In this document: positions 1-64,000 of the stretch, one piece after another
How the letters are laid out: every line of letters starts with the position of its first letter
Position numbering within the stretch: position 1 is the first letter of the stretch
DNA from: Armatimonadota bacterium
GTDB taxonomy: Bacteria > Armatimonadota > Zipacnadia > Zipacnadales > JABUFB01
Direction of reading: 5' to 3'
Assembly (NCBI GenBank): GCA_013314775.1
Contig: JABUFB010000008.1
Coordinates: 62,001-126,000 of the forward strand
DNA: 64,000 nt
Position numbers and translations under genes: made by a program
Notes under the pieces: model-generated
Told to the model about the DNA's origin: nothing
What the model saw: the letters and a program-made list of their open reading frames with translations, nothing else
Database searches by the model: none

Positions 1-74
1 CTCGCATCTGCTTGTGCCCTAAGGATAAATGTGTTATAGACCGGGTGCTGCACAGTACACGGAGGCACGAGAGC

Positions 75-2264
75 ATGTCAATGAGCGAGACCCCAACCAC
101 CACCTCGGCGGGCTGGTCCGGAATTTGGCGTCCCGCAGAGCCGCATCGCCTGCGTGATACGACCCGGGAACTTGCTCGGCGAGCGCAGTCCGGCGAGCAC
201 GGGCGTACCATGCGCAACGCAGACTTCGCTCTTGATGAAGCGTTAGTCGCGGGGATGTCCCCCGACCTGCGCTATGCTCACGCGGCGATGCTGGTGGCGC
301 GCGAGGCGCCGCTTCGCATTCTCCCGGGCGAGAAGATCGTGGGGGCGGCGACGCTGCTCGAAGCCGCCGCGCATATGACGCCGGTGGCGGGAGTTCACAG
401 CACCAGCCACACCACTCTCGGCTTCCATCGGGTGCTGGAGACGGGATACCGTGGCTTGAGGCAGCAGATCGAGGACCGACTGGCGCGAGGCGACTTCGAG
501 CCGTACTCCCCTGATAATCCTGAAGCGAGCCCAGCGCGTGGCGAGGAGTTCCTGCAGTCGCTTCTGCTGTGCTTGGATGCCGCACACGTCTGGCACCGAC
601 GGCACATAGCGCTGCTGGATGACCTTGCGGCAAATGCAGAAGGCAATGAGCGCAACGAATACCTGGAGGTCAGGCGCAGCCTGGAGCGGGTGCCTGAGAA
701 TCCACCAGAGACTTTCCGCGAAGCTGTCCAGTCTCTCTGGTTCATGTACGCCTTCCAGCGGCTCATGGGCAACTGGTCGGGCTTGGGCCGCGTGGATGCC
801 ATGCTAGGACCGTACCTGCGGCGCGACCTCGAGGCCGGGTTGATCGACCTGGACGAGGCCCGAGAACTGATCGCGCATTTCTGGATCAAGGGCTGCGAGT
901 GGATCGGCGCCTTCGACAAGCCCGGTTCAGGCGACGCCCAACATTACCAGAATGTGATCCTCGGCGGAGTGGACGAATCCGGCAATGAGGTCACCAACGA
1001 GGTCACTTATCTTGTGCTGGATGTAGTCGAGGAACTGCATATCAGCGACTTTCCCATTGCGGTGCGCGTGAACTCTCGCACCCCGGACCGGCTCCTGCGG
1101 CGCATCGCCGAGGTCCAGCGTCACGGTGGCGGGATCGTGGCAATCTACAATGAGGACAAAGTCCTCGAAGGGCTGGTGAAGTTCGGATATTCCCTCGAGG
1201 AGGCCCGCGGTTACACCAATGATGGCTGCTGGGAAGTCATCATGCCCGGCCGCACCTGCTTCGGCTACGCGCCCTTCGACATGCTGGGAATTCTGCAGGA
1301 CGTGCTGGGCCTGCGAGCTGAGGACGCGCAGACGCCCGAGTTCGAGGATTTCGAGGCCCTCTATGCCGCTTTCCTGGACGCTCTGCGCGCGCATCTCGAT
1401 GCCTTCAATGCGGGTGCGGATCATTGGGGTGCCCACGGTCATCCGGCGCCGCTGGTCTCGCTCATGGTGGAAGACTGCATCGAACGCGCCCGCGGATACT
1501 TCGACCGCGGAGCTCGTTACACTGTTCTCTCGCCACACGCGGGCGGCATGCCTGACACTGCCAACAGTCTCCTGGCGATCCGACGGATTGTGTTCGAGGA
1601 CAAAACGCTGAGCCTGCCCGAACTCGTGGGGATTCTGCGCACCGACTGGGCAGGGCAGGATCATCTCCGGCGGATGGTCACCACTCGCCTGGCATACTAC
1701 GGCAATGATGACCCCGAAGCAGATGCCATGATGCGCCGGGTGTTCGAAGACTACACGGCGCTGGTGTGGGAGGTTCCTGAGCGCAATGGGGTCAAGCGTC
1801 CGGCAGGGATCAGCACCTTCGGGCGGGAGATCGACTGGGCGCCAAGCCGCTCCGCATGCCCCGACGGGCACCGGGCAGGGGCGATACTCGCGACCAACTG
1901 CTCCCCGAGCCCCGGCACTGATCGCGAGGGCCCGACATGTGTGGTCAAGTCCTTCTGCAAGCTGGACTTCACCCGCACCCCAAACGGCGCGACGCTGGAA
2001 CTCAAACTGCACCCCACCACGGTCCAGGGCGAGGACGGTCTGGAGGCGATGGTCAGCCTCCTGCGCACTTTCGTAGAACTGGGCGGTTTCTACCTGCAGG
2101 TGGATGTGGTGGACTCGGCGATGCTGATCGACGCCCAGCAGCACCCGGAGAAGTATCCGAACCTGTCGGTGCGCATCTCCGGGTGGTCGGCGCGCTTTGC
2201 GACGCTGAGTAAGGAATGGCAGGATATGATCATCCAGCGCACCCAGCAGTATTTCGAGCGGTAG
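75..2264 (+). CDS. Glycyl radical enzyme (PFL/dehydratase superfamily)
   Basis: A 729-aa glycyl radical enzyme, which would act in the anaerobic cytoplasm on a substrate I cannot assign. The active-site loop carries the thiyl cysteine as GCWE (Cys385, Glu387). That is the G-C-x-E form of the dehydratase and C-N lyase branch, not the Cys-Cys pair of true pyruvate formate-lyase. The C-terminal glycyl loop reads SVRISGWSA with the radical glycine at about residue 703; the usual Tyr after Gly is Trp here. The ATG at 75 follows GGAGG at 61-65, so the open frame further upstream is probably untranslated. No radical SAM activase lies downstream; one could lie before the window. The gene converges on the sulfatase with 11 bp between stop codons. 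The superfamily is certain, the reaction unknown. Confidence 0.9.
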   Translation: MSMSETPTTTSAGWSGIWRPAEPHRLRDTTRELARRAQSGEHGRTMRNADFALDEALVAGMSPDLRYAHAAMLVAREAPLRILPGEKIVGAATLLEAAAHMTPVAGVHSTSHTTLGFHRVLETGYRGLRQQIEDRLARGDFEPYSPDNPEASPARGEEFLQSLLLCLDAAHVWHRRHIALLDDLAANAEGNERNEYLEVRRSLERVPENPPETFREAVQSLWFMYAFQRLMGNWSGLGRVDAMLGPYLRRDLEAGLIDLDEARELIAHFWIKGCEWIGAFDKPGSGDAQHYQNVILGGVDESGNEVTNEVTYLVLDVVEELHISDFPIAVRVNSRTPDRLLRRIAEVQRHGGGIVAIYNEDKVLEGLVKFGYSLEEARGYTNDGCWEVIMPGRTCFGYAPFDMLGILQDVLGLRAEDAQTPEFEDFEALYAAFLDALRAHLDAFNAGADHWGAHGHPAPLVSLMVEDCIERARGYFDRGARYTVLSPHAGGMPDTANSLLAIRRIVFEDKTLSLPELVGILRTDWAGQDHLRRMVTTRLAYYGNDDPEADAMMRRVFEDYTALVWEVPERNGVKRPAGISTFGREIDWAPSRSACPDGHRAGAILATNCSPSPGTDREGPTCVVKSFCKLDFTRTPNGATLELKLHPTTVQGEDGLEAMVSLLRTFVELGGFYLQVDVVDSAMLIDAQQHPEKYPNLSVRISGWSARFATLSKEWQDMIIQRTQQYFER

Positions 2265-2275
2265 GTGCAAGGTCC

Positions 2276-3760
2276 TTAGTGCTGAGCCGACGGATGCCGC
2301 TGGCGCAGGGGCAGCGGCTCGTTCTGGTGGGCCATGAGGTCGCACATCAGGCACTTCAGGCGCGTGCGTTCCCTCTCCAGATCCGGGTCGTCCCACAAAT
2401 TGGTGCTCTCCAGGGGGTCGTTCTCCACGTCGAACAGCATCCCCGAACCATCCCCGAACTGGGTGTAATGCCACTGTGGCGTGAGGACCGAGCGCGACCG
2501 CAGGTCCACGTCGATGACACCGTAGTTCCCGTAACTCTCAATCAGCGCTGCGTCCGGACGATCCAGACTCCCGGACCTTTCCAGCACCGGGCGCAGGCTC
2601 AGGCCTTCCACCGGCACTTCATTCGGCGCACCCATATAGTCAAGGACGGTGGGGAAGATGTCCAGCAGCGTGACCATCGACGGGTCGCGGTGGGGGCTGA
2701 CCCCAGCTCCCGCGACGATCATCGGTATGCGGTAGCAAGCATCGAAATGCCAGCCGCCCTTAGTGGCAAGGCCATAATCCCCCAGCATGTCGCCGTGGTC
2801 GGCGGTGAAGATCACCAGCGTGTCATCCGCGATTCCTTGCGCCCGAAGGCAGTCCATTACCCGTCCGACCTGGTCGTCGATGAATGCCACCGATGCGAGA
2901 TAATAGCGCCGCATGGTGAGCCAATCTTCGCGCGTCACGTCGTTGAAGCTGCGGATGAAATGCACATGCTGATAGCGCTGGACTGCGCGGTGCAGGGCCG
3001 GGTCGTCTGAAGTCAGTGGCTCGGGCACCAATGCCGGATCAATGCGGTCGAGATACTCGGCCGGAGGGTCGTACGGATCGTGGGGGTCCACAAAGGACAT
3101 CTTCAGGAAGAACGGGCGAGACGGGTCTCGGTTTTCGATGTACTGGATTGCCTCGTTGCCCACCCAGCGCGTCTGACAAACGTGGGCGTCGATGATGGAC
3201 GGGTAGGTCATGCGCGCCTGAACATCGGGTGGGAAGGCGGCATGGGCTTCGCGCACTTCGCTGAGCAGGTCGCGGTGACTCGGGCCGTAGTCGCTAAGGT
3301 GGGGCATGGGCCAGACTGTGGCCAGGGCCCGCTGGAAATGCTCTGGATGCTCGCGCTCCACCCAGTCCAACCAGTGCCCCGCGCGGATGTCTTCGGTGGT
3401 CTGCGCCTGGTCGAACCCCCACTTCCGTACGTCGTTGTAGGCGGATCGCCCGTGACATTCCAGGTGGAACTTGCCCACTCCGAAGGTCTGCACCCCTTGT
3501 CCCTGGAGGACCTGCGGGAAGGTCGTGAGACCGGGTGCGAGTTCCCAGCCGTTGTACCACAATCCGTGGTGCTGGGCGCTGCGCCCTGTAATGAGCGATG
3601 CCCGCGCGGGCATGCACACAGGATAGGGCGAAACGCAGCGGTCAAACTGCACACCACTGCGCGCAAGGTTGTCCAGGTGCGGAGTGGATGCGGCGGGATT
3701 GCCGTAACACCCGAGCCACCGGGCGCTCAACTGATCGGCCATGATGAGAATGACGTTCAC
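2276..3760 (-). CDS. Sulfatase, Cys-type (formylglycine-dependent)
   Basis: A 494-aa sulfatase of the alkaline phosphatase superfamily, hydrolysing a sulfate ester, possibly on a glycan. The motif CMPARASLITGR begins at Cys49, the residue that must be oxidised to formylglycine. Metal ligands are visible in the N-terminal IMADQ (Asp9) and in TADHGDMLGDYGL. I chose the GTG at 3760 because AGGAGG lies six bases upstream and the conserved strand VNVILIMADQ starts there; the 33 residues upstream in frame are unlike the family. No signal peptide is evident, so the enzyme may be cytoplasmic. It lies 53 bp behind the URO-D-like gene on the same strand, probably one transcript. No formylglycine-generating enzyme is in the window. 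Confidence 0.93.
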   Translation of the reverse strand: MNVILIMADQLSARWLGCYGNPAASTPHLDNLARSGVQFDRCVSPYPVCMPARASLITGRSAQHHGLWYNGWELAPGLTTFPQVLQGQGVQTFGVGKFHLECHGRSAYNDVRKWGFDQAQTTEDIRAGHWLDWVEREHPEHFQRALATVWPMPHLSDYGPSHRDLLSEVREAHAAFPPDVQARMTYPSIIDAHVCQTRWVGNEAIQYIENRDPSRPFFLKMSFVDPHDPYDPPAEYLDRIDPALVPEPLTSDDPALHRAVQRYQHVHFIRSFNDVTREDWLTMRRYYLASVAFIDDQVGRVMDCLRAQGIADDTLVIFTADHGDMLGDYGLATKGGWHFDACYRIPMIVAGAGVSPHRDPSMVTLLDIFPTVLDYMGAPNEVPVEGLSLRPVLERSGSLDRPDAALIESYGNYGVIDVDLRSRSVLTPQWHYTQFGDGSGMLFDVENDPLESTNLWDDPDLERERTRLKCLMCDLMAHQNEPLPLRQRHPSAQH

Positions 3761-3813
3761 AATCGGCCTCCTGGTATTGTGTCGGCGAAAGACGGGGAAT
3801 GGTGGTGCGACTG

Positions 3814-4986
3814 TTATCGCTCCGCGAGGGAGAACGGGCGGTCCACTTCCTCCAGCCATTCCTCCTCGGGCAGGTCGATCGGGTAACGCCCAACCTCGTG
3901 CGCATATTCGAAGGTCCTGCAGAGCACGTCGGGGTCGGTGCCCGCGTAGGTCTCGCCACCGATGGCGAAAACATAGCCTCCGCCCGGCGCCGCGAGCCTG
4001 ATCCGGTTGCGTATCTTCTGCTTCAGCGTCTCAGTCCAGCCCGCATACAGGTCACGATTATTCATGTTCCCGTGGACCACACAGCGCGCAGGCTTCAGGA
4101 TCTCAACAGCCGGTTGCAGGCGGCTCCAGCCGCCGATGTCTACGTGGTTCAGGTGCAGGACCTTGGCATAGGTCTCGCAGTGCTGGTGGTGCGGGCCGTC
4201 GGAATGCAGGCTGCGGTATTTCCGACCGTATTCATCCCAAAGGGCCTTGTTCCAGGGCAGGACCTGCTCGTCATACATGGCCTTACTCACGAAGGAGCAG
4301 TTATCGTCCGCCAGGCCAAGCGCGTCGCGATTACCGCCGAAGACCTCCAGCGCGTACTCCTTGAGCATCACAAACTGCCGGTAACATTTCTCGAACAGAA
4401 TCCGAACCAGATCCGGGTCGGCAGCCATGAGATAGTAAACGAGATCCGGGGGGGCGATAGCGCAGGCACATGACAGGGGCGGATGAATCCCCACCATTCC
4501 GTAATGCGCGGGCAGGTTGACCCCGAGCGCTTTGGCGCGGTCAGCGAACTCCTGGCCTCGCCTCAAGAAAGCTGCAACGGCCGGGTTGTCGCGCGGGTCT
4601 ATGGGCTCCAGCTTTTCGATATCCTTCGCATCCATCACGAAATGGGGAATACGCGGTGAGGTGTTGTCCGGGTACTCAATGGGGGCGTTCCAGGCCACGG
4701 CTTCTCCCACCGGTCCGGCGTCGTAGTAGAGGGACGCGTCGGTACGGTCGTCGGGGATGTTGTCCAGTCGCCACTTGATTCCGCGCATCTGCACCTCGAT
4801 CTGGGTATCGATGTCGGTGTAATAGTCACGGATGTTCACCCCGAACAACCACGCGTAGTAGCTGCCGGCCACGGAAGCGTGGGTGGCGACGCAGTCACCC
4901 TCCTCGAAGTTCATGGCCGCCCGGACACGCTTGCGGCTGGCCTCGAAGCGGTCCTGGTACTTGTCGAGATCGATGGTCTTCCACAT
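3814..4986 (-). CDS. URO-D superfamily protein
   Basis: A 390-aa member of the uroporphyrinogen decarboxylase/cobalamin methyltransferase fold, judged from overall pattern: LADDNCSF in mid-protein, a conserved LHSDGPHHQHC segment and a C-terminal FAIGGETYAG strand. The H-x-C-G zinc motif of the MtaA/CmuA methyltransferases is not in its usual place, so the reaction is open. A biosynthetic HemE is unlikely given the low resemblance and the catabolic neighbours. Three starts are close together; ATG at 4986 has AGGTGA five bases upstream, while ATG 4992 and GTG 5001 are alternatives. It is transcribed toward the sulfatase and divergently from the isomerase at 5152. Similar genes are common next to sugar-catabolic genes in glycan degraders, but their role there is not settled. 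Confidence 0.75.
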   Translation of the reverse strand: MWKTIDLDKYQDRFEASRKRVRAAMNFEEGDCVATHASVAGSYYAWLFGVNIRDYYTDIDTQIEVQMRGIKWRLDNIPDDRTDASLYYDAGPVGEAVAWNAPIEYPDNTSPRIPHFVMDAKDIEKLEPIDPRDNPAVAAFLRRGQEFADRAKALGVNLPAHYGMVGIHPPLSCACAIAPPDLVYYLMAADPDLVRILFEKCYRQFVMLKEYALEVFGGNRDALGLADDNCSFVSKAMYDEQVLPWNKALWDEYGRKYRSLHSDGPHHQHCETYAKVLHLNHVDIGGWSRLQPAVEILKPARCVVHGNMNNRDLYAGWTETLKQKIRNRIRLAAPGGGYVFAIGGETYAGTDPDVLCRTFEYAHEVGRYPIDLPEEEWLEEVDRPFSLAER

Positions 4987-5151
4987 GTTCATCACCTGCA
5001 CATGAGTGCTGCGGTCCGCCGGGCATATTTCGCTTGTCAGCCGTGCGGACCTGCTGGAAGGTGTGTGAGAATCGGAGGGGAAATGCCCGCGGTCGGCTCA
5101 ACGCGACCACCGGGGACGGACAAGTGCCGTTCCGCAGAAGGAGACTGCCCC

Positions 5152-5946
5152 ATGAAGATCGGACTGAGCTGCATTATCACCCCGCGTGAATGGAGCTTCG
5201 ATGAGACCCTGTCTAATGCCAAGGCGGCGGGATACGAGGCCCTCGAACTCGTGATCACAGACGAGGGCGAAATCACGCTGGACACGCCGGCAAGTGAGCT
5301 GGAGAGACTGTCGAGCCGAGCGAAGGATGCGGGAATCGAACTGACCAGCGTCTGTCCCGGTTTCCGCAACAGGCCCAAGGACCTGATGACCAACGATGAA
5401 GCGGTGCGGCTGGAGAGCATCGACAATGTCCGCCGTGCGCTGGACGTTGTGAAGGGCCTGGGCGTTGATACCATGCTGCTCACCTTGGGCGGCTTGCCGG
5501 CAGAGCTCTACTATAACGAGGCCTACGCCAACGCCCTGCGCTCCATGACTACGCTGGCCCCGTATGCGGAAGAGGTCGGGGTCAATCTGGCGATAGAGTA
5601 TGTGTGGAATAGGTTCCTGCTGAGCCCCATGGAGTTCGCGCGGTTCTGCGACGAATGCGCCAGCCCCCGGGTCGGGTTCTTCTTCGACACCGGCAACATG
5701 GTGATTTTTGGATATCCCGAACACTGGGCGCGCATCTGTGGCAAGCATATCCAGAAGGTGCACTTCAAGGACTTCAAGCGCCCCGGCACTTGGACCCCGC
5801 TGCTCGAGGGCGACGTAGACTTTCCGGCAGTCATGGCCGAACTGCGCAAGGTCGGCTACAATGACCCCGTGCTTTCTGAAGTCGCTCCCAGCACCGCGTC
5901 CCTCGAAGAGACTGCCGACGCGATGCGTAAGATCCTGGAAATGTAG
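5152..5946 (+). CDS. Sugar phosphate isomerase/epimerase (xylose isomerase-like TIM barrel)
   Basis: A 264-aa AP-endonuclease-2/xylose-isomerase-type TIM barrel. Family strands are visible in order: MKIGLSCII at the N-terminus, AAGYEALELVI, VNLAIEYV, VGFFFDTGNM and KVHFKDF. The Glu, Asp and His in these strands are the usual divalent-metal ligands. These proteins isomerise or epimerise free or modified sugars; the substrate cannot be read from sequence. ATG 5152 is preceded by AGAAGGAG at 5136-5143, whereas the open frame from 4879 runs into the divergent neighbour and is not credible. The CoaX-like gene follows after 23 bp, so the two may be cotranscribed. Confidence 0.88.
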   Translation: MKIGLSCIITPREWSFDETLSNAKAAGYEALELVITDEGEITLDTPASELERLSSRAKDAGIELTSVCPGFRNRPKDLMTNDEAVRLESIDNVRRALDVVKGLGVDTMLLTLGGLPAELYYNEAYANALRSMTTLAPYAEEVGVNLAIEYVWNRFLLSPMEFARFCDECASPRVGFFFDTGNMVIFGYPEHWARICGKHIQKVHFKDFKRPGTWTPLLEGDVDFPAVMAELRKVGYNDPVLSEVAPSTASLEETADAMRKILEM

Positions 5947-5969
5947 GCGCATAGCGGAGATCCAGACCG

Positions 5970-6758
5970 ATGTCCAAAGGCGTGCCGATTTTCGCCCAGA
6001 TCGGTAACACCAACCTGACAATAGCGGCATGGCGAGGCAAGTGGGAGAACCACGCGCGCCTCGCCATGCCTGATGCCGCCGATGCCGATGCATGGGCGCG
6101 AGTGCTGGATGATGTGTCAGCGGGAGCCCCAATCTCCAGCCTGGCCACGGTTACCAGCCGGCCGACATCCGCATGCACCGATGCTCTGGAGCGGGCCGCG
6201 CGTGAGCGGGGAGCTGAGACGGCGCGTCTCGGTCGCGAAATCCCGCTGAAGATGCGCTGCACGTACAAAGACCCGAAGCAGTTGGGGATGGACCGCCGCC
6301 TGGCTGCCTGGTCGGCTGCAAGGCTCGCCGGAAAGCCGTGCATCGTGCTGGACGCAGGCACGTATCTCACCTGCGACGCCGTAGATGCAAGAGGCGTGCA
6401 CCTGCCCGTCGCCATCGCACCCGGGCTGCCCATCGTGCTTCACGGCGCAGGCGAAACTGCACAGCATCTCACCCGGTATCTGCACAATGCCGGCTGGATG
6501 CCGAACATCGTGCGGGGCGTCGGGACCCGATCCACGCAAGATGGCATCACCGCCGGGATGTGCGCTTTCATGGGCGGCACCGGGCAGGCGCTTATCCGCA
6601 TGGCCCGAGAGGCGCTTGGATACGTTGAGGCCGAGATCGTGTTCACCGGGGGAGATGCGCCGTGGTTGCTGGCTGCACACCCCGGATCGGTCTTGGCGCT
6701 CCCGCACCTGTGTCTCGATGGCCTACGGTTGTTATATGATGCGTCCCGCAATGACTAA
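5970..6758 (+). CDS. Type III pantothenate kinase-like protein (CoaX family)
   Basis: A 262-aa ASKHA-fold protein resembling type III pantothenate kinase, which starts coenzyme A synthesis by phosphorylating pantothenate. Visible motifs are QIGNTN at residues 10-15 (the phosphate-binding D-x-G-N-T loop), GMDRR with Asp108 (the G-x-D-R motif holding the catalytic base) and LDAGTYLTCD with Asp128. The first loop has Gln10 where CoaX enzymes carry an invariant Asp, a residue associated with metal and ATP handling, so activity is uncertain. No other pantothenate kinase is in the window. A GGAG nine bases upstream supports the start. Its stop overlaps the next gene's start by 8 bp, implying translational coupling with the tRNA-modification enzyme. 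Confidence 0.8.
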   Translation: MSKGVPIFAQIGNTNLTIAAWRGKWENHARLAMPDAADADAWARVLDDVSAGAPISSLATVTSRPTSACTDALERAARERGAETARLGREIPLKMRCTYKDPKQLGMDRRLAAWSAARLAGKPCIVLDAGTYLTCDAVDARGVHLPVAIAPGLPIVLHGAGETAQHLTRYLHNAGWMPNIVRGVGTRSTQDGITAGMCAFMGGTGQALIRMAREALGYVEAEIVFTGGDAPWLLAAHPGSVLALPHLCLDGLRLLYDASRND

Positions 6759-7773
6759 GCGAACAGCCCCCAATCAATCACGCGCCTGGCGAATCGGAAG
6801 CGTTGAGATCGGCGGCCCTCTCGTGCTGGCCCCGCTGGCCGGGTTCACCAGCCCACCCATGCGGTTTCTGTGCCGCCGTGCAGGCGCCGATCTCGTTTTC
6901 ACCGAGATGGTGTCCTCTCACGGCCTGTACCAGGGCAATCGCAAGACCCGCAAGCTCCTGGAGATCTGGCAGCCCGAGCACCCCGTTGCGGTGCAGATTT
7001 TCGGCGGAGTCCCGGAGATCATGGCGGCGGGGGTTGCAGAGGTCCAGGAACGCGGTGCGGACATCATCGATATCAACATGGGCTGCCCGGTGCCCAAGGT
7101 TATCCGTTCCGAAGGCGGCGCGGCGCTCATGCACAACCACGATCAGGCGGTTGCGGTCGCGAAGGCCGTGGTGAAGGCCGCCGATGTGCCGGTGACCTGC
7201 AAGATCCGCGCGGGAATCAACAAGAACGACGCGGGCTATCTGGAGCTTGCTCTCAGGCTGCAGGACGTGGGCGTCGCCGCGATCTCGGTACACGCGCGCA
7301 CGGTGGCGCAGGCTTACCACGGCGAGGCGGACCACGAACACACCGCACGCCTCGTGGAGGCCCTGGATATCCCGGTAATCGCAAGCGGAGACGTCTACTC
7401 CCCGCGGACTCCTGCTTCTCTAATCGAGGACACGGGATGCTCGGGAGTGATGTTCGCGCGAGGAGCGATTGGTCGCCCGTGGGTTTTCGCTCAGGCTGCG
7501 CGGGTGTTGAGGGACGAGGAGCCCGGCAGTGACCCCCCGCCTGAACAGCGCCTGGGCCTGGCACTGTGCCACGCGCAGTTGATGGCCCAGTACGTGGGTG
7601 AAGAGCTTGCGGTGCACGAGATGCGGGCGCATCTCGCGTGGTACACCCGTGGCCTGCCTGAGAGCAAGCGCCTGCGGGAACGGACCAACCACGTGGGGTC
7701 GCTCCGGGTGCTGGCGGAATTGTTCACGGAGTACGTCGTCCACTTGCGCGAAACCGCAGGAGGTGATGCGTAG
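6751..7773 (+). CDS. dus: tRNA-dihydrouridine synthase (Dus family)
   Basis: A 340-aa FMN-dependent tRNA-dihydrouridine synthase, which reduces uridines in tRNA D-loops in the cytoplasm. The TIM barrel starts with LVLAPLAGFTSPPMR. INMGCPVPKV carries the active-site cysteine at residue 112; CKIRAG and SVHARTVAQAYHGEADH are the tRNA- and FMN-contacting loops, followed by VIASGDVYS and the helical RNA-binding tail. DusB-like by overall similarity. ATG 6751 overlaps the end of the CoaX-like gene (ATGACTAA). ATG codons at 6736 and 6739 are possible alternatives. A GC-rich hairpin at 7786-7812 follows as probable terminator. Confidence 0.93.
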   Translation: MTKRTAPNQSRAWRIGSVEIGGPLVLAPLAGFTSPPMRFLCRRAGADLVFTEMVSSHGLYQGNRKTRKLLEIWQPEHPVAVQIFGGVPEIMAAGVAEVQERGADIIDINMGCPVPKVIRSEGGAALMHNHDQAVAVAKAVVKAADVPVTCKIRAGINKNDAGYLELALRLQDVGVAAISVHARTVAQAYHGEADHEHTARLVEALDIPVIASGDVYSPRTPASLIEDTGCSGVMFARGAIGRPWVFAQAARVLRDEEPGSDPPPEQRLGLALCHAQLMAQYVGEELAVHEMRAHLAWYTRGLPESKRLRERTNHVGSLRVLAELFTEYVVHLRETAGGDA

Positions 7774-7785
7774 ACGCAAACTGAA

Positions 7786-7812
7786 CGCGCCGCCCGGATA
7801 GGGGGCAGCGCG
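7786..7812 (+). terminator. GC hairpin downstream of dus
   Basis: Inverted repeat CGCGCCGCCC (7786-7795) and GGGCAGCGCG (7803-7812), nine of ten pairs with a 7-nt loop, 13 nt after the dus stop and without a T tract. It sits between dus and the convergent small gene at 7841, where a terminator is expected. Confidence 0.45.
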
Positions 7813-7840
7813 TGTGAGTTCGGCCTCGGGCGTGGCTGGA

Positions 7841-8032
7841 TCAGCGGGGCAGCACTGTCACGTTGCGTCCTCCGGTCTGAATCGCGTAAAGCACTTCGGA
7901 CAGGCCCGTCTCGCCGCCGATCTGCTGAAACCAGACAAGGCCTGCACAGGCCGCAACTGCGAGTATCACGGCGATATCCCTTCCCGCAGAACCCTCCTCA
8001 TCAGACCACAGGAACGACAGGAACTTCATCAT
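7841..8032 (-). CDS. Small single-span membrane protein, Flp-pilin-like layout
   Basis: A 63-residue protein starting MMKFLSFLW, with an acidic SDEEG segment followed at once by one hydrophobic helix (DIAVILAVAACAGLVWF) and a short polar tail. Amphipathic start, D-E-E-G and long hydrophobic helix recall the Flp/type IVb pilin layout, but the family's conserved Glu-Tyr pair after the cleavage site is not present, so this is only a resemblance. The ATGs at 8032 and 8029 are preceded by a weak AGGGTGG; an upstream in-frame start at 8071 exists. It lies next to, and divergent from, the prepilin-like gene at 8272. It could also be a random open frame. Confidence 0.45.
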   Translation of the reverse strand: MMKFLSFLWSDEEGSAGRDIAVILAVAACAGLVWFQQIGGETGLSEVLYAIQTGGRNVTVLPR

Positions 8033-8271
8033 TCGGCTCACGCCACCCTTTTCCTGCGCCGCAGAAGCCATCTGACCGGGATAATACCCACGTCGTCGGC
8101 TGCGTAATCCGCCGCCAACCTGTACATGAGTGTACGACGATTTCCTCGGCGTAACGGTTCGGCAAATGCTCCGGTCTCATCTCTCGCCGCCCTCAAGACC
8201 CAAGCCCGGCAGGCCCATCCTTTTCTCGACTCTCGCCTCCGCAACACTGGGCGAACTCAAGGAGGTACGGC

Positions 8272-9063
8272 ATGGGCCGCAGAGGCTTCACCCTGGCTGA
8301 GTTACTGTTGGCCATGGCAATCATTAGCGTACTGGCCGCAATCCTGTTCCCCGTGTTCGCAGCATCGCGTCAGAAGGCGTTGGAGGTGACTTGCGCATCG
8401 AACCTCAGGCAGGCAGCGCTGGCCATCTCCTGCTATGCGGACGACTACGACGGTGCCTATCCCGCCGGTACTCCCCGTGCCACCGACCCGCGTCGTCCGA
8501 TATATCAGGCCACGCTGCCAGGGACGCTCAGCCCGTACCTGGGCGCCCGCAGCTGGGGAGCCTGCCCGTCTTTGGACCAGCCGCGCTTCTACGCAGAGAA
8601 CGAGTGCCTTATGCCGCGGCCCGTGAATTCGTGGACTCGCGGCGCGCGCCGCGTATCCACGGTCGGCCAGGTCGTCGATCCCTCATGCGTGGCCTTGCTG
8701 TTCGACCCGATGACCCGCGCGAGACGCACAACCACACCTGCCCCGCCTGCCACCACCACCGGTATCCGGCCGGACCAGACGTCCATGCTGGTATTAGGCT
8801 CGACGATCACGGGCTGTGGTCTGGTGACTGTCGCCGAAGAGGTGGTACCGGTTATCTGGACTGAGGAGACCAGCATCGTCCAGGGGGTTGAATTGACCTC
8901 CACAGGCGGCTGTCCATGCACCGGCCCCCTGACCGCCGAGAGAGTGTTCAGCGGCACTCTGTACCCGCGGCCACACGCCGGTGGGTTCAATGTGGCCTAC
9001 GCCGATGGCCACGTAGAGCGGGTCAGTGGGTTCCCCGAGGATCTTGTGTTCTACGGTGGCTAG
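8272..9063 (+). CDS. Prepilin-type N-terminal methylation protein with H-x9-DG C-terminus
   Basis: A 263-aa pseudopilin-like secreted protein. The type III signal GRRGFTLAELLLAMA (cleavage before Phe6, Glu at +5) opens a long hydrophobic helix, followed by AILFPVFA and SNLRQAALAISCYADDYDGAYP, typical of the DUF1559-like family. The C-terminal HAGGFNVAYADGHV is the H-x9-DG motif of the same family. Exported by a type II/type IV-like system; its role is unknown, and such proteins occur in many copies in Armatimonadota and Planctomycetes. A perfect AAGGAGGT at 8259-8266 defines the start. No pilus assembly genes are nearby, as is normal for this family. Between this gene and 7841, positions 8033-8271 hold no gene that I can support. 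Confidence 0.88.
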   Translation: MGRRGFTLAELLLAMAIISVLAAILFPVFAASRQKALEVTCASNLRQAALAISCYADDYDGAYPAGTPRATDPRRPIYQATLPGTLSPYLGARSWGACPSLDQPRFYAENECLMPRPVNSWTRGARRVSTVGQVVDPSCVALLFDPMTRARRTTTPAPPATTTGIRPDQTSMLVLGSTITGCGLVTVAEEVVPVIWTEETSIVQGVELTSTGGCPCTGPLTAERVFSGTLYPRPHAGGFNVAYADGHVERVSGFPEDLVFYGG

Positions 9064-9103
9064 AGGCGAAGCAAAGCGCGTTGCCTGAAGAAGGGGCGGG
9101 ACA

Positions 9104-9135
9104 GCCGGGCGCGAGGACAACGCTTCACGCCCGGC
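9104..9135. terminator. Hairpin between convergent genes
   Basis: Perfect 8-bp stem GCCGGGCG (9104-9111) with CGCCCGGC (9128-9135) and a 16-nt loop, in the gap between the convergent prepilin-like gene and the dehydrogenase at 9151. It has no T tract; probably a bidirectional terminator. Confidence 0.45.
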
Positions 9136-9150
9136 GATCATATCCTGGGT

Positions 9151-10146
9151 CTACAGCGGGAAGGTGATCCCCTTCCGGGCGCTCGCCCGGGCTTTGAGCA
9201 CCACCTCAGTCATACGGAAACAGTCTTCCGCCGGCACGTCGCAGGCACACTCGCCCTGTACGCTCCGGACGAAGTTGACAAACTGCTGTTCCGGCGCGCT
9301 GGGCAGTTCCAGCTCAATCTCACCTTTCTCGGCGTCGATGAGCGTCACCCGATTCCCGCAGGCAGTGGACTCGATGACACCCCTGTTTCCAGCCACTCGG
9401 ATCCGGTCGTCACCATGGGTGGGCGCTGCAGCGGGACGGCAGTAGTCCAGGCGTGCCGAGGCTGTGCCACCATTGTCCAGTTTGCAGAGCACCTGTCCCT
9501 GGTCCTCCATGTCGCGCATGTCCGGGTGCGCCACGTTCGAGCAGTACCCGAAGACCTCCGTGAACTCCCGGCCAGTGCACCAGCGAATGCAGTCCAGCGC
9601 GTGAATCCCGATGAAGGGGATGATCCCGCTGAAAGTAGCGCTGTTGCGCTGCCACTCCGGCCGGTTCCCCAGGCGATAAGACTTCTGGAACGTCGCCATG
9701 CAGACCTCACCAATGCCGCCATCAGCAATGACTTGGCGCACCAGGCGATATGCAGGCTCAAAGCGCATCGTGAGCAGCATCGACAGGTGAGTGCCATTTT
9801 CTTCCACCGCGCGCCGGACATCCGCAAGGTCCGGAAGAGCATTTACGAGCGGCTTTTCGCACAGGCAGTGAATACCCTTACTGGCCGCAGCGATCAGGAT
9901 CTGATGGCGCTCGCTGTCCACCCCGGCTTCGCCGAGAATATCGATCTCTTCATTCTCCAGCATCTCGCGCCAGTCAGTGTAGGTGCGAGTGTTCGCGTTC
10001 GCGCATGGCCAGCTGGGTACGCTGGCCAGGGACTCGGGGTTGTCGTCGGACACTGCAACAAGCGCCGCTCCCTCAATCAGCGGAATGCCGCTTGTGATCG
10101 TGCCCTGGTGGCCCTTGAGGCCGGCGATGGCGACTTTCAGTGACAT
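9151..10146 (-). CDS. Gfo/Idh/MocA family oxidoreductase
   Basis: A 331-aa NAD(P)-dependent sugar dehydrogenase of the Gfo/Idh/MocA family. The N-terminal Rossmann strand reads VAIAGLKGHQG, an atypical version of the G-x-G-x-x-G loop. The family signature CEKPL is present (Glu97-Lys98-Pro99), followed by the C-terminal alpha/beta domain with GIHALDCIRW in the substrate region. The ATG at 10146 has AGAGGAG seven bases upstream, so the longer frame to 10191 is not used. It lies 91 bp behind the propeller gene at 10238 on the same strand and may act on the sugar released there. The substrate is unknown. Confidence 0.88.
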   Translation of the reverse strand: MSLKVAIAGLKGHQGTITSGIPLIEGAALVAVSDDNPESLASVPSWPCANANTRTYTDWREMLENEEIDILGEAGVDSERHQILIAAASKGIHCLCEKPLVNALPDLADVRRAVEENGTHLSMLLTMRFEPAYRLVRQVIADGGIGEVCMATFQKSYRLGNRPEWQRNSATFSGIIPFIGIHALDCIRWCTGREFTEVFGYCSNVAHPDMRDMEDQGQVLCKLDNGGTASARLDYCRPAAAPTHGDDRIRVAGNRGVIESTACGNRVTLIDAEKGEIELELPSAPEQQFVNFVRSVQGECACDVPAEDCFRMTEVVLKARASARKGITFPL

Positions 10147-10237
10147 GAATAGGTTCTCCTCTGTTACGCTCGTTACGTCGCTGCAGCACAATTCCGCGCA
10201 GGGCAGGAGATACCTGCCCCTCGAATGATATGCCTGG

Positions 10238-11722
10238 CTACCTGCGGGCCACGAACTCGAATGCGTACAGCTTCGCCGAACGCATAACGAAGCACAGGCG
10301 AACCGGTTTCCCCGCGAAGCCCGAGACGTCCGGACTCCCGGCCCACGTCACGGTTCGAGACGGGTTGTTGGCATAGATAACATCGCAATCATCCGGCGTG
10401 AAGCCCGGGATCGGTCGGCCGCCGGCGTCCAGAAGTCCCACTCGGCAGCCGCCCAGTGCGGAGCAGTCGATGTTGAGGACGAGCCGCTCCCCCTCGAACT
10501 TCACGGGGGGCGTCACGAAGATCCCACCCGTGAAGTCAGCGTCCACCGATACAAACCCGTCGATCCGCTGACGCAAGGCACAGATGGAGCCGAAGCGCTT
10601 TTTCGCGCGCCGGGTCTCGGCGCCTTTTCCGTGGCTGATCTCATACCCGCCATAGTACTGGTAGAGCCAGTTGCCTCGTCGGACGAGGCCCACCGCCATG
10701 TAGAGCCGCTGGGAATCAACTTCATCCGGCATGCCCAGAGACACATACGGCCGTCTTTCGGGCCGATGGAACTCCACTCCGTCACGGCTCACAGCAAGCT
10801 GGATGTCCAGCAGACCATCATTGGGCGGCGGGGGATGGTGCATGTACGGGCTTGGGAACATGAAGTACACGCTCTGGGCGAAGGGATACTCCACCGCCGC
10901 GGGATTGTAGTGGTCCGACTCAACAGGGTCGAGTTCGTCATACCCGAAGGCTGTAGGGAACTCCCGGGTCGGCACCGGGATCTTGTCGCGCCCCCACACG
11001 AAGTAGGCATCCTCCCCGAGGCTCTCGTAGGGCCAGGGCTGGAGGATGTCGTCGGTCTCGATGCGCCCTATCTTGCGCAAGGGGTCCCATTTGCGCAGGT
11101 AGGCCACATACTTGCCCCTCTGGCGGTCCCAGGCGGCCTGATTCGCGGTATCCGGAGCGATATCCAGCACCCGCGGTCCCTGGTTCCAGTGAATGCCGTC
11201 AGCAGACGTATGGCAGACGATGCCGCCTTCCACCGGATCGGGCCACTTGTGCATGGCGACCATCTTGAACCGTTCTTCCGGCCTGCCGTGCGGGTCCAGG
11301 AAGACCACGGTTTCATGTACATCGGTCATAACAACGTTGTTATCGGAGCTACCCCCGACGTCACAAACGCGCAAGGTCGGACGTTCCCAGCGCAGGCCGT
11401 CTTCCGACAGCGCCAGGCAGACATTGGCAGTGTCGTCGAAGTTCTCGCATCGGTAATACAGTCGAAACTCTCCCTCGTACTCGATGACCGAGGCGCAGAA
11501 GCCCATGGACATTTCCCAGGGCGCTTCGGGACGCAGCACCGGCCCCAGCTTCACGGCCGGGTTCATCTGCAGTCTGACGCCCCGGCAACACTGGACAAAC
11601 CGATCATCGATGAAAAGCTGTCTCTGCGAACCCACCTCAAGCGCCTCGCAAGGCCGCATACCCGTGGGCAGGTCCTGCGGGCCGGTGACGATGCCGGTGA
11701 GATCGCGGTTGGGGCTCGACAT
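10238..11722 (-). CDS. Five-bladed beta-propeller protein (GH32/GH43-like)
   Basis: A 494-aa protein with the repeats of a glycosidase-type propeller: LFIDDRFV, EGEFRLYYRCE, CLALSEDGLRWERP, HTSADGIHWNQGP, LDIQLAVSRDGVEFHRP. The recurring Ser-x-Asp-Gly-x-x-W/F pattern is shared with GH32, GH43 and GH117-type enzymes. No signal peptide is seen and I cannot name the catalytic residues, so the family number is open. ATG 11722 follows AGGAGG by six bases. It is transcribed with the dehydrogenase at 9151 and divergently from the secreted hydrolase at 11840 across 117 bp. Likely role: processing an oligosaccharide inside the cell before oxidation, by inference. Confidence 0.75.
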   Translation of the reverse strand: MSSPNRDLTGIVTGPQDLPTGMRPCEALEVGSQRQLFIDDRFVQCCRGVRLQMNPAVKLGPVLRPEAPWEMSMGFCASVIEYEGEFRLYYRCENFDDTANVCLALSEDGLRWERPTLRVCDVGGSSDNNVVMTDVHETVVFLDPHGRPEERFKMVAMHKWPDPVEGGIVCHTSADGIHWNQGPRVLDIAPDTANQAAWDRQRGKYVAYLRKWDPLRKIGRIETDDILQPWPYESLGEDAYFVWGRDKIPVPTREFPTAFGYDELDPVESDHYNPAAVEYPFAQSVYFMFPSPYMHHPPPPNDGLLDIQLAVSRDGVEFHRPERRPYVSLGMPDEVDSQRLYMAVGLVRRGNWLYQYYGGYEISHGKGAETRRAKKRFGSICALRQRIDGFVSVDADFTGGIFVTPPVKFEGERLVLNIDCSALGGCRVGLLDAGGRPIPGFTPDDCDVIYANNPSRTVTWAGSPDVSGFAGKPVRLCFVMRSAKLYAFEFVARR

Positions 11723-11839
11723 TGGTGCCTCCTGAAAGACGTGTCGGTCTGCGGAACAGCTGGGTATTCCGCAGCGGCCCGGGTTCTCCTGCCAAATCCG
11801 TGGGAGGGCAAGGCCCGGCGTACGAGGAAGCTGACGAGC

Positions 11840-12769
11840 ATGTCACTCACACACGCCCGGACATGGCAGCCACCGATAGCCGCCCGCATGCCAGGAGCAA
11901 TCGCCCTCATGTTCGCATTCTGCCTGCCGACGCTCTGCGTGGCCGCTGAAGCCCCAGAGCTCAAGACCTTTACGCTCTGGCAACTCAAAGAACAGACGCG
12001 CACCCAGATGATGTCGTATGTCATTCGCACACAGACCGGGAAGGTCATCGTCATCGACGGCGGCACGGCGGGGGATGCGAAGCACCTGGCAGAGCACATC
12101 GCCGGTCTTGGCAACCACGTGTCGTTGTGGATTCTGACCCACCCGCACAGCGACCACACAGACGCTCTGGTATCCATCCTCCAGTCGCCCGGGGAGATGC
12201 GGATCGACGGCATCTACGCCTCCATGCCCGAAAGGGAATGGGTGAAGACATACGCCAATGCTGAGGAGTGGCGGGTGTACGAGCGCACTTGCGCGGTGTT
12301 CGAGAAGACAGGGCGAGCGCCCGCCGAACTGGAACTCGGGCAGGAGTTTCTTATCGACGGAGTGCGCATTGAGATTCTGGGCATCAAGAACCCCGAGATC
12401 ACTGCGAACTCCATCAACAACCAGAGCGTCATCCTGAAGGTCACCGGAGCGGACCGAAGCATCCTTTTCACTGGCGATCTCGGCAGAGAGGGCGGGCGCA
12501 AAGCTCTTGCAGGCCCCTATGCCGACAGACTCCACGCCGACTATATCCAGATGGCGCACCACGGGCAAAATGGGGTCGAAGAGGCCTTCTACCAGCATGT
12601 TGGGGCTAATGGCTGTCTTTGGCCAACGCCGATCTGGCTCTGGAACAATGACACTGGCGCAGGCAAGGGTTCCGGCCCTTGGAAGACCCTGGAAGTGCGG
12701 GCCTGGATGGAGAAGCTGCCCATCAAGCGGCATTATGTGACCTGTCTGGATGGCGAGTTGATTGAGTGA
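11840..12769 (+). CDS. Secreted metallo-beta-lactamase-fold hydrolase
   Basis: A 309-aa MBL-fold metal hydrolase. The first ~37 residues form a signal peptide with a hydrophobic core (ALMFAFCLPTLCVA) ending near AAEA. The metal motif HPHSDHTD gives His101, His103, Asp105 and His106; ILFTGDLG and MAHHGQNG supply the later Asp and His ligands. This pattern is closest to ComEC-type and related phosphodiesterase-like MBL proteins, but without membrane domains. GAGGAAG nine bases upstream of ATG 11840 fixes the start; the open frame back to 10631 is antisense to the propeller gene and is not real. The substrate is unknown. Confidence 0.85.
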   Translation: MSLTHARTWQPPIAARMPGAIALMFAFCLPTLCVAAEAPELKTFTLWQLKEQTRTQMMSYVIRTQTGKVIVIDGGTAGDAKHLAEHIAGLGNHVSLWILTHPHSDHTDALVSILQSPGEMRIDGIYASMPEREWVKTYANAEEWRVYERTCAVFEKTGRAPAELELGQEFLIDGVRIEILGIKNPEITANSINNQSVILKVTGADRSILFTGDLGREGGRKALAGPYADRLHADYIQMAHHGQNGVEEAFYQHVGANGCLWPTPIWLWNNDTGAGKGSGPWKTLEVRAWMEKLPIKRHYVTCLDGELIE

Positions 12770-12966
12770 CGGCGCTCCAAGGGCCCGTTGCTTCCTCTGC
12801 GCCGACACCGCACCGTTGGGAATGAAGGCATTCGGCGAGCCCCCTGCAAGCCGTGGTGCTCTTCCATCGCCCTCTCCATTGTGCTATGATTGCCGCTCCG
12901 CCGGAGCCGTCCTTCGGCCGTGAGTAACCACGCCACTTTCCACACGTCAAACCGTCCGAGGTCGCT

Positions 12967-15288
12967 ATGAACGAAGCACATATCAGCCGAATTGCCGAGG
13001 AACTCAGCCTGCGCGCCAACCAGGTGCGCGCCACTGCCGACCTTCTCTCCGAGGGCGCAACTGTACCCTTCATCTCCCGGTATCGCAAGGAAGCCACCGA
13101 CAGCCTGGACGAGGTGGCTGTGGCCGCAATTCGCGACCGTCTCGAGCAGCTCGCCGAACTCGATTCCCGGCGCGAAGCGATTCTCAAGTCCCTGGAGGAG
13201 CGCGAACTCCTCACCGACGACTTGCGCGACCGGCTCAATGCCGCCGAGACCCTCGCGGTGCTGGAAGACATCTACCTGCCATATCGGCCCAAGCGCAGAA
13301 CACGGGCGACCATCGCCCGTGAGCGGGGTCTGGAACCGCTGGCCGATCTGATCTTCGCCCAGGGGGACATTGACATCGTGGCCGAAGCGCTGGCCTTCGT
13401 GGACCCCGACAAGGAGGTCAATGATGTTGAGGAAGCACTGGCCGGGGCCCGAGATATCATCGCGGAGAGAGTGAACGAGGACGAGATCGCCCGGGCCACG
13501 ATGCGCAGGCTTTTCGCGGAGAAGGCTACCCTGCGCTCCCGGGTTATCCCCGGTAAGGAAGAAGAAGGAGCAAAGTATCGCGACTACTTCGAATGGGAAG
13601 AAAACCTCGCGCAGGCGCCATCACACCGTGTCCTGGCAATGCGCCGCGGCGAAGACGAGGGCATTCTTTCGCTGCGCGTCAGCCCGCCGGAGGAGCAGGC
13701 CCTGGCTATGCTGCGCTCCCAGTTCGTAACCGGAGAAGGCGCTGCCTCCGAGCAGGTGCGACTGGCAGTGGAAGACAGCTACAAGCGACTGCTGTCGCTG
13801 TCCATGGAGACCGAAGCGCGCATGGAAAGCAAGCGCCGGGCCGATGAGGAAGCGATCCAGGTGTTTGCCGGGAATCTGCGGCAGCTTCTTCTCGCGCCGC
13901 CGCTGGGACAGAAAGCGGTGCTTGCACTGGACCCTGGATTCCGCACCGGCTGCAAGCTGGTCTGCCTCGACCGCCAGGGCAAGCTCCTGTACAACGATAC
14001 GATCTTTGTCACTCAGTCGGACCGCCAGAGACAGGTGGCCGCCGAGATGGTGCGGGCCCTGTGCGAGAGGCACGGTGTGGAGGCTATCGCCATCGGAAAT
14101 GGCACCGCAAGCCGGGAGACCGAGAGCTTCGTGCGCAGTCTGGATCTTCCCGAGAGCATCGCCTGTGTGATGGTGGATGAGAGCGGCGCGTCGATCTATT
14201 CTGCGTCGGAAGTGGCCCGGGAGGAGTTCCCCGAACACGACGTCACCGTGCGGGGATCAGTGTCCATTGGCCGCCGGCTCATGGATCCCCTCGCCGAACT
14301 GGTCAAGATCGACCCCAAGTCTATCGGAGTGGGCCAGTATCAGCACGATGTGGACCAGGCCGCGCTGCGCAAAGCCCTGGATGACGTGGTGATTAGCTGC
14401 GTCAACGCTGTCGGGGTGGAGGTCAACACCGCCAGCAAACAACTTCTGTCCTACGTGTCCGGCCTGGGACCAAAGCTTGCCCAGGCGATCGTGGATTACC
14501 GCAATGAAAATGGGGCGTTCAGCTCCCGGCGCGACCTGCTCAAGGTTCCGCGCCTGGGCCCCAAAGCTTTCGAGCAGTGTGCCGGGTTCCTGCGCATCCG
14601 GGACGGTGAGAATCCCCTGGATGCCAGCGCAGTGCATCCGGAAAGCTACCCCATCGTGGAGCGTATGGCGAAGGACCTGGGCTGCGACATCCGGGAACTG
14701 ATGCGCGATCCCGAAATCCGCAGCAGGATCAAGCTGGACGACTACGTGACTGAAACCTTTGGGATGCCAACCCTGCAGGACATCCTGCAGGAGCTTGCCA
14801 AACCAGGCCGCGACCCCCGTGAGCGTTTCGAGGCGTTCCAGTATGCCGACGGGATCGAGCAGCTGGAAGACCTGCAGCCGGGAATGACCTTGCCGGGGAT
14901 CGTCACGAACATTACGAAGTTCGGGGTGTTCGTGGATGTGGGCGTGCACCAGGACGGTCTCGTGCACATCAGCCAGCTTGCAGATCACTTCGTGAAGGAT
15001 CCCAACGATGTGGTGAAGCTGCGCCAGCACGTGAAAGTGAAGGTGCTGGAAGTGGACCTGGAGCGGGGCCGTATTGCCCTGACAATGCGCGCGAATCCGG
15101 AAGCTCCTGTGGGAAAGCCGGCGCCCGAGAAGCGCACAGCGCAGGAATCCAGGTCCGCTCCGCGCCAGGGCGGCAATTCCTTCGGTGGCCGCAAGTCGGA
15201 TCGTCGCGAGAAGCCCCAGAAGCCCGAACGCGGCCCCGACACAGCTCTGGGCAAGGCACTTCTAGATGCACTGAAAAAAGGCGGGTAG
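12967..15288 (+). CDS. tex: Tex family transcription accessory/RNA-binding protein
   Basis: A 773-aa Tex protein, a cytoplasmic nucleic-acid-binding factor related to the core of eukaryotic Spt6. Order: N-terminal helical Tex domain (ATVPFISRYRKEATDSLDE near residue 30), YqgF/RNase H-like domain at about 320-450 (VLALDPGFRTGCKL), helix-hairpin-helix repeats at about 490-560 (YVSGLGPKLAQAIVDYR, LLKVPRLGPKAFEQCAG) and an S1 domain at about 637-712 (GVFVDVGVHQDGLVHIS). It ends in a basic Pro/Gly-rich tail. The length is normal for Tex. A possible -10 TATGAT lies at 12885-12890. A strong hairpin at 15314 ends the unit. Confidence 0.97.
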   Translation: MNEAHISRIAEELSLRANQVRATADLLSEGATVPFISRYRKEATDSLDEVAVAAIRDRLEQLAELDSRREAILKSLEERELLTDDLRDRLNAAETLAVLEDIYLPYRPKRRTRATIARERGLEPLADLIFAQGDIDIVAEALAFVDPDKEVNDVEEALAGARDIIAERVNEDEIARATMRRLFAEKATLRSRVIPGKEEEGAKYRDYFEWEENLAQAPSHRVLAMRRGEDEGILSLRVSPPEEQALAMLRSQFVTGEGAASEQVRLAVEDSYKRLLSLSMETEARMESKRRADEEAIQVFAGNLRQLLLAPPLGQKAVLALDPGFRTGCKLVCLDRQGKLLYNDTIFVTQSDRQRQVAAEMVRALCERHGVEAIAIGNGTASRETESFVRSLDLPESIACVMVDESGASIYSASEVAREEFPEHDVTVRGSVSIGRRLMDPLAELVKIDPKSIGVGQYQHDVDQAALRKALDDVVISCVNAVGVEVNTASKQLLSYVSGLGPKLAQAIVDYRNENGAFSSRRDLLKVPRLGPKAFEQCAGFLRIRDGENPLDASAVHPESYPIVERMAKDLGCDIRELMRDPEIRSRIKLDDYVTETFGMPTLQDILQELAKPGRDPRERFEAFQYADGIEQLEDLQPGMTLPGIVTNITKFGVFVDVGVHQDGLVHISQLADHFVKDPNDVVKLRQHVKVKVLEVDLERGRIALTMRANPEAPVGKPAPEKRTAQESRSAPRQGGNSFGGRKSDRREKPQKPERGPDTALGKALLDALKKGG

Positions 15289-15313
15289 CCAGGACGCCTG
15301 GCGCGAACTCGAG

Positions 15314-15356
15314 AAAGCCTCCCGGCAGGTGCTCTGTCGCTTGTCCGGGAGGCTTT
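15314..15356. terminator. Bidirectional terminator between tex and phoU
   Basis: Perfect 12-bp inverted repeat AAAGCCTCCCGG (15314-15325) and CCGGGAGGCTTT (15345-15356) with a 19-nt loop, between the convergent tex and phoU genes. The A/T ends give short U runs in both directions. Confidence 0.8.
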
Positions 15357-15381
15357 GCTTTGGGGAACCGGTTCGCCGCAG

Positions 15382-16059
15382 CTAACCTTCAGGCGTCAAC
15401 CGTCCGGTCTCCATGTAGACGACACGTTCGCCCACGTTGACCGTGTGGTCGCCGATGCGCTCGAGATAGCGGGCCACGAAGAGCAACTGGGTCGCCTGAA
15501 AGACATAGCGCGGGTCCTGGCGCATGTGTTCCATGAGCTGTTCGGTCACCCGCTTGAAGATGATGTCCACGGCTTCATCATCATCCGCGAGGGATCGTGC
15601 CGATTCAACGTCTCGATCCACGAAGGCGTTGATGGCTTTGCGGAGCATGTCGGCCACGAGGCGGGCCATTTCGGGGATGTCCTCGAGAGGCCAGTAAAGC
15701 GGCTCCCCGCGCAACTTGCGCGCGACCTTGGCAATATCCTTTGAGTAGTCGCCGATTCGTTCCAGGTCCGTGGCGATGCGGATTGCAGCGGTGATCTCGC
15801 GCAAGTCCCGGGCCATGGGCTGCTGAAGAGCGAGCAGGTTGATGGCCAGTTCCTCAATGCCGTAGTTCAGGGCATCAGAAACATCATCGCTGAGGCGAAC
15901 CTCTTCGGCGAGTTCAGGATTATTCTCCTGTAACGCCTCCATCCCGCGAGAAAGCATGCCATCCACGAAGGTCGCCATCTCCAGCACCATCTCACGCAAG
16001 CGCGCCAGCTTCTCCCGGTACTCCGACCGGATCGGCAGACCATTGCCGCTAGTAACCAT
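15382..16059 (-). CDS. phoU: Phosphate transport regulator PhoU
   Basis: A 225-aa all-helical PhoU with the duplicated family repeat: ATDLERIGDYSKDIAKVA in the first half and ARYLERIGDHTVNVGERVVY in the second, each carrying the E/D-x-x-x-D metal-cluster pattern. PhoU links the Pst transporter to the PhoR-PhoP system and dampens Pho signalling when phosphate is plentiful. The ATG at 16059 overlaps the pstB stop (TAATG), so translation is coupled; the longer frame to 16293 lies inside pstB. Last gene of the pst operon. Confidence 0.96.
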   Translation of the reverse strand: MVTSGNGLPIRSEYREKLARLREMVLEMATFVDGMLSRGMEALQENNPELAEEVRLSDDVSDALNYGIEELAINLLALQQPMARDLREITAAIRIATDLERIGDYSKDIAKVARKLRGEPLYWPLEDIPEMARLVADMLRKAINAFVDRDVESARSLADDDEAVDIIFKRVTEQLMEHMRQDPRYVFQATQLLFVARYLERIGDHTVNVGERVVYMETGRLTPEG

Positions 16060-16889
16060 TATCCGAACCTTCCCTGAACGTAATCTTCCGTGCGTTTGTC
16101 TGCGGGAGCCTTGAAGATCTTTGAAGTCTCGTCGAACTCCACGAGCTCTCCCAGGAGAAAGAAACCAGTCTTCTGGGAGACGCGCGCTGCCTGGTACATA
16201 TTGTGTGTCACAATAATGACAGTGTAATCTTGTTTCAGTTGCGTCATTAGCTCCTCGATGCGGAAGGTAGCATTGGGGTCGAGAGCTGAGCAAGGCTCAT
16301 CCATCAGGATCACTTCCGGCTGCACAGCCATCACGCGGGCAATGCACAGGCGCTGCTGTTGGCCGCCGGAAAGGGAAAACGCCGACTGGTGCAGCTTGTC
16401 CTTCACCTCGTCCCAAAGAGCGGCTCCTCGCAGGGTATTCTCCACGATCTCCGCGAGCCGAGACCTGTTCCGCTCTCCATGCAGGCGCGGACCGTATGCG
16501 ATGTTGTCGAAGATGGACATGGGGAAGGGGTTGGGCTGCTGGAACACCATTCCCACACGTTTGCGCAATTCCACGGCGTCCACGCGCCGGTCATAGATAT
16601 CGACGCCGTCCATCAAGAGCCTGCCCTCGACGCGAACCCCCTCCAGCACGTCATTCATGCGGTTCAGGCAGCGCAGGAATGTGGACTTTCCACAACCAGA
16701 TGGTCCGATGAGCGCGGTGATCTGGCGCTCCGGGATGTCCATGCTGACGCCCTTGAGCGCATGGAACTTGCCGTAGTAGACGCTTAGTTCCTGGGCGGAA
16801 AGCTTGATAACCGGCGCTGTCGATGCCTCGGCCGTACGGGATCGAGTGACGTCGTGTGTTGCCTGTATCTCCGGCGTCCGCGCCGCCAT
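16059..16889 (-). CDS. pstB: Phosphate ABC transporter ATPase PstB
   Basis: A 276-aa ABC ATPase that energises phosphate import through PstCA. It contains Walker [10 protein letters not shown], the phosphate-family Q-loop [15 protein letters not shown], the signature [14 protein letters not shown] and Walker [24 protein letters not shown] and [13 protein letters not shown] are specific to PstB. ATG 16889 starts one base after the pstA stop; the longer frame to 16955 lies within pstA. The N-terminal ~30 residues (Thr/Arg/Ala-rich) are an extension beyond the usual start of the domain. Confidence 0.97.
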
Positions 16890-16890
16890 A

Positions 16891-17820
16891 TCAGACCCTC
16901 TTCTTGCGCAAGTAAGTGCGCATAGCAACAGCAATGATGTTGAACCCCAGGACAATGGTCAGCAGCACCAGAGCAACGCCCCATTTCAGTTCATCGGGGG
17001 CGGTGGGAAGCTGAGTTGCGATGGCAAACAGGTGATACGGCAGGGCCATGAAGGGCTTGAACAGCGCGTCATGGGCACCGGGCATGCTGGACATGTAGAA
17101 GACAGCGCCCGTGAGCAGAATCGGTGCGGTCTCACCCGCCGCGCGTCCGATCGCCAGAACGAGACCCGTCAGTATCCCTGGCATGGCATTAGGCAGCACG
17201 ATTCGCCAGATGGTCTGCCACTTGGTGGCCCCGAGTGCCAGACTCGCGTGGCGCTGGTGCTGGGGCACCTGGCGCAGGGCTTCCTCAGTGGTGGTGATGA
17301 TCATCGGAAGCACCAGCAGGGCCAGGGTCGCCGCACCGGCGAGAAGGCAACTGCGGGAGTATTCGTGGGGGTCGAGATTGAACGCGTTGATGATTGCGGG
17401 CATGACCACCATCACGAAAACACCCATCCCGAATAGACCGTAGACGATGGATGGGACCCCCGCAAGGTTCATGATTGCGATGCGGATCGCGCGTACCAGC
17501 AGGCCCTGTTTCGCGTACTCACTCAGGTACACTGCGCCCAGCACACCCACTGGCACCGCAAAGACCATGGTCACCAGGACGAGACCGACCGATCCCGCGA
17601 TGGCTGGGAAGATCCCCCCTGCAGTCATGCCGTCCTTGGGCATGCCGGTCAGAAACTCCACGCTGACCACGGAGCCACCCTTTGCGACAACAAACCACAC
17701 TATCAGGATCGCGGGCACCACGATTGACAGCGCCAGCAGGCCCAGGCAGCCGAAGGCCAGCGACTGATTCACTCGCTGTGCACGTCCTCGAGATGTTGCG
17801 AAGGGGCGCGCTTCGGTCAC
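16891..17820 (-). CDS. pstA: Phosphate ABC transporter permease PstA
   Basis: A 309-aa inner-membrane permease with six predicted helices (first at about residues 20-45) and the cytoplasmic coupling loop [32 protein letters not shown] broken over the EAA motif region. The segment [34 protein letters not shown] is typical of PstA. The GTG at 17820 starts one base after the pstC stop. It forms the channel with PstC. Confidence 0.95.
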
Positions 17821-17821
17821 T

Positions 17822-18772
17822 TCAGCGGGTCTCCACGTGCTTCTGGGAATTGGTCACATAGTCCGCGGCAGTGTTCACAGCAAAAGTGATCAGAAACAAC
17901 AGGACGCCCAGCATGAACAGGGCATGGTAATGCTCGGTCTGATGCGCCGTCTCGCCCATTTCGGCGGCGATGGTGGCGGTCATGGTACGGACCGGACGAA
18001 ACAGGCCGTTCGTAAGTTTCGGGATTACCGGCGAATTGCCGGTGACCATCAGCACCGTCATCGTCTCGCCCACGACGCGCCCGATGCCCAGCATGATTGC
18101 CGCGATGATGCCTGACCGGGCGGCAGGGAGCGTCACCGTGATGATGGTCTGCCAGCGCGTTGCCCCGAGAGCCCAGGAGCCCATGCGATAGGATCGGGGC
18201 ACTGCATTCAAAGCGTCCTCGGAAATGGACACGATGGTGGGAAGAGTCATCAGTGCGAGCATGATTGCCCCCGTGATCGCCGCCATCCCCGTAGGCATGT
18301 TGAGGGCGCTCTGAAGCCATTCGGGCCCTGGGATGGCATCACCGACCGAGTTCGCTGCGCCCTTTACCCAGGAACCCAGAAGCATAAGGCCCACGAAGCC
18401 GAACACCACGGACGGAATCGCAGCAAGTATCTCGACGATTGGTTTTACTACCTCGCGCACGGAAGACGGGGCCACTTCGGACAGGAATGCCGCACAGGCC
18501 ACGCCCAGAGGAATGGCGATGACCAGCGCCGCGGCGGTGACCAGAAAGCTGCCCAGGATCAGGGGCAGGAACCCGAACTTCGCGGGAGTCGATGTAGGCC
18601 GCCACTCCTGGCCGCTGATCAACTCACCCAGGGTGGTTGTGCGCAGAATCGGGAGGGCGTCCTTGAGTAGGAAGACAAGGATCAGGATGACGAAGATGAT
18701 GGAAGCCACGCCGGCGAACTTGATCGCGGCTTCAATCACAGCTTCCCATGTCCGCCGCAGATTGCGTCTCAT
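17822..18772 (-). CDS. pstC: Phosphate ABC transporter permease PstC
   Basis: A 316-aa permease with an N-terminal membrane helix (FAGVASIIFVILILVFLL), a periplasmic loop with LISGQEWRPTSTPAKFGFLP, and the coupling segment EDALNAVPRSYRMGSWALGATRWQ. ILAAIPSVVFGFVGL and GRVVGETMTVLMVTGN are characteristic of PstC. I chose ATG 18772; the ribosome site is weak, and an upstream start at 18811 would fall inside the pstS-pstC hairpin region. It is 95 bp behind pstS. Confidence 0.95.
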   Translation of the reverse strand: MRRNLRRTWEAVIEAAIKFAGVASIIFVILILVFLLKDALPILRTTTLGELISGQEWRPTSTPAKFGFLPLILGSFLVTAAALVIAIPLGVACAAFLSEVAPSSVREVVKPIVEILAAIPSVVFGFVGLMLLGSWVKGAANSVGDAIPGPEWLQSALNMPTGMAAITGAIMLALMTLPTIVSISEDALNAVPRSYRMGSWALGATRWQTIITVTLPAARSGIIAAIMLGIGRVVGETMTVLMVTGNSPVIPKLTNGLFRPVRTMTATIAAEMGETAHQTEHYHALFMLGVLLFLITFAVNTAADYVTNSQKHVETR

Positions 18773-18803
18773 CCGAAGGAGCCCTGCTTTCCTTTCTTGG
18801 CAC

Positions 18804-18839
18804 AGCGGCACTGGCCGGCGTTGGGCGGCCAGTGCCGCT
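18804..18839 (-). promoter_or_regulatory. Intercistronic hairpin between pstS and pstC
   Basis: Perfect 13-bp inverted repeat AGCGGCACTGGCC (18804-18816) and GGCCAGTGCCGCT (18827-18839) with a 10-nt loop, in the 95-bp gap between pstS and pstC, with no T tract. In pst operons such elements usually protect the pstS 3' end or attenuate read-through, so the binding protein is made in excess over the permease. Confidence 0.65.
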
Positions 18840-18867
18840 TCAGGTCAGGTATACGCGGCAAGGACCA

Positions 18868-19812
18868 CTACTTGACGGGGACGAAGCCCTCGTCTGCGAC
18901 GATCTTCTGCCCCTCGTCACTCATGATCCACTCCAGGTAGGCGGTGACCTCGGGGGAGGAACCCTTCTTCGTGTACATGAACAGCGGGCGCGAGATGGGG
19001 TAGGAGCCGTCCTTGACGGTGTCCACGGCCGGGGAGACGGGTTTGCCGTCTTTACCCACAACCGGGACCGCCTTCACCGCATCGGTCAGGTAGCCCAGGC
19101 CGATGTAGCCGATTGCGTTCTCGGTCTTGGCCACCTCGTCGTGAATCGCGCTGTTGGACGGGAGCATCACGATGCTGGCAGCAAAATCGAGACCGCTGTC
19201 CTTATCGCCCTTCTGGACCACGGCCTCCTTGAAATACTCATAGGTGCCCGAGGTGGTATCGCGGGACAGGGTCACGATCTCGCCCTTGCCTCCCAGAGCC
19301 TTCCAGTCCGTAATGGCGCCGGTGTAGATGTCGGAGAGCTGCTCAATGGTAAGCTTCTCAATGGGGTTAGCCTTGTTCACGATGACCGCGATGCCGTCGT
19401 AGCCGATGAGGTTCTCAACCGGCTCGATCCCCTTGGCTTTGCAGGCCTCGACCTCCTCATCTTTGATGCTGCGGGAGGAATTGGCGATGTCGGTAGTGCC
19501 TTCCTGGAGGGCCTGGAAGCCCGTGCCGGAACCGCCGCCGGTAACGGAGACTTCGATACCAGGCTTGACAGCCTTGTAGGCCTCGGCCAGGGCCTGCGCG
19601 ACCTGGAGGAGGGTGTCGGAACCTTTCGCCTGAATGGTGGTCGTGGCGCTACCCTCGGCGGGAGCGGATCCCTCCGGCATGTTGGCGCCACCCAATTGGG
19701 CAGGGTCCATGGAGGGCTGGTCGGTCGGCTGCGGCTTGGGGCAACCGGCAATAACCAGCGAGACGCAGACGACGAGGACGACCAACAGCGCGGACAACTT
19801 GTGAGCGGACAT
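18868..19812 (-). CDS. pstS: Phosphate-binding lipoprotein PstS
   Basis: A 314-aa periplasmic/surface phosphate-binding protein. The signal peptide ends in the lipobox VIAGC with lipidated Cys24, followed by a Pro-rich linker. The binding-fold motifs are IQAKGSDTLLQVA, VSVTGGGSGTGFQAL (phosphate-contacting Ser/Gly loop), IANSSRSIKDEE, YDGIAVIVNKANPI, SRDTTSGTYEYFKE and NAIGYIGLGYL. ATG 19812 follows AAGGAG by eight bases. A set of four Pho boxes upstream (19948-19991) indicates phosphate-starvation control. First gene of pstSCAB-phoU. Confidence 0.97.
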   Translation of the reverse strand: MSAHKLSALLVVLVVCVSLVIAGCPKPQPTDQPSMDPAQLGGANMPEGSAPAEGSATTTIQAKGSDTLLQVAQALAEAYKAVKPGIEVSVTGGGSGTGFQALQEGTTDIANSSRSIKDEEVEACKAKGIEPVENLIGYDGIAVIVNKANPIEKLTIEQLSDIYTGAITDWKALGGKGEIVTLSRDTTSGTYEYFKEAVVQKGDKDSGLDFAASIVMLPSNSAIHDEVAKTENAIGYIGLGYLTDAVKAVPVVGKDGKPVSPAVDTVKDGSYPISRPLFMYTKKGSSPEVTAYLEWIMSDEGQKIVADEGFVPVK

Positions 19813-19936
19813 CCGTCTTCTCCTTCGCACCTTTGAGTGTGGTGGGTGATTGTGGAGCCCTGCCCTCGAGGGTCACGTCTTTCCGAAGGGAGGGAGGAAG
19901 CAAGCCACACGCGGACAGGGCTCTCTTACGCGATAA

Positions 19937-19991
19937 AGCGTAGCGCGAGAGAATGAACCATCCATTAAGCAATGGTTAAGCCCATGTTAAG
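19937..19991 (-). promoter_or_regulatory. Pho boxes and promoter of pstS
   Basis: On the minus strand, four contiguous 11-bp direct repeats run 19991 to 19948: CTTAACATGGG, CTTAACCATTG, CTTAATGGATG, GTTCATTCTCT. They share TTAACA/TTCATT-type hexamers spaced by 5 bp, the architecture of Bacillus-type PhoP boxes. A weak -10 TACGCT (19942-19937) follows six bases after the last repeat, so the boxes replace the -35. The first repeat contains the TAA stop codon of phoR. Confidence 0.8.
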
Positions 19992-21768
19992 ACGACTCGG
20001 CGCGCAATTCGGAGTCAGACGGAGCACTGGCGGGGACATGGATGATGAACCGTGAACCACCCTCGTCAGGGCATTCGACCCAGACCTTGCCACGGTTTGA
20101 TTCAACCGCATGCTTGACGATGCTCAGGCCGAGGCCGGTGCCCCCGAGGGCACGGGACCGGGCGCGGTCTACGCGGTAGAAACGCTCGAAGATGCGCTCG
20201 CGGTCGCCGTATGGGATGCCGGGACCGGTATCCGCGACCACCAGCTCAACGGTTCCATTGATACTTCGGGCTTCCAGCGTAACGCGCCCTTCGGCGGGGG
20301 TGTACTTGATGGCGTTATCCAGGAGATTGACCAGCGCCGCCGCGAGGGAGTCTTCTTGACCCCAGACGGTAAGGTCATCCGGTACCTCTATACTCACGTG
20401 AAGGCCTTTCTCGTGGGCCTGAGGGGCAAGTCGCTCAAGGGTGCTCTCCATGAGCCTGCGGACATTGACCGAACCTGGCGCCAGGGAGACCGGCGCGGCT
20501 TCCATACGGGCCAACGCCATCATATCATTGATGAGACGCTCCAGGCGGACCGTGTTCTCAACGATCTGCTCAACGAAGCGCGGCGCGGCGGCGCTGTCGG
20601 AAATCGCCCCGGAGTGCAGCGTCTCGGCTAAGGAGCGGATTGCGGCGACCGGCGTGCGTAGCTCGTGGCCTGCGTTCGCCACGAAGTCCTGGCGCACCAG
20701 CTGGAGGCGTTTGATTTCGGTGATGTCGCGCAGTGAGGCCACTGCGCCCACGATCTGTCCGTCCTCGCCTTCCACCGGGCTTGTCGCGGCCGCCACGTGG
20801 CGATGATCCGCTGCGGCGATGCGCACTTCGCCCTGCACCAAGGTGCGCAGACGCAGGGATCGGCGCACCATATCCCGCAGTTCATAGTGCTTCACAACTT
20901 CGTTGATGTGGCGCCCCAGAGCTTCACCGGGCGCCACTGAGAGGAGGCTTGCGGCTGCGGGGTTGAAGAGCTGGATCGTCTCGTCGGTACCCACAACAAT
21001 GACCCCGTCAGCCATGTTATCCAGGACCGAGCTGAGGTACGCCGATCGCTCCTGGAGCCTGCGGCGAGTCTGCTCGAGATTCTCCGCCATGGTGTTCAGG
21101 GCGATAGCCACGTCAGATGTTTCATCGCGCGCATCCACGCGGGCACGAGCGGACATGTCGCCGGACCCGATCCGTCGCGCGACATCGGCGACGTCGGCCA
21201 GAGAGCGAGTGATGCCGCCGGCAAGCCAGACGGCGGCGAGAACGGCCAGCAGAGCAGTTATGAGCGCGATGGTCAGGATCGTCCCGGTGATGCCGGCAGA
21301 AGCATGACGAACCCCGGACAAGGGCATGGCGAGCCGCACCGTGGGCTTGTCAGGACCCGCCGATTCGGCCACGTAGAGCATGGGAATGCCCACTGTGGCG
21401 CTCGGCCTCACGGACCAGGCCAGTCCCGTCTGCCGGGCCTCCACGATCTCGATCCGGGTATCATGCGGCTCCATGGTCTCCGGGTCGGCGGCGGAATCCG
21501 CAAGCACACGGCCGTTCGGCGCGACCAAAGTGACCCGCGCGTTGCATCGTGCCGACAGGTCGGCGACAAGGTCTTCCAGATCAGCACCCGGCTCTGCTCG
21601 ATCAATGGCGGCTCGGATAAGCCTGGCGGCGCCTGATAGATCCTCACGCAGGCGTGTGGTCATGGCGTCAGAAACAGTCTGGCGCACCACAAGATTGAGC
21701 CCCACGCACATGAGGACGATCAGTGCGGAGTAGGCAGCGGCCACTTTCCACTTCAGTGTGAGACGCAT
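19987..21768 (-). CDS. phoR: Phosphate-sensing histidine kinase PhoR
   Basis: A 593-aa membrane sensor kinase. Helices at about residues 9-29 and 158-184 flank an extracytoplasmic sensor; HAMP follows at 185-235, PAS at about 245-350 (SVLDNMADGVIVVGTDETI), HisKA with phospho-acceptor His368 in AGHELRTP, and HATPase with N box NLLDNAIKYTP, G1 VADTGPGIP and G2 GGTGLGLSI. The order is that of the full-length Gram-positive-style PhoR with an extracellular domain. It is separated from phoP by 4 bp. It phosphorylates PhoP when phosphate is scarce; inhibition through Pst/PhoU is inferred from the neighbours. Confidence 0.95.
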   Translation of the reverse strand: MRLTLKWKVAAAYSALIVLMCVGLNLVVRQTVSDAMTTRLREDLSGAARLIRAAIDRAEPGADLEDLVADLSARCNARVTLVAPNGRVLADSAADPETMEPHDTRIEIVEARQTGLAWSVRPSATVGIPMLYVAESAGPDKPTVRLAMPLSGVRHASAGITGTILTIALITALLAVLAAVWLAGGITRSLADVADVARRIGSGDMSARARVDARDETSDVAIALNTMAENLEQTRRRLQERSAYLSSVLDNMADGVIVVGTDETIQLFNPAAASLLSVAPGEALGRHINEVVKHYELRDMVRRSLRLRTLVQGEVRIAAADHRHVAAATSPVEGEDGQIVGAVASLRDITEIKRLQLVRQDFVANAGHELRTPVAAIRSLAETLHSGAISDSAAAPRFVEQIVENTVRLERLINDMMALARMEAAPVSLAPGSVNVRRLMESTLERLAPQAHEKGLHVSIEVPDDLTVWGQEDSLAAALVNLLDNAIKYTPAEGRVTLEARSINGTVELVVADTGPGIPYGDRERIFERFYRVDRARSRALGGTGLGLSIVKHAVESNRGKVWVECPDEGGSRFIIHVPASAPSDSELRAESS

Positions 21769-21772
21769 TTTC

Positions 21773-22456
21773 TCAGTCCGCCAATTTGTAGCCGATCGCT
21801 CGCACGGTCAGGATACGCTTGGGTGAGCTCGGATCGTCCTCGATCTTCTGCCGCAGCCATCGAATATGGACGTCGACGGTGCGCGGGTCGATATACTCGC
21901 TTTCCTCCCAGGCCTGTTCCAGGATCACGTCGCGGGTGAGCGCCCGGCCGTGGTTCCGCGCCAGGCATTCCAGCAGGTTGAACTCCCGCGGAGTGAGGTC
22001 AACCTCGCGCCCGGCCACCGTGACAGTGCGACGCGCGGTGTCCACGATGAGGTCCCGCACCTGCAGCACATCGTCCTCGTTCTCGTCGGCTTTACGGGCC
22101 CTGCGCAGGATCATCTTCACGCGTGCAACCAGCTCGCGCATATAGAACGGCTTCGTGATGTAGTCGTCAGCACCCAACTCGATACCCGCAACTCGATCGC
22201 TCTCAGAATCCCTGGCGGTGAGCATCACGACAGGGGCCGAGGAATGCTTTCGGATGGCTCGGAAGACGTCGAGCCCACCCATTCCGGGCAGCATGAGATC
22301 GAGCAGCACCAGATTCGGCTTGCTCTCCACCGCCTGCGCAAGACCGGAGGGCCCATCATACTCCACCAGCACCTGGAAACCCTCCTGCCGGAGACTGTAG
22401 GCGACCGAATCCGCGATACTTGTATCGTCCTCGATGATGAGGATCGTGTCGGACAT
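21773..22456 (-). CDS. phoP: Response regulator PhoP/PhoB
   Basis: A 227-aa OmpR-class regulator. The receiver domain has ILIIEDD (Asp10, Asp11), phospho-acceptor Asp53 in LLDLMLPGMGG, LTARDSESD and KPFYMREL. The winged-helix domain has DLTPREFNLLECLARNHGRALTRD and RTVDVHIRWLRQKIEDD with the terminal hairpin RTVRAIGYKLAD. ATG 22456 has GAGGA about six bases upstream; the 45 residues before it are unlike the family. It is preceded by four Pho boxes and a leader of about 145 nt, so autoregulation is likely. Confidence 0.96.
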   Translation of the reverse strand: MSDTILIIEDDTSIADSVAYSLRQEGFQVLVEYDGPSGLAQAVESKPNLVLLDLMLPGMGGLDVFRAIRKHSSAPVVMLTARDSESDRVAGIELGADDYITKPFYMRELVARVKMILRRARKADENEDDVLQVRDLIVDTARRTVTVAGREVDLTPREFNLLECLARNHGRALTRDVILEQAWEESEYIDPRTVDVHIRWLRQKIEDDPSSPKRILTVRAIGYKLAD

Positions 22457-22608
22457 CCTGTTCCTCGAGCCGGAGGCGGTGTTCACCGTCGGCTTTCGTT
22501 TCGTCACAGTTGATCGCGTCTCCTCCGAGGGAGTTCTCGTGGCGCATTCGGATTCCGCGAGGGGTGCCCCGAACTCATTCCCCCGCGCCAATGCAAGCCC
22601 ACGTATGC

Positions 22609-22664
22609 ATGTTAGTGGCGCGATCGTTAATCATGCATTATGCATGTGTGAAGCTTTTGTTAAG
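22609..22664 (-). promoter_or_regulatory. Pho boxes and promoter of phoPR
   Basis: Four contiguous 11-bp direct repeats on the minus strand from 22664 to 22621: CTTAACAAAAG, CTTCACACATG, CATAATGCATG, ATTAACGATCG. They match the hexamer-plus-5 pattern seen before pstS, with a -10 TAACAT at 22614-22609, seven bases beyond. They lie in the 342-bp gap between phoP and the divergent fucosidase gene (22457-22798), which holds nothing else that I recognise. Confidence 0.75.
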
Positions 22665-22798
22665 TATACATGTCTCAGCACCAGGGGGAGGTATTAGCCC
22701 AGTCGGACGCGAACTGCCCCGTCATGACAGGCTCTGGCAAGGCATCCGGCCTCCCTGCCTGGCCCCCGTCTCATTTCCACGCTGAAAGGAACGCGCCC

Positions 22799-24046
22799 AT
22801 GCCCACCGCAATTCCGACCCCGCGCCAGTTGGAGTACCAGGACTGGGAGTTCGGAATATTCCTTCATTTCGGAGTCCGCACGTTCTACGAGGGCCACCGC
22901 GACTGGGATGGCAAGCCCATGTCTCCGGAAGGCTTTCAGCCCTCAGCCCTGGACTGCGAGCAGTGGGTCACCACTGCGAAGCAGGCCGGTGCGAAGTATA
23001 TGGTGATGACCGCGAAACATCATGACGGCTTTGCTAACTGGCCCTCGAAGTACACCGATTTCAGCGTCGCATCCAGTTCCTGGCGAGACGGCAAGGGCGA
23101 TGTCGTCCGCGAGTTCACCGATGCGTGCCACAAGCACGGTATGGGCGTGGGGCTTTACTACTCGCCGGCCGAAGCCTCACCCACCTTCCACACGCCGGAG
23201 CAGTATGACGACAAGTTCGTCGGACAGATCAGCGAGATTCTGGACGGATACGGGCAGGTGGACGTGCTCTGGTTCGACGGGTGCGGGTCGGAAGGCCACG
23301 AGTATGACTGGCCCCGAATCGTCCAGGAGATACGCCGGCTGCAGCCGAATGTGCTGATCTTTAGCATGGCCGACCCGGACATCCGCTGGGTGGGTAATGA
23401 AGCCGGTCTCGCACCTATGCCCATCTGGAACACGGTGAGAGAGGTGCCTTTCAGCATACAGACCCAGGGCAAGGTGCGGGTGGATAGCGGCAGCAAGTGG
23501 CTTCCCGCAGAGTGTGACTGCCGCATGCGCGAAGTCAACTGGTTCTACAGCGACCAGGACGAGCACACCATCAAGAGCGTGGAAGAACTGATGGGATTGT
23601 ACTACATGTCTGTGGGTCGGGGCTGCAACCTGCTGCTCAATATCGGCCCGGACCGGCGGGGTCTCCTGCCCGATGCCGACGCAGCGAGACTGCTTGAGTT
23701 CGGGGCCGAGGTCAGGCGCCGCTTCGCCAATCCCCTGACCCGGCTCGCCGATTTTGAGCGCGAGAATGAGACTCGCTGGGGCTGCCAGTTGCCGGAGCCG
23801 ATGCTCATTGACCATGCTGTCATTCAGGAAGATTTGACACGGGGCGAGCATGTGCGACGGTTCGAACTGAAAATGCTCACGACTTCCGGACACGACCCGA
23901 TTGTGCTGTACCGGGGGGACAATATCGGCCACAAGGCCATCTGCCGTTTCCCGCTGGTGAAGGCCCGGAAGGTCTGGCTGGAAATCCTGGAGCAGGATGG
24001 CGATGTTGATCTGCGCGAGATCTCGTTCTTCAATGCATGCGGCTAG
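22799..24046 (+). CDS. Alpha-L-fucosidase, GH29
   Basis: A 415-aa glycoside hydrolase that removes terminal alpha-L-fucose by a retaining mechanism. Family signatures are GIFLHFGVRTF near the N-terminus, AKYMVMTAKHHDGFANWPSK split across the typical W/H-rich loop, and VLWFDG carrying the predicted nucleophile Asp160. GCNLLLNIGPDRRGLLP is the conserved end of the barrel, followed by a short beta domain. No signal peptide is seen. ATG 22799 has GAAAGGA upstream; the frame open from 22670 runs through the Pho-box side of the intergenic region and is rejected. Divergent from phoP, so phosphate might influence it. Confidence 0.92.
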   Translation: MPTAIPTPRQLEYQDWEFGIFLHFGVRTFYEGHRDWDGKPMSPEGFQPSALDCEQWVTTAKQAGAKYMVMTAKHHDGFANWPSKYTDFSVASSSWRDGKGDVVREFTDACHKHGMGVGLYYSPAEASPTFHTPEQYDDKFVGQISEILDGYGQVDVLWFDGCGSEGHEYDWPRIVQEIRRLQPNVLIFSMADPDIRWVGNEAGLAPMPIWNTVREVPFSIQTQGKVRVDSGSKWLPAECDCRMREVNWFYSDQDEHTIKSVEELMGLYYMSVGRGCNLLLNIGPDRRGLLPDADAARLLEFGAEVRRRFANPLTRLADFERENETRWGCQLPEPMLIDHAVIQEDLTRGEHVRRFELKMLTTSGHDPIVLYRGDNIGHKAICRFPLVKARKVWLEILEQDGDVDLREISFFNACG

Positions 24047-24059
24047 TTGGAGGCGTGAG

Positions 24060-26216
24060 ATGATGCGAACAGCAGTCATGACTGGAGTGATCCTCATGGC
24101 GCTCACCACGGCCGGGCATTGTGACGAATGGGACACCTGGCCGCCGCGTTCTTATCTCGTGCGGAGCCTGATCGCGTCGGTGGAAAGCATCCTCGCGTCT
24201 CAGGACCCGGCGACCGGCAGGTTCGGGACGCAGCCATGGATCTGCACAGATCAGAACGTGCTGCTGCCATTGGCGGCAGCCTGGGCTATCGAAGACCCGG
24301 AAAACCCTTGGTACCACGATGCGCGCCTGCTCGAAGCCATCGGCAAGGGCGGCGAAGCGCTTGTGGACGACCAGGACGCGAAGGGCATGTGGATTTTCCG
24401 CAAGAAGGACAACTCCACGTGGGGCCAGATACACATGCCCTGGACCTACAGCCGCTGGATCCGCGCCTACACGCTGGTCCGGGATGCCCTCCCGCCGGCG
24501 GTGCGTGAGAAATGGGAACGTGGCCTGAAGCTGGGGTACTCCAATATCCGCACGTACTTCGCCAACTCGGTGCACAACATCCCCACCCACCACGCCATGG
24601 GTCTTTATATCGCGGGAGAAGCCTTCGGGATGCAAGACTGGAAGGACGCCGTGGGGCCGTTCATGGCGGAAGTGGTCGAGCACCAGGACCCGGCGGGGTA
24701 CTGGTCCGAGCACTCCGGGCCGGTGGTGGGCTACAACGCGGTTTACGTGGAGGCGCTTGGCGTCTACTACTGCTTCTCCCGGGACCCCGTGGCCCTGGAG
24801 GCCCTGCGGCGCTCGGCCCTGTTCCACTCCAGTATCCTTTGGCCTGATGGTTCCTCGGTGGCCTGCATCGACGAACGGCAGGTGTATCACCCCGGCGTGG
24901 ATCGCGGAAACGTGGGTTTCTCCTGGACGCCCGAGGGACGTGGCTTTCTCCTGGCTCAGTTGCGCCGGTACTCCAACGGCGGCACCAGGCTCGTGGATCC
25001 CGACTGGGCCGCGAGCATGCTTCTGTACGGTGGGTCAGGCGAAGGAACCCCGCCGCCAGCGGGGGCGGATAAAGGACAGACCATCGTGGGGACCAATGGC
25101 GCGCTCATCAAGCGTGACAAGCCTTGGCAGTGGGCGCTGTCGGCTTACGCCTGCGAGGTCAGCAAGAGCCGGTGGATTCAGGATCGGCAGAATCTGCTGG
25201 ACATCTTCCACGACGAACTGGGGCTGGTTGCGGGTGGCGGCAACACCAAGATGCAGCCCTTCTGGTCCACCTTCACCGTGGGCGACACTTCGAAGCTCCA
25301 GCACAAGCCGGGGGATGAGAACCCCGACTTCACCTCCGCCGACGGGCTTCGCTGGACCCCGGACTCGGCCTCCGTCGACCCTCTGGAGGAGCCGTCGCGG
25401 CTGTCGCTGAAGTACGGTCAGATCGAGTGTTCGGTGGCTGTTGAAGCGCTGGAGGACGGTTCTCTCGCGGTCACCTACCGCGCGCCGTCCGATGTGGGCG
25501 TCGAAGCGCACCTGCCTTTGATGAACCGCGGTGGCAGGCTTAAGCTGTCGGGCGGCGGTACCATTCCACTGGATGCTGCGCCTGTAAACCTCAGCCGGGA
25601 CCAGACGGGTGCGCACGTGGAGTTCAAGGGCCTGCTGATTGACCTGCCCGAGGGCGCCAGTCTCCTTTGGCCCGCGAGGCAGCACAATCCGTACACCAAG
25701 GACGGCTCATCGCCCCTGTCCAATGCCAAACTTGTCGTGGTGATGCCGTTCACCGACGGGGTTACGGAGCAGACTGTGCGCTTGTCGCGAGTAGCGCCAC
25801 CGCCTTTCGACGGCCTGGTTTTCGAGGCCCGGGATATCCCTTCCGTGTCCGAAACCGGCACGCGCACCAAGCGCCTGGATGACGTGGGCTCCCAGTTCCT
25901 GGGCGCCGAGAGGGTCGGCGAGTCCATCACCTTCACACTGCCCGCGGTGCCTGCCGGTGGCTATGAGCTGTATGGCGAGTTCGTTCTCGCCCAGAGCTAT
26001 GGGATCGTCCAGGTCTCGCTGGACGGGCAGCCGGTGGGCGAGCCCTTCGACGGCTACTCTCCCGCGCTGGAGAGCGACGGACAGCGTGTGAGTTTCGGGA
26101 AGGTCACCCTTACCGAAGGGGAGCATAAGGTCAAGCTCCAGGTCATCGGCAAGAATGCGAAGTCAGAGCGGCATTTCATCAGCGTCAAGCGCTGGTTGCT
26201 CAAACCGGTCGACTGA
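24060..26216 (+). CDS. Secreted (alpha/alpha)-toroid protein, putative polysaccharide-degrading enzyme
   Basis: A 718-aa secreted protein. A signal peptide (residues 1 to about 22, ALTTAGHC) precedes a helical domain of about 350 residues with heparinase/lyase-like toroid features: TDQNVLLPLAAAW, WTYSRWIRAY, SVHNIPTHHAMGLYIAG (paired His), EHSGPVVGYNAVYVEALG. A beta-rich middle domain and a C-terminal jelly-roll-like domain (GYELYGEFVLAQ to HKVKLQVIGKN) follow. I cannot match it to a named PL or GH family. GGAGG at 24049-24053 supports ATG 24060, 13 bp after the fucosidase stop, so the two are likely cotranscribed. Confidence 0.75.
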   Translation: MMRTAVMTGVILMALTTAGHCDEWDTWPPRSYLVRSLIASVESILASQDPATGRFGTQPWICTDQNVLLPLAAAWAIEDPENPWYHDARLLEAIGKGGEALVDDQDAKGMWIFRKKDNSTWGQIHMPWTYSRWIRAYTLVRDALPPAVREKWERGLKLGYSNIRTYFANSVHNIPTHHAMGLYIAGEAFGMQDWKDAVGPFMAEVVEHQDPAGYWSEHSGPVVGYNAVYVEALGVYYCFSRDPVALEALRRSALFHSSILWPDGSSVACIDERQVYHPGVDRGNVGFSWTPEGRGFLLAQLRRYSNGGTRLVDPDWAASMLLYGGSGEGTPPPAGADKGQTIVGTNGALIKRDKPWQWALSAYACEVSKSRWIQDRQNLLDIFHDELGLVAGGGNTKMQPFWSTFTVGDTSKLQHKPGDENPDFTSADGLRWTPDSASVDPLEEPSRLSLKYGQIECSVAVEALEDGSLAVTYRAPSDVGVEAHLPLMNRGGRLKLSGGGTIPLDAAPVNLSRDQTGAHVEFKGLLIDLPEGASLLWPARQHNPYTKDGSSPLSNAKLVVVMPFTDGVTEQTVRLSRVAPPPFDGLVFEARDIPSVSETGTRTKRLDDVGSQFLGAERVGESITFTLPAVPAGGYELYGEFVLAQSYGIVQVSLDGQPVGEPFDGYSPALESDGQRVSFGKVTLTEGEHKVKLQVIGKNAKSERHFISVKRWLLKPVD

Positions 26217-26249
26217 TTCGAACACGACACAGTGAGGAAGGGTTCACAG

Positions 26250-27104
26250 ATGCTTATCTCCGCCACAACCGTGATGCTGCCGCAGTTTGACATGCGTGAG
26301 ACTGCCCGATTCCTGTCGGACCTGGGCTTCGACGGCGCCGAATGGCGCTGCCGACACATCCCGGAGGGCCAGCAGGGGAAACCCTTCTCCCCCTGGGGCA
26401 ATGTGAAGAACGACTTCAGCCCCAACAACCTGGCGGAACGCGGCGAGGAGTTGCTGGCCGTCAGCGAGGAATATGGACTGAAGGTGGTGGCTTTGGCTAC
26501 CGCTATGCCGGCGAGTGACCTGGATGAGGTTCGCAAGGTTGCCGAGGGCTGCGCGAAGTGGGGCATTCCCATGTTCCGGCTCGGTGCGCCGCGAGGGTAC
26601 TCCCGAGACGAAAGCTACCCCAGCCTGATCGAAGACACCATCGAGGCTTTCGGCAGGGCCCTGGAGATCACAAAGCCCCTGGGTGTGCGCGTGATCCTGG
26701 AAATCCACCGCAACACCGTGGCCTGCAGCGCCACCCAGGCGTGGAACATCGTGCGGCACTTCGACCCGGCCGATGTGGGAGTGATTTTCGACATCGCCAA
26801 CATGAGCCTGGGCCAGGGATATGAGCCCTTCAAGATGGGCCTGGACCTGCTGGGTCCTTACGTGGCTCATGTGCATGCGGGAGGCGGCAGAGTGAGCCCC
26901 GGTGAGCGCGACGACAAGGGACAGCTCACCTGGAATTGGGACACCTGCGATCTTGCCGACAGCATCGCGGATGTCGCCGAGTTCGTGGGCGACCTGGAAG
27001 CCATGGGTTACCAGGGGTTCATCTCGGTGGAAGACTTCCGGGACATGGACCCGGCGCAGAAACTGGGGGAGCAGTTGCGCTTCCTGCGGTCTGTGAGCTC
27101 CTGA
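26250..27104 (+). CDS. Sugar phosphate isomerase/epimerase (TIM barrel)
   Basis: A 284-aa xylose-isomerase-like TIM barrel: LGFDGAEWRCRH, LKVVALATAMP, VRVILEIHRN, VGVIFDIANMS, HVHAGGGRVSPGE, YQGFISVEDFR. The Glu, Asp, His and Glu in these strands are the family's metal ligands. ATG 26250 has GAGGAAG nine bases upstream. It lies 33 bp after the secreted toroid protein, third in a probable operon with the fucosidase, so it may process the released monosaccharide. The substrate is unknown. Confidence 0.88.
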   Translation: MLISATTVMLPQFDMRETARFLSDLGFDGAEWRCRHIPEGQQGKPFSPWGNVKNDFSPNNLAERGEELLAVSEEYGLKVVALATAMPASDLDEVRKVAEGCAKWGIPMFRLGAPRGYSRDESYPSLIEDTIEAFGRALEITKPLGVRVILEIHRNTVACSATQAWNIVRHFDPADVGVIFDIANMSLGQGYEPFKMGLDLLGPYVAHVHAGGGRVSPGERDDKGQLTWNWDTCDLADSIADVAEFVGDLEAMGYQGFISVEDFRDMDPAQKLGEQLRFLRSVSS

Positions 27105-27113
27105 CCGGGCCCA

Positions 27114-28523
27114 TCACCACAGCTTGACCCGTGCGTAGTACAGCGTCGTCACAGGCGCTCCCACGCGGGTCCCGATCAGGTCCAGCGTGGCCGACGCCGG
27201 CGACCCCCCGCGCGGGGTCGCAGTGAAGAATTCAGACAAGGGGAACTTCAGGGGCAGTCGCACAGGCTGCCCCTGACTGCCGTCCGGCAGCAATTCCACG
27301 ACGCGGTTCTCCCAGTACCTTTTCCCGGCGGCGTCCCACCCAGAAACGAACAACACGGCGAACAAGCGCCCCTCCGACGTGACCTGGAAGCGCGGCCTGG
27401 CACCGGGTACCTCGTTTCCCAGCCCTTCGCCGGTTTCCATTATCGTGGACTGCCGGATGATCTCCCCCTCCCGCAAGACCGCGTATCTGATTGCGTGAAT
27501 CCTCTTGATGTCTGGAAAGTGCTGGTCTCGCAGAGCCTGGCTGATTGGCCCCTCGTACCACAGGACGTGGGCCGCGCCGTCTTCATCCACCCACAGATCG
27601 CCGGGAAACAGCCAACCGCCAGTTGCGAATGTGTTGCTGATTTCCACCCAGTCAGTGAAGGGTGTGGTGGTGATGTTCGGGGTCCGGGTGATCATCAGCC
27701 TGCGCCAGCGATTGCCCCACTTGCGCCCGGTCAACCCGGCCTCGGCTTCCGGCTTGCCGACACGGTCCCAGTTGTCATACGCGACCGCCCCCGTGATCCA
27801 GGCAGCCCGTCCTTTGAGCACCACGCTGCCGTAGTGCGGGCGACAGTGGGTGCTGCCGTAGGGCTCGATGTCTCCCGGTCGCGCGGGGGGCGACTCCAGC
27901 CTACCGGTTGCCCACGTTCCGTCACTCTTGAGCAGCGCCCACTCCTTGTGCAGGTACCCCACGTTGTTCAGCACCAACACCTCGCCCGATACGGGGTCGG
28001 TGCAGAAGTATCGGTACGTGTGCTCCGTGAAGGCAGGGGCGCCGTCCCATTCCGGCAAGAGCACTGTCGGTGGCGCTTTCGGGTCTGATGAGTCAAACTG
28101 CAGCAATTGGGGTTGGGCCGGTCCGCCGCCCTGCTTCTGTGGATCGGTGACCAGCGTCGGATGAGCGGAGATGATCAGCCGGCCGTCGGGCAGCGCTACA
28201 AGGGGACAAGGCTCGCGGGTGCGGCCCGTGGGATCCGCCTGCTGGAGCTCCCAGCCCTGTTCGGTGCGTTGATACAGCGTCCAGCGCACATTGTTCAAGG
28301 GCTTCGCTTCCGGCAGGGTCTCCAGCCCGGTGGTGAACAGACTGTCGCCGACGCGCACGAGTATTGGGCAGCCCCAACACCAGGTGGGCGCCGCACCATT
28401 GTCGGCAGGAGTGTAGCTGTAGACCTCTTCCTCCGCCTCCACGGTGGGGTTCAGGGGTGCTTTGCCATCGGCCAAGCAACCGGCAGGGATGAGGAAAGAC
28501 AGGAGCAGGCCTGTCGCAAGCAT
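27114..28523 (-). CDS. Secreted beta-propeller protein, sialidase/BNR-like
   Basis: A 469-aa exported protein: signal peptide LATGLLLSFLIPAGCLA, then repeated beta blades (CPLVALPDGRLIISAHPTL, DLWVDEDGAAHVLWYEG, RFQVTSEGRLFAVLFVSG) of the exo-sialidase/BNR propeller type. The IPAGC segment resembles a lipobox but has Pro at -3, so lipidation is doubtful. I chose ATG 28523 because GGAGG lies eight bases upstream, overlapping an alternative ATG at 28538. Last gene of a three-gene unit with 28558-30915 and 30943-32250. It ends 9 bp from the convergent isomerase gene. Function unknown; a glycan-binding or lyase role is inferred only. Confidence 0.7.
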   Translation of the reverse strand: MLATGLLLSFLIPAGCLADGKAPLNPTVEAEEEVYSYTPADNGAAPTWCWGCPILVRVGDSLFTTGLETLPEAKPLNNVRWTLYQRTEQGWELQQADPTGRTREPCPLVALPDGRLIISAHPTLVTDPQKQGGGPAQPQLLQFDSSDPKAPPTVLLPEWDGAPAFTEHTYRYFCTDPVSGEVLVLNNVGYLHKEWALLKSDGTWATGRLESPPARPGDIEPYGSTHCRPHYGSVVLKGRAAWITGAVAYDNWDRVGKPEAEAGLTGRKWGNRWRRLMITRTPNITTTPFTDWVEISNTFATGGWLFPGDLWVDEDGAAHVLWYEGPISQALRDQHFPDIKRIHAIRYAVLREGEIIRQSTIMETGEGLGNEVPGARPRFQVTSEGRLFAVLFVSGWDAAGKRYWENRVVELLPDGSQGQPVRLPLKFPLSEFFTATPRGGSPASATLDLIGTRVGAPVTTLYYARVKLW

Positions 28524-28557
28524 AGTATTGCCCTCCATTGCGTTGGAAAGGGCTGGG

Positions 28558-30915
28558 CTACTCCCACGGGTCGCCTGGCAGGCTCGGCGCGTCTGCCGGA
28601 ACCACCCATATCGACCTGTTCAGCCGACCGCCAGGCTTCCCTCCGCCCACCTGCAGGATTCGCAACTTGTACTCGCCCGCAGTGGGGAAGGTTACGCGGA
28701 CATTGGGCACCGGGCCCGTCCAGGTTGGCTCGTCCATCTCGAGGACAATCTCACCCGCAGCATTCTCGACTTCAATCCGAAGACGCCCGCCGCCCCACCA
28801 TCGCGACATCTGGAAGTAAACCGTGTGCTCGACGCCGACCTGTTCTTCGGGGATCGCCACCGTCCACTCGCCGCCCCGCGGTGTTTCCTCGGTCCACCAT
28901 TCGAGAGCCGGGTACTGCACTTTCTCGGGGTTCATAAAGCTCTCGTCGGTCATCCCATAGGCGTGCAGGTTCCTTGTCGCATCCAGCCTGTACGGCCCGT
29001 AGCGGGCCATGATGAAACGCCGCGTCGCCTCAAGACGCGCGCTGCGGTTCGCGTCCAGTCGCGCGCCGCGCAACAGCGCGATGCCGGCGGCTTCCTGCTC
29101 ACGGGTGTAGCGCGCCACCAGATCATCTGCGAAGGCACGATCCCGCGCCAGAAGAATGATCTGCCCGGACTCAAGGCGGGGCAACTCGACAGAGAAATGC
29201 TCTCCGCCTTGCGTCATAGTGAGATCGCGGATCGCCCCGTCCTCAACCAGGCCGGCATATCCCACCCGGAGCCACGGCATCTGCGGCCCGGTGAAACGCA
29301 GTTCCGTCGCCGGGGTCTGCACAAAATCCGTGGGCAGGGACTCGTAGTCGTCATTGACGGCCACCACAAGCATGGCTTCAGTGCCGCAGATCAGGCTGCT
29401 GGTCCAAACCTTGTCCTGGTTGCACTTCACCATATCGCGGCGGTGGGCCTGTAGGATTAGCGGCTCCAACAGCTTGAACCGGCGATAAGTGGTGGCCACG
29501 GCGTTCAGCACGTCCGGGAAGTTCGGAGCACCGTAGAAGTGGCACCAGTCGGCCTTCTCGTCGAACCATTCCCAGCCGCTGAATCCTCGGGCGCCCGCAC
29601 CAAGCGCATAGAGATACTGGATCGTAACCTCCGGCGCGAAAGGTGGCCTGCGGAACCGCATCTCCGCATTCTGACGATCCTCGAAATCCACTTGCGGCAC
29701 CATCTCCACGCGGCGCGGGCCGGCCGCGGAGCGGCAAGCTTCGGTGACATCGCGCACCCAGGAAATCGGCTGACCCACAGTCAGCGGGTAGCAATCAGGC
29801 GCCACGATATCCGGAATCTGCGCATAGACGAAGTAATTCGCAGGTTTGAAGGTCAGGTCCAGCGTAACCTGCACCGGCTTGAGGGGATCGGCCTCGGCGC
29901 ACTGCTTCGTGTGCGCCACGATATCCGGGGCGTGGAAGCCGATGCGCATGGGCATGGGCCACTCGTCCGCTGAATAGTCCCAGCAGTCCGGCTCATCGTG
30001 CAGTATATAGGCGTGTACCGCCGGGTGTCCGCGGACCTCGGGCGCTGGCGGGTTGTGGTTCACATGGAAGGCGTTTCGCATGCCGTAGGCGGCGTAGCGA
30101 TCCAGTTCCGAACGAGATTGCCCTCCGAAATGCGCGGCGGTGTTCAATCCAAGCTTGATGTTCCGCTCCAGGTCGGACGCGCCATACATCCCCAGACGCA
30201 GTACCGGCTCCAGGGTTCGTAGTGTGCAGGCGGCGGAGCGACCGGCTGCGTCCTCCAGCCGGTATGTATGAAAGGACCCCGGTGCCAGGTCTTCCGGCGC
30301 ATTGATGTGCACGGGGCAGACGCCTTCGAAGAAACCAGGCGCCGGAAGGTCGCTGACTGCTGTCACGTCCTTCCCGTCCAGGAACACCCGGACGATACGG
30401 CAGTCCTCATCGCGGATCTGCTGTGCCACGAGGAACACGGTATCCGCGGCAGGCCAGGCGACCGTCTCGATGCGAAAGGGCGGGGGCTCCAGCGGGACGG
30501 TGACCCGCATCTCGCCGTGGGGCGCCGAGAGCACAAGAGTGGCATCTCTCTCCATCGGGTACCGCAAACGCACGGACACCTCGGCACACTGGCCAGGTGG
30601 GATAGGGTTCGGCCAGGTGCGCCACCAGATGACCTCGTGGCGCTCGTTATTGCGCAGGTCGGTCAGGGCTGTGCCGTCCAGCGACAGCGCATCCACTTGC
30701 GCCGGCGCGTCAGAGTGGTTGCGCAGGTAGACCTTCAGCAGGCCTGCGCGTTTGCTCTGGCTGGCGAAATCTGCCAGGCCCGGCGCTCCTTCACTCCAGG
30801 CGTATTGGCCGCCGATGTCAACATGATAGTAGGCGCACTCCACGGCGACTGCCGCAGCGTTCAGGCACGTCGCGCGGAGCGCAAGTCCGGCGATGAGTGC
30901 AAGTTCGAAACGCAT
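28558..30915 (-). CDS. Large secreted protein with glycosidase-like TIM barrel
   Basis: A 785-aa exported protein with a signal peptide (residues 1-21), an N-terminal beta domain, and a central barrel-like region (LGLNTAAHFGG, YAAYGMRNAFHVNHNPPAP, AVHAYILHDEPDCWDYS, IPDIVAPDCYPLTVG, GARGFSGWEWFDEKADW). The HDEPD and WEWFDE acidic residues are candidate catalytic groups. A C-terminal beta-sandwich (RLRIEVENAAGEIV to GEYKLRILQVGGG) resembles a carbohydrate-binding module. Not assignable to a numbered GH family by eye. AAAGGAG precedes ATG 30915; it is 27 bp behind the radical SAM gene. Confidence 0.7.
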   Translation of the reverse strand: MRFELALIAGLALRATCLNAAAVAVECAYYHVDIGGQYAWSEGAPGLADFASQSKRAGLLKVYLRNHSDAPAQVDALSLDGTALTDLRNNERHEVIWWRTWPNPIPPGQCAEVSVRLRYPMERDATLVLSAPHGEMRVTVPLEPPPFRIETVAWPAADTVFLVAQQIRDEDCRIVRVFLDGKDVTAVSDLPAPGFFEGVCPVHINAPEDLAPGSFHTYRLEDAAGRSAACTLRTLEPVLRLGMYGASDLERNIKLGLNTAAHFGGQSRSELDRYAAYGMRNAFHVNHNPPAPEVRGHPAVHAYILHDEPDCWDYSADEWPMPMRIGFHAPDIVAHTKQCAEADPLKPVQVTLDLTFKPANYFVYAQIPDIVAPDCYPLTVGQPISWVRDVTEACRSAAGPRRVEMVPQVDFEDRQNAEMRFRRPPFAPEVTIQYLYALGAGARGFSGWEWFDEKADWCHFYGAPNFPDVLNAVATTYRRFKLLEPLILQAHRRDMVKCNQDKVWTSSLICGTEAMLVVAVNDDYESLPTDFVQTPATELRFTGPQMPWLRVGYAGLVEDGAIRDLTMTQGGEHFSVELPRLESGQIILLARDRAFADDLVARYTREQEAAGIALLRGARLDANRSARLEATRRFIMARYGPYRLDATRNLHAYGMTDESFMNPEKVQYPALEWWTEETPRGGEWTVAIPEEQVGVEHTVYFQMSRWWGGGRLRIEVENAAGEIVLEMDEPTWTGPVPNVRVTFPTAGEYKLRILQVGGGKPGGRLNRSIWVVPADAPSLPGDPWE

Positions 30916-30942
30916 GGGCTCTCCTTTGCTGTGCAGAGCAGT

Positions 30943-32250
30943 TCAGTAGGGGGCCGGGTAGCCTTCGACACCGACGGGTTTCGTAATGCGCCACGGGCTC
31001 TCCGGGAGACGCGCAAGCCACGGGGTCGCCTGTGGACCACAGCCGCACGGGTAGTCCTGGGGACGATATCCGACGACCGGGCCAAGTTCGTCCCACATCT
31101 GGGTCGTCTCGGTACACAGGACAATGGGTATCTCCGGATTGTGCCTGCGGATCTCCGTAATGCAGAACTCGTAGATTTCCTTCCGCACCCAGTGGGGGAA
31201 GGGTTTCACCTTCAGGTCCTTCATCTCATCGACGGACTCGCGTGCGGCTTGGAGGTACACAGGGTCTAGCATATCCTCGTCGATGATCTTCAGCATGTCG
31301 TCGCAAGTCATCCAGGCCAGCGTAAACAAAGCGATGAGGTCCGGGTTGCTGCGTTCAAAGACCATGCGGGTCATATCTGCAATCTCGTCCCGCCAGTTGC
31401 GCGTGGGGATGATCGGCTTGTATTTGTAGCGGGTGCAGATGCCCATCTCGTCACACTTGCGGGCAGCCTCGATGCGCTCGGCCGTGGTTGCCGAGCCGCG
31501 CTCCAGCAGAGTGCTCTGCGTCTGCGTGGTCAGGCTCCAGACGATGATCGTGTGCTTCCGCCCGGAGGGGGAGACGTCGGCAAGAAAGTCCACATTCGCG
31601 CTCTTGGAGTGGATCAGCAGGTAGTGGTCGTCGGTGGTCCCGAAGTACTCGGCAAGCGCCGGGACCGCGCCGTATTCGGGTTCCAGCGCGAGCGCTTCGG
31701 AGTCGTCCTCAAACAGGTACGTCTTCTCCCACGGATTGGCCCTGACCAGCTGGTCCAGGTGCTCGATGTACTCCTCGATATTCATCATGACCGTGATCAG
31801 TGAGCCCAGTCCGCAGTAACAGCAATGATGGGGGCATCCGTTGGTGAGGTGAATCCGCCACGCCGGTCGGCAGATGTGATCCGGGCAGGGCGCAATCCTG
31901 CTCATGTGGGAGTCAAACCAGCGAAAGGCGTCATATCCGTAGGCGCATTGCAGCGGTCCACCCGCACCAGGGTGGCCTTCCAATACGGCCTTCGAGTCCC
32001 AGGCGTTGTCGAAACGCATGACCCCCAGGAACCATGCGGGGTCGGAAAAGTCCTTCGTCGCGCCCATTCTCTGCCGGGCATGCGCCCAGTCGTGACGGAT
32101 GGAGAGCTCGGGAATCTGGTCCTTGGAGATGACCTCGACGGGAGTGTCCGGCGGGATCGCAGACAACATCTTGTCGACGCGGGCTTTCATGATGGGATCC
32201 CGCAGCACTTCGTCGAGGATGGCGACGTAGGGTGGGCGGAGAGTGTACAT
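30943..32250 (-). CDS. Radical SAM protein, spore photoproduct lyase-like
   Basis: A 435-aa radical SAM enzyme. CPHHCCYC supplies the C-x3-C-x2-C ligands of the 4Fe-4S cluster. Downstream, IIVWSLTTQTQ, then ERIEAARKCDEMGICTRYKYKPIIP, follow the spore photoproduct lyase family pattern (S-L-N-P strand, ERI-x-AA, R-x-x-PI). The N-terminal ~100 residues (ISKDQIPELSIRH) fit the SPL family extension. SPL repairs a UV thymine dimer in spores, but relatives occur in non-sporeformers, and this one heads an operon with two secreted glycan-type proteins. ATG 32250 has AAGGTGA upstream; the longer frame to 32370 is not supported. Confidence 0.75.
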   Translation of the reverse strand: MYTLRPPYVAILDEVLRDPIMKARVDKMLSAIPPDTPVEVISKDQIPELSIRHDWAHARQRMGATKDFSDPAWFLGVMRFDNAWDSKAVLEGHPGAGGPLQCAYGYDAFRWFDSHMSRIAPCPDHICRPAWRIHLTNGCPHHCCYCGLGSLITVMMNIEEYIEHLDQLVRANPWEKTYLFEDDSEALALEPEYGAVPALAEYFGTTDDHYLLIHSKSANVDFLADVSPSGRKHTIIVWSLTTQTQSTLLERGSATTAERIEAARKCDEMGICTRYKYKPIIPTRNWRDEIADMTRMVFERSNPDLIALFTLAWMTCDDMLKIIDEDMLDPVYLQAARESVDEMKDLKVKPFPHWVRKEIYEFCITEIRRHNPEIPIVLCTETTQMWDELGPVVGYRPQDYPCGCGPQATPWLARLPESPWRITKPVGVEGYPAPY

Positions 32251-32480
32251 GATGAATATCACCTTATGGACGTGCATGGCAGAGTATGTTCCCCGGAATA
32301 AGGCAGTTCCTTTCAACTCGACGGCAGACCTCCACTGGACTCGAGGAGTGCATCTCAGACCTGTGCGCATCTGTGCGTCATCTGATCGCTGGCCCGAGGG
32401 TGTCTGGACCAGTCGAGATCATGCGCTCTCTCTGTTCGGCATGGGTTGTGTCTAGAACCTTCTCCGAAGAGGGGAGGCAT

Positions 32481-32497
32481 GGTGTCGCTGCGACACC
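32481..32497. promoter_or_regulatory. Perfect palindrome in a divergent intergenic region
   Basis: GGTGTCGC-T-GCGACACC, an 8-1-8 perfect inverted repeat between the radical SAM operon (minus) and the thioredoxin gene (plus). Symmetry and length suit a dimeric repressor site; it is not followed by a T tract. The rest of the 368-bp gap (32251-32618) holds no gene I can support; a possible -35 TTGACG lies at 32543-32548 for the thioredoxin gene. Confidence 0.45.
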
Positions 32498-32618
32498 CGG
32501 GGCCGGCACGCCTTCCATTGAATCGATGATCCAGACGCTCTCTTGACGTGGCAATGGGATTTGGATCATCCTATGACCCGGCGGGGCACAGCCTGTCTAA
32601 TGGAGAGGGCATCGAGGT

Positions 32619-32957
32619 ATGAGCGAAAAGACAAACGGGATCATCGAGCTGACTGACACGGACTTCGATGCCGGGGCCGTTGCGGAAGGCTGGTGTCTGG
32701 TAGACTTCTATGCCACCTGGTGCCCGCACTGCAAGGCGTTCCGGCCCGACTACGAGGCATTCGCGGACAGCTACGGCGGTCCGGTCAAGCTGTACGCTGC
32801 CGATGTTGATGCGGCGAAGAATGCGACAAAAGCCCACAAGGTGCGCTCGATTCCCTGTCTTGTTCTCCTGCGCGACGGCGAGATTGTGAAGACCAAGACC
32901 GGCGCGATGAAGCCCGACGCCCTGGCAGCGTGGATCGAGGAGCACGTGACCGATTAG
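32619..32957 (+). CDS. Thioredoxin-family protein with CPHC active site
   Basis: A 112-aa thioredoxin fold without a signal peptide, so cytoplasmic. The active site is WCPHC (Cys35, Cys38) instead of the thioredoxin CGPC; CPHC is the dipeptide of DsbA-type oxidases. The cis-Pro motif is SIPC, with a third cysteine (Cys80) where Thr is normal. The two changes shift the redox potential upward by analogy with DsbA, and Cys80 faces the active site. GGAGAGGG nine bases upstream fixes the start. It stands alone, divergent from the radical SAM operon and convergent with the GH42-like gene. It could be an oxidoreductase for an iron-sulfur or radical enzyme; unproven. Confidence 0.88.
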   Translation: MSEKTNGIIELTDTDFDAGAVAEGWCLVDFYATWCPHCKAFRPDYEAFADSYGGPVKLYAADVDAAKNATKAHKVRSIPCLVLLRDGEIVKTKTGAMKPDALAAWIEEHVTD

Positions 32958-33049
32958 AGCGGCTTGCCCGGCGACTTCGTCACGGGCGCGTGGGGCGACC
33001 TTGCCGATTGCCTGAGGATGGCTGTGGAGGCGGCCCGTGGTCGCCTCCC

Positions 33050-36000
33050 TCAGTCCAGTACGAATACCCTTGTCGCACGATCAGCGAAGTCCGCCGAGAA
33101 CTCGCCGGTGCGCGGGGCCAACTCCTGCCCAGTGTACAGGTCGCGAACACCGCGGGGCTCGGGCAACCGGATGGTTCGCGTCCCGGGGTCTTTCACACTC
33201 ACCGATACCATATCCCGCGCCGCCCAGACGACGTCCGGAGTGTCGATGTACAGGTGTACACCGGCTTTCTGAGCCAGCGCCCGCACGATCTCAGTGGGCA
33301 TGAGCCCCGCAGCGGAGTGCACGGCGGTCCAGTCCTCGTATTCCTTCACCACAAGCCCTGGGGAACCATCTGGAAGCGTCCCCAGCACAGTGGCCGCCGG
33401 GTCGTCAGCGCTGCAGATGGGGGCTACATTTCGTCCCGAGCCGTACTGCTTTCCCGCCTGCCCATCTAACAGGGGATGGTCCCCCGTGAGGGTGACCCTC
33501 AGCGGCTGCTCTTTCATGGACAGGCCCAGCCTGATCCCCGTGAACTCCTCCATCGCTGCCGGATCCAGCTTCCCGTCGCGGTACAGTCCCGGCACGTAGA
33601 AGAAGACCAGCACGTTCCCGTCGCGCTTGAGTGCATCCACTGCCTTGCGGTCGGCTTCGGTTGGCGCGAAACTGGTCATGAAGAGGAACAGCTTGTGGTC
33701 CGCAATGCGCGGCAGGTCGGATGCCAGGTAGTGTCCCACCGGCGCGCCGATTCTGTGGAGCCCGGGCAGATACCCCACCAGCAGTTCGCTCCCCAGCCAG
33801 TGCGCCACCTGCAGGTAACACAGGGAGCGCTCGTCCACGACCATCGCCACCTCGTCAGCCGGGCGGCGGTCCAGGCTCAGGGCCTGCTCGGCATTGCGCG
33901 TCAATTCGCCGATGCGCGCCATGAGGCGGTCGTCATCGTAGCGGTTCGCGCCCACGTCGAACCACCACTGAGCCGCTCCATTGGTGAGCACATTGGCGAG
34001 TTCCTTGTCCTGCTGGATGATGTCTCCGTCAACGTTGGCAGGACGTCCCCAGGAGCCCACTTCGCCCGGCGAGAGGGACGTGCGGATGTCGTTCTCGTCG
34101 AACCACAGCTTCTCATGGAGCTTCACGCTCCCCAGCAATGACATGAAGTGGCTGGTGCCCTCGCCGCCCAGTTGCCGGAAAGCATAGCTTGTGGGGCTGC
34201 AGACGAAATCTACGTCCGGGCAGGCGAGCACCTGTGCCAGCGCGAGATGCCCGGCATTCTGCTGACGCTGTTCGCCGCACAACTGCAGCGTGTATCCGTA
34301 GAAGACGCCTACGGCCTTTTCGCGCCGGGTGATCTCCTTCACCGCCCTGGAGAGAACCGCGATGGTGTCGGCCACCATGTCTGAGTTGTACAAGTAGTAG
34401 TCGATGATCTGTTGCTCCTGCGCCGGGTCGCGCAGGGCACCCATCCGGCTGGCCTGGCGCCGGGCCTTGCTGGGCACAGCGGCCGTCTCGAAAGTGACCT
34501 GGGGGTCGCCCCAGGCCGCGCGCAATGCGTCGACATCCGCATACTTGGCCGCCAGCCACTTGCGGAAAGCCCGGTGGTTCGCAGGAGAGTAATCCACCCA
34601 CTCATTCTCGTTGCCGCCCCACATCATCCATTCTTCGGTCGTTCCAGATGCCAGGTGGTAGCCGACGATCCGGTCGGCGTAGGGCGATCCTTCCACGTGG
34701 GCGATGAGCCGTCGCAGACCCTCGATGGTGTCCTTCCGCCAGATCTCGGAAGCCCAGCACGGCGCGGGCTTGCCGCCAGAATGGATAAAGGGCACGGGCT
34801 TACCGTCGCCCGGGTCCATGAGCACGATCTCGTCGGGGTGTTGCTTGCTCCACCATTCGGGAGCATGCAGATACAGGCGCGGGAAAATGTAGGCATCGGG
34901 ATTCGCGGCAAGCACCATCATCACGCGCTCGTCGAGTTGGGAGAAGTCATACTCGTCCGGAGCGGTCCAGGCAGTGCGGCTCAGGCCATACCCAGCTTCC
35001 GTCGGCGTGGCGCTGAAGGAGAAGAGGTTCACCCCGGCCTGCGCGAAGTCGGTGAACACCTCCACTGATGGGCCGTAAGCCGTGTAGGCCATTCCATTGT
35101 GGGGCTTTCCGTTGATGAACAGCGTCGGTGCGCCATTGTGCATGCGGACGGCTGCTACGACGTGTCCCGGCGTGCGCGCTTCCACGGTCACGGGGAAGAC
35201 CTCCTCGTCAACTCGAGTTCCATTCAATTCGACATGCGCTTCACCGAGCTGCAACTGCAGGGAGGACTGCCCTCCCCAGGCGAACTGAGGTATGCGCACC
35301 GGGATGTCACTGATCGAGTACACCTTGCCCGGCTCGGCAGCGCTCAACGGTTCCGGCAGTGACAGGGGAACTTTGGCCACCATGGTTTTCCCGTGGCGCA
35401 GGATCAGGCGCGCCTGGTCATCTCTGCAGGGACGGTCAAGGGAGAACGACAGAGCCGCCGTGTACTCCTGCCCGGCACGCACGGTGCGGGGGAAATCCAG
35501 GGAGCGCAAGGTTGCGACAGGCGGGTCCGGGGAGACGGTCTCTACCCGGAAGACTTCCACGTTGTACTCCGTGTCCGGGCGCACCCCGAAGGCGATGAGG
35601 GTGAAGAACCGCAGAGGAAAGTCCATGCGGCCGTCTGCATCGCGCGACCACGAGGCGACCTTCCATTCTCCCCACGGGAACTCGATCCAGCGCTGTTCGG
35701 CGCCGGCCTCGACCCCCACTTGGTTCGCGGTCCACTCGGCGCCGTTGGCGTCGGCGACCTTGGCCGCAAGAGTGACACTCGCTCCTGCATTGCGCACCTG
35801 CACGCGGATCTTCTCAAACCCCCGGGACACGGGGCGGCGCAGGAAGATGTCATTGAAGGAAACGCCGCGCGAAACGAACCGCCAGCGCAGGGCAGGGCCC
35901 TCGATCCGGGTCAGCTCACTCAGCGAGAACTCCCTGTTCAGACGGTCACGGTCTCTTGCAGTATCCCAGGCGGCGGGGTCCGATCCGTCGAAAAGAACCG

Positions 36001-36079
36001 TCACCTCCTCCGCGCAGACTGAAGTCGTCACGGAGAGACAAAGCAGTGCGAAGAGAGCCGCCGAGATGACTTTGCGCAT
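33050..36079 (-). CDS. Secreted beta-galactosidase-like protein (GH42-type)
   Basis: A 1009-aa exported glycosidase. Signal peptide ISAALFALLCLSVTTSVCA; an N-terminal beta-sandwich (residues ~25-185) that may bind sugar; a second beta domain; then a barrel from about residue 310 with GYHLASGTTEEWMMWGG (candidate acid/base Glu ~482) and KLWFDENDIRTSL (candidate nucleophile Glu ~662). A GH42 trimerisation-like flavodoxin domain follows (LLVGYLPGLHRIGAPVGHYL, LKRDGNVLVFFYVPGLY), then a small C-terminal beta domain. The GH42 layout is clear but the catalytic assignment is by pattern only. GGAGAA precedes ATG 36079; divergent from 36219. Confidence 0.78.
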   Translation of the reverse strand: MRKVISAALFALLCLSVTTSVCAEEVTVLFDGSDPAAWDTARDRDRLNREFSLSELTRIEGPALRWRFVSRGVSFNDIFLRRPVSRGFEKIRVQVRNAGASVTLAAKVADANGAEWTANQVGVEAGAEQRWIEFPWGEWKVASWSRDADGRMDFPLRFFTLIAFGVRPDTEYNVEVFRVETVSPDPPVATLRSLDFPRTVRAGQEYTAALSFSLDRPCRDDQARLILRHGKTMVAKVPLSLPEPLSAAEPGKVYSISDIPVRIPQFAWGGQSSLQLQLGEAHVELNGTRVDEEVFPVTVEARTPGHVVAAVRMHNGAPTLFINGKPHNGMAYTAYGPSVEVFTDFAQAGVNLFSFSATPTEAGYGLSRTAWTAPDEYDFSQLDERVMMVLAANPDAYIFPRLYLHAPEWWSKQHPDEIVLMDPGDGKPVPFIHSGGKPAPCWASEIWRKDTIEGLRRLIAHVEGSPYADRIVGYHLASGTTEEWMMWGGNENEWVDYSPANHRAFRKWLAAKYADVDALRAAWGDPQVTFETAAVPSKARRQASRMGALRDPAQEQQIIDYYLYNSDMVADTIAVLSRAVKEITRREKAVGVFYGYTLQLCGEQRQQNAGHLALAQVLACPDVDFVCSPTSYAFRQLGGEGTSHFMSLLGSVKLHEKLWFDENDIRTSLSPGEVGSWGRPANVDGDIIQQDKELANVLTNGAAQWWFDVGANRYDDDRLMARIGELTRNAEQALSLDRRPADEVAMVVDERSLCYLQVAHWLGSELLVGYLPGLHRIGAPVGHYLASDLPRIADHKLFLFMTSFAPTEADRKAVDALKRDGNVLVFFYVPGLYRDGKLDPAAMEEFTGIRLGLSMKEQPLRVTLTGDHPLLDGQAGKQYGSGRNVAPICSADDPAATVLGTLPDGSPGLVVKEYEDWTAVHSAAGLMPTEIVRALAQKAGVHLYIDTPDVVWAARDMVSVSVKDPGTRTIRLPEPRGVRDLYTGQELAPRTGEFSADFADRATRVFVLD

Positions 36080-36218
36080 GTGAGTTCTCCAGTTTCGCTT
36101 ACTGATCCAGGTTTCCTCGCAAGCCTCGCGAGACCTCCGAAAGGATTACCTGGCTGTTGAGCGAATAGCTTGCTGACACCTGCGTTCCGTCACTAGCCCA
36201 CCACAGGAGGTCATCCTG

Positions 36219-37196
36219 ATGACCGATCGGATTGCGCAGTTCCAGCAGACAGGACTCAAGGCCGTGGATTACCAGCTTCAGTATCAGCAGGCGGACGGCG
36301 GCTACATCTGGGATGGCTACGCCGTCGATGCCTTCCACAAGCAGGCGTACTCCTGGGCACTAGCGGGGAAAGTGGAACCCGCGCACCGCCTTCTTACCTG
36401 GGTGCGCGACAACCGCCTGCGCCCCGACGGCCAACTGGAAGCCTATAACGGGGATTGCTATAAGATGGCGTGGTTCTTCCACGGCGCCCATCGCCTGGGC
36501 CGGTTTGAGCTCAGCATGCCCGTGTTCAACTTTCTGGCGTCTTGCCAGACCCCCTGCGGCGGTCTGCCGCATTTCGCCGGAGACAAGTACCTGCGTTCCC
36601 TGGCCACCTGCTGGACGGGTGTGGCGGCGATCTATGCCGGCCGCCTGGATATCGCGCAGAAGGCCGCGGAGTGGGCCATCAGCGTGCTGTACCAGCAGCC
36701 CGACCCGGACCGCTTCTACTTCCGCACCACTCGTGACGGACGTCTCGTCACCCCCGAGGTCGATCCTGAGGGCGCGCTGTTCATCGACATCAGCAAGCCC
36801 AAGCAGGACTACTGGGAGGTTGGACTGCCGCTTCAGCTCATGTGCCGGTTGTACATGGCGACAGGAAACGGGAAATATCTGGACTTTGCCGCGCGATTCT
36901 TCGAATTCAAGCTGCGGTGCTTCGAGGACCGTTTCACCTACGTCGGCAGCGGCAAGAGCAGCCTGGGATCCGCACTGTTCTATCTCTTGACCGGCGACAT
37001 TCGTGCCCGCGACGCCGCTATGAGATTCTGCGAGTTCCTCGTTGACACCCAGTACCCCGAAGGCGGCTGGCGCGACGAGACCGAGCCTGACCAGCTCTTG
37101 ATCTACATCGACCACGCAGCCGAGTTCAACATCTGGCTCCAGGAAGTCTGCGCGATCCTCCCCTCGGCGGAAATCCGCTGGGCCGACGGGAGTTGA
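36219..37196 (+). CDS. Cytoplasmic six-hairpin (alpha/alpha) toroid protein
   Basis: A 325-aa protein without signal peptide, made of helical hairpins with Gly/Trp-rich turns (QQADGGYIWDGYAVDAF, CQTPCGGLPHFAGDKY, QYPEGGWRDETEPD), the pattern of six-hairpin glycosidase and terpenoid-cyclase-type toroids. No catalytic residues can be named. AGGAGGT at 36204-36210 fixes ATG 36219. The URO-D-like gene follows after about 10 bp, probably in one operon. A sugar-processing role is inferred from the neighbours only. Confidence 0.68.
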   Translation: MTDRIAQFQQTGLKAVDYQLQYQQADGGYIWDGYAVDAFHKQAYSWALAGKVEPAHRLLTWVRDNRLRPDGQLEAYNGDCYKMAWFFHGAHRLGRFELSMPVFNFLASCQTPCGGLPHFAGDKYLRSLATCWTGVAAIYAGRLDIAQKAAEWAISVLYQQPDPDRFYFRTTRDGRLVTPEVDPEGALFIDISKPKQDYWEVGLPLQLMCRLYMATGNGKYLDFAARFFEFKLRCFEDRFTYVGSGKSSLGSALFYLLTGDIRARDAAMRFCEFLVDTQYPEGGWRDETEPDQLLIYIDHAAEFNIWLQEVCAILPSAEIRWADGS

Positions 37197-37206
37197 TCTC
37201 CGGTTG

Positions 37207-38178
37207 ATGATGGATCCACTGGAGAACCTGCTGCGCGCAATCCGCTTCGACGAACCGGAGTATGTGCCCCGGGCCAATGAGGGCGTGCTGGGCGGCGTTG
37301 CATATGAAGGAAACTTCCGCATCGCCACCTGGACAGACCACTGGGGCGTGGCTTGGGAGACCACCCGTGAGGACATGGTGCCCTTCCCCAGGGGCAACCC
37401 GCTCCGGGACCTGGAGCGCATCGCCGACTTCGAGCCACCCGACCCGAATGCACTGATTGACGCCGACAGTGGCCTCGCGGAGCGCGTTGAGCAGGTAAGA
37501 GCCGACGGGCGCTGCCTGGTCTTCGGCCAGCAGACTTACCTGCTGTTCGAGCGCGCCTGGGCTCTTTGCGGAATGGAGAGTTTTCTTGCGGGCATTATCG
37601 AAGAGCCGGAATTGATCTGCGCGTTGTTGCGCAAGATCGCCGACTACAATATCGCGGTTTTCCGGCGATACGCCGAACTTGGGCTGGACGGCATCGGGTT
37701 CTCCGAAGACCTGGGCTCCCAGCGGGGCCTACTGATTTCCCCAGCCCATTTCCGGGAGTTCCTGAAGCCCGAGTACGCGCGGATGTTCGCTCCGGTAAAG
37801 CAGGCCGGCATGATGATCAACTTCCACTCGTGCGGTTGTGTACAGGCCGTATTGCCGGACCTCATCGACGTGGGAGTGGACATCCTCAACCCCGTTCAGG
37901 CCAGGGCCAATGATCTGGCCGAGGTCAAGCGCCTGACCCATGGAAAGATGGCCCTGCTCGGGGGCATCGACACCCAGCAGGTGCTAATGCGCGGCACACC
38001 GCAGAGTGTTGAGGACGAAGTACGGCGGGTGCTGTCGATTCTTGCCCCCGGCGGCGGGTTCATCATCGCGCCGGACCAGGGCATGCCCTTCCCGCCCGAG
38101 AACATCGCGGCAATGTGGAATGCGGCTGAGAAGTGGGGGAGATACCCGTTGGCTGAAGACTTGTGGCCGGCATACTAG
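37207..38178 (+). CDS. URO-D superfamily protein with HSCG zinc motif (MtaA/CmuA-like)
   Basis: A 323-aa URO-D-fold protein. FHSCGCV (His207, Cys209) is the H-x-C-G motif that binds the catalytic zinc in MtaA/MtbA/CmuA-type methylcobamide:thiol methyltransferases. DGIGFSEDLGSQRGLLISP and APDQGMPFPPENI are further family segments. No corrinoid protein or CoM pathway gene is in the window, so a methyl transfer is possible but unproven; the related URO-D branches in sugar degraders may do something else. ATG 37207 (or 37210) is preferred over the TTG at 37204. Cotranscribed with 36219. Confidence 0.78.
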   Translation: MMDPLENLLRAIRFDEPEYVPRANEGVLGGVAYEGNFRIATWTDHWGVAWETTREDMVPFPRGNPLRDLERIADFEPPDPNALIDADSGLAERVEQVRADGRCLVFGQQTYLLFERAWALCGMESFLAGIIEEPELICALLRKIADYNIAVFRRYAELGLDGIGFSEDLGSQRGLLISPAHFREFLKPEYARMFAPVKQAGMMINFHSCGCVQAVLPDLIDVGVDILNPVQARANDLAEVKRLTHGKMALLGGIDTQQVLMRGTPQSVEDEVRRVLSILAPGGGFIIAPDQGMPFPPENIAAMWNAAEKWGRYPLAEDLWPAY

Positions 38179-38229
38179 CGCCCGCGCTCTCGCCGCGCGT
38201 CCCCCACTCATTTTGCGGAGGAGTTCACC

Positions 38230-38568
38230 ATGCGCCTTACACTCGTCGCTGCGACTGTCGCGGTGGTCTTTACCCTGTCTGGTTGCGGCAGCAGTGATCA
38301 GAACGACGTTATCGGGCGCGGTCCAGTGAGCCTGGTATTCACTGGTGACGGTACAGAGCCCACCTTTGTGAAAGTGAGCTGGCAGGACGAATCCGGCGCG
38401 TGGACCGCAAGGGATTTTACGGTCCAGGCCGGGGGGAGAGTAGAACTGCGGGTGGACGAGCGTCTGCGCTACTACATTTCCCTCGACCCCCTGACGGTCG
38501 CGGAGACCACCGGACGGGCTTCATCGCAGAACGTGGTCGTCGACGCAACCACGGCCGTTCCGCAGTAG
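38230..38568 (+). CDS. Small lipoprotein
   Basis: A 112-aa exported lipoprotein. The signal peptide ends in TLSGC with lipidated Cys19, followed by a Ser/Gly/Asp linker and a single small beta domain (VSLVFTGDGTEPTFVKVSW to NVVVDATTAVPQ). I recognise no family. GGAGGAG nine bases upstream of ATG 38230 supports it as a real gene. It follows the URO-D-like gene by 51 bp and converges on the large secreted protein at 38691. Confidence 0.75.
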   Translation: MRLTLVAATVAVVFTLSGCGSSDQNDVIGRGPVSLVFTGDGTEPTFVKVSWQDESGAWTARDFTVQAGGRVELRVDERLRYYISLDPLTVAETTGRASSQNVVVDATTAVPQ

Positions 38569-38594
38569 CCCTGGGTATCGGATTCTGGGTGCCA

Positions 38595-38610
38595 CTGCTT
38601 CGAGAAGCAG
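38595..38610. terminator. Small hairpin between convergent genes
   Basis: CTGCTT-CGAG-AAGCAG, a 6-bp stem with a tetraloop, in the 122-bp gap between the lipoprotein gene and the convergent gene ending at 38691. No T tract; a weak terminator candidate. Confidence 0.35.
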
Positions 38611-38690
38611 CGCTCGCCGCAGAGCACACTGGGCGGAGCTTCGTGGGGCCCCCAGAGATCCGGTGGAACGCTATCCGGGCATATTGCCTG

Positions 38691-41657
38691 CTACCGACCC
38701 TTCCGGATGATGGCCGCCGACCAGTCTTCCGCCAGGCGAAGCTCCGTATAGGTCTTTCCATCGATGGTGACCAAGGGGGCATTGAAGTCCGGCACCTCGC
38801 GGCCCTCATCGTTGTACACGTGCACCTCGTGCCCCGAATCGTCTCCCCAACCAAAAAGTCCGCTCCGATTTGTGATGATGCGCTCCTGCCCAATGATGTA
38901 CCCTTCGTGCAGTTCCACCGGGGTGATCGGGAACATGTGCTCGGTCAGTGTCTTGTAACCGGTGGATACGCCCTCGCTGTACCAGTTGTAGACGCAGCCG
39001 TAGTCCAGCGCCTTGACCATCCACCGATAGGCGTCCACCTCGGTTTTCTCGGCAATGTGGTCGCCCAGCGCGATGGGAGAGTACAGAATTGCCCGCAGGC
39101 AGTTGCTGATAGTAGCGGTTTCCACGAACCGCTGAAGCTTCAGACTTGCCACGGTGCGAGTGTGTGGCTGACCATTGGCGATGAAGGGTCCCCGTGCCAG
39201 AATCTTCTTCAATTGCTCCACTCGCCACGGCTGACTGATGAGGGTCACGGAGGTCTTCAACCCTTTGAGCTTGTGAGTCACCGGGTCGATGTCGCCGCTG
39301 CAGCCATCCCACGGTTCGCCATAGTGGTACTGATAGGCACTGTATTCGAGCTCATCCCAGTAGACACCATCGGCCCCGCAGACACCCATGATCATCTCGG
39401 GGTTCTTGGCGATTGCCTGCCCGTAGGTGTTGTCGAGAGTGGGGAAGAAGATCTTGTATATGTCCTTGCCGTAGTTCGCCTGGGTGCCGTCGGGGCGCAG
39501 AGTGCGGGCGTCCGCGTAACGCTCCGGCGCATCTTCGGTCACGTCCAGGAAGCAGTGGAAGTAGATCGATGTTTTCAGGTCAGGGAAGAGCTTTTTCAGA
39601 CGCGCATTGTGTCTCGCGTAGACCGAATGATCCACCTGCTGGAAGGACGTCCCGTGGGAATACATGCCCTTGTACAGGGGGTAATTGATGCTCGCGCAGA
39701 CCAGGTCGGGGGACTTGTGCTCGACAAACCGCTTCAGGAACTCGTCGGTATGCTGGGGTCGTGCGGAGAGGAACGCGAACTGGTAGGGCAATGTAAAATT
39801 GGCGTCCCGTGCTCGGCGCGCTGCGTTCACGAAGTCCCAGAAGTCAGGTCTTGCGGTCGGGACAATCATCCATTCCGCGGTATAGCTGGTTCCCGGCCGC
39901 AGCACGAATTCGTCGTCGGACATCCCGGGCACACCGTCCAGGCAGTAGTTGGTGATATGCACCTGGAACTCGTCGTTCATGGGCATGATTCCGATGCCCG
40001 CATTTGCGGTTGTGGCGTAGGTGGTCGGGTTTGATTTCTCCCCGCGCGAGCCGTTGTTGCCGAAGGGCGATGCCCCGGCAAGCCAGACTCTCGCAAGCCG
40101 ATCACCCAGCGGGATTGTGTGGCGCTGCATGATGGGCAGGTTCTCGTCAGTGAGATTGCGGAAGGTATCGAAGACCGTGACCCCGTCGATCCCCTCCTCA
40201 ATTCGCCGGGTGTGCTCGAAGAAAGCGTTGCTGCCCTGTGCCCACCCGCTGTCGGGGGTGGAGAAGCGGCTCTCCACCGCGAAGGTCTCGTTTCCCACCT
40301 TGAGCACCAGCCTGCCGGAAGACTGTTCGGAGACCTGATAACACGGGCCCACGGGCGGATTGGGCCGGATGATGGGGATCTCGCCCGTTGGCGCAGGTCG
40401 GCGGACCGCTTCGGGCGGCGGCGGAGCCTTGAAGACAATCGACATATCACCGAACACCAGCACCCACTTGCCCTTGGGGTCCTCCCGCGTCTGCATCTTC
40501 AGGACGTTCGTGCCTTCCTTCAACAGGTCCGTCACGCGCAGCTCGAACTCGCACGCCTTGGGGTAATCCACCAGCCCGTAGGTGGGATCTTTGTCCACCG
40601 CCTCGAAGTCCGGGGAATAGGGGAGAGCGATGTACCCGTCACCGGTCATGAAGGTCATAGTCAGGCCGGTGCGGTAGGTGGACACGCGCGGCCGGTTGGT
40701 CAGACGGTCGCCGGTAATCGGTTGGTCGTTGAGCCACAAGTGCAGCACCGGCGCATACCCGGCGGGCTTTGCAAACTCATTGCGCCCCAGGAAGCGCAGG
40801 TAGGCTTCCAATCCCTCTGGGGTGGGAGGAGCATCGAAGGTGATCTCGGTGGTGGTCTTGTGCGGCACGGAGAGCTCTTCCCGGATGACCACCTTACGCG
40901 CCGGCGGGGTGGCCTTACCCTCGGAATCGCCCAGAAGCGTGGGCTGCAGGCGCTTGCGGCTGATCGCCCACGGCGCCGTCCCGATGGTCATGTACTTCTC
41001 CTGCGCGGCCTCGAGGGAGTCGCAGTCGGAAAGGGCGACCTCCAGCCCAAGCGGCATTCCCTGCTTCGGGGTCTGGATGCCCATGAGCGCGAAAGGTAGG
41101 AGAGCCTCGATGACATAGCCGTCATTTGTGCGGCGTGAAGCCAATGCCGCGCCCTCTGCAGCGGTGTCTTCAGGTCGGAACACGAAGAGCTCGGGACCAA
41201 CGTCCACCAAAGCGTCTCCGGTGCGCTTGAAACTGCCGGGGCTCAGGCCGAACTGAAACTGCCCCGCGCCGAGACTGGTGCGGTTGGTGTCCACGTCCGG
41301 CGTGGCGTCGATGAACACCTCGAGATGGTCGCCCTTGTAGATCAGGCTCCCACGCTGGGACTGCTGAAGCTGATCGTCCCGAACCTCCGCCGCGAGATAC
41401 AGGCCTTCGGACCGCCACGCGAGTTGCACCCGGGCGCTAAGATCCTCCGGGCCGGGCCATGGACCGCGTGAGACGTGGAGTTGCTCCTGGGTTGTGATGA
41501 GCACCTCGCCGGGTAGGCCGGCCCAGTCGGACAGGTCGGCATCCAGAGCGAAGGCAGGGTCGGGCTTGTGCGGGACAACAATCCAGGGCCCGTCCTGGCA
41601 GACCGCGCACGATGCGAGGATGAAAAGCAGGATCGGCGTCAGCGCGATGGGTCTCAC
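38691..41657 (-). CDS. Large secreted protein with CBM9-like domain and glycosidase-like barrel
   Basis: A 988-aa exported protein. A signal peptide (residues ~1-20, LLFILASCAVC) precedes a CBM9-type domain at about 25-230 (FALDADLSDWAGLP, VQLAWRSEGLYLAAEVRDDQL, GDHLEVFIDATPD). A beta domain with LVLKVGNETFAVESRF follows, then a barrel-like C-terminal half (PDLVCASINYPLYKGM, KTSIYFHCFLDV, GVCGADGVYWDELEYSAYQYH, LDYGCVYNWYSEGVS). The DGVYWDELE acidic pair is a likely catalytic region. I cannot match it to a named family. It is 149 bp behind the GHL10-like gene, with a hairpin between, so it may have its own promoter. Confidence 0.72.
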   Translation of the reverse strand: MRPIALTPILLFILASCAVCQDGPWIVVPHKPDPAFALDADLSDWAGLPGEVLITTQEQLHVSRGPWPGPEDLSARVQLAWRSEGLYLAAEVRDDQLQQSQRGSLIYKGDHLEVFIDATPDVDTNRTSLGAGQFQFGLSPGSFKRTGDALVDVGPELFVFRPEDTAAEGAALASRRTNDGYVIEALLPFALMGIQTPKQGMPLGLEVALSDCDSLEAAQEKYMTIGTAPWAISRKRLQPTLLGDSEGKATPPARKVVIREELSVPHKTTTEITFDAPPTPEGLEAYLRFLGRNEFAKPAGYAPVLHLWLNDQPITGDRLTNRPRVSTYRTGLTMTFMTGDGYIALPYSPDFEAVDKDPTYGLVDYPKACEFELRVTDLLKEGTNVLKMQTREDPKGKWVLVFGDMSIVFKAPPPPEAVRRPAPTGEIPIIRPNPPVGPCYQVSEQSSGRLVLKVGNETFAVESRFSTPDSGWAQGSNAFFEHTRRIEEGIDGVTVFDTFRNLTDENLPIMQRHTIPLGDRLARVWLAGASPFGNNGSRGEKSNPTTYATTANAGIGIMPMNDEFQVHITNYCLDGVPGMSDDEFVLRPGTSYTAEWMIVPTARPDFWDFVNAARRARDANFTLPYQFAFLSARPQHTDEFLKRFVEHKSPDLVCASINYPLYKGMYSHGTSFQQVDHSVYARHNARLKKLFPDLKTSIYFHCFLDVTEDAPERYADARTLRPDGTQANYGKDIYKIFFPTLDNTYGQAIAKNPEMIMGVCGADGVYWDELEYSAYQYHYGEPWDGCSGDIDPVTHKLKGLKTSVTLISQPWRVEQLKKILARGPFIANGQPHTRTVASLKLQRFVETATISNCLRAILYSPIALGDHIAEKTEVDAYRWMVKALDYGCVYNWYSEGVSTGYKTLTEHMFPITPVELHEGYIIGQERIITNRSGLFGWGDDSGHEVHVYNDEGREVPDFNAPLVTIDGKTYTELRLAEDWSAAIIRKGR

Positions 41658-41745
41658 GTTCAGGTCCTCCGGAGTTCAGGTCTTTGGCCGCATAGGCTCT
41701 GTGTTTGGTAGAAACGGGCTACAGGCATGGATTTCGCATGAGGCC

Positions 41746-41774
41746 CGATACCGGGGGCCTGTTCCCCCGTATCG
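41746..41774 (-). terminator. GC hairpin between two secreted-protein genes
   Basis: CGATAC-c-GGGGG (41746-41757) pairs with CCCCC-GTATCG (41764-41774), one bulged base and a 6-nt loop, located 3' of the GHL10-like gene on the minus strand. It lacks a T tract but probably separates the two units. Confidence 0.5.
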
Positions 41775-41805
41775 CTCTTTCCTGGAGATCAGTGCGGGAA
41801 AGTCC

Positions 41806-43998
41806 TCACGCTCCGCGAATCTTGAAGGTGCGCTCCAGCCAGCCGTCCCCGTCCTTCACCCGGATGCGCAGGACGTGATCGCCCGACGGGATCACACCGT
41901 CCGACGCATAGTCCTCGGTGCCTACGAGGTACGGCGGGCCGTCGCAAGTGTTCACGAGCTTGTCATCCAGGTAGACCTCCATCGGGCCCTCGGGCACGCC
42001 TTCGACCCAGATGCGGATGCGCTCCCAGCCATGGTAGCCGGGCTCCTGGTGGTATGGTGTGATGTAGATGTTCTTGGTGCACAGCAACCGCATGGCCCGG
42101 TCATGCTCGCACCACGAGGACACCGCGCTGCTGTCGGGGAGGATCGAGATAACGCGCCGATCTGAGTTGCGCGCAAGAATGCGTCCATCCGCCTGATAGA
42201 TATATACTCCCGGGCATCCGGCCTTGTACAGCTGGTCCACGCGCTGCAAGAAGGGCCCCGCAAAGGGAAGTCCCCAGTCAAGACCATCCACAACAGGCAG
42301 GAGCATGACCCCGGTGCCTTTCGTGGCTTCCAGGTACGGGGTGACGTCAAAGTTCATGTGCCGACCCTGAATATTGCTGGGGCACAGGTAGTCCACCAAA
42401 CCCTCTTTGCACCACGTCGCATAGTCGAAGCGCTCCGACAGGCGCACACCATGGGCCGGGAATCGGATGAGTATGGGCACCCGCCGCCCTCGCGCCTGCC
42501 CGAACTCATCCGCGAGAGCCCGCAATTCGCGCAGGAATGCATTGCAGGTCTCCGCGACATCGATGCCCTCCGGGTAACGGCAGTAGTCGATGGAGATACC
42601 TTCTGCGCCGATCTCCAGCGTCTCCCGGTATAGGCTCAGAATGTACTGTCGTACCTGCGGCACTTCGTATCGCAGGGCATGACCGCGCATCCAATCCGGG
42701 TGCTCCTTGGAGAAGTCGCCTTGAAGCGGGCTGCCCGGGTAGCAGTTGGTGGCGCCGAAGTTGGCGTGGGCCCCCATGCCCAGCTCCCTGCAGTACCGGA
42801 GCGTGGCGTCCAGCGTGTTGGTGTACTGCTGCATCCGCCCCACGTTGTCCGTGGTCGGGTTAGCTACGTGGCCGATGGGATCGCCCTGGGTGGAGTAGAG
42901 AAGCTGGTCGGTAAGACGGCTCTCGTAGACCACTTTCATCCCGAAGCGACCGACCTGAGTGTCGACAATCCCCACACGCGCCTCGGCAAAGGCCACCAGG
43001 GGCTCCCGATGCTGGAGAGTGCTGCGGATGTTCTCGCTGAAAGCCCAGGAGTAGGGCTCCCAGTACCCGACCACGAGACGGTCCTGGGGTCCCTGGATGC
43101 GGGAGTTGAGGGCCTCGGCCTGCGCATCCGAGATCGGCACGAACTTCACGTAGTCGATTTGCCCGGTGCAGTAGCCCGTGTACGCGTGTGGCTGCTGGAG
43201 GACAAGATGCTGGCGATCCATCCGCGCCCACCGCCACAGCACTTCCTGCCATGGGAAACGGGACGAGATGCGGTCCGCGCGCTCATCCCCGGTCAAACGC
43301 AGATCGATGCCGTACCGCGCCTTGTTGCAGACGTAGATCAGGTAGTGCCCCTTGAGGTCAAGCGGGTATGTGATGGGCCGCGCGCCCACGTCCGGCGGCG
43401 AGATGACGCTCAGCGAGCTGCCAAGCGAGGCGCCTTCCGTTTGCTCTCCCGCAGGCGTCCAATTCCATTTCCGGTCTTCTCGTGCAGGGTTCTCAGCCAG
43501 ATCGTCTCGCTGGAGCACCTGCGACCAGTCTTCGATATAGACCACGTCGGAATTGTCGGCCTGCAGAGCGACCCGTTCCGTCTGCAGCACTGCACCGTCG
43601 GGTCCTGCGATCTGCAGCTCGAACTCCGCATTGACCTTTCCGTTGACCTGTGCGTCGGGATAAGGGTTGAAGATCACGGTTCGCTGAATTCCCGCAGCAC
43701 GTCGTTCCGTGACGGTGCCGTGCTCCCAGGTCTCTGACTCCTCGGGGGTTACCAGTGCAAGCGCGGTCTCAGTGAGCAGCGGCGTAACTCGCGCCACCTG
43801 CCACTGTTCCTGGCCGACATGGCGCCATCGGCAGGTGACCGTGACCGTCTCAGGGGCGCTGGTCGGCACACGGTAGGCGATGTGGAAATGCCGGGTCGCG
43901 GGATCAATGGTCATGGTGGCGCCATCTCCACGGGCGAGAATGGGTGTGGTGAGTGCAATGCAGGTCAGGAATGACTGCAGTGGGAGTAGGTTGCGCAT
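41806..43998 (-). CDS. Secreted family-10-like glycosyl hydrolase (GHL10/DUF187-like)
   Basis: A 730-aa exported protein: signal peptide SFLTCIALTTPILA, N-terminal beta-sandwich domains to about residue 290, then a barrel with GAHANFGATNCYPGSP, EIGAEGISIDYCRYPEG, VPILIRFPAHG, VDYLCPSNIQGRHM and a C-terminal beta domain. The IDYCRYP segment recalls the ID-x-RYP motif of the GHL10 (DUF187) family, whose members cleave or bind complex glycans. The start is at ATG 43998. Divergent from the flavin-oxidase-like gene at 44156 across 157 bp. The enzymatic reaction is unknown. Confidence 0.75.
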   Translation of the reverse strand: MRNLLPLQSFLTCIALTTPILARGDGATMTIDPATRHFHIAYRVPTSAPETVTVTCRWRHVGQEQWQVARVTPLLTETALALVTPEESETWEHGTVTERRAAGIQRTVIFNPYPDAQVNGKVNAEFELQIAGPDGAVLQTERVALQADNSDVVYIEDWSQVLQRDDLAENPAREDRKWNWTPAGEQTEGASLGSSLSVISPPDVGARPITYPLDLKGHYLIYVCNKARYGIDLRLTGDERADRISSRFPWQEVLWRWARMDRQHLVLQQPHAYTGYCTGQIDYVKFVPISDAQAEALNSRIQGPQDRLVVGYWEPYSWAFSENIRSTLQHREPLVAFAEARVGIVDTQVGRFGMKVVYESRLTDQLLYSTQGDPIGHVANPTTDNVGRMQQYTNTLDATLRYCRELGMGAHANFGATNCYPGSPLQGDFSKEHPDWMRGHALRYEVPQVRQYILSLYRETLEIGAEGISIDYCRYPEGIDVAETCNAFLRELRALADEFGQARGRRVPILIRFPAHGVRLSERFDYATWCKEGLVDYLCPSNIQGRHMNFDVTPYLEATKGTGVMLLPVVDGLDWGLPFAGPFLQRVDQLYKAGCPGVYIYQADGRILARNSDRRVISILPDSSAVSSWCEHDRAMRLLCTKNIYITPYHQEPGYHGWERIRIWVEGVPEGPMEVYLDDKLVNTCDGPPYLVGTEDYASDGVIPSGDHVLRIRVKDGDGWLERTFKIRGA

Positions 43999-44155
43999 CG
44001 CGTCCAGCCTCCGAGCAGGGCATGATTGCGCCCAGATTCGTCTTCGAGCACGCCAGACCTCCCCCCACCGGAAGGAGAATGAGAACGCACGGCAAATCTA
44101 CTACCCGGCGGGTATGGATCACGGCCGACTCCACGGCCGAGAAGGAGAGATGACA

Positions 44156-44599
44156 ATGACTCGCGAGGAAGCGTTGGCCAAGCTCGAAGAGATGATGGCG
44201 TCGGGCAGTTCCTTTGTGATGGCGACGGTGGACGAGAATGATCACCCCCAGATGCGCTGGATGGGAGCGATTGTGAAAGACCCCGCGCGGGAATGCATGT
44301 ACTACCTGGCCTGTGGCGCGGGTTCGCGGAAGATGGTGCAGATCGCCCACAATCCCGCAACCCAGCTCATGTTCCATACCGAGGGCTTCCAATGTGTGGC
44401 CACGGTGAGCGGCAAAGCCTGCGCCGTGCACGACAGGGACCTGAAGCAAGTCGTCTGGGACTCGACACCCGCGCTTGCCCGCTATTTCGCTGGGCCGGAT
44501 GACCCGATGTTCGCCTTGATCGGCTTTGAGCCCGAGAGCATGGAAATCCTGTGCATCGGAGCCTCACACGAGCCGGTGAAGGTCTCCCTCTGCCAGTGA
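44156..44599 (+). CDS. Pyridoxamine 5'-phosphate oxidase-like FMN-binding protein
   Basis: A 147-aa split-barrel flavin protein: SSFVMATVDENDHPQMRWM opens the barrel, CMYYLACGAGSRKMVQIAHNP is the FMN-phosphate loop, and VSGKACAVHDR is the second hairpin. The family includes general-stress FMN proteins and true PNPOx; length and lack of the PLP-binding C-terminus argue against pyridoxamine oxidase proper. ATG 44156 has AAGGAG eight bases upstream, while ATG 44150 is only two bases from it. It is not clearly linked to its neighbours. Confidence 0.85.
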   Translation: MTREEALAKLEEMMASGSSFVMATVDENDHPQMRWMGAIVKDPARECMYYLACGAGSRKMVQIAHNPATQLMFHTEGFQCVATVSGKACAVHDRDLKQVVWDSTPALARYFAGPDDPMFALIGFEPESMEILCIGASHEPVKVSLCQ

Positions 44600-44792
44600 A
44601 GGCGCACGACAGACCATGGCCGTGGGCGGCGACCGTCGACTGCCGCCCCGCCACGGGCCGTGAGCCCTCGAGCGGGGTAGACTGGCGGTTGCCCGTGTAC
44701 ACGGCACGGCCCCAACACCGACTCCAACGGACGTTGGCCACACACGAGCCAGGCACATATCCCACAAAACCGATGCTCTTGGGTTCTGGGGA

Positions 44793-44821
44793 TTGACTGT
44801 ATCTCCCCATGACGCTACTAT
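44793..44821 (+). promoter_or_regulatory. Sigma70-type promoter of the sulfur-activation operon
   Basis: TTGACT at 44793-44798, a 17-bp spacer, and TACTAT at 44816-44821, a near-consensus pair 24 bp upstream of the ribbon-helix-helix start codon. The predicted leader is about 17 nt. The 245-bp gap (44600-44844) before it shows no gene. Confidence 0.8.
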
Positions 44822-44844
44822 GAGAGTGTAATAGGAGCGTCTTC

Positions 44845-45078
44845 ATGAACAAGCGATCGCTTGCATCCGACAAGGTGACCATCAAGATCCCGCGCCCGCT
44901 GTATGAAAAGCTTGCAGCCGCGATCGACGGCGCCGGTTACGATTCGGTCACTGACTTTGTGGTGTATGTGCTGCGGGACATTGTCAGCACCCACGGTCTG
45001 ACCCAGGAGTCCCACGCGTTGACGGAGAGCGAGCTCGCCACAGTGAAGGAGCGTCTCCGTTCTCTCGGTTACCTGTGA
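44845..45078 (+). CDS. Small ribbon-helix-helix protein with C-terminal ERLxxLGYL helix
   Basis: A 77-aa CopG/Arc-like protein. Residues ~9-48 (VTIKIPRPLYEKLAAAI, DSVTDFVVYVLRDIV) form one strand and two helices, the ribbon-helix-helix layout. The tail (from about residue 60) is TESELATVKERLRSLGYL, which reappears on the APS kinase of the same operon. RHH proteins bind DNA as dimers and often autoregulate; here the tail suggests it could also serve as an assembly partner. AGGAG at 44833-44837 precedes the ATG, and a strong promoter lies 24 bp away. It is first in the sulfur operon. Confidence 0.88.
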   Translation: MNKRSLASDKVTIKIPRPLYEKLAAAIDGAGYDSVTDFVVYVLRDIVSTHGLTQESHALTESELATVKERLRSLGYL

Positions 45079-45088
45079 GGCGTGGGAA

Positions 45089-45964
45089 ATGAACCTGTTT
45101 CGCAAGCTGTGGACGATCTGTCTGCTGGCAATGGCGGCCGGCCTGCTGTATCTGACGTTGTCCGGCGACCACAAGGGCGTGGCCGCGAACATTGATGACG
45201 GGTCCGGGCTTTGGCTTCTGCTCCTCGTTTGTGCGGGGGCCTTTTTCTGCGAGTACGTTGACTCTGCGCTCGGCATGGGCTACGGTACAACCCTCACACC
45301 TGCGTTGCTGCTACTGGGGTTCCAAACCTCACAGATCGTTCCCGCGGTTCTGGTTTCCGAGTTCCTGTCAGGCATCCTGGCCGGCGTTCTCCACCACAGC
45401 GTCGGGAATGTTACGTTCCGAAAAGGTTCCCGCGACACTCTGGTTCTCGCAGTGCTGGCACTCTGCAGCTTGGTGGGAACCTGTGCTGCGGTGGCGGTGT
45501 CGGTCACTCTGCCGGCCAAGGTGCTGCAGCTTTGGATAGGCGTCCTGGTTGCGGCAATGGGTGTCATCGTGCTGTGGTCGCCTCGATTTGCCTCGGTTTT
45601 TTCATGGCCACGCACGGTGGGGTTGGGGCTGGTGGCTGCCTTCAATAAGGGCTTGAGCGGCGGTGGGTACGGGCCGCTTGTGACCAGCGGGCAGATCCTT
45701 TCCGGAGTGGACCCCAAGCGCTCGGTGGGGATTACCTCGATGGCCGAGGGGCTTGTCTGCCTGGCGGGAGCTGTCCTCTATGTCTGCGTGCGCGAGGGCG
45801 CCATCTACTGGCCGCTTGCCGTGCCGCTTACGGTTGGCGCGCTCTTGTCAGTTCCGTTGGCAACCTGGACGGTCAAGACACTCCCGCCCGTTGACATGCG
45901 CCGGTCCGTGGGGTTTGCGACCCTTTTTCTTGGCCTTCTCACGCTCATCAAGTTGTTCCAATAG
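45089..45964 (+). CDS. TauE/SafE (TSUP) family exporter
   Basis: A 291-aa multispan inner-membrane protein of about eight helices. EYVDSALGMGYGTTLTPALLLLG is the family's first conserved repeat, and LVAAFNKGLSGGGYGPLVTSGQI is the second. TSUP members export sulfite, sulfoacetate or related sulfur anions, or import sulfate-like anions in some bacteria. The operon position before ATP sulfurylase suggests sulfate or sulfite transport. The direction cannot be read from sequence. 10 bp behind the RHH gene. Confidence 0.9.
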   Translation: MNLFRKLWTICLLAMAAGLLYLTLSGDHKGVAANIDDGSGLWLLLLVCAGAFFCEYVDSALGMGYGTTLTPALLLLGFQTSQIVPAVLVSEFLSGILAGVLHHSVGNVTFRKGSRDTLVLAVLALCSLVGTCAAVAVSVTLPAKVLQLWIGVLVAAMGVIVLWSPRFASVFSWPRTVGLGLVAAFNKGLSGGGYGPLVTSGQILSGVDPKRSVGITSMAEGLVCLAGAVLYVCVREGAIYWPLAVPLTVGALLSVPLATWTVKTLPPVDMRRSVGFATLFLGLLTLIKLFQ

Positions 45965-45984
45965 ATAACAAGAGGAGACATACA

Positions 45985-47139
45985 ATGATCGCACCGCATG
46001 GTGGCAAACTGACCGACCGCGTCCTGTGCTGCAGTGCACTTGAGGATGCGAAGAAGGCGGCCGCATCGCTGCCGCAGATCACCGTTGACTATGACACGGC
46101 GCGCGACGCACAGAATATCGCCCGAGGCGTTTTCAGCCCCATCGAAGGTTTCGTGGGCAAGGCGGACCTTGATAGTATCTGCACGAAGAACTGCCTGACA
46201 AGCGGCGTTGCCTGGACGATACCGATCATGCTGGACGTGTCCGATCCGGACGGCATTGAGGCGGGAAAGGACGTCTGCCTCATGCGCGAAGGCAGCGCCG
46301 AGCCCCTGGCGATCATGCACGTGTCCGAAGTCTTCCAGTGGGACAAGGAGAGCTGTGCGAAGGCCGTTTTTGGCACCGACGACATGGCCCACCCGGGCGT
46401 CAAGGGCTACTCCCAGAAGGGTGACTGGCTGGTCGCAGGCGAGATCGACCTCATCGACAATGACCGCGGCCCGTACGCAGACTATAACCTGTTTCCCGCC
46501 GAGACCCGCAAGGTCTTCGAAGAGCGCGGCTGGGCAACCTGCTGCGCCTTCCAGACCCGCAACGTTCCCCACGCGGGCCATGAGACCATGCAGAAGATGG
46601 TGCTTGGCCTGTTCGACGGCCTCTTCATCCAGCCGATTATCGGCAAGAAGAAGCCTGGCGACTTCCAGGACGCCGCCATTCTCAAGGCCTACCAGACCAT
46701 CATCGAGAAGTACTTCAACCCGGAGCGGGTATTCCTGAACATCCTGCCCACCGAGATGCGCTACGCTGGCCCGAAAGAGGCCATTATGCACGCGATCATG
46801 CGCAAGAACTACGGGGCGACCCACATCATCATCGGCCGCGACCACGCCGGGGTAGGCAACTACTACGGCGAGGAGGAGGCCATCGAGATGTTTGACAAGC
46901 CCGAGTTCGCGGACCTGGAAATCAAGCCGGTCAACATCCGCGGAGACTTCTGGTACTGCACCACGTGTGCTGCCGTGGCCAGCAACCGCACGTGCCCGCA
47001 CGGCAAGGATTCTCAGATTCCCTTCAGCGGCACCCTGATTCGCAATGGGATTGTGAACGGCGTCGCGCCCGATGCCCGCATCATGCGGCCGGAAGTGTTC
47101 GAGGTAATACGCAGCTTCGAGAACCCCTTTGTGGACTGA
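45985..47139 (+). CDS. sat: Sulfate adenylyltransferase (ATP sulfurylase), homo-oligomeric type
   Basis: A 384-aa ATP sulfurylase, making APS and pyrophosphate from ATP and sulfate in the cytoplasm. The nucleotide-binding signature QTRNVPHAGHE starts at Gln190; GRDHAGVGNYYG is the second conserved loop. A CTTC, then CPHGK, near the C-terminus matches the zinc-binding C-x2-C-x(n)-C-x-H of thermophile-type Sat enzymes. This is the single-chain Sat, not CysDN. It feeds the APS kinase three genes downstream. Spacing of 20 bp to the TSUP gene indicates one transcript. Confidence 0.97.
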   Translation: MIAPHGGKLTDRVLCCSALEDAKKAAASLPQITVDYDTARDAQNIARGVFSPIEGFVGKADLDSICTKNCLTSGVAWTIPIMLDVSDPDGIEAGKDVCLMREGSAEPLAIMHVSEVFQWDKESCAKAVFGTDDMAHPGVKGYSQKGDWLVAGEIDLIDNDRGPYADYNLFPAETRKVFEERGWATCCAFQTRNVPHAGHETMQKMVLGLFDGLFIQPIIGKKKPGDFQDAAILKAYQTIIEKYFNPERVFLNILPTEMRYAGPKEAIMHAIMRKNYGATHIIIGRDHAGVGNYYGEEEAIEMFDKPEFADLEIKPVNIRGDFWYCTTCAAVASNRTCPHGKDSQIPFSGTLIRNGIVNGVAPDARIMRPEVFEVIRSFENPFVD

Positions 47140-47179
47140 GAGAACCGAACGCGCGAATCTGACCGGGAGACCTGAGCCA

Positions 47180-48571
47180 ATGGCGAAAGCTCAACGCGTG
47201 CTTGTCGTGGGCTGGGACAGCGCCCCACCCAAAGAGCTGTTTGAGGACTGGCGCAAGGACATGCCCAACCTGGATCGCCTGATGAACGAGGGCGTCCACG
47301 GCCTCCTGCGGAGCACTGACCCGCCGATTACGGTGCCGTCATGGTGTTCCATGATGTCATCTCGTAACCCGGGCCAGCTCGGCTTCTACGGCTTCCGGAA
47401 TCGCCGCGTCGGCGAATACACCGGGAAATGGATTGCCAATGCACAGGCCGTGAAGGTGGACCGGGTCTGGGATATCCTGTCCCGCTACGGCAAGCGCTCG
47501 TGCGTGTTCAACGTGCCGCAGACCTACCCCGTCAAGGCGATCAACGGGGTGATGATCTCCAGCTTCCTCACTCCAAGCACCGAGAGCGACTACACTTACC
47601 CCAAGTCGCTCAAGGCCGATGTGGAGCGGGTGTCGGGTGGCTATATCATCGATGTGGACGAGTTCCGCACCGAAGACAAGGCGTGGCTGCTTGATCAGAT
47701 CTACCAGATGACCGAAAAGCGCTTCAAGGTCGCCCAGTTTCTGATGCAGGAAAAGGGTCCGTGGGACTTCTTCATGATGGTCTACATGGGCCCCGATCGC
47801 CTGCAGCATGGGTTCTGGAAGTACATCGACAAGACCCACTCCAAATACGAACCCGGTAATCCCTTCGAGAACGCCGCGCGCGACTACTACGTCCTTCTCG
47901 ACCAGCAACTGGGTGAGCTCATCGCAATGGCAGGGCCCGATACCCGGATCTTCGTGGTCTCTGACCACGGCGCGAAACGCATGGACGGGTCCTTCAACGT
48001 CAATGACTGGCTCATCCAGGAAGGCCTGCTAACACTCAAGGAGCCGCTAACAGGCGTCAGGCGCTTCTCGGAAGAAGACGTCGACTGGTCGAGGACCTTA
48101 GCCTGGGCGTGGGGCGGATACTACGCACGGATATTCATGAACGTGCAAGGGCGTGAACCCGAGGGTATCGTTCCTGCCGATCAGTACGAGGCGGTGCGTG
48201 ACGACCTCGTGCGCAGGCTGGAAGCCACCACCGACCACACTGGGCGCGTCATGAGGACCCGCGCTCTGAAACCCCAGGATATCTTCACCGGGCCTTGCAA
48301 CGACGCCCCCGACCTGTTCGTGTACTTCGACGACCTCTACTGGCGCGCAGGACAAGATGTCGGGCACGACTCCCTGCATTCGTTCGACACCGAGATCGGC
48401 CCGGATGACAGCGTGCACGACTACGACGGCATACTCGTCATGTCTCCCACGGGCAACGCGGGAAGCCGAGTGGAAGGCGCGCAGGTGATGGATATCGCGC
48501 CGACCATCCTGGACACCCTCGGGGTGCCGGTGCCCAAGGAGATGGAAGGCAAGATCATCGCGACGGATTAG
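47180..48571 (+). CDS. AlkP-superfamily phosphohydrolase/phosphodiesterase A
   Basis: A 463-aa protein of the type I phosphodiesterase/nucleotide pyrophosphatase (COG3379-like) group. The metal and nucleophile residues of the fold are recognisable: VGWDSAP (Asp13), ITVPSW (Thr51 as nucleophile), MGPDRLQHGFW (Asp and His), SDHGAKRMDG (Asp and His) and GHDSLHSF. No signal peptide, so cytoplasmic. Enzymes of this fold cut phosphodiesters or phosphate/sulfate esters; the position between Sat and APS kinase suggests an adenylyl-sulfate-type or PAP-related substrate, an inference. ATG 47180 replaces an upstream TTG-like frame because GGGAGA lies ~10 bases before. Confidence 0.85.
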   Translation: MAKAQRVLVVGWDSAPPKELFEDWRKDMPNLDRLMNEGVHGLLRSTDPPITVPSWCSMMSSRNPGQLGFYGFRNRRVGEYTGKWIANAQAVKVDRVWDILSRYGKRSCVFNVPQTYPVKAINGVMISSFLTPSTESDYTYPKSLKADVERVSGGYIIDVDEFRTEDKAWLLDQIYQMTEKRFKVAQFLMQEKGPWDFFMMVYMGPDRLQHGFWKYIDKTHSKYEPGNPFENAARDYYVLLDQQLGELIAMAGPDTRIFVVSDHGAKRMDGSFNVNDWLIQEGLLTLKEPLTGVRRFSEEDVDWSRTLAWAWGGYYARIFMNVQGREPEGIVPADQYEAVRDDLVRRLEATTDHTGRVMRTRALKPQDIFTGPCNDAPDLFVYFDDLYWRAGQDVGHDSLHSFDTEIGPDDSVHDYDGILVMSPTGNAGSRVEGAQVMDIAPTILDTLGVPVPKEMEGKIIATD

Positions 48572-48657
48572 CACCGGCCAATCACCAGCGGCCGCTCCGC
48601 CAAATTCGTGCATGAACTCAGGCACTGACCCACACAAACAAACAAAGGAGACTTACC

Positions 48658-49281
48658 ATGGTAGAACCCGGCGCTGTCGTATGGTTTACCGGAGTGCCCG
48701 CTTCAGGCAAGTCCACCGTCGCAACCCTGGTCGAGGAGAAGCTGCGGGCGATGGGCTGTCTCGTGGAGAATCTGGACGCGGACGAAGTGCGCCAGAATCT
48801 CAGCCCGAATCTCGGCTTTACTCCGGAGGCCCGCGACGAGAATACCAAACGTCTCGCGTGGATGGGCAAGATCCTGTCGCGCAATGGCGTACACGTGTTG
48901 ATTGCCGCCGTGGCCCCGATGCGCTATTACCGGGATCGGGCCCGCGAATGGTGTCCGCGCTTCGTCGAGGTCTTCACAACTGCGCCGTTCGAAGTCTGCA
49001 AGGAGCGCGACCCCAAAGGCCTGTACGCGCGTGGTGAGCGCGGCGAGATCAATGACATCGCCGGTTGGCACCAGCCATACGAAGAGCCTGAGAACCCGGA
49101 GGTCGTCCTTCCGACCCACGAGCTAGATCTGGAGACCTGCGCCAATATGGTCATCGCCAAACTCAGGGAGCTTGGGTACCTGTCCTGCGATGGCGGTTGC
49201 GGTTGCGGCTGCGACGACGGCTACACGGCCGAAGAGCAGGCGAAGGTCGAAGAGCGGCTCAAGGACCTGGGTTACATGTAG
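48658..49281 (+). CDS. cysC: Adenylyl-sulfate kinase with Cys-rich linker and C-terminal ERLxxLGYM helix
   Basis: A 207-aa APS kinase, which makes PAPS from APS and ATP. Walker A is GVPASGKST; DADEVRQNLSPNLGFTPEAR is the APS-binding loop, and DPKGLYARGERGEINDIAGWHQPYE the lid region, all as in CysC. The canonical enzyme ends near residue 175 (LRELGYL); a 32-residue extension follows with Cys177, Cys181, Cys183 and Cys185 in SCDGGCGCGCDDG, then TAEEQAKVEERLKDLGYM. The extension is unusual; the last helix matches the RHH protein at 44845. AAAGGAG precedes the start. 86 bp after the first AlkP gene. Confidence 0.95.
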   Translation: MVEPGAVVWFTGVPASGKSTVATLVEEKLRAMGCLVENLDADEVRQNLSPNLGFTPEARDENTKRLAWMGKILSRNGVHVLIAAVAPMRYYRDRAREWCPRFVEVFTTAPFEVCKERDPKGLYARGERGEINDIAGWHQPYEEPENPEVVLPTHELDLETCANMVIAKLRELGYLSCDGGCGCGCDDGYTAEEQAKVEERLKDLGYM

Positions 49282-49350
49282 GTACACTATGAATGCGGGT
49301 GGCATACCATACGGATGGTGTGCACTGTCGAGAGATCAACTGCTGCAGGT

Positions 49351-49397
49351 CAGGTGTGGGGCAGTTGCGCCGTTCGGCGAAAGGCGCCCCGCACCTG
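49351..49397 (+). promoter_or_regulatory. Long GC hairpin between cysC and the second AlkP gene
   Basis: CAGGTGTGGGGC (49351-49362) pairs with GCCCCGCACCTG (49386-49397), one G-U pair, enclosing an inner CGCC-GTTC-GGCG hairpin. It lies in the 188-bp gap between cysC and 49470 and has no T tract. Either attenuates the last genes of the operon or controls their translation. Confidence 0.45.
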
Positions 49398-49469
49398 GCA
49401 TTGCTGTTTCCCGCGCTGGCTGCCATAAGTGCCTCGTCTCGAACGCCTCTGTCGCACAACGGAGATATC

Positions 49470-50825
49470 ATGGGTCTGCTTGGATTCCTCAAGAAGCGTC
49501 CTGCGAAGCCCCGGGTCATGATCGTCGGCCTGGATGGTGTGCCCCGTTCATTCCTGGCGAAACAGATTGCTGCCGGCAAGATGCCTAACCTTGCGAACCT
49601 CGCAAGCAAGGGCAGCCTCGTGCAGGCAGATTCCATTCACCCATGCGTGTCCTGCGTGGCCTGGACGAGTTACGCCACTGGGTGCAACCCTGGCAAGCAT
49701 GGCATCTTCGGATTCCAGGATCGCAAGCCTGGCACCTATGACACCTACATCGCAACCGGGGCCCACATGAAATCAGAGACCATGTGGGAGGTCCTGAGCC
49801 GGCGCGGCAAGCGGGTCATCGCCCTGAACATTCCCGGTAGCTACCCTCCGAAGCCAGTGAATGGCCTGATGGTCGGCGATTTCCTGTCGCCGCGTCTTGA
49901 AGGCGCAACCTATCCCGCTGAACTCGCTTCGCGCCTGGAGGCAATGGGGTACCGTATCGACATCGACCCCGCAAGGGGCCGGCAGGACGACAAAGGGCCG
50001 CTCATCGAGGACTTGCATGAAACCCTCGCGGCCCGCAAGCGCACCATGTTCGCCCTGATGAGGGACGAAGCGTGGGACGTGATGCAGGTGCATTTCATGG
50101 GTACTGACCGCATCGCGCACTTTCTCATCGAGCAATGGGAACAGGGCGACCCGCGCTACGCCCCGGAGTTCGAGCGTTACTTCGCGGCCATCGACGACAT
50201 GCTGGGCGAACTCGACGCGGAGCTCGATGAGAGCACCGCGCTGCTCTCCTTGAGCGACCACGGGTTCTGCTCCATCAAGCGCGAGGTGTTCGTGAACCGC
50301 TGGCTGCAGGAGAGCGGCTTCCTGGAGCAACTCGCGGGCGAACGGCCGAAACTCGACCAGTTGACGACCGCCAGCCGCGCATATTCCATGGATCCCGGGC
50401 GTATCTACGTGAACCTCAAGGGACGTGAGCCCAACGGTTCCGTGGAGCCAGGCGCCGAATACGAGGCTTTGGTGGCTGAACTCACCGAGGCCCTTCTCGC
50501 GATGACCTGCCCGGAGACGGGGGAGCGTGTCGTTTCCCAGGTGCTGAGACGGGATGAGCTTTTCCACGGACCCCACGCGGCACAAGGGCCCGATCTCGTG
50601 GCGTACCCCTTCGACGGGTATGACCTCAAAGGCCAACTGGGGCGCCCGGAGGTCTTCTACAAGGGCAGTCTGGTGGGCATGCACACCTTCAACGACGCCT
50701 TCTGGTATGTCCGCGGGCGCGAGTTCAACGATCGCCCGAAGGTAATGGACGGCGCACCGACGGTCTTTGCGCTTCTTGGCGAAGAGCCTGAACCGGGAAT
50801 GGATGGCGAACCGAGGGTGGGATAG
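49470..50825 (+). CDS. AlkP-superfamily phosphohydrolase/phosphodiesterase B
   Basis: A 451-aa paralogue of the protein at 47180. VGLDGVP (Asp22) and MGTDRIAHFL, LSDHGFCS and GMHTFND carry the metal ligands. The nucleophile position has Ser (Ser61 in CVSCVAW) instead of the Thr of the first copy, so the two may differ in substrate. No signal peptide; the N-terminus is a short basic stretch (MGLLGFLKKRPAKPR). GGAGA just before ATG 49470 is the only plausible site; the upstream frame crosses the hairpin. TatD follows after 24 bp. Confidence 0.85.
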   Translation: MGLLGFLKKRPAKPRVMIVGLDGVPRSFLAKQIAAGKMPNLANLASKGSLVQADSIHPCVSCVAWTSYATGCNPGKHGIFGFQDRKPGTYDTYIATGAHMKSETMWEVLSRRGKRVIALNIPGSYPPKPVNGLMVGDFLSPRLEGATYPAELASRLEAMGYRIDIDPARGRQDDKGPLIEDLHETLAARKRTMFALMRDEAWDVMQVHFMGTDRIAHFLIEQWEQGDPRYAPEFERYFAAIDDMLGELDAELDESTALLSLSDHGFCSIKREVFVNRWLQESGFLEQLAGERPKLDQLTTASRAYSMDPGRIYVNLKGREPNGSVEPGAEYEALVAELTEALLAMTCPETGERVVSQVLRRDELFHGPHAAQGPDLVAYPFDGYDLKGQLGRPEVFYKGSLVGMHTFNDAFWYVRGREFNDRPKVMDGAPTVFALLGEEPEPGMDGEPRVG

Positions 50826-50849
50826 TACGGGACGGAGCCCCGGACCACA

Positions 50850-51614
50850 ATGCTCATCGACAGCCATGCACATCTCAACGACGAGCGCTACTTCGGTGAA
50901 CTGCCGGACGTGATTCGCCGCGCGCAGGACGCCGGGGTCGAGATCATTGTCAACATCGGCGGCGACCTGGCATCAAGCTGGGTGGCTGTGGAGCTTGCCG
51001 AGAAGTATGAGGGCCTGTATGCAGTGGTTGGCCTGCACCCGCATGATGCGAAAGACTGCACTCCTAAGATGCTCGACGAGTTCCGGCAGATGACCTTGCT
51101 GGAGAAAGTAGTGGCGGTGGGGGAGACCGGGCTGGACTTCCATTACGACAACTCGCCACGGCCCGTTCAGAAGAGCGTGTTCATTGACTTCATACACCTC
51201 GCCGCCGAGACGAACATGCCCCTGGTGATTCACAGCCGCGAGGCCGAGCAGGCTACGCTGGATATCGTTGACAAGCATATGCAGCCCGGCCGGCGCGCCA
51301 TCATTCACTGCTTCGGCAGCGACTACAACTTCGCCCGCAACTGCACGGGTCGCGGCTTCCTCCTGGGTATGGGCGGCGTGGTGACATTCCCCAACTCGAA
51401 GTCCGTCCGGGCAGTGGGGGCTCGGATTCCCCTGGAGCACATGGTGCTTGAGACTGACTGCCCGTATCTTGCCCCCCAGGCTGTGCGAGGCCGACGCAAT
51501 GAGCCGAGCTACCTGCCATACGTGGCTCAGGAACTCGCCGCGCTCAAGGGTATCAGCGTCGAGGAGGTCGCCCGGGTGACATCTGAGAACTCCCGGGCGT
51601 TCTATCGCATCTGA
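50850..51614 (+). CDS. tatD: TatD family metal-dependent DNase
   Basis: A 254-aa TIM-barrel hydrolase of the TatD family, a Mg-dependent 3'-5' exonuclease/DNase involved in repair or quality control. Metal ligands are seen in DSHAHLND (His6, His8), VGETGLDFHY (Glu), the HSREAE and HCFGSD strands (His), and LETDCPYLAP (Asp). GRRNEPSYLPYVAQELA is the family's C-terminal region. Its link to sulfur activation is unexplained. It converges on the aldo-keto reductase gene with 24 bp between stops. Confidence 0.93.
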   Translation: MLIDSHAHLNDERYFGELPDVIRRAQDAGVEIIVNIGGDLASSWVAVELAEKYEGLYAVVGLHPHDAKDCTPKMLDEFRQMTLLEKVVAVGETGLDFHYDNSPRPVQKSVFIDFIHLAAETNMPLVIHSREAEQATLDIVDKHMQPGRRAIIHCFGSDYNFARNCTGRGFLLGMGGVVTFPNSKSVRAVGARIPLEHMVLETDCPYLAPQAVRGRRNEPSYLPYVAQELAALKGISVEEVARVTSENSRAFYRI

Positions 51615-51638
51615 CGCCTCGCGCCGGGGGCTCGCCTC

Positions 51639-52700
51639 TCAAACCGGCCGATTGAACTGCTGGTGCACTTTCTGGAGCCTCTCTACGATGGGCAGGTTGA
51701 AGGGGCAGTGCTCCTCGCAATTCCGGCATTCGATACAAACGTCGGCCTTCGGGTCAAACCCGGCGTACTCCCGGCGGAAACGCGGCCATTCATATCCGAA
51801 CCTGCGCGATTCGTCGTGAATGCGCATGAGGCCCGGGATGTCTATCCCCTGAGGGCAGTCTTCAAGGCAGTATCCACAGTTGCGGCAGATGTCGTCGCCC
51901 AGGAAGCGCGCCTTCTCGATCAAGTCGGCCGCCTCAGCATCATCCAGCGGGTGAAATGATTCCGATGCGGCTACCGCCTGGTCGATATCGCGGATGCAGT
52001 TGGCTCCAGCCAGCCCCGTTGAGACTTCGGGCCGCTGGAGCACGAAATGCCATGCGCGGTCGGGCGGAATGACGATCTCCGGCCTGCGGAAAAAGATGCC
52101 GCCGGACAGGGGCTTCATGATGGCCACGCCGATGTTGAGTTCCGCCGCCTTGCGCAGGACAGTGTCGCCGCTGGAGTGAATGGCAAGATTGTACACGCAA
52201 AGCACCGAGTCGAACTCGCCGGTCTCCATGGCGCGCACGAGCATGGCGTCATTGTGTCCGGTCACGCCTATGAAGCGGATGAGGCCCTGATCACGGGCTT
52301 CCTTCGCCGCGTCCAGAGCACCACCAGGCGCCATAACCTGCTCCCAGCGGTCTTCGCTGGAGATGTCATGAAGCTGCCACAGGTCGATGACGTCTGTCTG
52401 CAGCGCCTGCAGGCTGCCCTCAAGGTGCGCCAGGGCCCCGTCACGGTCTCGCGCGGTGGTCTTCGTCGCAAGGAACACCTCGGAACGCCTGTGCTTGACG
52501 ATACGCCCGTACTTCATCTCGCTGGTGGGGTATGCCTCGGCATTGTCGAGGTAGTTGATTCCGCAGTCGATGGCGTGGCTAACGATCTCATCGCACAGGT
52601 CCAGATCCTCAACCCGGATGAGGGGAATTCCCCCGAGGCCGATTTCGCTGACCTGCACGCCCGTGCGTCCTAAAGTCCGCATCTTCACGGTCTGTGTCAC
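51639..52700 (-). CDS. Aldo/keto reductase fused to a 4Fe-4S domain
   Basis: A 353-aa protein. The AKR barrel opens with LGRTGVQVSEIGLGGIP and has GINYLDNAEAYPTSE (catalytic Asp/Tyr), KTTARDRDGA (Lys) and LWQLHDISSED (His). After residue ~265 a ferredoxin-like domain carries CRNCGYCLEDC and CIECRNCEEHC, ligands for two 4Fe-4S clusters. These fusions reduce or oxidise sugars or aldehydes and pass electrons on. GTG 52700 lies one base from AAGGAG; ATG 52682 or GTG 52688 are alternatives. Divergent from the Dpp operon. Confidence 0.9.
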   Translation of the reverse strand: MTQTVKMRTLGRTGVQVSEIGLGGIPLIRVEDLDLCDEIVSHAIDCGINYLDNAEAYPTSEMKYGRIVKHRRSEVFLATKTTARDRDGALAHLEGSLQALQTDVIDLWQLHDISSEDRWEQVMAPGGALDAAKEARDQGLIRFIGVTGHNDAMLVRAMETGEFDSVLCVYNLAIHSSGDTVLRKAAELNIGVAIMKPLSGGIFFRRPEIVIPPDRAWHFVLQRPEVSTGLAGANCIRDIDQAVAASESFHPLDDAEAADLIEKARFLGDDICRNCGYCLEDCPQGIDIPGLMRIHDESRRFGYEWPRFRREYAGFDPKADVCIECRNCEEHCPFNLPIVERLQKVHQQFNRPV

Positions 52701-52806
52701 TCCTTGCGTTTCCGGCGCTGAATGGACTGCGCGACTATAGCACCGTGGGCCCGAGAGCGCAAATCAGATTGCATGGTTTTCGCTGCGAGCAGGAGAAGGA
52801 ATCCGC

Positions 52807-54675
52807 ATGGCTTGCGCGGAACACCACAGCGTTTTGCCGTGTTTAGGTACGAAACCCCAGTCTCGGAGGCAGTCGTTGCGGCTCTACGCGGGTGTTATCA
52901 GGTTCTTTATCATCGTGGTGCTCATCCACGTGGCCATGTTCTGGCTGGTGGGTGTGCTTGCAGGGCGATCCGCCCGGGAAGCACCAACGGCGAACACGCT
53001 GCGTCTTGCCGGAAGTTCCATCCAGGTGCGCACTCTTGACCCCGTTGCCGTGGGGGATACGTCATCCCACCGTATCTGCGCCCAGATCTACGAGGGCCTC
53101 GTCGCGTACAACCAGAAGACCCTCGCCGTGGACCCCTGCCTCGCCGAGCGCTGGGAAATATCCCCCGACGGTAAGCTATACACCTTCTACCTGCGAAAGG
53201 GAGTGCATTTCCAGGACGACCCGTGTTTCCCAGGAGGCAAGGGGCGCGAGGTGACCGCCGAAGACGTGGTCTACAGCTTCCGACGCGTCTGCGATCCCAT
53301 CGCGCTGGGGACGGGATTCTGGCTGGTCGATGGGCGGGTGAAGGGGGCAACGGAGTACAATCGGGCCCGGCAGGCATTTCTCGAGAAGCACCCGAACTTC
53401 TGGGAACTGGGTGATGAAGAGGGACAGGGGGAGGGCGTCACCGGGTTCCGGGCGCTGTCACGGTACGTGTTCCAGATTGAGCTTGTTCGGCCCTTCGCAC
53501 CTTTCCTGAAAGTTCTCGCGATGTCATACTTCTTCGTGACCCCGCCCGAAGCGGTGCGCAAGTATGGGCCGACCAATAATCCTCCGGGGCGCGACACGTT
53601 TTTCAAACATCCCGTGGGCACCGGTCCCTTTATCCTCGAGCGCTGGGAGCCTGACGTTGAGATTATCCTGCGCGCGAACCCCGACTATTGGGGCCGAGAC
53701 AAGCAAGGACGCAAGCTCCCGTACATCGACGCCGCCTATATGGTAAGTCGCCGCGACCCTCATACGGCTTTCATGGAGTTCGAAGAGGGCAACTCGGACA
53801 TCGCCGGTGTTCCCGACCAGGACTGGGACCGGGTCATGAACCCCGACAAGACCCTCAAGGAGCCCTATGCCAGCCGGTTCGTCATGGAGACCGCGCCCAC
53901 GCTCACCACGTTCTACTATGGTTTCAACATGACGAAGGAGCCCTTCAAGGGCAACAAAGCGCTACGCCAGGCATTCAACTATGCCATCGACCGGGCCGCG
54001 ATCATTGACAAGATCTACCGGGGGGTGGGTTTTCCGGCATACGGGCCAATACCGCCCGGTCTGCCCGGGCATGATCCGAACAATAAGCGATACGAGTATG
54101 ATGTGGCGAAGGCAAAGAAGCTGTTGGCTGAAGCCGGATACCCAGACGGCAAGGGTCTCGATGAAATCGTCCTGCACGTCTCCGGCGCGGCCGACGCGCC
54201 GGATCGCACCAGCGTGGCCGTGATGGAGCAACTGCGGCTCATCAACGTGAAGGTACGTCTGAAATCCCAACCGTGGCCGCTTCATCTGGAATCCATCGAC
54301 CGCGGGGAGGCTGTCTTCTTCCGACTGGGCTGGGTTGCCGACTATCCTGACGCCGAGAACTTCCTGGCCCTGTTCATCACTCGGAACCACAATCCCGGCC
54401 CTAACAGCACTCTATATTCCAACCCGGAGTATGACCGCCTTTACGACGAAGCCATGCTGGAACCGGTGGAGGCGAAGCGCGCAGTGCTGTACAGGCGCAT
54501 GGCCGACATCATCGTGGAGGACTGCCCGTGGCTGTTCACAACATATGACGAGACTATTTCCCTTCGCCAGCCCTGGGTCACCAACTATCCGCTGAACGCC
54601 CTGGGCATCGCGTACTTCAAGAATATCATACTCACTCGTGGCTCCAGTGGCGCGGCATCAGGGGGGCGCGGATGA
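52807..54675 (+). CDS. Dpp/Opp-type ABC transporter substrate-binding protein
   Basis: A 622-aa SBP_bac_5 protein. An N-terminal hydrophobic segment (RFFIIVVLIHVAMFWLVGVLAG) acts as an uncleaved anchor or signal; no lipobox. LDPVAVGDTSSHRICAQIYEGLV, LAERWEISPDGKLYTFYLRKGVHFQDD and HPVGTGPFILERW are the family signatures. The protein is longer than the usual ~500-550 aa. AGGAGAAGGA precedes ATG 52807. First gene of a five-gene importer operon; it overlaps the permease gene by 4 bp (ATGA). Confidence 0.93.
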   Translation: MACAEHHSVLPCLGTKPQSRRQSLRLYAGVIRFFIIVVLIHVAMFWLVGVLAGRSAREAPTANTLRLAGSSIQVRTLDPVAVGDTSSHRICAQIYEGLVAYNQKTLAVDPCLAERWEISPDGKLYTFYLRKGVHFQDDPCFPGGKGREVTAEDVVYSFRRVCDPIALGTGFWLVDGRVKGATEYNRARQAFLEKHPNFWELGDEEGQGEGVTGFRALSRYVFQIELVRPFAPFLKVLAMSYFFVTPPEAVRKYGPTNNPPGRDTFFKHPVGTGPFILERWEPDVEIILRANPDYWGRDKQGRKLPYIDAAYMVSRRDPHTAFMEFEEGNSDIAGVPDQDWDRVMNPDKTLKEPYASRFVMETAPTLTTFYYGFNMTKEPFKGNKALRQAFNYAIDRAAIIDKIYRGVGFPAYGPIPPGLPGHDPNNKRYEYDVAKAKKLLAEAGYPDGKGLDEIVLHVSGAADAPDRTSVAVMEQLRLINVKVRLKSQPWPLHLESIDRGEAVFFRLGWVADYPDAENFLALFITRNHNPGPNSTLYSNPEYDRLYDEAMLEPVEAKRAVLYRRMADIIVEDCPWLFTTYDETISLRQPWVTNYPLNALGIAYFKNIILTRGSSGAASGGRG

Positions 54676-55610
54676 GCTCCTACCTGAACTACACCATTCG
54701 GCGGCTCCTGTTCGCGATCCCCATTCTCTGGGGAGTCTTCACGGTCACGTTCATACTTTTCTTCATCGTGCCTGGAGACCCCGCGCGGCTGCTCATGGGG
54801 CAGCACCGCGACGCCGCCATGGAAGCCGCGATGGCGAAACAGTGGGGCCTGGACAAACCGCTGCACGTGCAGTACTGGAACTTCCTTAAGCGCGTTGCGG
54901 TGCTTGACTTCGGCCAGTCCTTCACCACAAAGCGGGATGTGACCGATTGCATACTCCAGCGCCTCCCGGCCACTGCCGCCCTGGGCATCCCGTCGCTCAC
55001 CTTGGGGATGTTCCTGGGCATAGCCGCGGGACTCTGGGCGGCGATGCGGGCCAACAAGGCTGCGGACAATGTGATCCGCTTCATCACTTTCTGTCTTGTT
55101 TCGATACCTTTCTTCCTTCTAGCCATCGCGCTTCAGGCACTGGCCCAGCGATGGGACTTCCTGCCAATCGCCGGGTATGTCAACGGGCCGGCAGGCTGGC
55201 TGCACCTCGTGCTTCCGGTGTTTGTGATGACCCTGGGCTCCTTCGCCGGCCTCACGCGTCTCACCCGTACCGCTGTGCTCGAGGTTCTCACGGAGGATTA
55301 TATCCGCACTGCGAAAGCCAAGGGTCTGCCCGAAGTGGTTGTGGTTGTGCGCCACGCCCTGAAAAACGCCATGATCCCGCTGGTGACCAACCTCTCGGTT
55401 GCGGTCGCGGGGGCCCTTACCGGCGCGTTTTTCGTGGAGACCGTCTTCGCATGGCCCGGCGTTGGCCTTTTGGCCGTGGATGCCATAAACAATCGTGACT
55501 TCCCCACAATCATGGGAACGGTCATGTTCGGCGCGATTTTGTTCGTCCTGGCCGATATCGTCGGCGACCTGCTCACCGCGTATATGGACCCGCGAATCAC
55601 TCTCAAGTAG
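54672..55610 (+). CDS. ABC transporter permease, DppB/OppB type
   Basis: A 312-aa inner-membrane permease of six helices. FIVPGDPARLLMGQHRD, WGLDKPLHVQYWNFLK and DFGQSF after the first helix are DppB/OppB signatures, and the EAA loop (RTAKAKGLPEVVVVVRHALKNAMIP) is present. The start ATGA overlaps the SBP stop. It forms the channel with the gene at 55621. Confidence 0.95.
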   Translation: MSSYLNYTIRRLLFAIPILWGVFTVTFILFFIVPGDPARLLMGQHRDAAMEAAMAKQWGLDKPLHVQYWNFLKRVAVLDFGQSFTTKRDVTDCILQRLPATAALGIPSLTLGMFLGIAAGLWAAMRANKAADNVIRFITFCLVSIPFFLLAIALQALAQRWDFLPIAGYVNGPAGWLHLVLPVFVMTLGSFAGLTRLTRTAVLEVLTEDYIRTAKAKGLPEVVVVVRHALKNAMIPLVTNLSVAVAGALTGAFFVETVFAWPGVGLLAVDAINNRDFPTIMGTVMFGAILFVLADIVGDLLTAYMDPRITLK

Positions 55611-55620
55611 GCGGCTCACA

Positions 55621-56520
55621 GTGGCATCGGAAGGTCTGGCACATTCTGCGCCCAAACCCCGGCACCGCACATACTGGCGAGACGTGTGGCTGCGCCTGCG
55701 CCGCAACCGGCTGGCCATGGCGAGCCTTGTCTACGTAGTCGCCTTGGTGCTCGTGGCGGTTTCAGCGCCGTATATCCAGCGCTATGACCCTATCGTCCAG
55801 GACCTTGATAACGCGAAGAAGCCGCCGTCAGTGGAGCACTTTTTCGGCACCGACCTGTATGGGCGCGACATCTACAGCCGCGTGGTCCACGGAACCCGCA
55901 TTGCGCTGATCGTCGGGATCATCGCCACGGCTGTGGCCATCGTTCTCGGGGTGATACTGGGGGGCATATCCGGCTACTTTGGCGGGTTTATCGACCAGAC
56001 AGTGATCTTCGTCTACAGCGTGGTAGCGACATTCCCGAGCCTGCTATTCATCCTCGCACTGACCAACGCTCTTCCGCCTGTGGGCGAGCCGCGGCTGTTC
56101 AAGGTCTACCTCGCAATCGGCCTGTCCTCATGGGTAGGCATGTGCCGGCTGACCCGCAACCTGTTCCGCTCTTTCCGGGAACAGGAGTACGTGCTTGCTG
56201 CCCGCGCATTGGGCGCGGGACCGCTGCGTATCATCTTCATGCATATGGTCCCGAATATGACCGGGTTCATCGTGGTTGCCGTCTCGGGTGGCATCGCCGG
56301 GGCCATCGCAGCGGAGGCGGGTATCAGCTTCCTGGGTTTCGGCGTCGCCCCGCCCGACCCGAGCTGGGGCGTGATGATCAGTGAGGGCCGTTCGTACCTG
56401 CAAGCCAACTGGTGGATGATTGTCTGCCCTGCAGTCGCGACCCTGCTGGCGGTTTTCGCGTTCAATCTTCTCGCAGACGGCTTGCGGGATGCCTTCGACC
56501 CGCGGCATGAAAATGTCTGA
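55621..56520 (+). CDS. ABC transporter permease, DppC/OppC type
   Basis: A 299-aa permease. The N-terminal cytoplasmic segment with WLRLRRNRLAMASLV and the first loop HFFGTDLYGRDIYSRVVHGTR are DppC/OppC hallmarks; EYVLAARALGAGPLRIIFMHMVPNM is the EAA loop split by the family's Gly. GTG 55621 is preceded by AGGCGG and fits the family's start; no ATG is better placed. 10 bp after the previous gene. Confidence 0.94.
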   Translation: MASEGLAHSAPKPRHRTYWRDVWLRLRRNRLAMASLVYVVALVLVAVSAPYIQRYDPIVQDLDNAKKPPSVEHFFGTDLYGRDIYSRVVHGTRIALIVGIIATAVAIVLGVILGGISGYFGGFIDQTVIFVYSVVATFPSLLFILALTNALPPVGEPRLFKVYLAIGLSSWVGMCRLTRNLFRSFREQEYVLAARALGAGPLRIIFMHMVPNMTGFIVVAVSGGIAGAIAAEAGISFLGFGVAPPDPSWGVMISEGRSYLQANWWMIVCPAVATLLAVFAFNLLADGLRDAFDPRHENV

Positions 56521-56633
56521 CGCCGGGAGTCCCTCGCCGTCCCTGAGCTGGGGCTTGCACTCTGCGAGCCGTCCGCTTGTCGCAGTTGTCGTCCGCCGTC
56601 AGCCTTAGAATCCGTCCACAGGAGTCTGCCTAC

Positions 56634-57629
56634 GTGGCGTTGCTCGAGATTCAGGACCTGACCATTGATTTCCGCTCACTCGACGGCACCGTGCGCGCGC
56701 TGCATGGGGTGGATCTCAGCATCGAGCCCGGCGAGGTGCGCGGCCTCGTAGGTGAGTCCGGTTGCGGAAAAAGCCAGACGTGTCTGGCGATTCCAAGGCT
56801 CGTTCATCCGTCCGGTACAGTGCGCGCGAAAAGCATTCGTTTCGATGGCGAGGAACTCACCTCGTGGCCCGAGCGCCGAATGCGCTCCCTGCGCGGGAAC
56901 AAGATCAGCATGATCTTTCAGGAGCCGATGACATCGCTCAACCCGTGCCTGACGGTAGGTGAGCAATTGTCCGAGCCTCTTGTGCTCCACCGTAACGCCA
57001 CGTGGGGCGAGGCCAAGGAGCGAGTGGTGGAGATGCTGTCGCGCGTCGGCATCTCTGACGCCGCACAGCGCTACCACGAATACCCCCACCAGCTTTCGGG
57101 AGGCATGCGGCAGCGCGCCATGATCGCCATGGCGCTGATCTGCGAGCCGCGGCTGCTCCTTGCCGACGAGCCCACCACCGCGCTGGATGTCACCGTGCAG
57201 GCGCAGATCCTGGAGCTCATGAAGCGGCTGCGTGATGAGACCGGTGCGGCGATCCTCCTGGTCACACACAATCTCGGCGTGGTCGCTCAGATTTGCGATC
57301 GGGTCTCGGTGATGTATGCCGGGCGCATCGCAGAAGAAGGCACGGCGCTGGAGATCTTCGCCCGGCCAGAGCACCCATACACTCGCGGTCTCATGCATTC
57401 GGTGCCGCGCCTGAGACCTCCCCAGGGCGCCCCACAGAAGCTGGAGCCGATCCCGGGCAGCGTGCCGAGTATCTCCGCAATGCCCTCGGGCTGCCCGTTC
57501 CATCCGCGCTGCAAGTACGCCGAAGAGATCTGTGCTACCGTCTTGCCGGACTTCATCGAGACCGGGCCTGGCCACCGTTCCTTGTGCCATTTCGCCGGGC
57601 AGCTGGACGAAAAGGAGGCCCGGGCATGA
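56634..57629 (+). CDS. ABC transporter ATPase, DppD/OppD type
   Basis: A 331-aa peptide/oligosaccharide transporter ATPase. Walker [11 protein letters not shown]-loop [12 protein letters not shown], signature [15 protein letters not shown] and Walker [14 protein letters not shown], then the oligopeptide C-terminal domain with [13 protein letters not shown] (Fe-S-type Cys cluster region). The GTG at 56634 has AGGAG nine bases upstream. 113 bp after the permease gene. Its stop overlaps the next start by 4 bp. Confidence 0.94.
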
Positions 57630-58627
57630 GCGAGGCCATCCTCGAAATGCGCGATGTGCGCAAGTGGTTCCCGATCACCGCGGGCCTCATGCAGATGACC
57701 GTCGGATATGTGCGCGCTGTGGACGGGGTGACTTTGTCGGTGATGCGCGGCGAGACCCTGGGGCTGGTGGGAGAGAGCGGGTGCGGCAAGTCCACCCTGG
57801 GCCGCATGGCCGTGAAGCTTCTAGAACCGACTCGGGGGAGCGTTTACTACTCCGGACAAGACGTCTGCCATGTCCGCGGCAAGGCGTTGGCGGAGTTCCG
57901 TCGCCGCGCTCAGATTATCTTCCAGGACCCGTATTCGTCGCTCAACCCTCGCATGACCGCGGGTGGCATCATCGGCGAAGGCCTGCGTATTCACCGGCTT
58001 GTGCCGCGCAACGAGGTGCGGGATCGCGTATCCGACCTTCTGGAACGCGTTGGCCTGGACCGGTCCGATTTCGTGCGATATCCCCACGAGTTTAGCGGCG
58101 GCCAAAGACAGCGTCTCGGCATCGCCCGCGCGCTTGCGGTCGAACCGGACTTTATCGTGTGTGATGAGCCCGTCAGCGCGCTGGATGTGTCCATCCAGGC
58201 CCAGATTGTGGAACTCCTCAAGGCGCTGCAATCCGACTTGGGACTGTCGTATCTCTTTGTTGCCCACGACCTTGCGGTGGTGAGGCACATCAGCGACCGT
58301 GTGGCTGTCATGTACCTGGGGCAACTCTGCGAGTTGGCGCCACGTAACATCATTTACGACTTCCCTGCACATCCGTACACTCAGGCGCTCCTGTCAGCGG
58401 TGCCCGAACCCGACCCCACCATCCCCTTGAAGCCCAAGCCGCTGCCCGGGGAGGTCCCCAGCGCAGCGCGCCCACCGTCGGGCTGCAGGTTCCATCCACG
58501 CTGTCCGATGGCGGAGCCGATCTGCCGGACAGAGAACCCGGAATGGCGAGAGTTGGGTCCGGGACATTTCGTCGCCTGCCATCTGGCCAGTGAACACAGC
58601 CTCACGCAGCCACCTGCGGAGCAGTAG
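57626..58627 (+). CDS. ABC transporter ATPase, DppF/OppF type
   Basis: A 333-aa partner ATPase of the importer. The N-terminal [24 protein letters not shown] is the DppF-type opening, with Walker [11 protein letters not shown]-loop [12 protein letters not shown], signature [15 protein letters not shown], Walker [14 protein letters not shown] and the C-terminal [13 protein letters not shown] region. ATG 57626 overlaps the previous stop (ATGA) behind AAAGGAGG. The orphan RloB-like frame begins right behind its stop. Confidence 0.95.
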
Positions 58628-58628
58628 C

Positions 58629-59285
58629 TTGGCCCGACTCGTCCCCCGTCGCAATCACAATGGCCGCGTACTTCCGCCAGGTCGCCCGCCTGCTGACGGT
58701 CCCTTGCGCGGGCGCGTCCTGATTGCCTGCGAGGGCTCCGCGACCGAGCCCATCTACTTCGATTCCCTCTGCCGGGACTTGGGCCTTGCGGGTGACGAAG
58801 TGGAGATACTCGGAGATGAGAGCGGCTCACACCCCCTGAGTGTCGTGACTTGCGCACAGCGACGGGTCAGGCGCGTGATGCGGACGCTGGAGCTTGACAT
58901 CAGCCCGTATGACAGTGTCTGGTGCGTATTTGATTGCGACCAGCATCCAAAGGTCAAGGATGCGATCGGACGCGCCGCGAGCCTCGGTTTCAAGGTGGCG
59001 TTCTCGAACCCGTGCTTTGAACTCTGGTTTCTGCTGCACTTCGCGTATTCCTCGGCAGAACTGTCCGGGCGCGAGGTGCGAATGCGGCTTGCGAAGTTCA
59101 TTCCGGGGTACGGCAAGTCGCAAGATGTGTATGACCTGCTTGTGCCGCACCAGGAGACCGCGCGCACCCATGCGGAACGACTGCGCGCATATCACAAGCG
59201 TGCGGCCGACCCTCCAGACCGCAACCCTTCAACCACCGTGGACCGCCTGGTGTACGAACTAATCGAACTGGCGCATAGAAGCTGA
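58629..59285 (+). CDS. rloB: RloB-family TOPRIM-like protein
   Basis: A 218-aa protein with the RloB pattern: VLIACEGSATEPIYFDSLC (Glu35, Glu40), VWCVFDCDQHPK (acidic cluster) and FSNPCFELWFLLHFAYSS, a fold related to TOPRIM nucleases. In other bacteria RloB pairs with an AAA ATPase (RloA) in restriction-associated or abortive-infection loci; no such partner is visible here. I chose TTG 58629, one base after the dppF stop, because GGAG lies seven bases upstream; an ATG at 58590 overlaps dppF by 38 bp. Read-through from the importer operon is likely. Confidence 0.85.
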   Translation: MARLVPRRNHNGRVLPPGRPPADGPLRGRVLIACEGSATEPIYFDSLCRDLGLAGDEVEILGDESGSHPLSVVTCAQRRVRRVMRTLELDISPYDSVWCVFDCDQHPKVKDAIGRAASLGFKVAFSNPCFELWFLLHFAYSSAELSGREVRMRLAKFIPGYGKSQDVYDLLVPHQETARTHAERLRAYHKRAADPPDRNPSTTVDRLVYELIELAHRS

Positions 59286-59319
59286 GGGCATGCCGACGGA
59301 CCGAGCAGCCCCCTCGCTA

Positions 59320-60141
59320 CTACCCCCTGATCCCCAGTTCATCCATCATCCCCGCAGTGCTCCGGTACGCCTCCGTAACCCAGTCCACGATCTTGTCCGG
59401 CTCGGGTGAGTACTCCAGTTCGATGCTGACCACACCATCGAAGCCCACGTCTCTCAGTGCCGCGAGATACGGCTTCAGGTCCACCACTCCGCGGCCCGGG
59501 GGCAGGTCTCCGTGCACCTTCCCGTCGCAGTCCGAGAAATGCACGTGCGCGATGCGGCCCTTCAACCTCTGGATCGCCTCGGGCGGATCGTGGGCCAGCG
59601 CGAGATGGGATACGTCCACATTGGCCCGCACCGCAGGGTGATCAACGTCATCCAGGAACCGCACCATCTTGTCCACGTTGTTGATGAGTGACTGGTGGAA
59701 GGGCTCCAGTTCGATGGCGATCTCGAGACCGAGGTCCTCAGCGTACTCTCCCAGTTCCCGTACGTTCTCCACGCCCCACTGCCATTGCTGCCCGGGCGGG
59801 ATGACCTCCTGCTGCCAGATGTACTCGCCGAGGACCAGCAGAAGATTGCGGCCTTCAAGCTCGTAGACTAGGTCGAGATATGCCTCGCAGCGCTCCATGT
59901 GGAACCGCTGTACGGGCATGTTGAAGTCGATGAGCCCCACCGCAACGCAACAGACGGAGACGATGGGCAGACCGGCATCGCAGCACGAATCGCGGATCAG
60001 CTTGCGCTCTTTGATGTCGATGTCGAAGGGGTCGGTGTGGATATCGACGGTGTCAAATCCGATGGCTTTGGTGTGCCGGATGCCCTCAGGCGTCGGCATT
60101 TTGGTCTGCGCCCATGCTGAGTTGATGAGACCGAGTTTCAT
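59320..60141 (-). CDS. Sugar phosphate isomerase/epimerase (TIM barrel)
   Basis: A 273-aa xylose-isomerase-like protein: MKLGLINSAW, IGFDTVDIHTDPFDI, LEIAIELEPF (Glu), VRANVDVSHLAL (Asp), IAHVHFSDCDGKVHGD (His, Asp) and GVVSIELEYSPEPD (Glu). Metal ligands are complete. It is the last gene of a minus-strand sugar cluster with two Gfo/Idh/MocA dehydrogenases and an SDR; its substrate is probably a product of those enzymes, such as a keto-sugar or inositol derivative. Confidence 0.88.
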   Translation of the reverse strand: MKLGLINSAWAQTKMPTPEGIRHTKAIGFDTVDIHTDPFDIDIKERKLIRDSCCDAGLPIVSVCCVAVGLIDFNMPVQRFHMERCEAYLDLVYELEGRNLLLVLGEYIWQQEVIPPGQQWQWGVENVRELGEYAEDLGLEIAIELEPFHQSLINNVDKMVRFLDDVDHPAVRANVDVSHLALAHDPPEAIQRLKGRIAHVHFSDCDGKVHGDLPPGRGVVDLKPYLAALRDVGFDGVVSIELEYSPEPDKIVDWVTEAYRSTAGMMDELGIRG

Positions 60142-60184
60142 TGTGAGGCCTCCTCTTAGCCGGTCCGACGCGAGAAGCGTCCCG

Positions 60185-60544
60185 TCACTGTTCGGCTATT
60201 TCCCATAGACTTTGGCCGGGTAAACGCGGTGTACGCCGCTCCACGCTTTGGCGCGAAGCAGGTTCCTGTCCAACACTCGCTCTCTGCCGCTTCACCTGAC
60301 CGATTGTCCTGATTTCGCTGATGCCGATGGAGAAGTTGGCACGGATATCGATGCCACCGTCGCGAGTCCGCTGGGTCACCTCGCAGTCAGTGAAGCTGAT
60401 TCTCTCCAGCAGGTCGCGTACGAGATGCTCGAATTCGTACGGCTCCATTTCCCCAACGTGGGCTCGAAGATCTTCACGCACAGATTGGCGCTGGGCTTCG
60501 ATAGTGTCCCTGATCTTGTCTATCGGCGTCAGCGTTCTCAGCAC
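60185..60544 (-). pseudogene. Truncated Mrr-type restriction endonuclease fragment
   Basis: A 119-aa frame containing the start of an Mrr catalytic domain: MEPYEFEHLVRDLLERI, RTRDGGIDIRAN (Asp of the PD-(D/E)xK fold) and IGQVKRQR (Gln-x-Lys). The domain normally continues for ~60 residues after QVKR, but here the frame leaves the pattern at once and ends 43 bp before the next gene. The N-terminal module often found before this domain is also missing. GTG 60544 follows GAGGGGGA. It interrupts the sugar cluster and is probably a decayed or captured fragment; a short functional protein cannot be excluded. Confidence 0.6.
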
Positions 60545-60612
60545 ATCGGTTCCCCCTCAGATGCATTGGTCTTCCACCAGTTTCGCCCAGCATCACATGG
60601 CCGGTATTGACC

Positions 60613-61734
60613 TCACCCGTCCTCCCCCGTCACCTCGCTGATGGCCACCGGGCGATGCTCATCGATGGACAGGTAGCACGCGTCCACCAGTGCCATGGTC
60701 CGGAGATTGTCCCGGCCGCTGATTGCGGGCTCACTGCCGGTGGCGATGGCGTCAAACAGCATCCCCATGGTGCCCGAGAAGGCGTCCGGAAACCACACTT
60801 CCGACCATTGGGGGCGGAACCAGACGCCCGGTTGTCTCGCCGTGGAGAACTCGATTGTACTCGGCTGCCGGTTGGGATAACCCGGCCAACCTATGGTCCC
60901 CTGTGCAAGGCCCTCAGTGCCCTCGACGCGCCATTTGATGTAGCAGTCTCCCGCGGCGCCTTCCCGCGCCGGGCCCGCCCACACGTCATCCCACGAACTG
61001 GCGCGCATTCCGTTCTCGTACTCCAGGATATAGAGACAGATGCCGTCTCGGTGTGGGAACTTCGTACGCGGGTCAGGCCTGCAACTCACATAGACGCTCT
61101 GCGGATCGCCGAACAGGAACCGGAAGCAGTCGAGGTGGTGGATGCTCATGTTGAGCAGCGTGAGGCGGTCGTACTCTTCCAGGAACGGCTGCCAGTGGGG
61201 GATGGCGCGCATCTCAATGGTCCCCAGCACCGGTTCGCCAAGATAGCCGCGGTCGAGGAGCGTCTTGAGCGCGCGGATGGACTGGTCGTAACGCATGTTC
61301 TGGTTGACACCGAGGACGATTCCAGCGGCCTCGCACGCGCGCACGACTTCGCAGGCCTCGGGGTAGTTCATCGCGAGTGGCTTCTGGGCCAGGATGCCCT
61401 TGATGTGGCCGGAGTAGCCGCAGGCCGCCTGAACGATCTCCCGTTGCTGGTCGGGCGGGAAAGCTAGGTCCAGCACCTCGATGTCGGTATCCGCGATCAG
61501 CTCCTGCCACGTATCGTAGACTCGAGGGATTCCGCGAAGTGCCGCCGCCTCACGGGCGTGGGCAGGAGTGCGGGAGGCGATGGCCAGGGTCTCGAAGCCC
61601 GCGTCGTTGTACGAGACGATCTGGACGTCCCGCATGATGAACCCCGAGCCGATGGCGCCGATGCGGTAGGTTGCTTTTGGTGCGGGGGGCATGACAGACA
61701 GATCCAGATACACGTGCGCGTTGTTGGATGCCAT
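60613..61734 (-). CDS. Gfo/Idh/MocA family oxidoreductase
   Basis: A 373-aa NAD(P)-dependent dehydrogenase. The Rossmann motif IGAIGSGFIMRD, the AQKPLAMN signature (Gln117-Lys118-Pro119, in place of the more common E-K-P) and the C-terminal sheet with MSIHHLDCFRFLFG are clear. The His-x-x-Asp of SIHHLD is the usual substrate-binding site. ATG 61734 lies nine bases from GGAGG; the GTG at 61743 is too close to it. It follows the SDR gene by 50 bp. Confidence 0.9.
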   Translation of the reverse strand: MASNNAHVYLDLSVMPPAPKATYRIGAIGSGFIMRDVQIVSYNDAGFETLAIASRTPAHAREAAALRGIPRVYDTWQELIADTDIEVLDLAFPPDQQREIVQAACGYSGHIKGILAQKPLAMNYPEACEVVRACEAAGIVLGVNQNMRYDQSIRALKTLLDRGYLGEPVLGTIEMRAIPHWQPFLEEYDRLTLLNMSIHHLDCFRFLFGDPQSVYVSCRPDPRTKFPHRDGICLYILEYENGMRASSWDDVWAGPAREGAAGDCYIKWRVEGTEGLAQGTIGWPGYPNRQPSTIEFSTARQPGVWFRPQWSEVWFPDAFSGTMGMLFDAIATGSEPAISGRDNLRTMALVDACYLSIDEHRPVAISEVTGEDG

Positions 61735-61784
61735 CGTGAACACCCTCCGGCAGTGGTAACGGCTTCCGGCGAGGGAAGCGCGGT

Positions 61785-62555
61785 CTACCAGGGAGGCAGG
61801 GCCATGGTTCCGCCTTCGACCGGCAGGGAGACCGCGTTGATGTACTCCGCATCGTCGCTGATCAGGAACGCAACCGCCTTAGCAACATCTTCCGGAGTGC
61901 CCAACCGGCGCACCGGGATGCGCCGCGCGACGTCGGCATAGAGTTCCTCGAGGGGTTGGGTCCACCCCTCAGCACTGGCCGCGAGCATCGGCGTGTCGAT
62001 AGTGCCCGGGCAGACACCGACAACGCGAACCTTGCCCGCGTGGTCCGTGGCAAGCGCGCGGATCATCGACTCCAGAGCCCCTTTGGATGCGCAGTACAGA
62101 GCGTGTTCCGGGAAACCAACGAACGCGGCCACTGAGGTGGTGATGACGAGAACGCCCTTGCCCTGGGCCTCCATCACGGGGATCACGTGCTTGGCGAGCC
62201 AGAAGTTGCCCATCACGTTGACACCCATGACCAGGTTCCAGTCGTTGAGGTTGAAGTCGGTGGCACGGCCTTTGCGCCAGACGCCCGCATTGCTGTGCAC
62301 GGCGTCGATCCGGCCGTGAAACGATACGGCCTGCTCCACCATGGCACGAACACTGTCTCCATCCGCCATGTCCACCTCGATGAACCGCGCGCAGAGGCCC
62401 TGGCTGGTGAGTTCTCTCTCCAGTTCAGCGCCGCGTTCGGGCTGGTTGGAGGCCATGATGACTCTGGCGCCGGACTGGGCGAAGTACCGCGCGCAGCCCT
62501 CGCCAATTCCCGAGGTCGCCCCTGTGATGAGAATGACTTTGCCTTCGATGGACAT
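61785..62555 (-). CDS. Short-chain dehydrogenase/reductase
   Basis: A 256-aa classical SDR: cofactor loop TGATSGIG (from Thr11), VDMAD, SNAG in place of NNAG, catalytic Tyr154 and Lys158 in YCASK, the PGTIDTPM loop, and the C-terminal INAVSLPVEGG. It oxidises or reduces a secondary alcohol, probably of a sugar or polyol given its position between two Gfo/Idh/MocA dehydrogenases. The ATG at 62555 is the natural SDR start. Confidence 0.92.
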   Translation of the reverse strand: MSIEGKVILITGATSGIGEGCARYFAQSGARVIMASNQPERGAELERELTSQGLCARFIEVDMADGDSVRAMVEQAVSFHGRIDAVHSNAGVWRKGRATDFNLNDWNLVMGVNVMGNFWLAKHVIPVMEAQGKGVLVITTSVAAFVGFPEHALYCASKGALESMIRALATDHAGKVRVVGVCPGTIDTPMLAASAEGWTQPLEELYADVARRIPVRRLGTPEDVAKAVAFLISDDAEYINAVSLPVEGGTMALPPW

Positions 62556-62645
62556 GGTATTGCCTCCAGCTCCGACTGTGAACGATTACGCCGCCTGATG
62601 CCGATGCGTGCACTCCGCCGCGGCTCGCCGGGTGTGTTCGATCGC

Positions 62646-62688
62646 GGGGCAGTACCGGCAAGCCCGTGGTGGGACCCGGTACTGCCCC
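62646..62688 (-). terminator. Strong GC hairpin between sugar dehydrogenase genes
   Basis: Perfect 13-bp inverted repeat GGGGCAGTACCGG (62646-62658) and CCGGTACTGCCCC (62676-62688) with a 17-nt loop, in the 172-bp gap between the dehydrogenase at 62728 and the SDR. No T tract; it probably ends or attenuates the first transcript. Confidence 0.6.
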
Positions 62689-62727
62689 TCTCATCGGTGC
62701 TGGATGGCTCGGCGAGTTGAGCCTCGC

Positions 62728-63735
62728 TCAGCCTTCCAGCGGAAGTTCGATGCGCTTCTTGAGCTTGCTGGATTCCAGGATCGCCAGGGCCAGCTCGATG
62801 TTCGCCATGCCCTCTTCGCCCGGAATCGTGCACGGTCCGTCTGTCTGGATCGCCTCGATCCACTCGCGAATCTCGCGCCGGTTGCCGTTCTCCACGCCCT
62901 CGGCGAGTTCGGAACTCGGGACCGTGAAGCTTGTGTCGGCGGTCAGGGACTTGAATGTGAACTCCTTGCCCCAACTGAAGCGGATCGAGCCACCGCTGCC
63001 GGAGAGCTCCACCTCAGTGCGCCCGAGGGCGTTGAAATTGCCCTCGGTCAAGATGCAGATGCCGCCGTTCTCGAACTCAATCACGCCGGTGGTAGCATTG
63101 GCCCAGAGTGGGCTCTTCGGGTCGAAGGAGATATCCCAGCCGCTGACAGCAACAGGCTTGCCGAAGATGCAGCGTGCGAAGTCGATTTCGTGCACGGAGA
63201 CCTCGAACAGATTGTGGCCGACCACAGAGACGTCATCGCGCCAGTGGTTGTCCGCCCAGCGCGCCTTGGGCGGGCCATAGCGGCAGATATGACCGTGCAG
63301 GGGCACGCCGATTTCGCCGCCGACCACCAGGTCGATAGCCTTCTTGAAATCCGGCAGATAGCGCAGCACCTGGCCGATCTGCAGCTTCACGCCTGCGTCT
63401 TTGCAGGCATCGATCATCGCGCGGCAGTCGGCGAGTGTCAGCGCCATGGGCTTTTCACAGAACACGTGCTTGCCCGCCTGAGCGGACTCGATGGTGCCCG
63501 GCGCGTGGAAGCTGTTGGGCACGGCGATGATGGTGGCGTCTAGCTCCACGCCATTGAGCATGTCTGTGAGGCTCGCGAATACCGGCACGCCGTACTCCCG
63601 AGCGAAGGCCTCGCGCGACGCCTCGGCAACATCCGCCCCGGCGACCAGGACCGCGTCGTCGAGGGTCTTCAGCTGATTGACCAGCGCCTTGCCCATGCCC
63701 CCGCATCCGAACAGACCGACTCTGACCTGTGACAT
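62728..63735 (-). CDS. Gfo/Idh/MocA family oxidoreductase
   Basis: A 335-aa dehydrogenase. GLFGCGGMGKALV is the cofactor loop (G-x-G-x-x-G variant), CEKPMALT contains Glu94-Lys95-Pro96, and EVSVHEIDFARCIFG the substrate His/Asp. RSTFKSL-type C-terminal strand is absent, but IRFSWGKEFTFKSL is present. ATG 63735 follows CGGAGGA by six bases. Third dehydrogenase of this kind in the window; sequence differs enough to expect another substrate. Confidence 0.92.
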   Translation of the reverse strand: MSQVRVGLFGCGGMGKALVNQLKTLDDAVLVAGADVAEASREAFAREYGVPVFASLTDMLNGVELDATIIAVPNSFHAPGTIESAQAGKHVFCEKPMALTLADCRAMIDACKDAGVKLQIGQVLRYLPDFKKAIDLVVGGEIGVPLHGHICRYGPPKARWADNHWRDDVSVVGHNLFEVSVHEIDFARCIFGKPVAVSGWDISFDPKSPLWANATTGVIEFENGGICILTEGNFNALGRTEVELSGSGGSIRFSWGKEFTFKSLTADTSFTVPSSELAEGVENGNRREIREWIEAIQTDGPCTIPGEEGMANIELALAILESSKLKKRIELPLEG

Positions 63736-63796
63736 TGTGTCCTCCGTGTGATCGACCGATTCGTACGTCATGGCGGCCCGAGACAGAGCCATCGAG

Positions 63797-64000
63797 CTAC
63801 CAGGTGGTCTCCATGGCGGCTTCGTCGTTTTCTATGCGCCGCTGGATCTGATCCAACGCGATGCCCGTGGGCACTCGCGCATCCGTGTAAATGCGGGCGG
63901 CCCAGGCGGGCAGCTTGTCTTCGATGATTCCACCGGCAGCCTGGATTCGCCTCTCAGCGGACAATACCTTCACCCAACCATCACCCAGCCCCGGAACCAG
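63797..64000 (-). CDS. C-terminal fragment of an unrecognised protein (runs off the window)
   Basis: An open frame entering from the right edge and ending at TAG (63799-63797) encodes 67 residues including AERRIQAAGGIIEDK, ARIYTDARVPTGIAL and QRRIENDEAAMETTW. The frame has no stop and its composition suits a coding end. I do not recognise the family. It lies 61 bp upstream of the dehydrogenase at 62728-63735 on the same strand, so it probably belongs to the sugar cluster. Confidence 0.6.
   Translation of the reverse strand: MVPGLGDGWVKVLSAERRIQAAGGIIEDKLPAWAARIYTDARVPTGIALDQIQRRIENDEAAMETTW

Follow-up and report, generated by a model that had tools for sequence, protein, structure and literature searches.

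A C-terminal helix shared by a ribbon-helix-helix protein, APS kinase and AP-superfamily enzymes points to a possible docking tag for sulfation

It is known that a very short C-terminal element can serve for docking in sulfur metabolism. In the system formed by CysK, CdiA-CT and CymR, a shared C-terminal residue docks several proteins on one sulfur enzyme, and an enzyme-repressor complex is among the results (PMC4961446). A second relevant system comes from Halobacterium, in which the AP-superfamily proteins VNG1056C (membrane) and VNG1057C (soluble) were established, through deletion and through expression in Haloferax, as N-glycan sulfotransferases; both were functional with added C-terminal affinity tags (PMC11980604). 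Sulfotransferase activity of the AP type is proven in Halobacterium only. Here we describe an 18-residue C-terminal helix, referred to below as the tag, that is found on a ribbon-helix-helix (RHH) protein, on the PAPS-producing kinase CysC and on many AP-superfamily enzymes. Its presence on a likely repressor, a kinase and AP enzymes points to a previously undescribed docking tag for a sulfation machine. In the literature library searched, no prior description was found of the motif, of an RHH protein with sulfate genes or of a tagged APS kinase.

The locus and its shared C-terminal helix

The window, by which we mean the whole 64-kb stretch of DNA analysed, covers positions 62001-126000 of contig 8 in a 6.1-Mb genome that is 98.5% complete. 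Its plus strand holds an operon-like row of genes for an RHH protein, a TauE-type permease, Sat, AP1, CysC and AP2 (Table 1). The original prediction held that the RHH protein and CysC end alike. Indeed, both reading frames are exact, and the two C-termini, TESELATVKERLRSLGYL and TAEEQAKVEERLKDLGYM, are identical at 10 of 18 residues; the observation is confirmed and proved to be much broader than first noted. CysC keeps the P-loop GxxxxGKST and matches the APS_kinase domain. The cysteine pattern of its linker is limited to this genus, the aligned relatives being without the cysteines. When RHH loci were compared, AP1 was found to adjoin RHH or CysC genes in many phyla.

Table 1. Features of the sulfate locus, in window coordinates
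Feature	Position	Strand	Basis
Promoter-like TTGACT (44793-44798), 17-bp spacer, TACTAT (44816-44821)	44793..44821	+	Inferred from sequence
Predicted RHH operator copy GAGTGTAATAGGAGCGT, consensus GAGTGTTATAGGAGTGT	44824..44840	+	Sole match in window (expected 0.03)
RHH protein, 77 aa	44845..45078	+	Profile match to NikR (2bj1, E 9e-4)
RHH C-terminal tag TESELATVKERLRSLGYL, residues 60-77	45022..45075	+	ORF translation, terminal-motif comparison
TauE/SafE-type anion (sulfate/sulfite) permease	45089..45964	+	Pfam PF01925, E 2e-28
Sat, ATP sulfurylase	45985..47139	+	PF01747 and NF003166
AP1, untagged cytosolic AP-superfamily enzyme (type I phosphodiesterase family)	~47180..48571	+	PF01663, E 3e-42; start 47180 inferred
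CysC, APS kinase with C-terminal extension	48658..49281	+	PF01583, E 2e-49; family alignment
Canonical APS kinase end AKLRELGYL of CysC	49156..49182	+	Family helix; modelled helix 158-171, pLDDT ~98
Cys-rich linker of CysC SCDGGCGCGCDDGY, predicted disordered	49183..49224	+	pLDDT <50 at residues 177-188
CysC C-terminal tag TAEEQAKVEERLKDLGYM, residues 190-207	49225..49278	+	Separate helix 191-203 in model
AP2, second untagged AP-superfamily enzyme	~49470..50825	+	PF01663, E 6e-41; start 49470 inferred, ORF opens at 49293

The consensus of the tag is [Y/L][S/T]EEExxx[V/I]xxRL[R/K]xLGY[L/I/M]-COOH. Its end, LGY-[LIMV], is followed by one or two extra residues in some carriers, and the motif lies within 1-3 residues of the free carboxyl group in 82 of 88 RHH proteins and 66 of 67 tagged AP proteins. 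Among the open reading frames of the 64-kb window, in all frames, those of the RHH protein and CysC are the only ones with the tag ending; L-x-x-LGY appears just once more in the window, inside CysC, as AKLRELGYL. Over the full 6.1 Mb of the genome, four frames end in [RS]-L-x2-LGY-[hydrophobic]-stop; these are the RHH protein, CysC and two type-I phosphodiesterase proteins of the AP superfamily.

Could unrelated helices have come to share a common helix cap by accident? L-x-x-LG-hydrophobic is a frequent helix C-cap, and the canonical ends of CysC and CysD do resemble the tag. However, across 61 Armatimonadota-type genomes the pattern [RS]-L-x2-L-G-Y-[hydrophobic]-stop gave 118 matches as compared with 7 for the reversed pattern, the carriers recur together in one operon, and the likeness extends upstream of the core. 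This last effect was quantified by scoring the 11 residues that precede RLxxLGY against column-shuffled controls. The RHH-CysC similarity was 2.95, in clear excess of the shuffled value of 1.26 and the shuffle maximum of 2.32; RHH-AP reached 2.07, above the shuffle maximum of 1.88, and CysC-AP, at 2.21, fell marginally under its shuffle maximum of 2.29. The 104 distinct true-stop matches that were inspected comprised 49 AP, 32 RHH and 13 CysC proteins and 10 others; because the sample came partly from genomes picked for having the RHH gene, the proportion of RHH proteins is inflated. With 94 of 104 matches in three families, the motif is not scattered at random over protein families. Counts and shuffled controls thus rule out chance statistically as the origin of the shared ending, and convergence is hardly credible. 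The 10 other matches were mostly short junk frames, together with one truncated probable carrier. One real unrelated family was also seen among them, consisting of two orthologues that appear Kdo-transferase-like from their sequence.

Carriers of the tag

The largest carrier family, the AP superfamily, was left out of the original prediction, as were the haloarchaeal occurrences and the RHH operator described below. Judged by eye from their N-termini, the tagged AP proteins have no signal peptide and begin at the first strand of the fold, with one membrane exception. AP1 and AP2, by their PF01663 matches, and the tagged relatives, by their lack of a signal peptide, belong to a cytosol-soluble group of the AP fold, and the model of one tagged relative matches phosphonoacetate hydrolase and NPP. 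Genes for tagged AP proteins neighbour those for glycosyltransferases, Wzz and DegT aminotransferases. On haloarchaeal plasmids the tag occurs within glycan clusters on sulfatase-like AP proteins, on an AP-like family of ~308 residues and on RHH proteins. Only 2 of the 35 PF01663-like matches in the window genome are tagged, AP1 and AP2 being without the tag. We considered the idea of complementation, that AP enzymes beside a tagged RHH protein lose their own tag; it was dropped because 3 of 59 AP enzymes next to the RHH gene are tagged as compared with the 2 of 35 genome-wide, which shows no signal.

The RHH family with the tag was found at 255 places in one scan, and the best 80 of these 255 cover ~20 phyla. 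Its loci often hold sat, AP1, cysC and AP2, while some RHH genes sit away from sat and cysC. A tagged RHH protein and a tagged CysC are encoded within ~4 kb of each other in Poribacteria, KSB1, Omnitrophota, Sumerlaeota and others, and a 5.2-Mb poribacterial genome contains two motif matches only, the RHH protein and CysC, 3.3 kb apart. The clustering of tag-ending proteins with sat and cysC across genomes, which the original prediction had expected of a wider search, is therefore borne out. Tagged CysC occurs in Omnitrophota, Poribacteria, Thermoanaerobaculaceae, KSB1, Latescibacterota, Sumerlaeota and Gemmatimonadota; untagged CysC is present in many Zipacnadia and is frequent in RHH-bearing genomes. 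In a tree of 53 catalytic domains the CysC tag was gained or lost at least 8 times, 3 of these changes being forced by well-supported branches.

AlphaFold models were made of single chains. In the window CysC the tag helix (191-203) stands behind residues with pLDDT <50, and the canonical last helix belongs to the body of the protein; likewise, a tagged AP enzyme of the same genome has a separate tag helix (532-545) behind residues with pLDDT <50. The possibility that the tag is part of the CysC fold was rejected on the basis of the model and of the patchy presence. Nor is the tag just the final helix that each family would have anyway: a disordered linker precedes it, and many CysC homologues lack it. 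The earlier interpretation is partly supported: a transferable terminal helix and its clustering are well supported, but the internal LRELGYL, taken then for a further copy of the tag, is the ordinary last helix of APS kinase, since 7yq0 ends in KLMELGYL and the helix is also found in untagged homologues.

Candidate PAPS consumers and a predicted RHH operator

By gene content, the window genome encodes Sat and CysC and hence makes PAPS. A Pfam search of this genome that covered one PAPS reductase and two sulfotransferase families found no PF01507 (PAPS reductase), which is present in 14 of 14 control genomes, and no PF00685 (Sulfotransfer_1) or PF13469 (Sulfotransfer_3). With PAPS made and neither PAPS reductase nor Sulfotransfer_1/3 found, another PAPS consumer would be needed, and the AP enzymes would be the natural candidates. 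By analogy with Halobacterium, it is most likely that AP1, AP2 and those tagged relatives that lie in polysaccharide clusters act as PAPS-using transferases in bacteria as well.

The profile of the RHH family matches NikR (2bj1) over the RHH core; Pfam RHH_1 and RHH_8 match the family weakly (best E 0.006), and the window protein alone has no match in the Pfam search. Upstream of the RHH genes we found a conserved element that spans phyla and has the full form CACTCTTATAGGAGTGTTATAGGAGTGT. Its GAGTG half sites are spaced 11 bp. When 120 bp are taken upstream of each of 77 RHH genes, 24 of these regions contain the dyad ACTC-N6-GAGT. When 70 bp are taken, 28 of the 77 contain the 17-mer GAGTGTTATAGGAGTGT with up to 4 mismatches, as compared with 0.35% of random places. 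The window copy lies directly downstream of the -10-like TACTAT. A repeated, palindromic element at the gene's own promoter is thus predicted as the RHH operator, and with this element the RHH protein very likely acts as a repressor that autoregulates its operon. In most of the 12 genomes tested, no good 17-mer site occurs other than that of the RHH gene, on which basis a wide regulon was rejected. One genome (G045) has an additional site before the gene for an SsuA-type sulfonate-binding protein. Neither the second match of the window genome, at C10:309045, nor the additional matches in genome G078 look like promoter sites.

Proposed docking, rival readings and known systems

Then, what would a common helix do on a repressor, a kinase and AP enzymes? 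We give about an even chance to the reading that the helix serves a PAPS-dependent sulfation module as its modular C-terminal docking tag. In the cytosol, PAPS would be produced by Sat and CysC, and cytosolic AP-superfamily enzymes would consume it as transferases. The tag, putatively an amphipathic helix with a G-Y cap, a free carboxyl end and a flexible linker, may dock CysC, many AP enzymes and the RHH repressor onto one common partner surface; PAPS would therefore be made at its place of use. The RHH protein would repress its own operon, and we infer that the same tag could put it in competition with the enzymes for the partner, and in this way signal the amount of sulfation machinery present, as CymR does by binding CysK. 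A bolder version, put forward tentatively, is a domain-crossing docking code for glycan sulfation, by which AP sulfotransferases, PAPS kinase and RHH repressor might assemble through one helix and report their assembly state to the operon's promoter. Counted against docking are the untagged AP1 and AP2, the many CysC proteins without the tag, the RHH genes apart from sat and cysC, and the activity of VNG1056C and VNG1057C despite their added C-terminal affinity tags.

Other functions have to be weighed against the same properties of the tag. The tagged proteins might bind one another, their tail helices forming a bundle that needs no separate receptor. Hydrophobic residues at a/d-like spacing in the consensus would suit such self-assembly, C-terminal tails form oligomers in AP-superfamily sulfatases (choline sulfatase, PMC5870055), and a tag confined to pathway proteins would be accounted for with no partner required; however, the RLxxLGY end is invariant and close to the carboxyl group, which suggests a pocket over a simple bundle, and we regard this reading as unlikely. 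Quite unlikely is a degradation signal, in which a protease or adaptor would read the terminal LGY-hydrophobic and clear the repressor, PAPS kinase and AP enzymes together upon a change in sulfate supply. The closeness of the motif to the free carboxyl group in almost every carrier, the separate helix on a flexible linker in the models and the sharing of the tag by regulator and enzymes of one pathway would all fit. Yet a general degradation signal is expected on unrelated proteins too, whereas the carriers are confined to sulfate-linked families; haloarchaea and many bacterial phyla would all need to recognise it, and conservation covers the whole 18-residue helix, beyond the last residues. 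The tag might also bring soluble enzymes to a particular site, for example a shell compartment or the glycan machinery of the membrane. Cargo of microcompartments and encapsulins is addressed by terminal helices, and the carriers are located in polysaccharide and N-glycan clusters, but a DNA-binding repressor bears the tag as well and no shell genes are among the cluster neighbours listed; we regard targeting as very unlikely.

If the docking reading holds, the tag would allow a cytosolic sulfation route that annotation overlooks to be recognised from sequence, in genomes that make PAPS and lack the usual PAPS consumers. AP-fold enzymes annotated as sulfatase or phosphodiesterase may instead add sulfate. 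One tag on enzyme, kinase and repressor makes signalling from enzyme to regulator directly testable, and from the predicted operator the regulon can be predicted across many uncultured phyla.

Among known systems, RHH repressors of the NikR, CopG and MetJ type resemble the window protein in the RHH core and in a conserved operator at the promoter, whereas the latter adds a C-terminal tag and is without a ligand-binding domain. The cargo peptides of microcompartments and encapsulins are, as the tag is, short terminal helices or peptides on flexible linkers that move between enzymes; the tag differs in sequence, in including a repressor among its carriers and in the lack of a shell among the listed cluster neighbours. 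Choline sulfatase, itself an AP-superfamily enzyme, has a helical tail at its C-terminus by which contacts are made in trans (PMC5870055). That tail is specific to one AP subfamily and contiguous with the fold, whereas the tag is common to CysC and RHH proteins and is preceded by a disordered linker. VNG1056C and VNG1057C of Halobacterium salinarum share the sulfatase-like fold and the setting in glycan clusters, one of them is soluble, and similar haloarchaeal plasmid proteins are tagged (PMC11980604); AP1 and AP2, in contrast, belong to the phosphodiesterase branch and are untagged. The CysE/CysK and CymR-CysK pairs likewise belong to a sulfur pathway and use a short C-terminal motif that is common to several proteins and ends at a free carboxyl (PMC4961446). 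The CysE-type peptide has a terminal Ile and binds the CysK active site, whereas the tag is an 18-residue helix ending in LGY-[LIMV] that is carried by a kinase, by AP enzymes and by an RHH repressor, with no homology. At most, the tag works like a CysE-type peptide without being a member of that class, and the logic to which we liken it is that of CymR-CysK, in which a pathway enzyme binds a repressor (PMC4961446).

Genes beside the RHH operator or the RHH gene

In genome G045 the predicted operator of the putative ribbon-helix-helix (RHH) repressor lies immediately 5' of a gene for an aliphatic-sulfonate binding protein of the SsuA family, and this position suggests that RHH controls sulfur import as well. 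At loci L129 and L168, Pst-like ABC transporter genes adjoin the RHH gene in place of sat/cysC. In two haloarchaeal genera, a prenyltransferase/squalene-oxidase-repeat protein is encoded directly upstream of the tagged RHH gene.

A second tagged RHH-like family

Another small family of RHH-like proteins, 63-82 aa long at most loci, likewise ends in the tag (KKLQGLGYIS). It is adjoined by two large alkaline-phosphatase (AP) superfamily enzymes, one with membrane segments and the other with a Tat-like start, and, at the loci examined for this neighbour, by a ~272-aa, weakly EMC3-like membrane protein. The whole window genome holds a large AP-superfamily set (35 PF01663-like matches), only two of which carry the tag.

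Coordinates of the features (L, locus)
Feature	Locus	Position
SsuA-family gene, operator 5'	L298	434-1504
Prenyltransferase/squalene-oxidase-repeat protein	L286	7950-8993
	L297	4823-5983
Second RHH-like family	L178	9270-9518
	L163	7463-7654
	L128	18458-18667
	L134	13894-14085
	L159, L181	
CysD, tag-like end	L162	12434-13237
	L169, L145, L131, L150	
CysC linker	window	49183-49224

CysC linker and CysD ends

The Cys-rich linker of the window CysC (SCDGGCGCGC), a possible metal site, is confined to the genus of the window genome; other tagged CysC proteins lack it. CysD, the ATP sulfurylase small subunit, ends in YTMQKLRALGYM in RHH loci. The tag may derive from the canonical C-termini of CysC and CysD; the CysD end of the RHH loci is nearer to the tag than is the canonical CysD end (1zun: SMEEKKRQGY).
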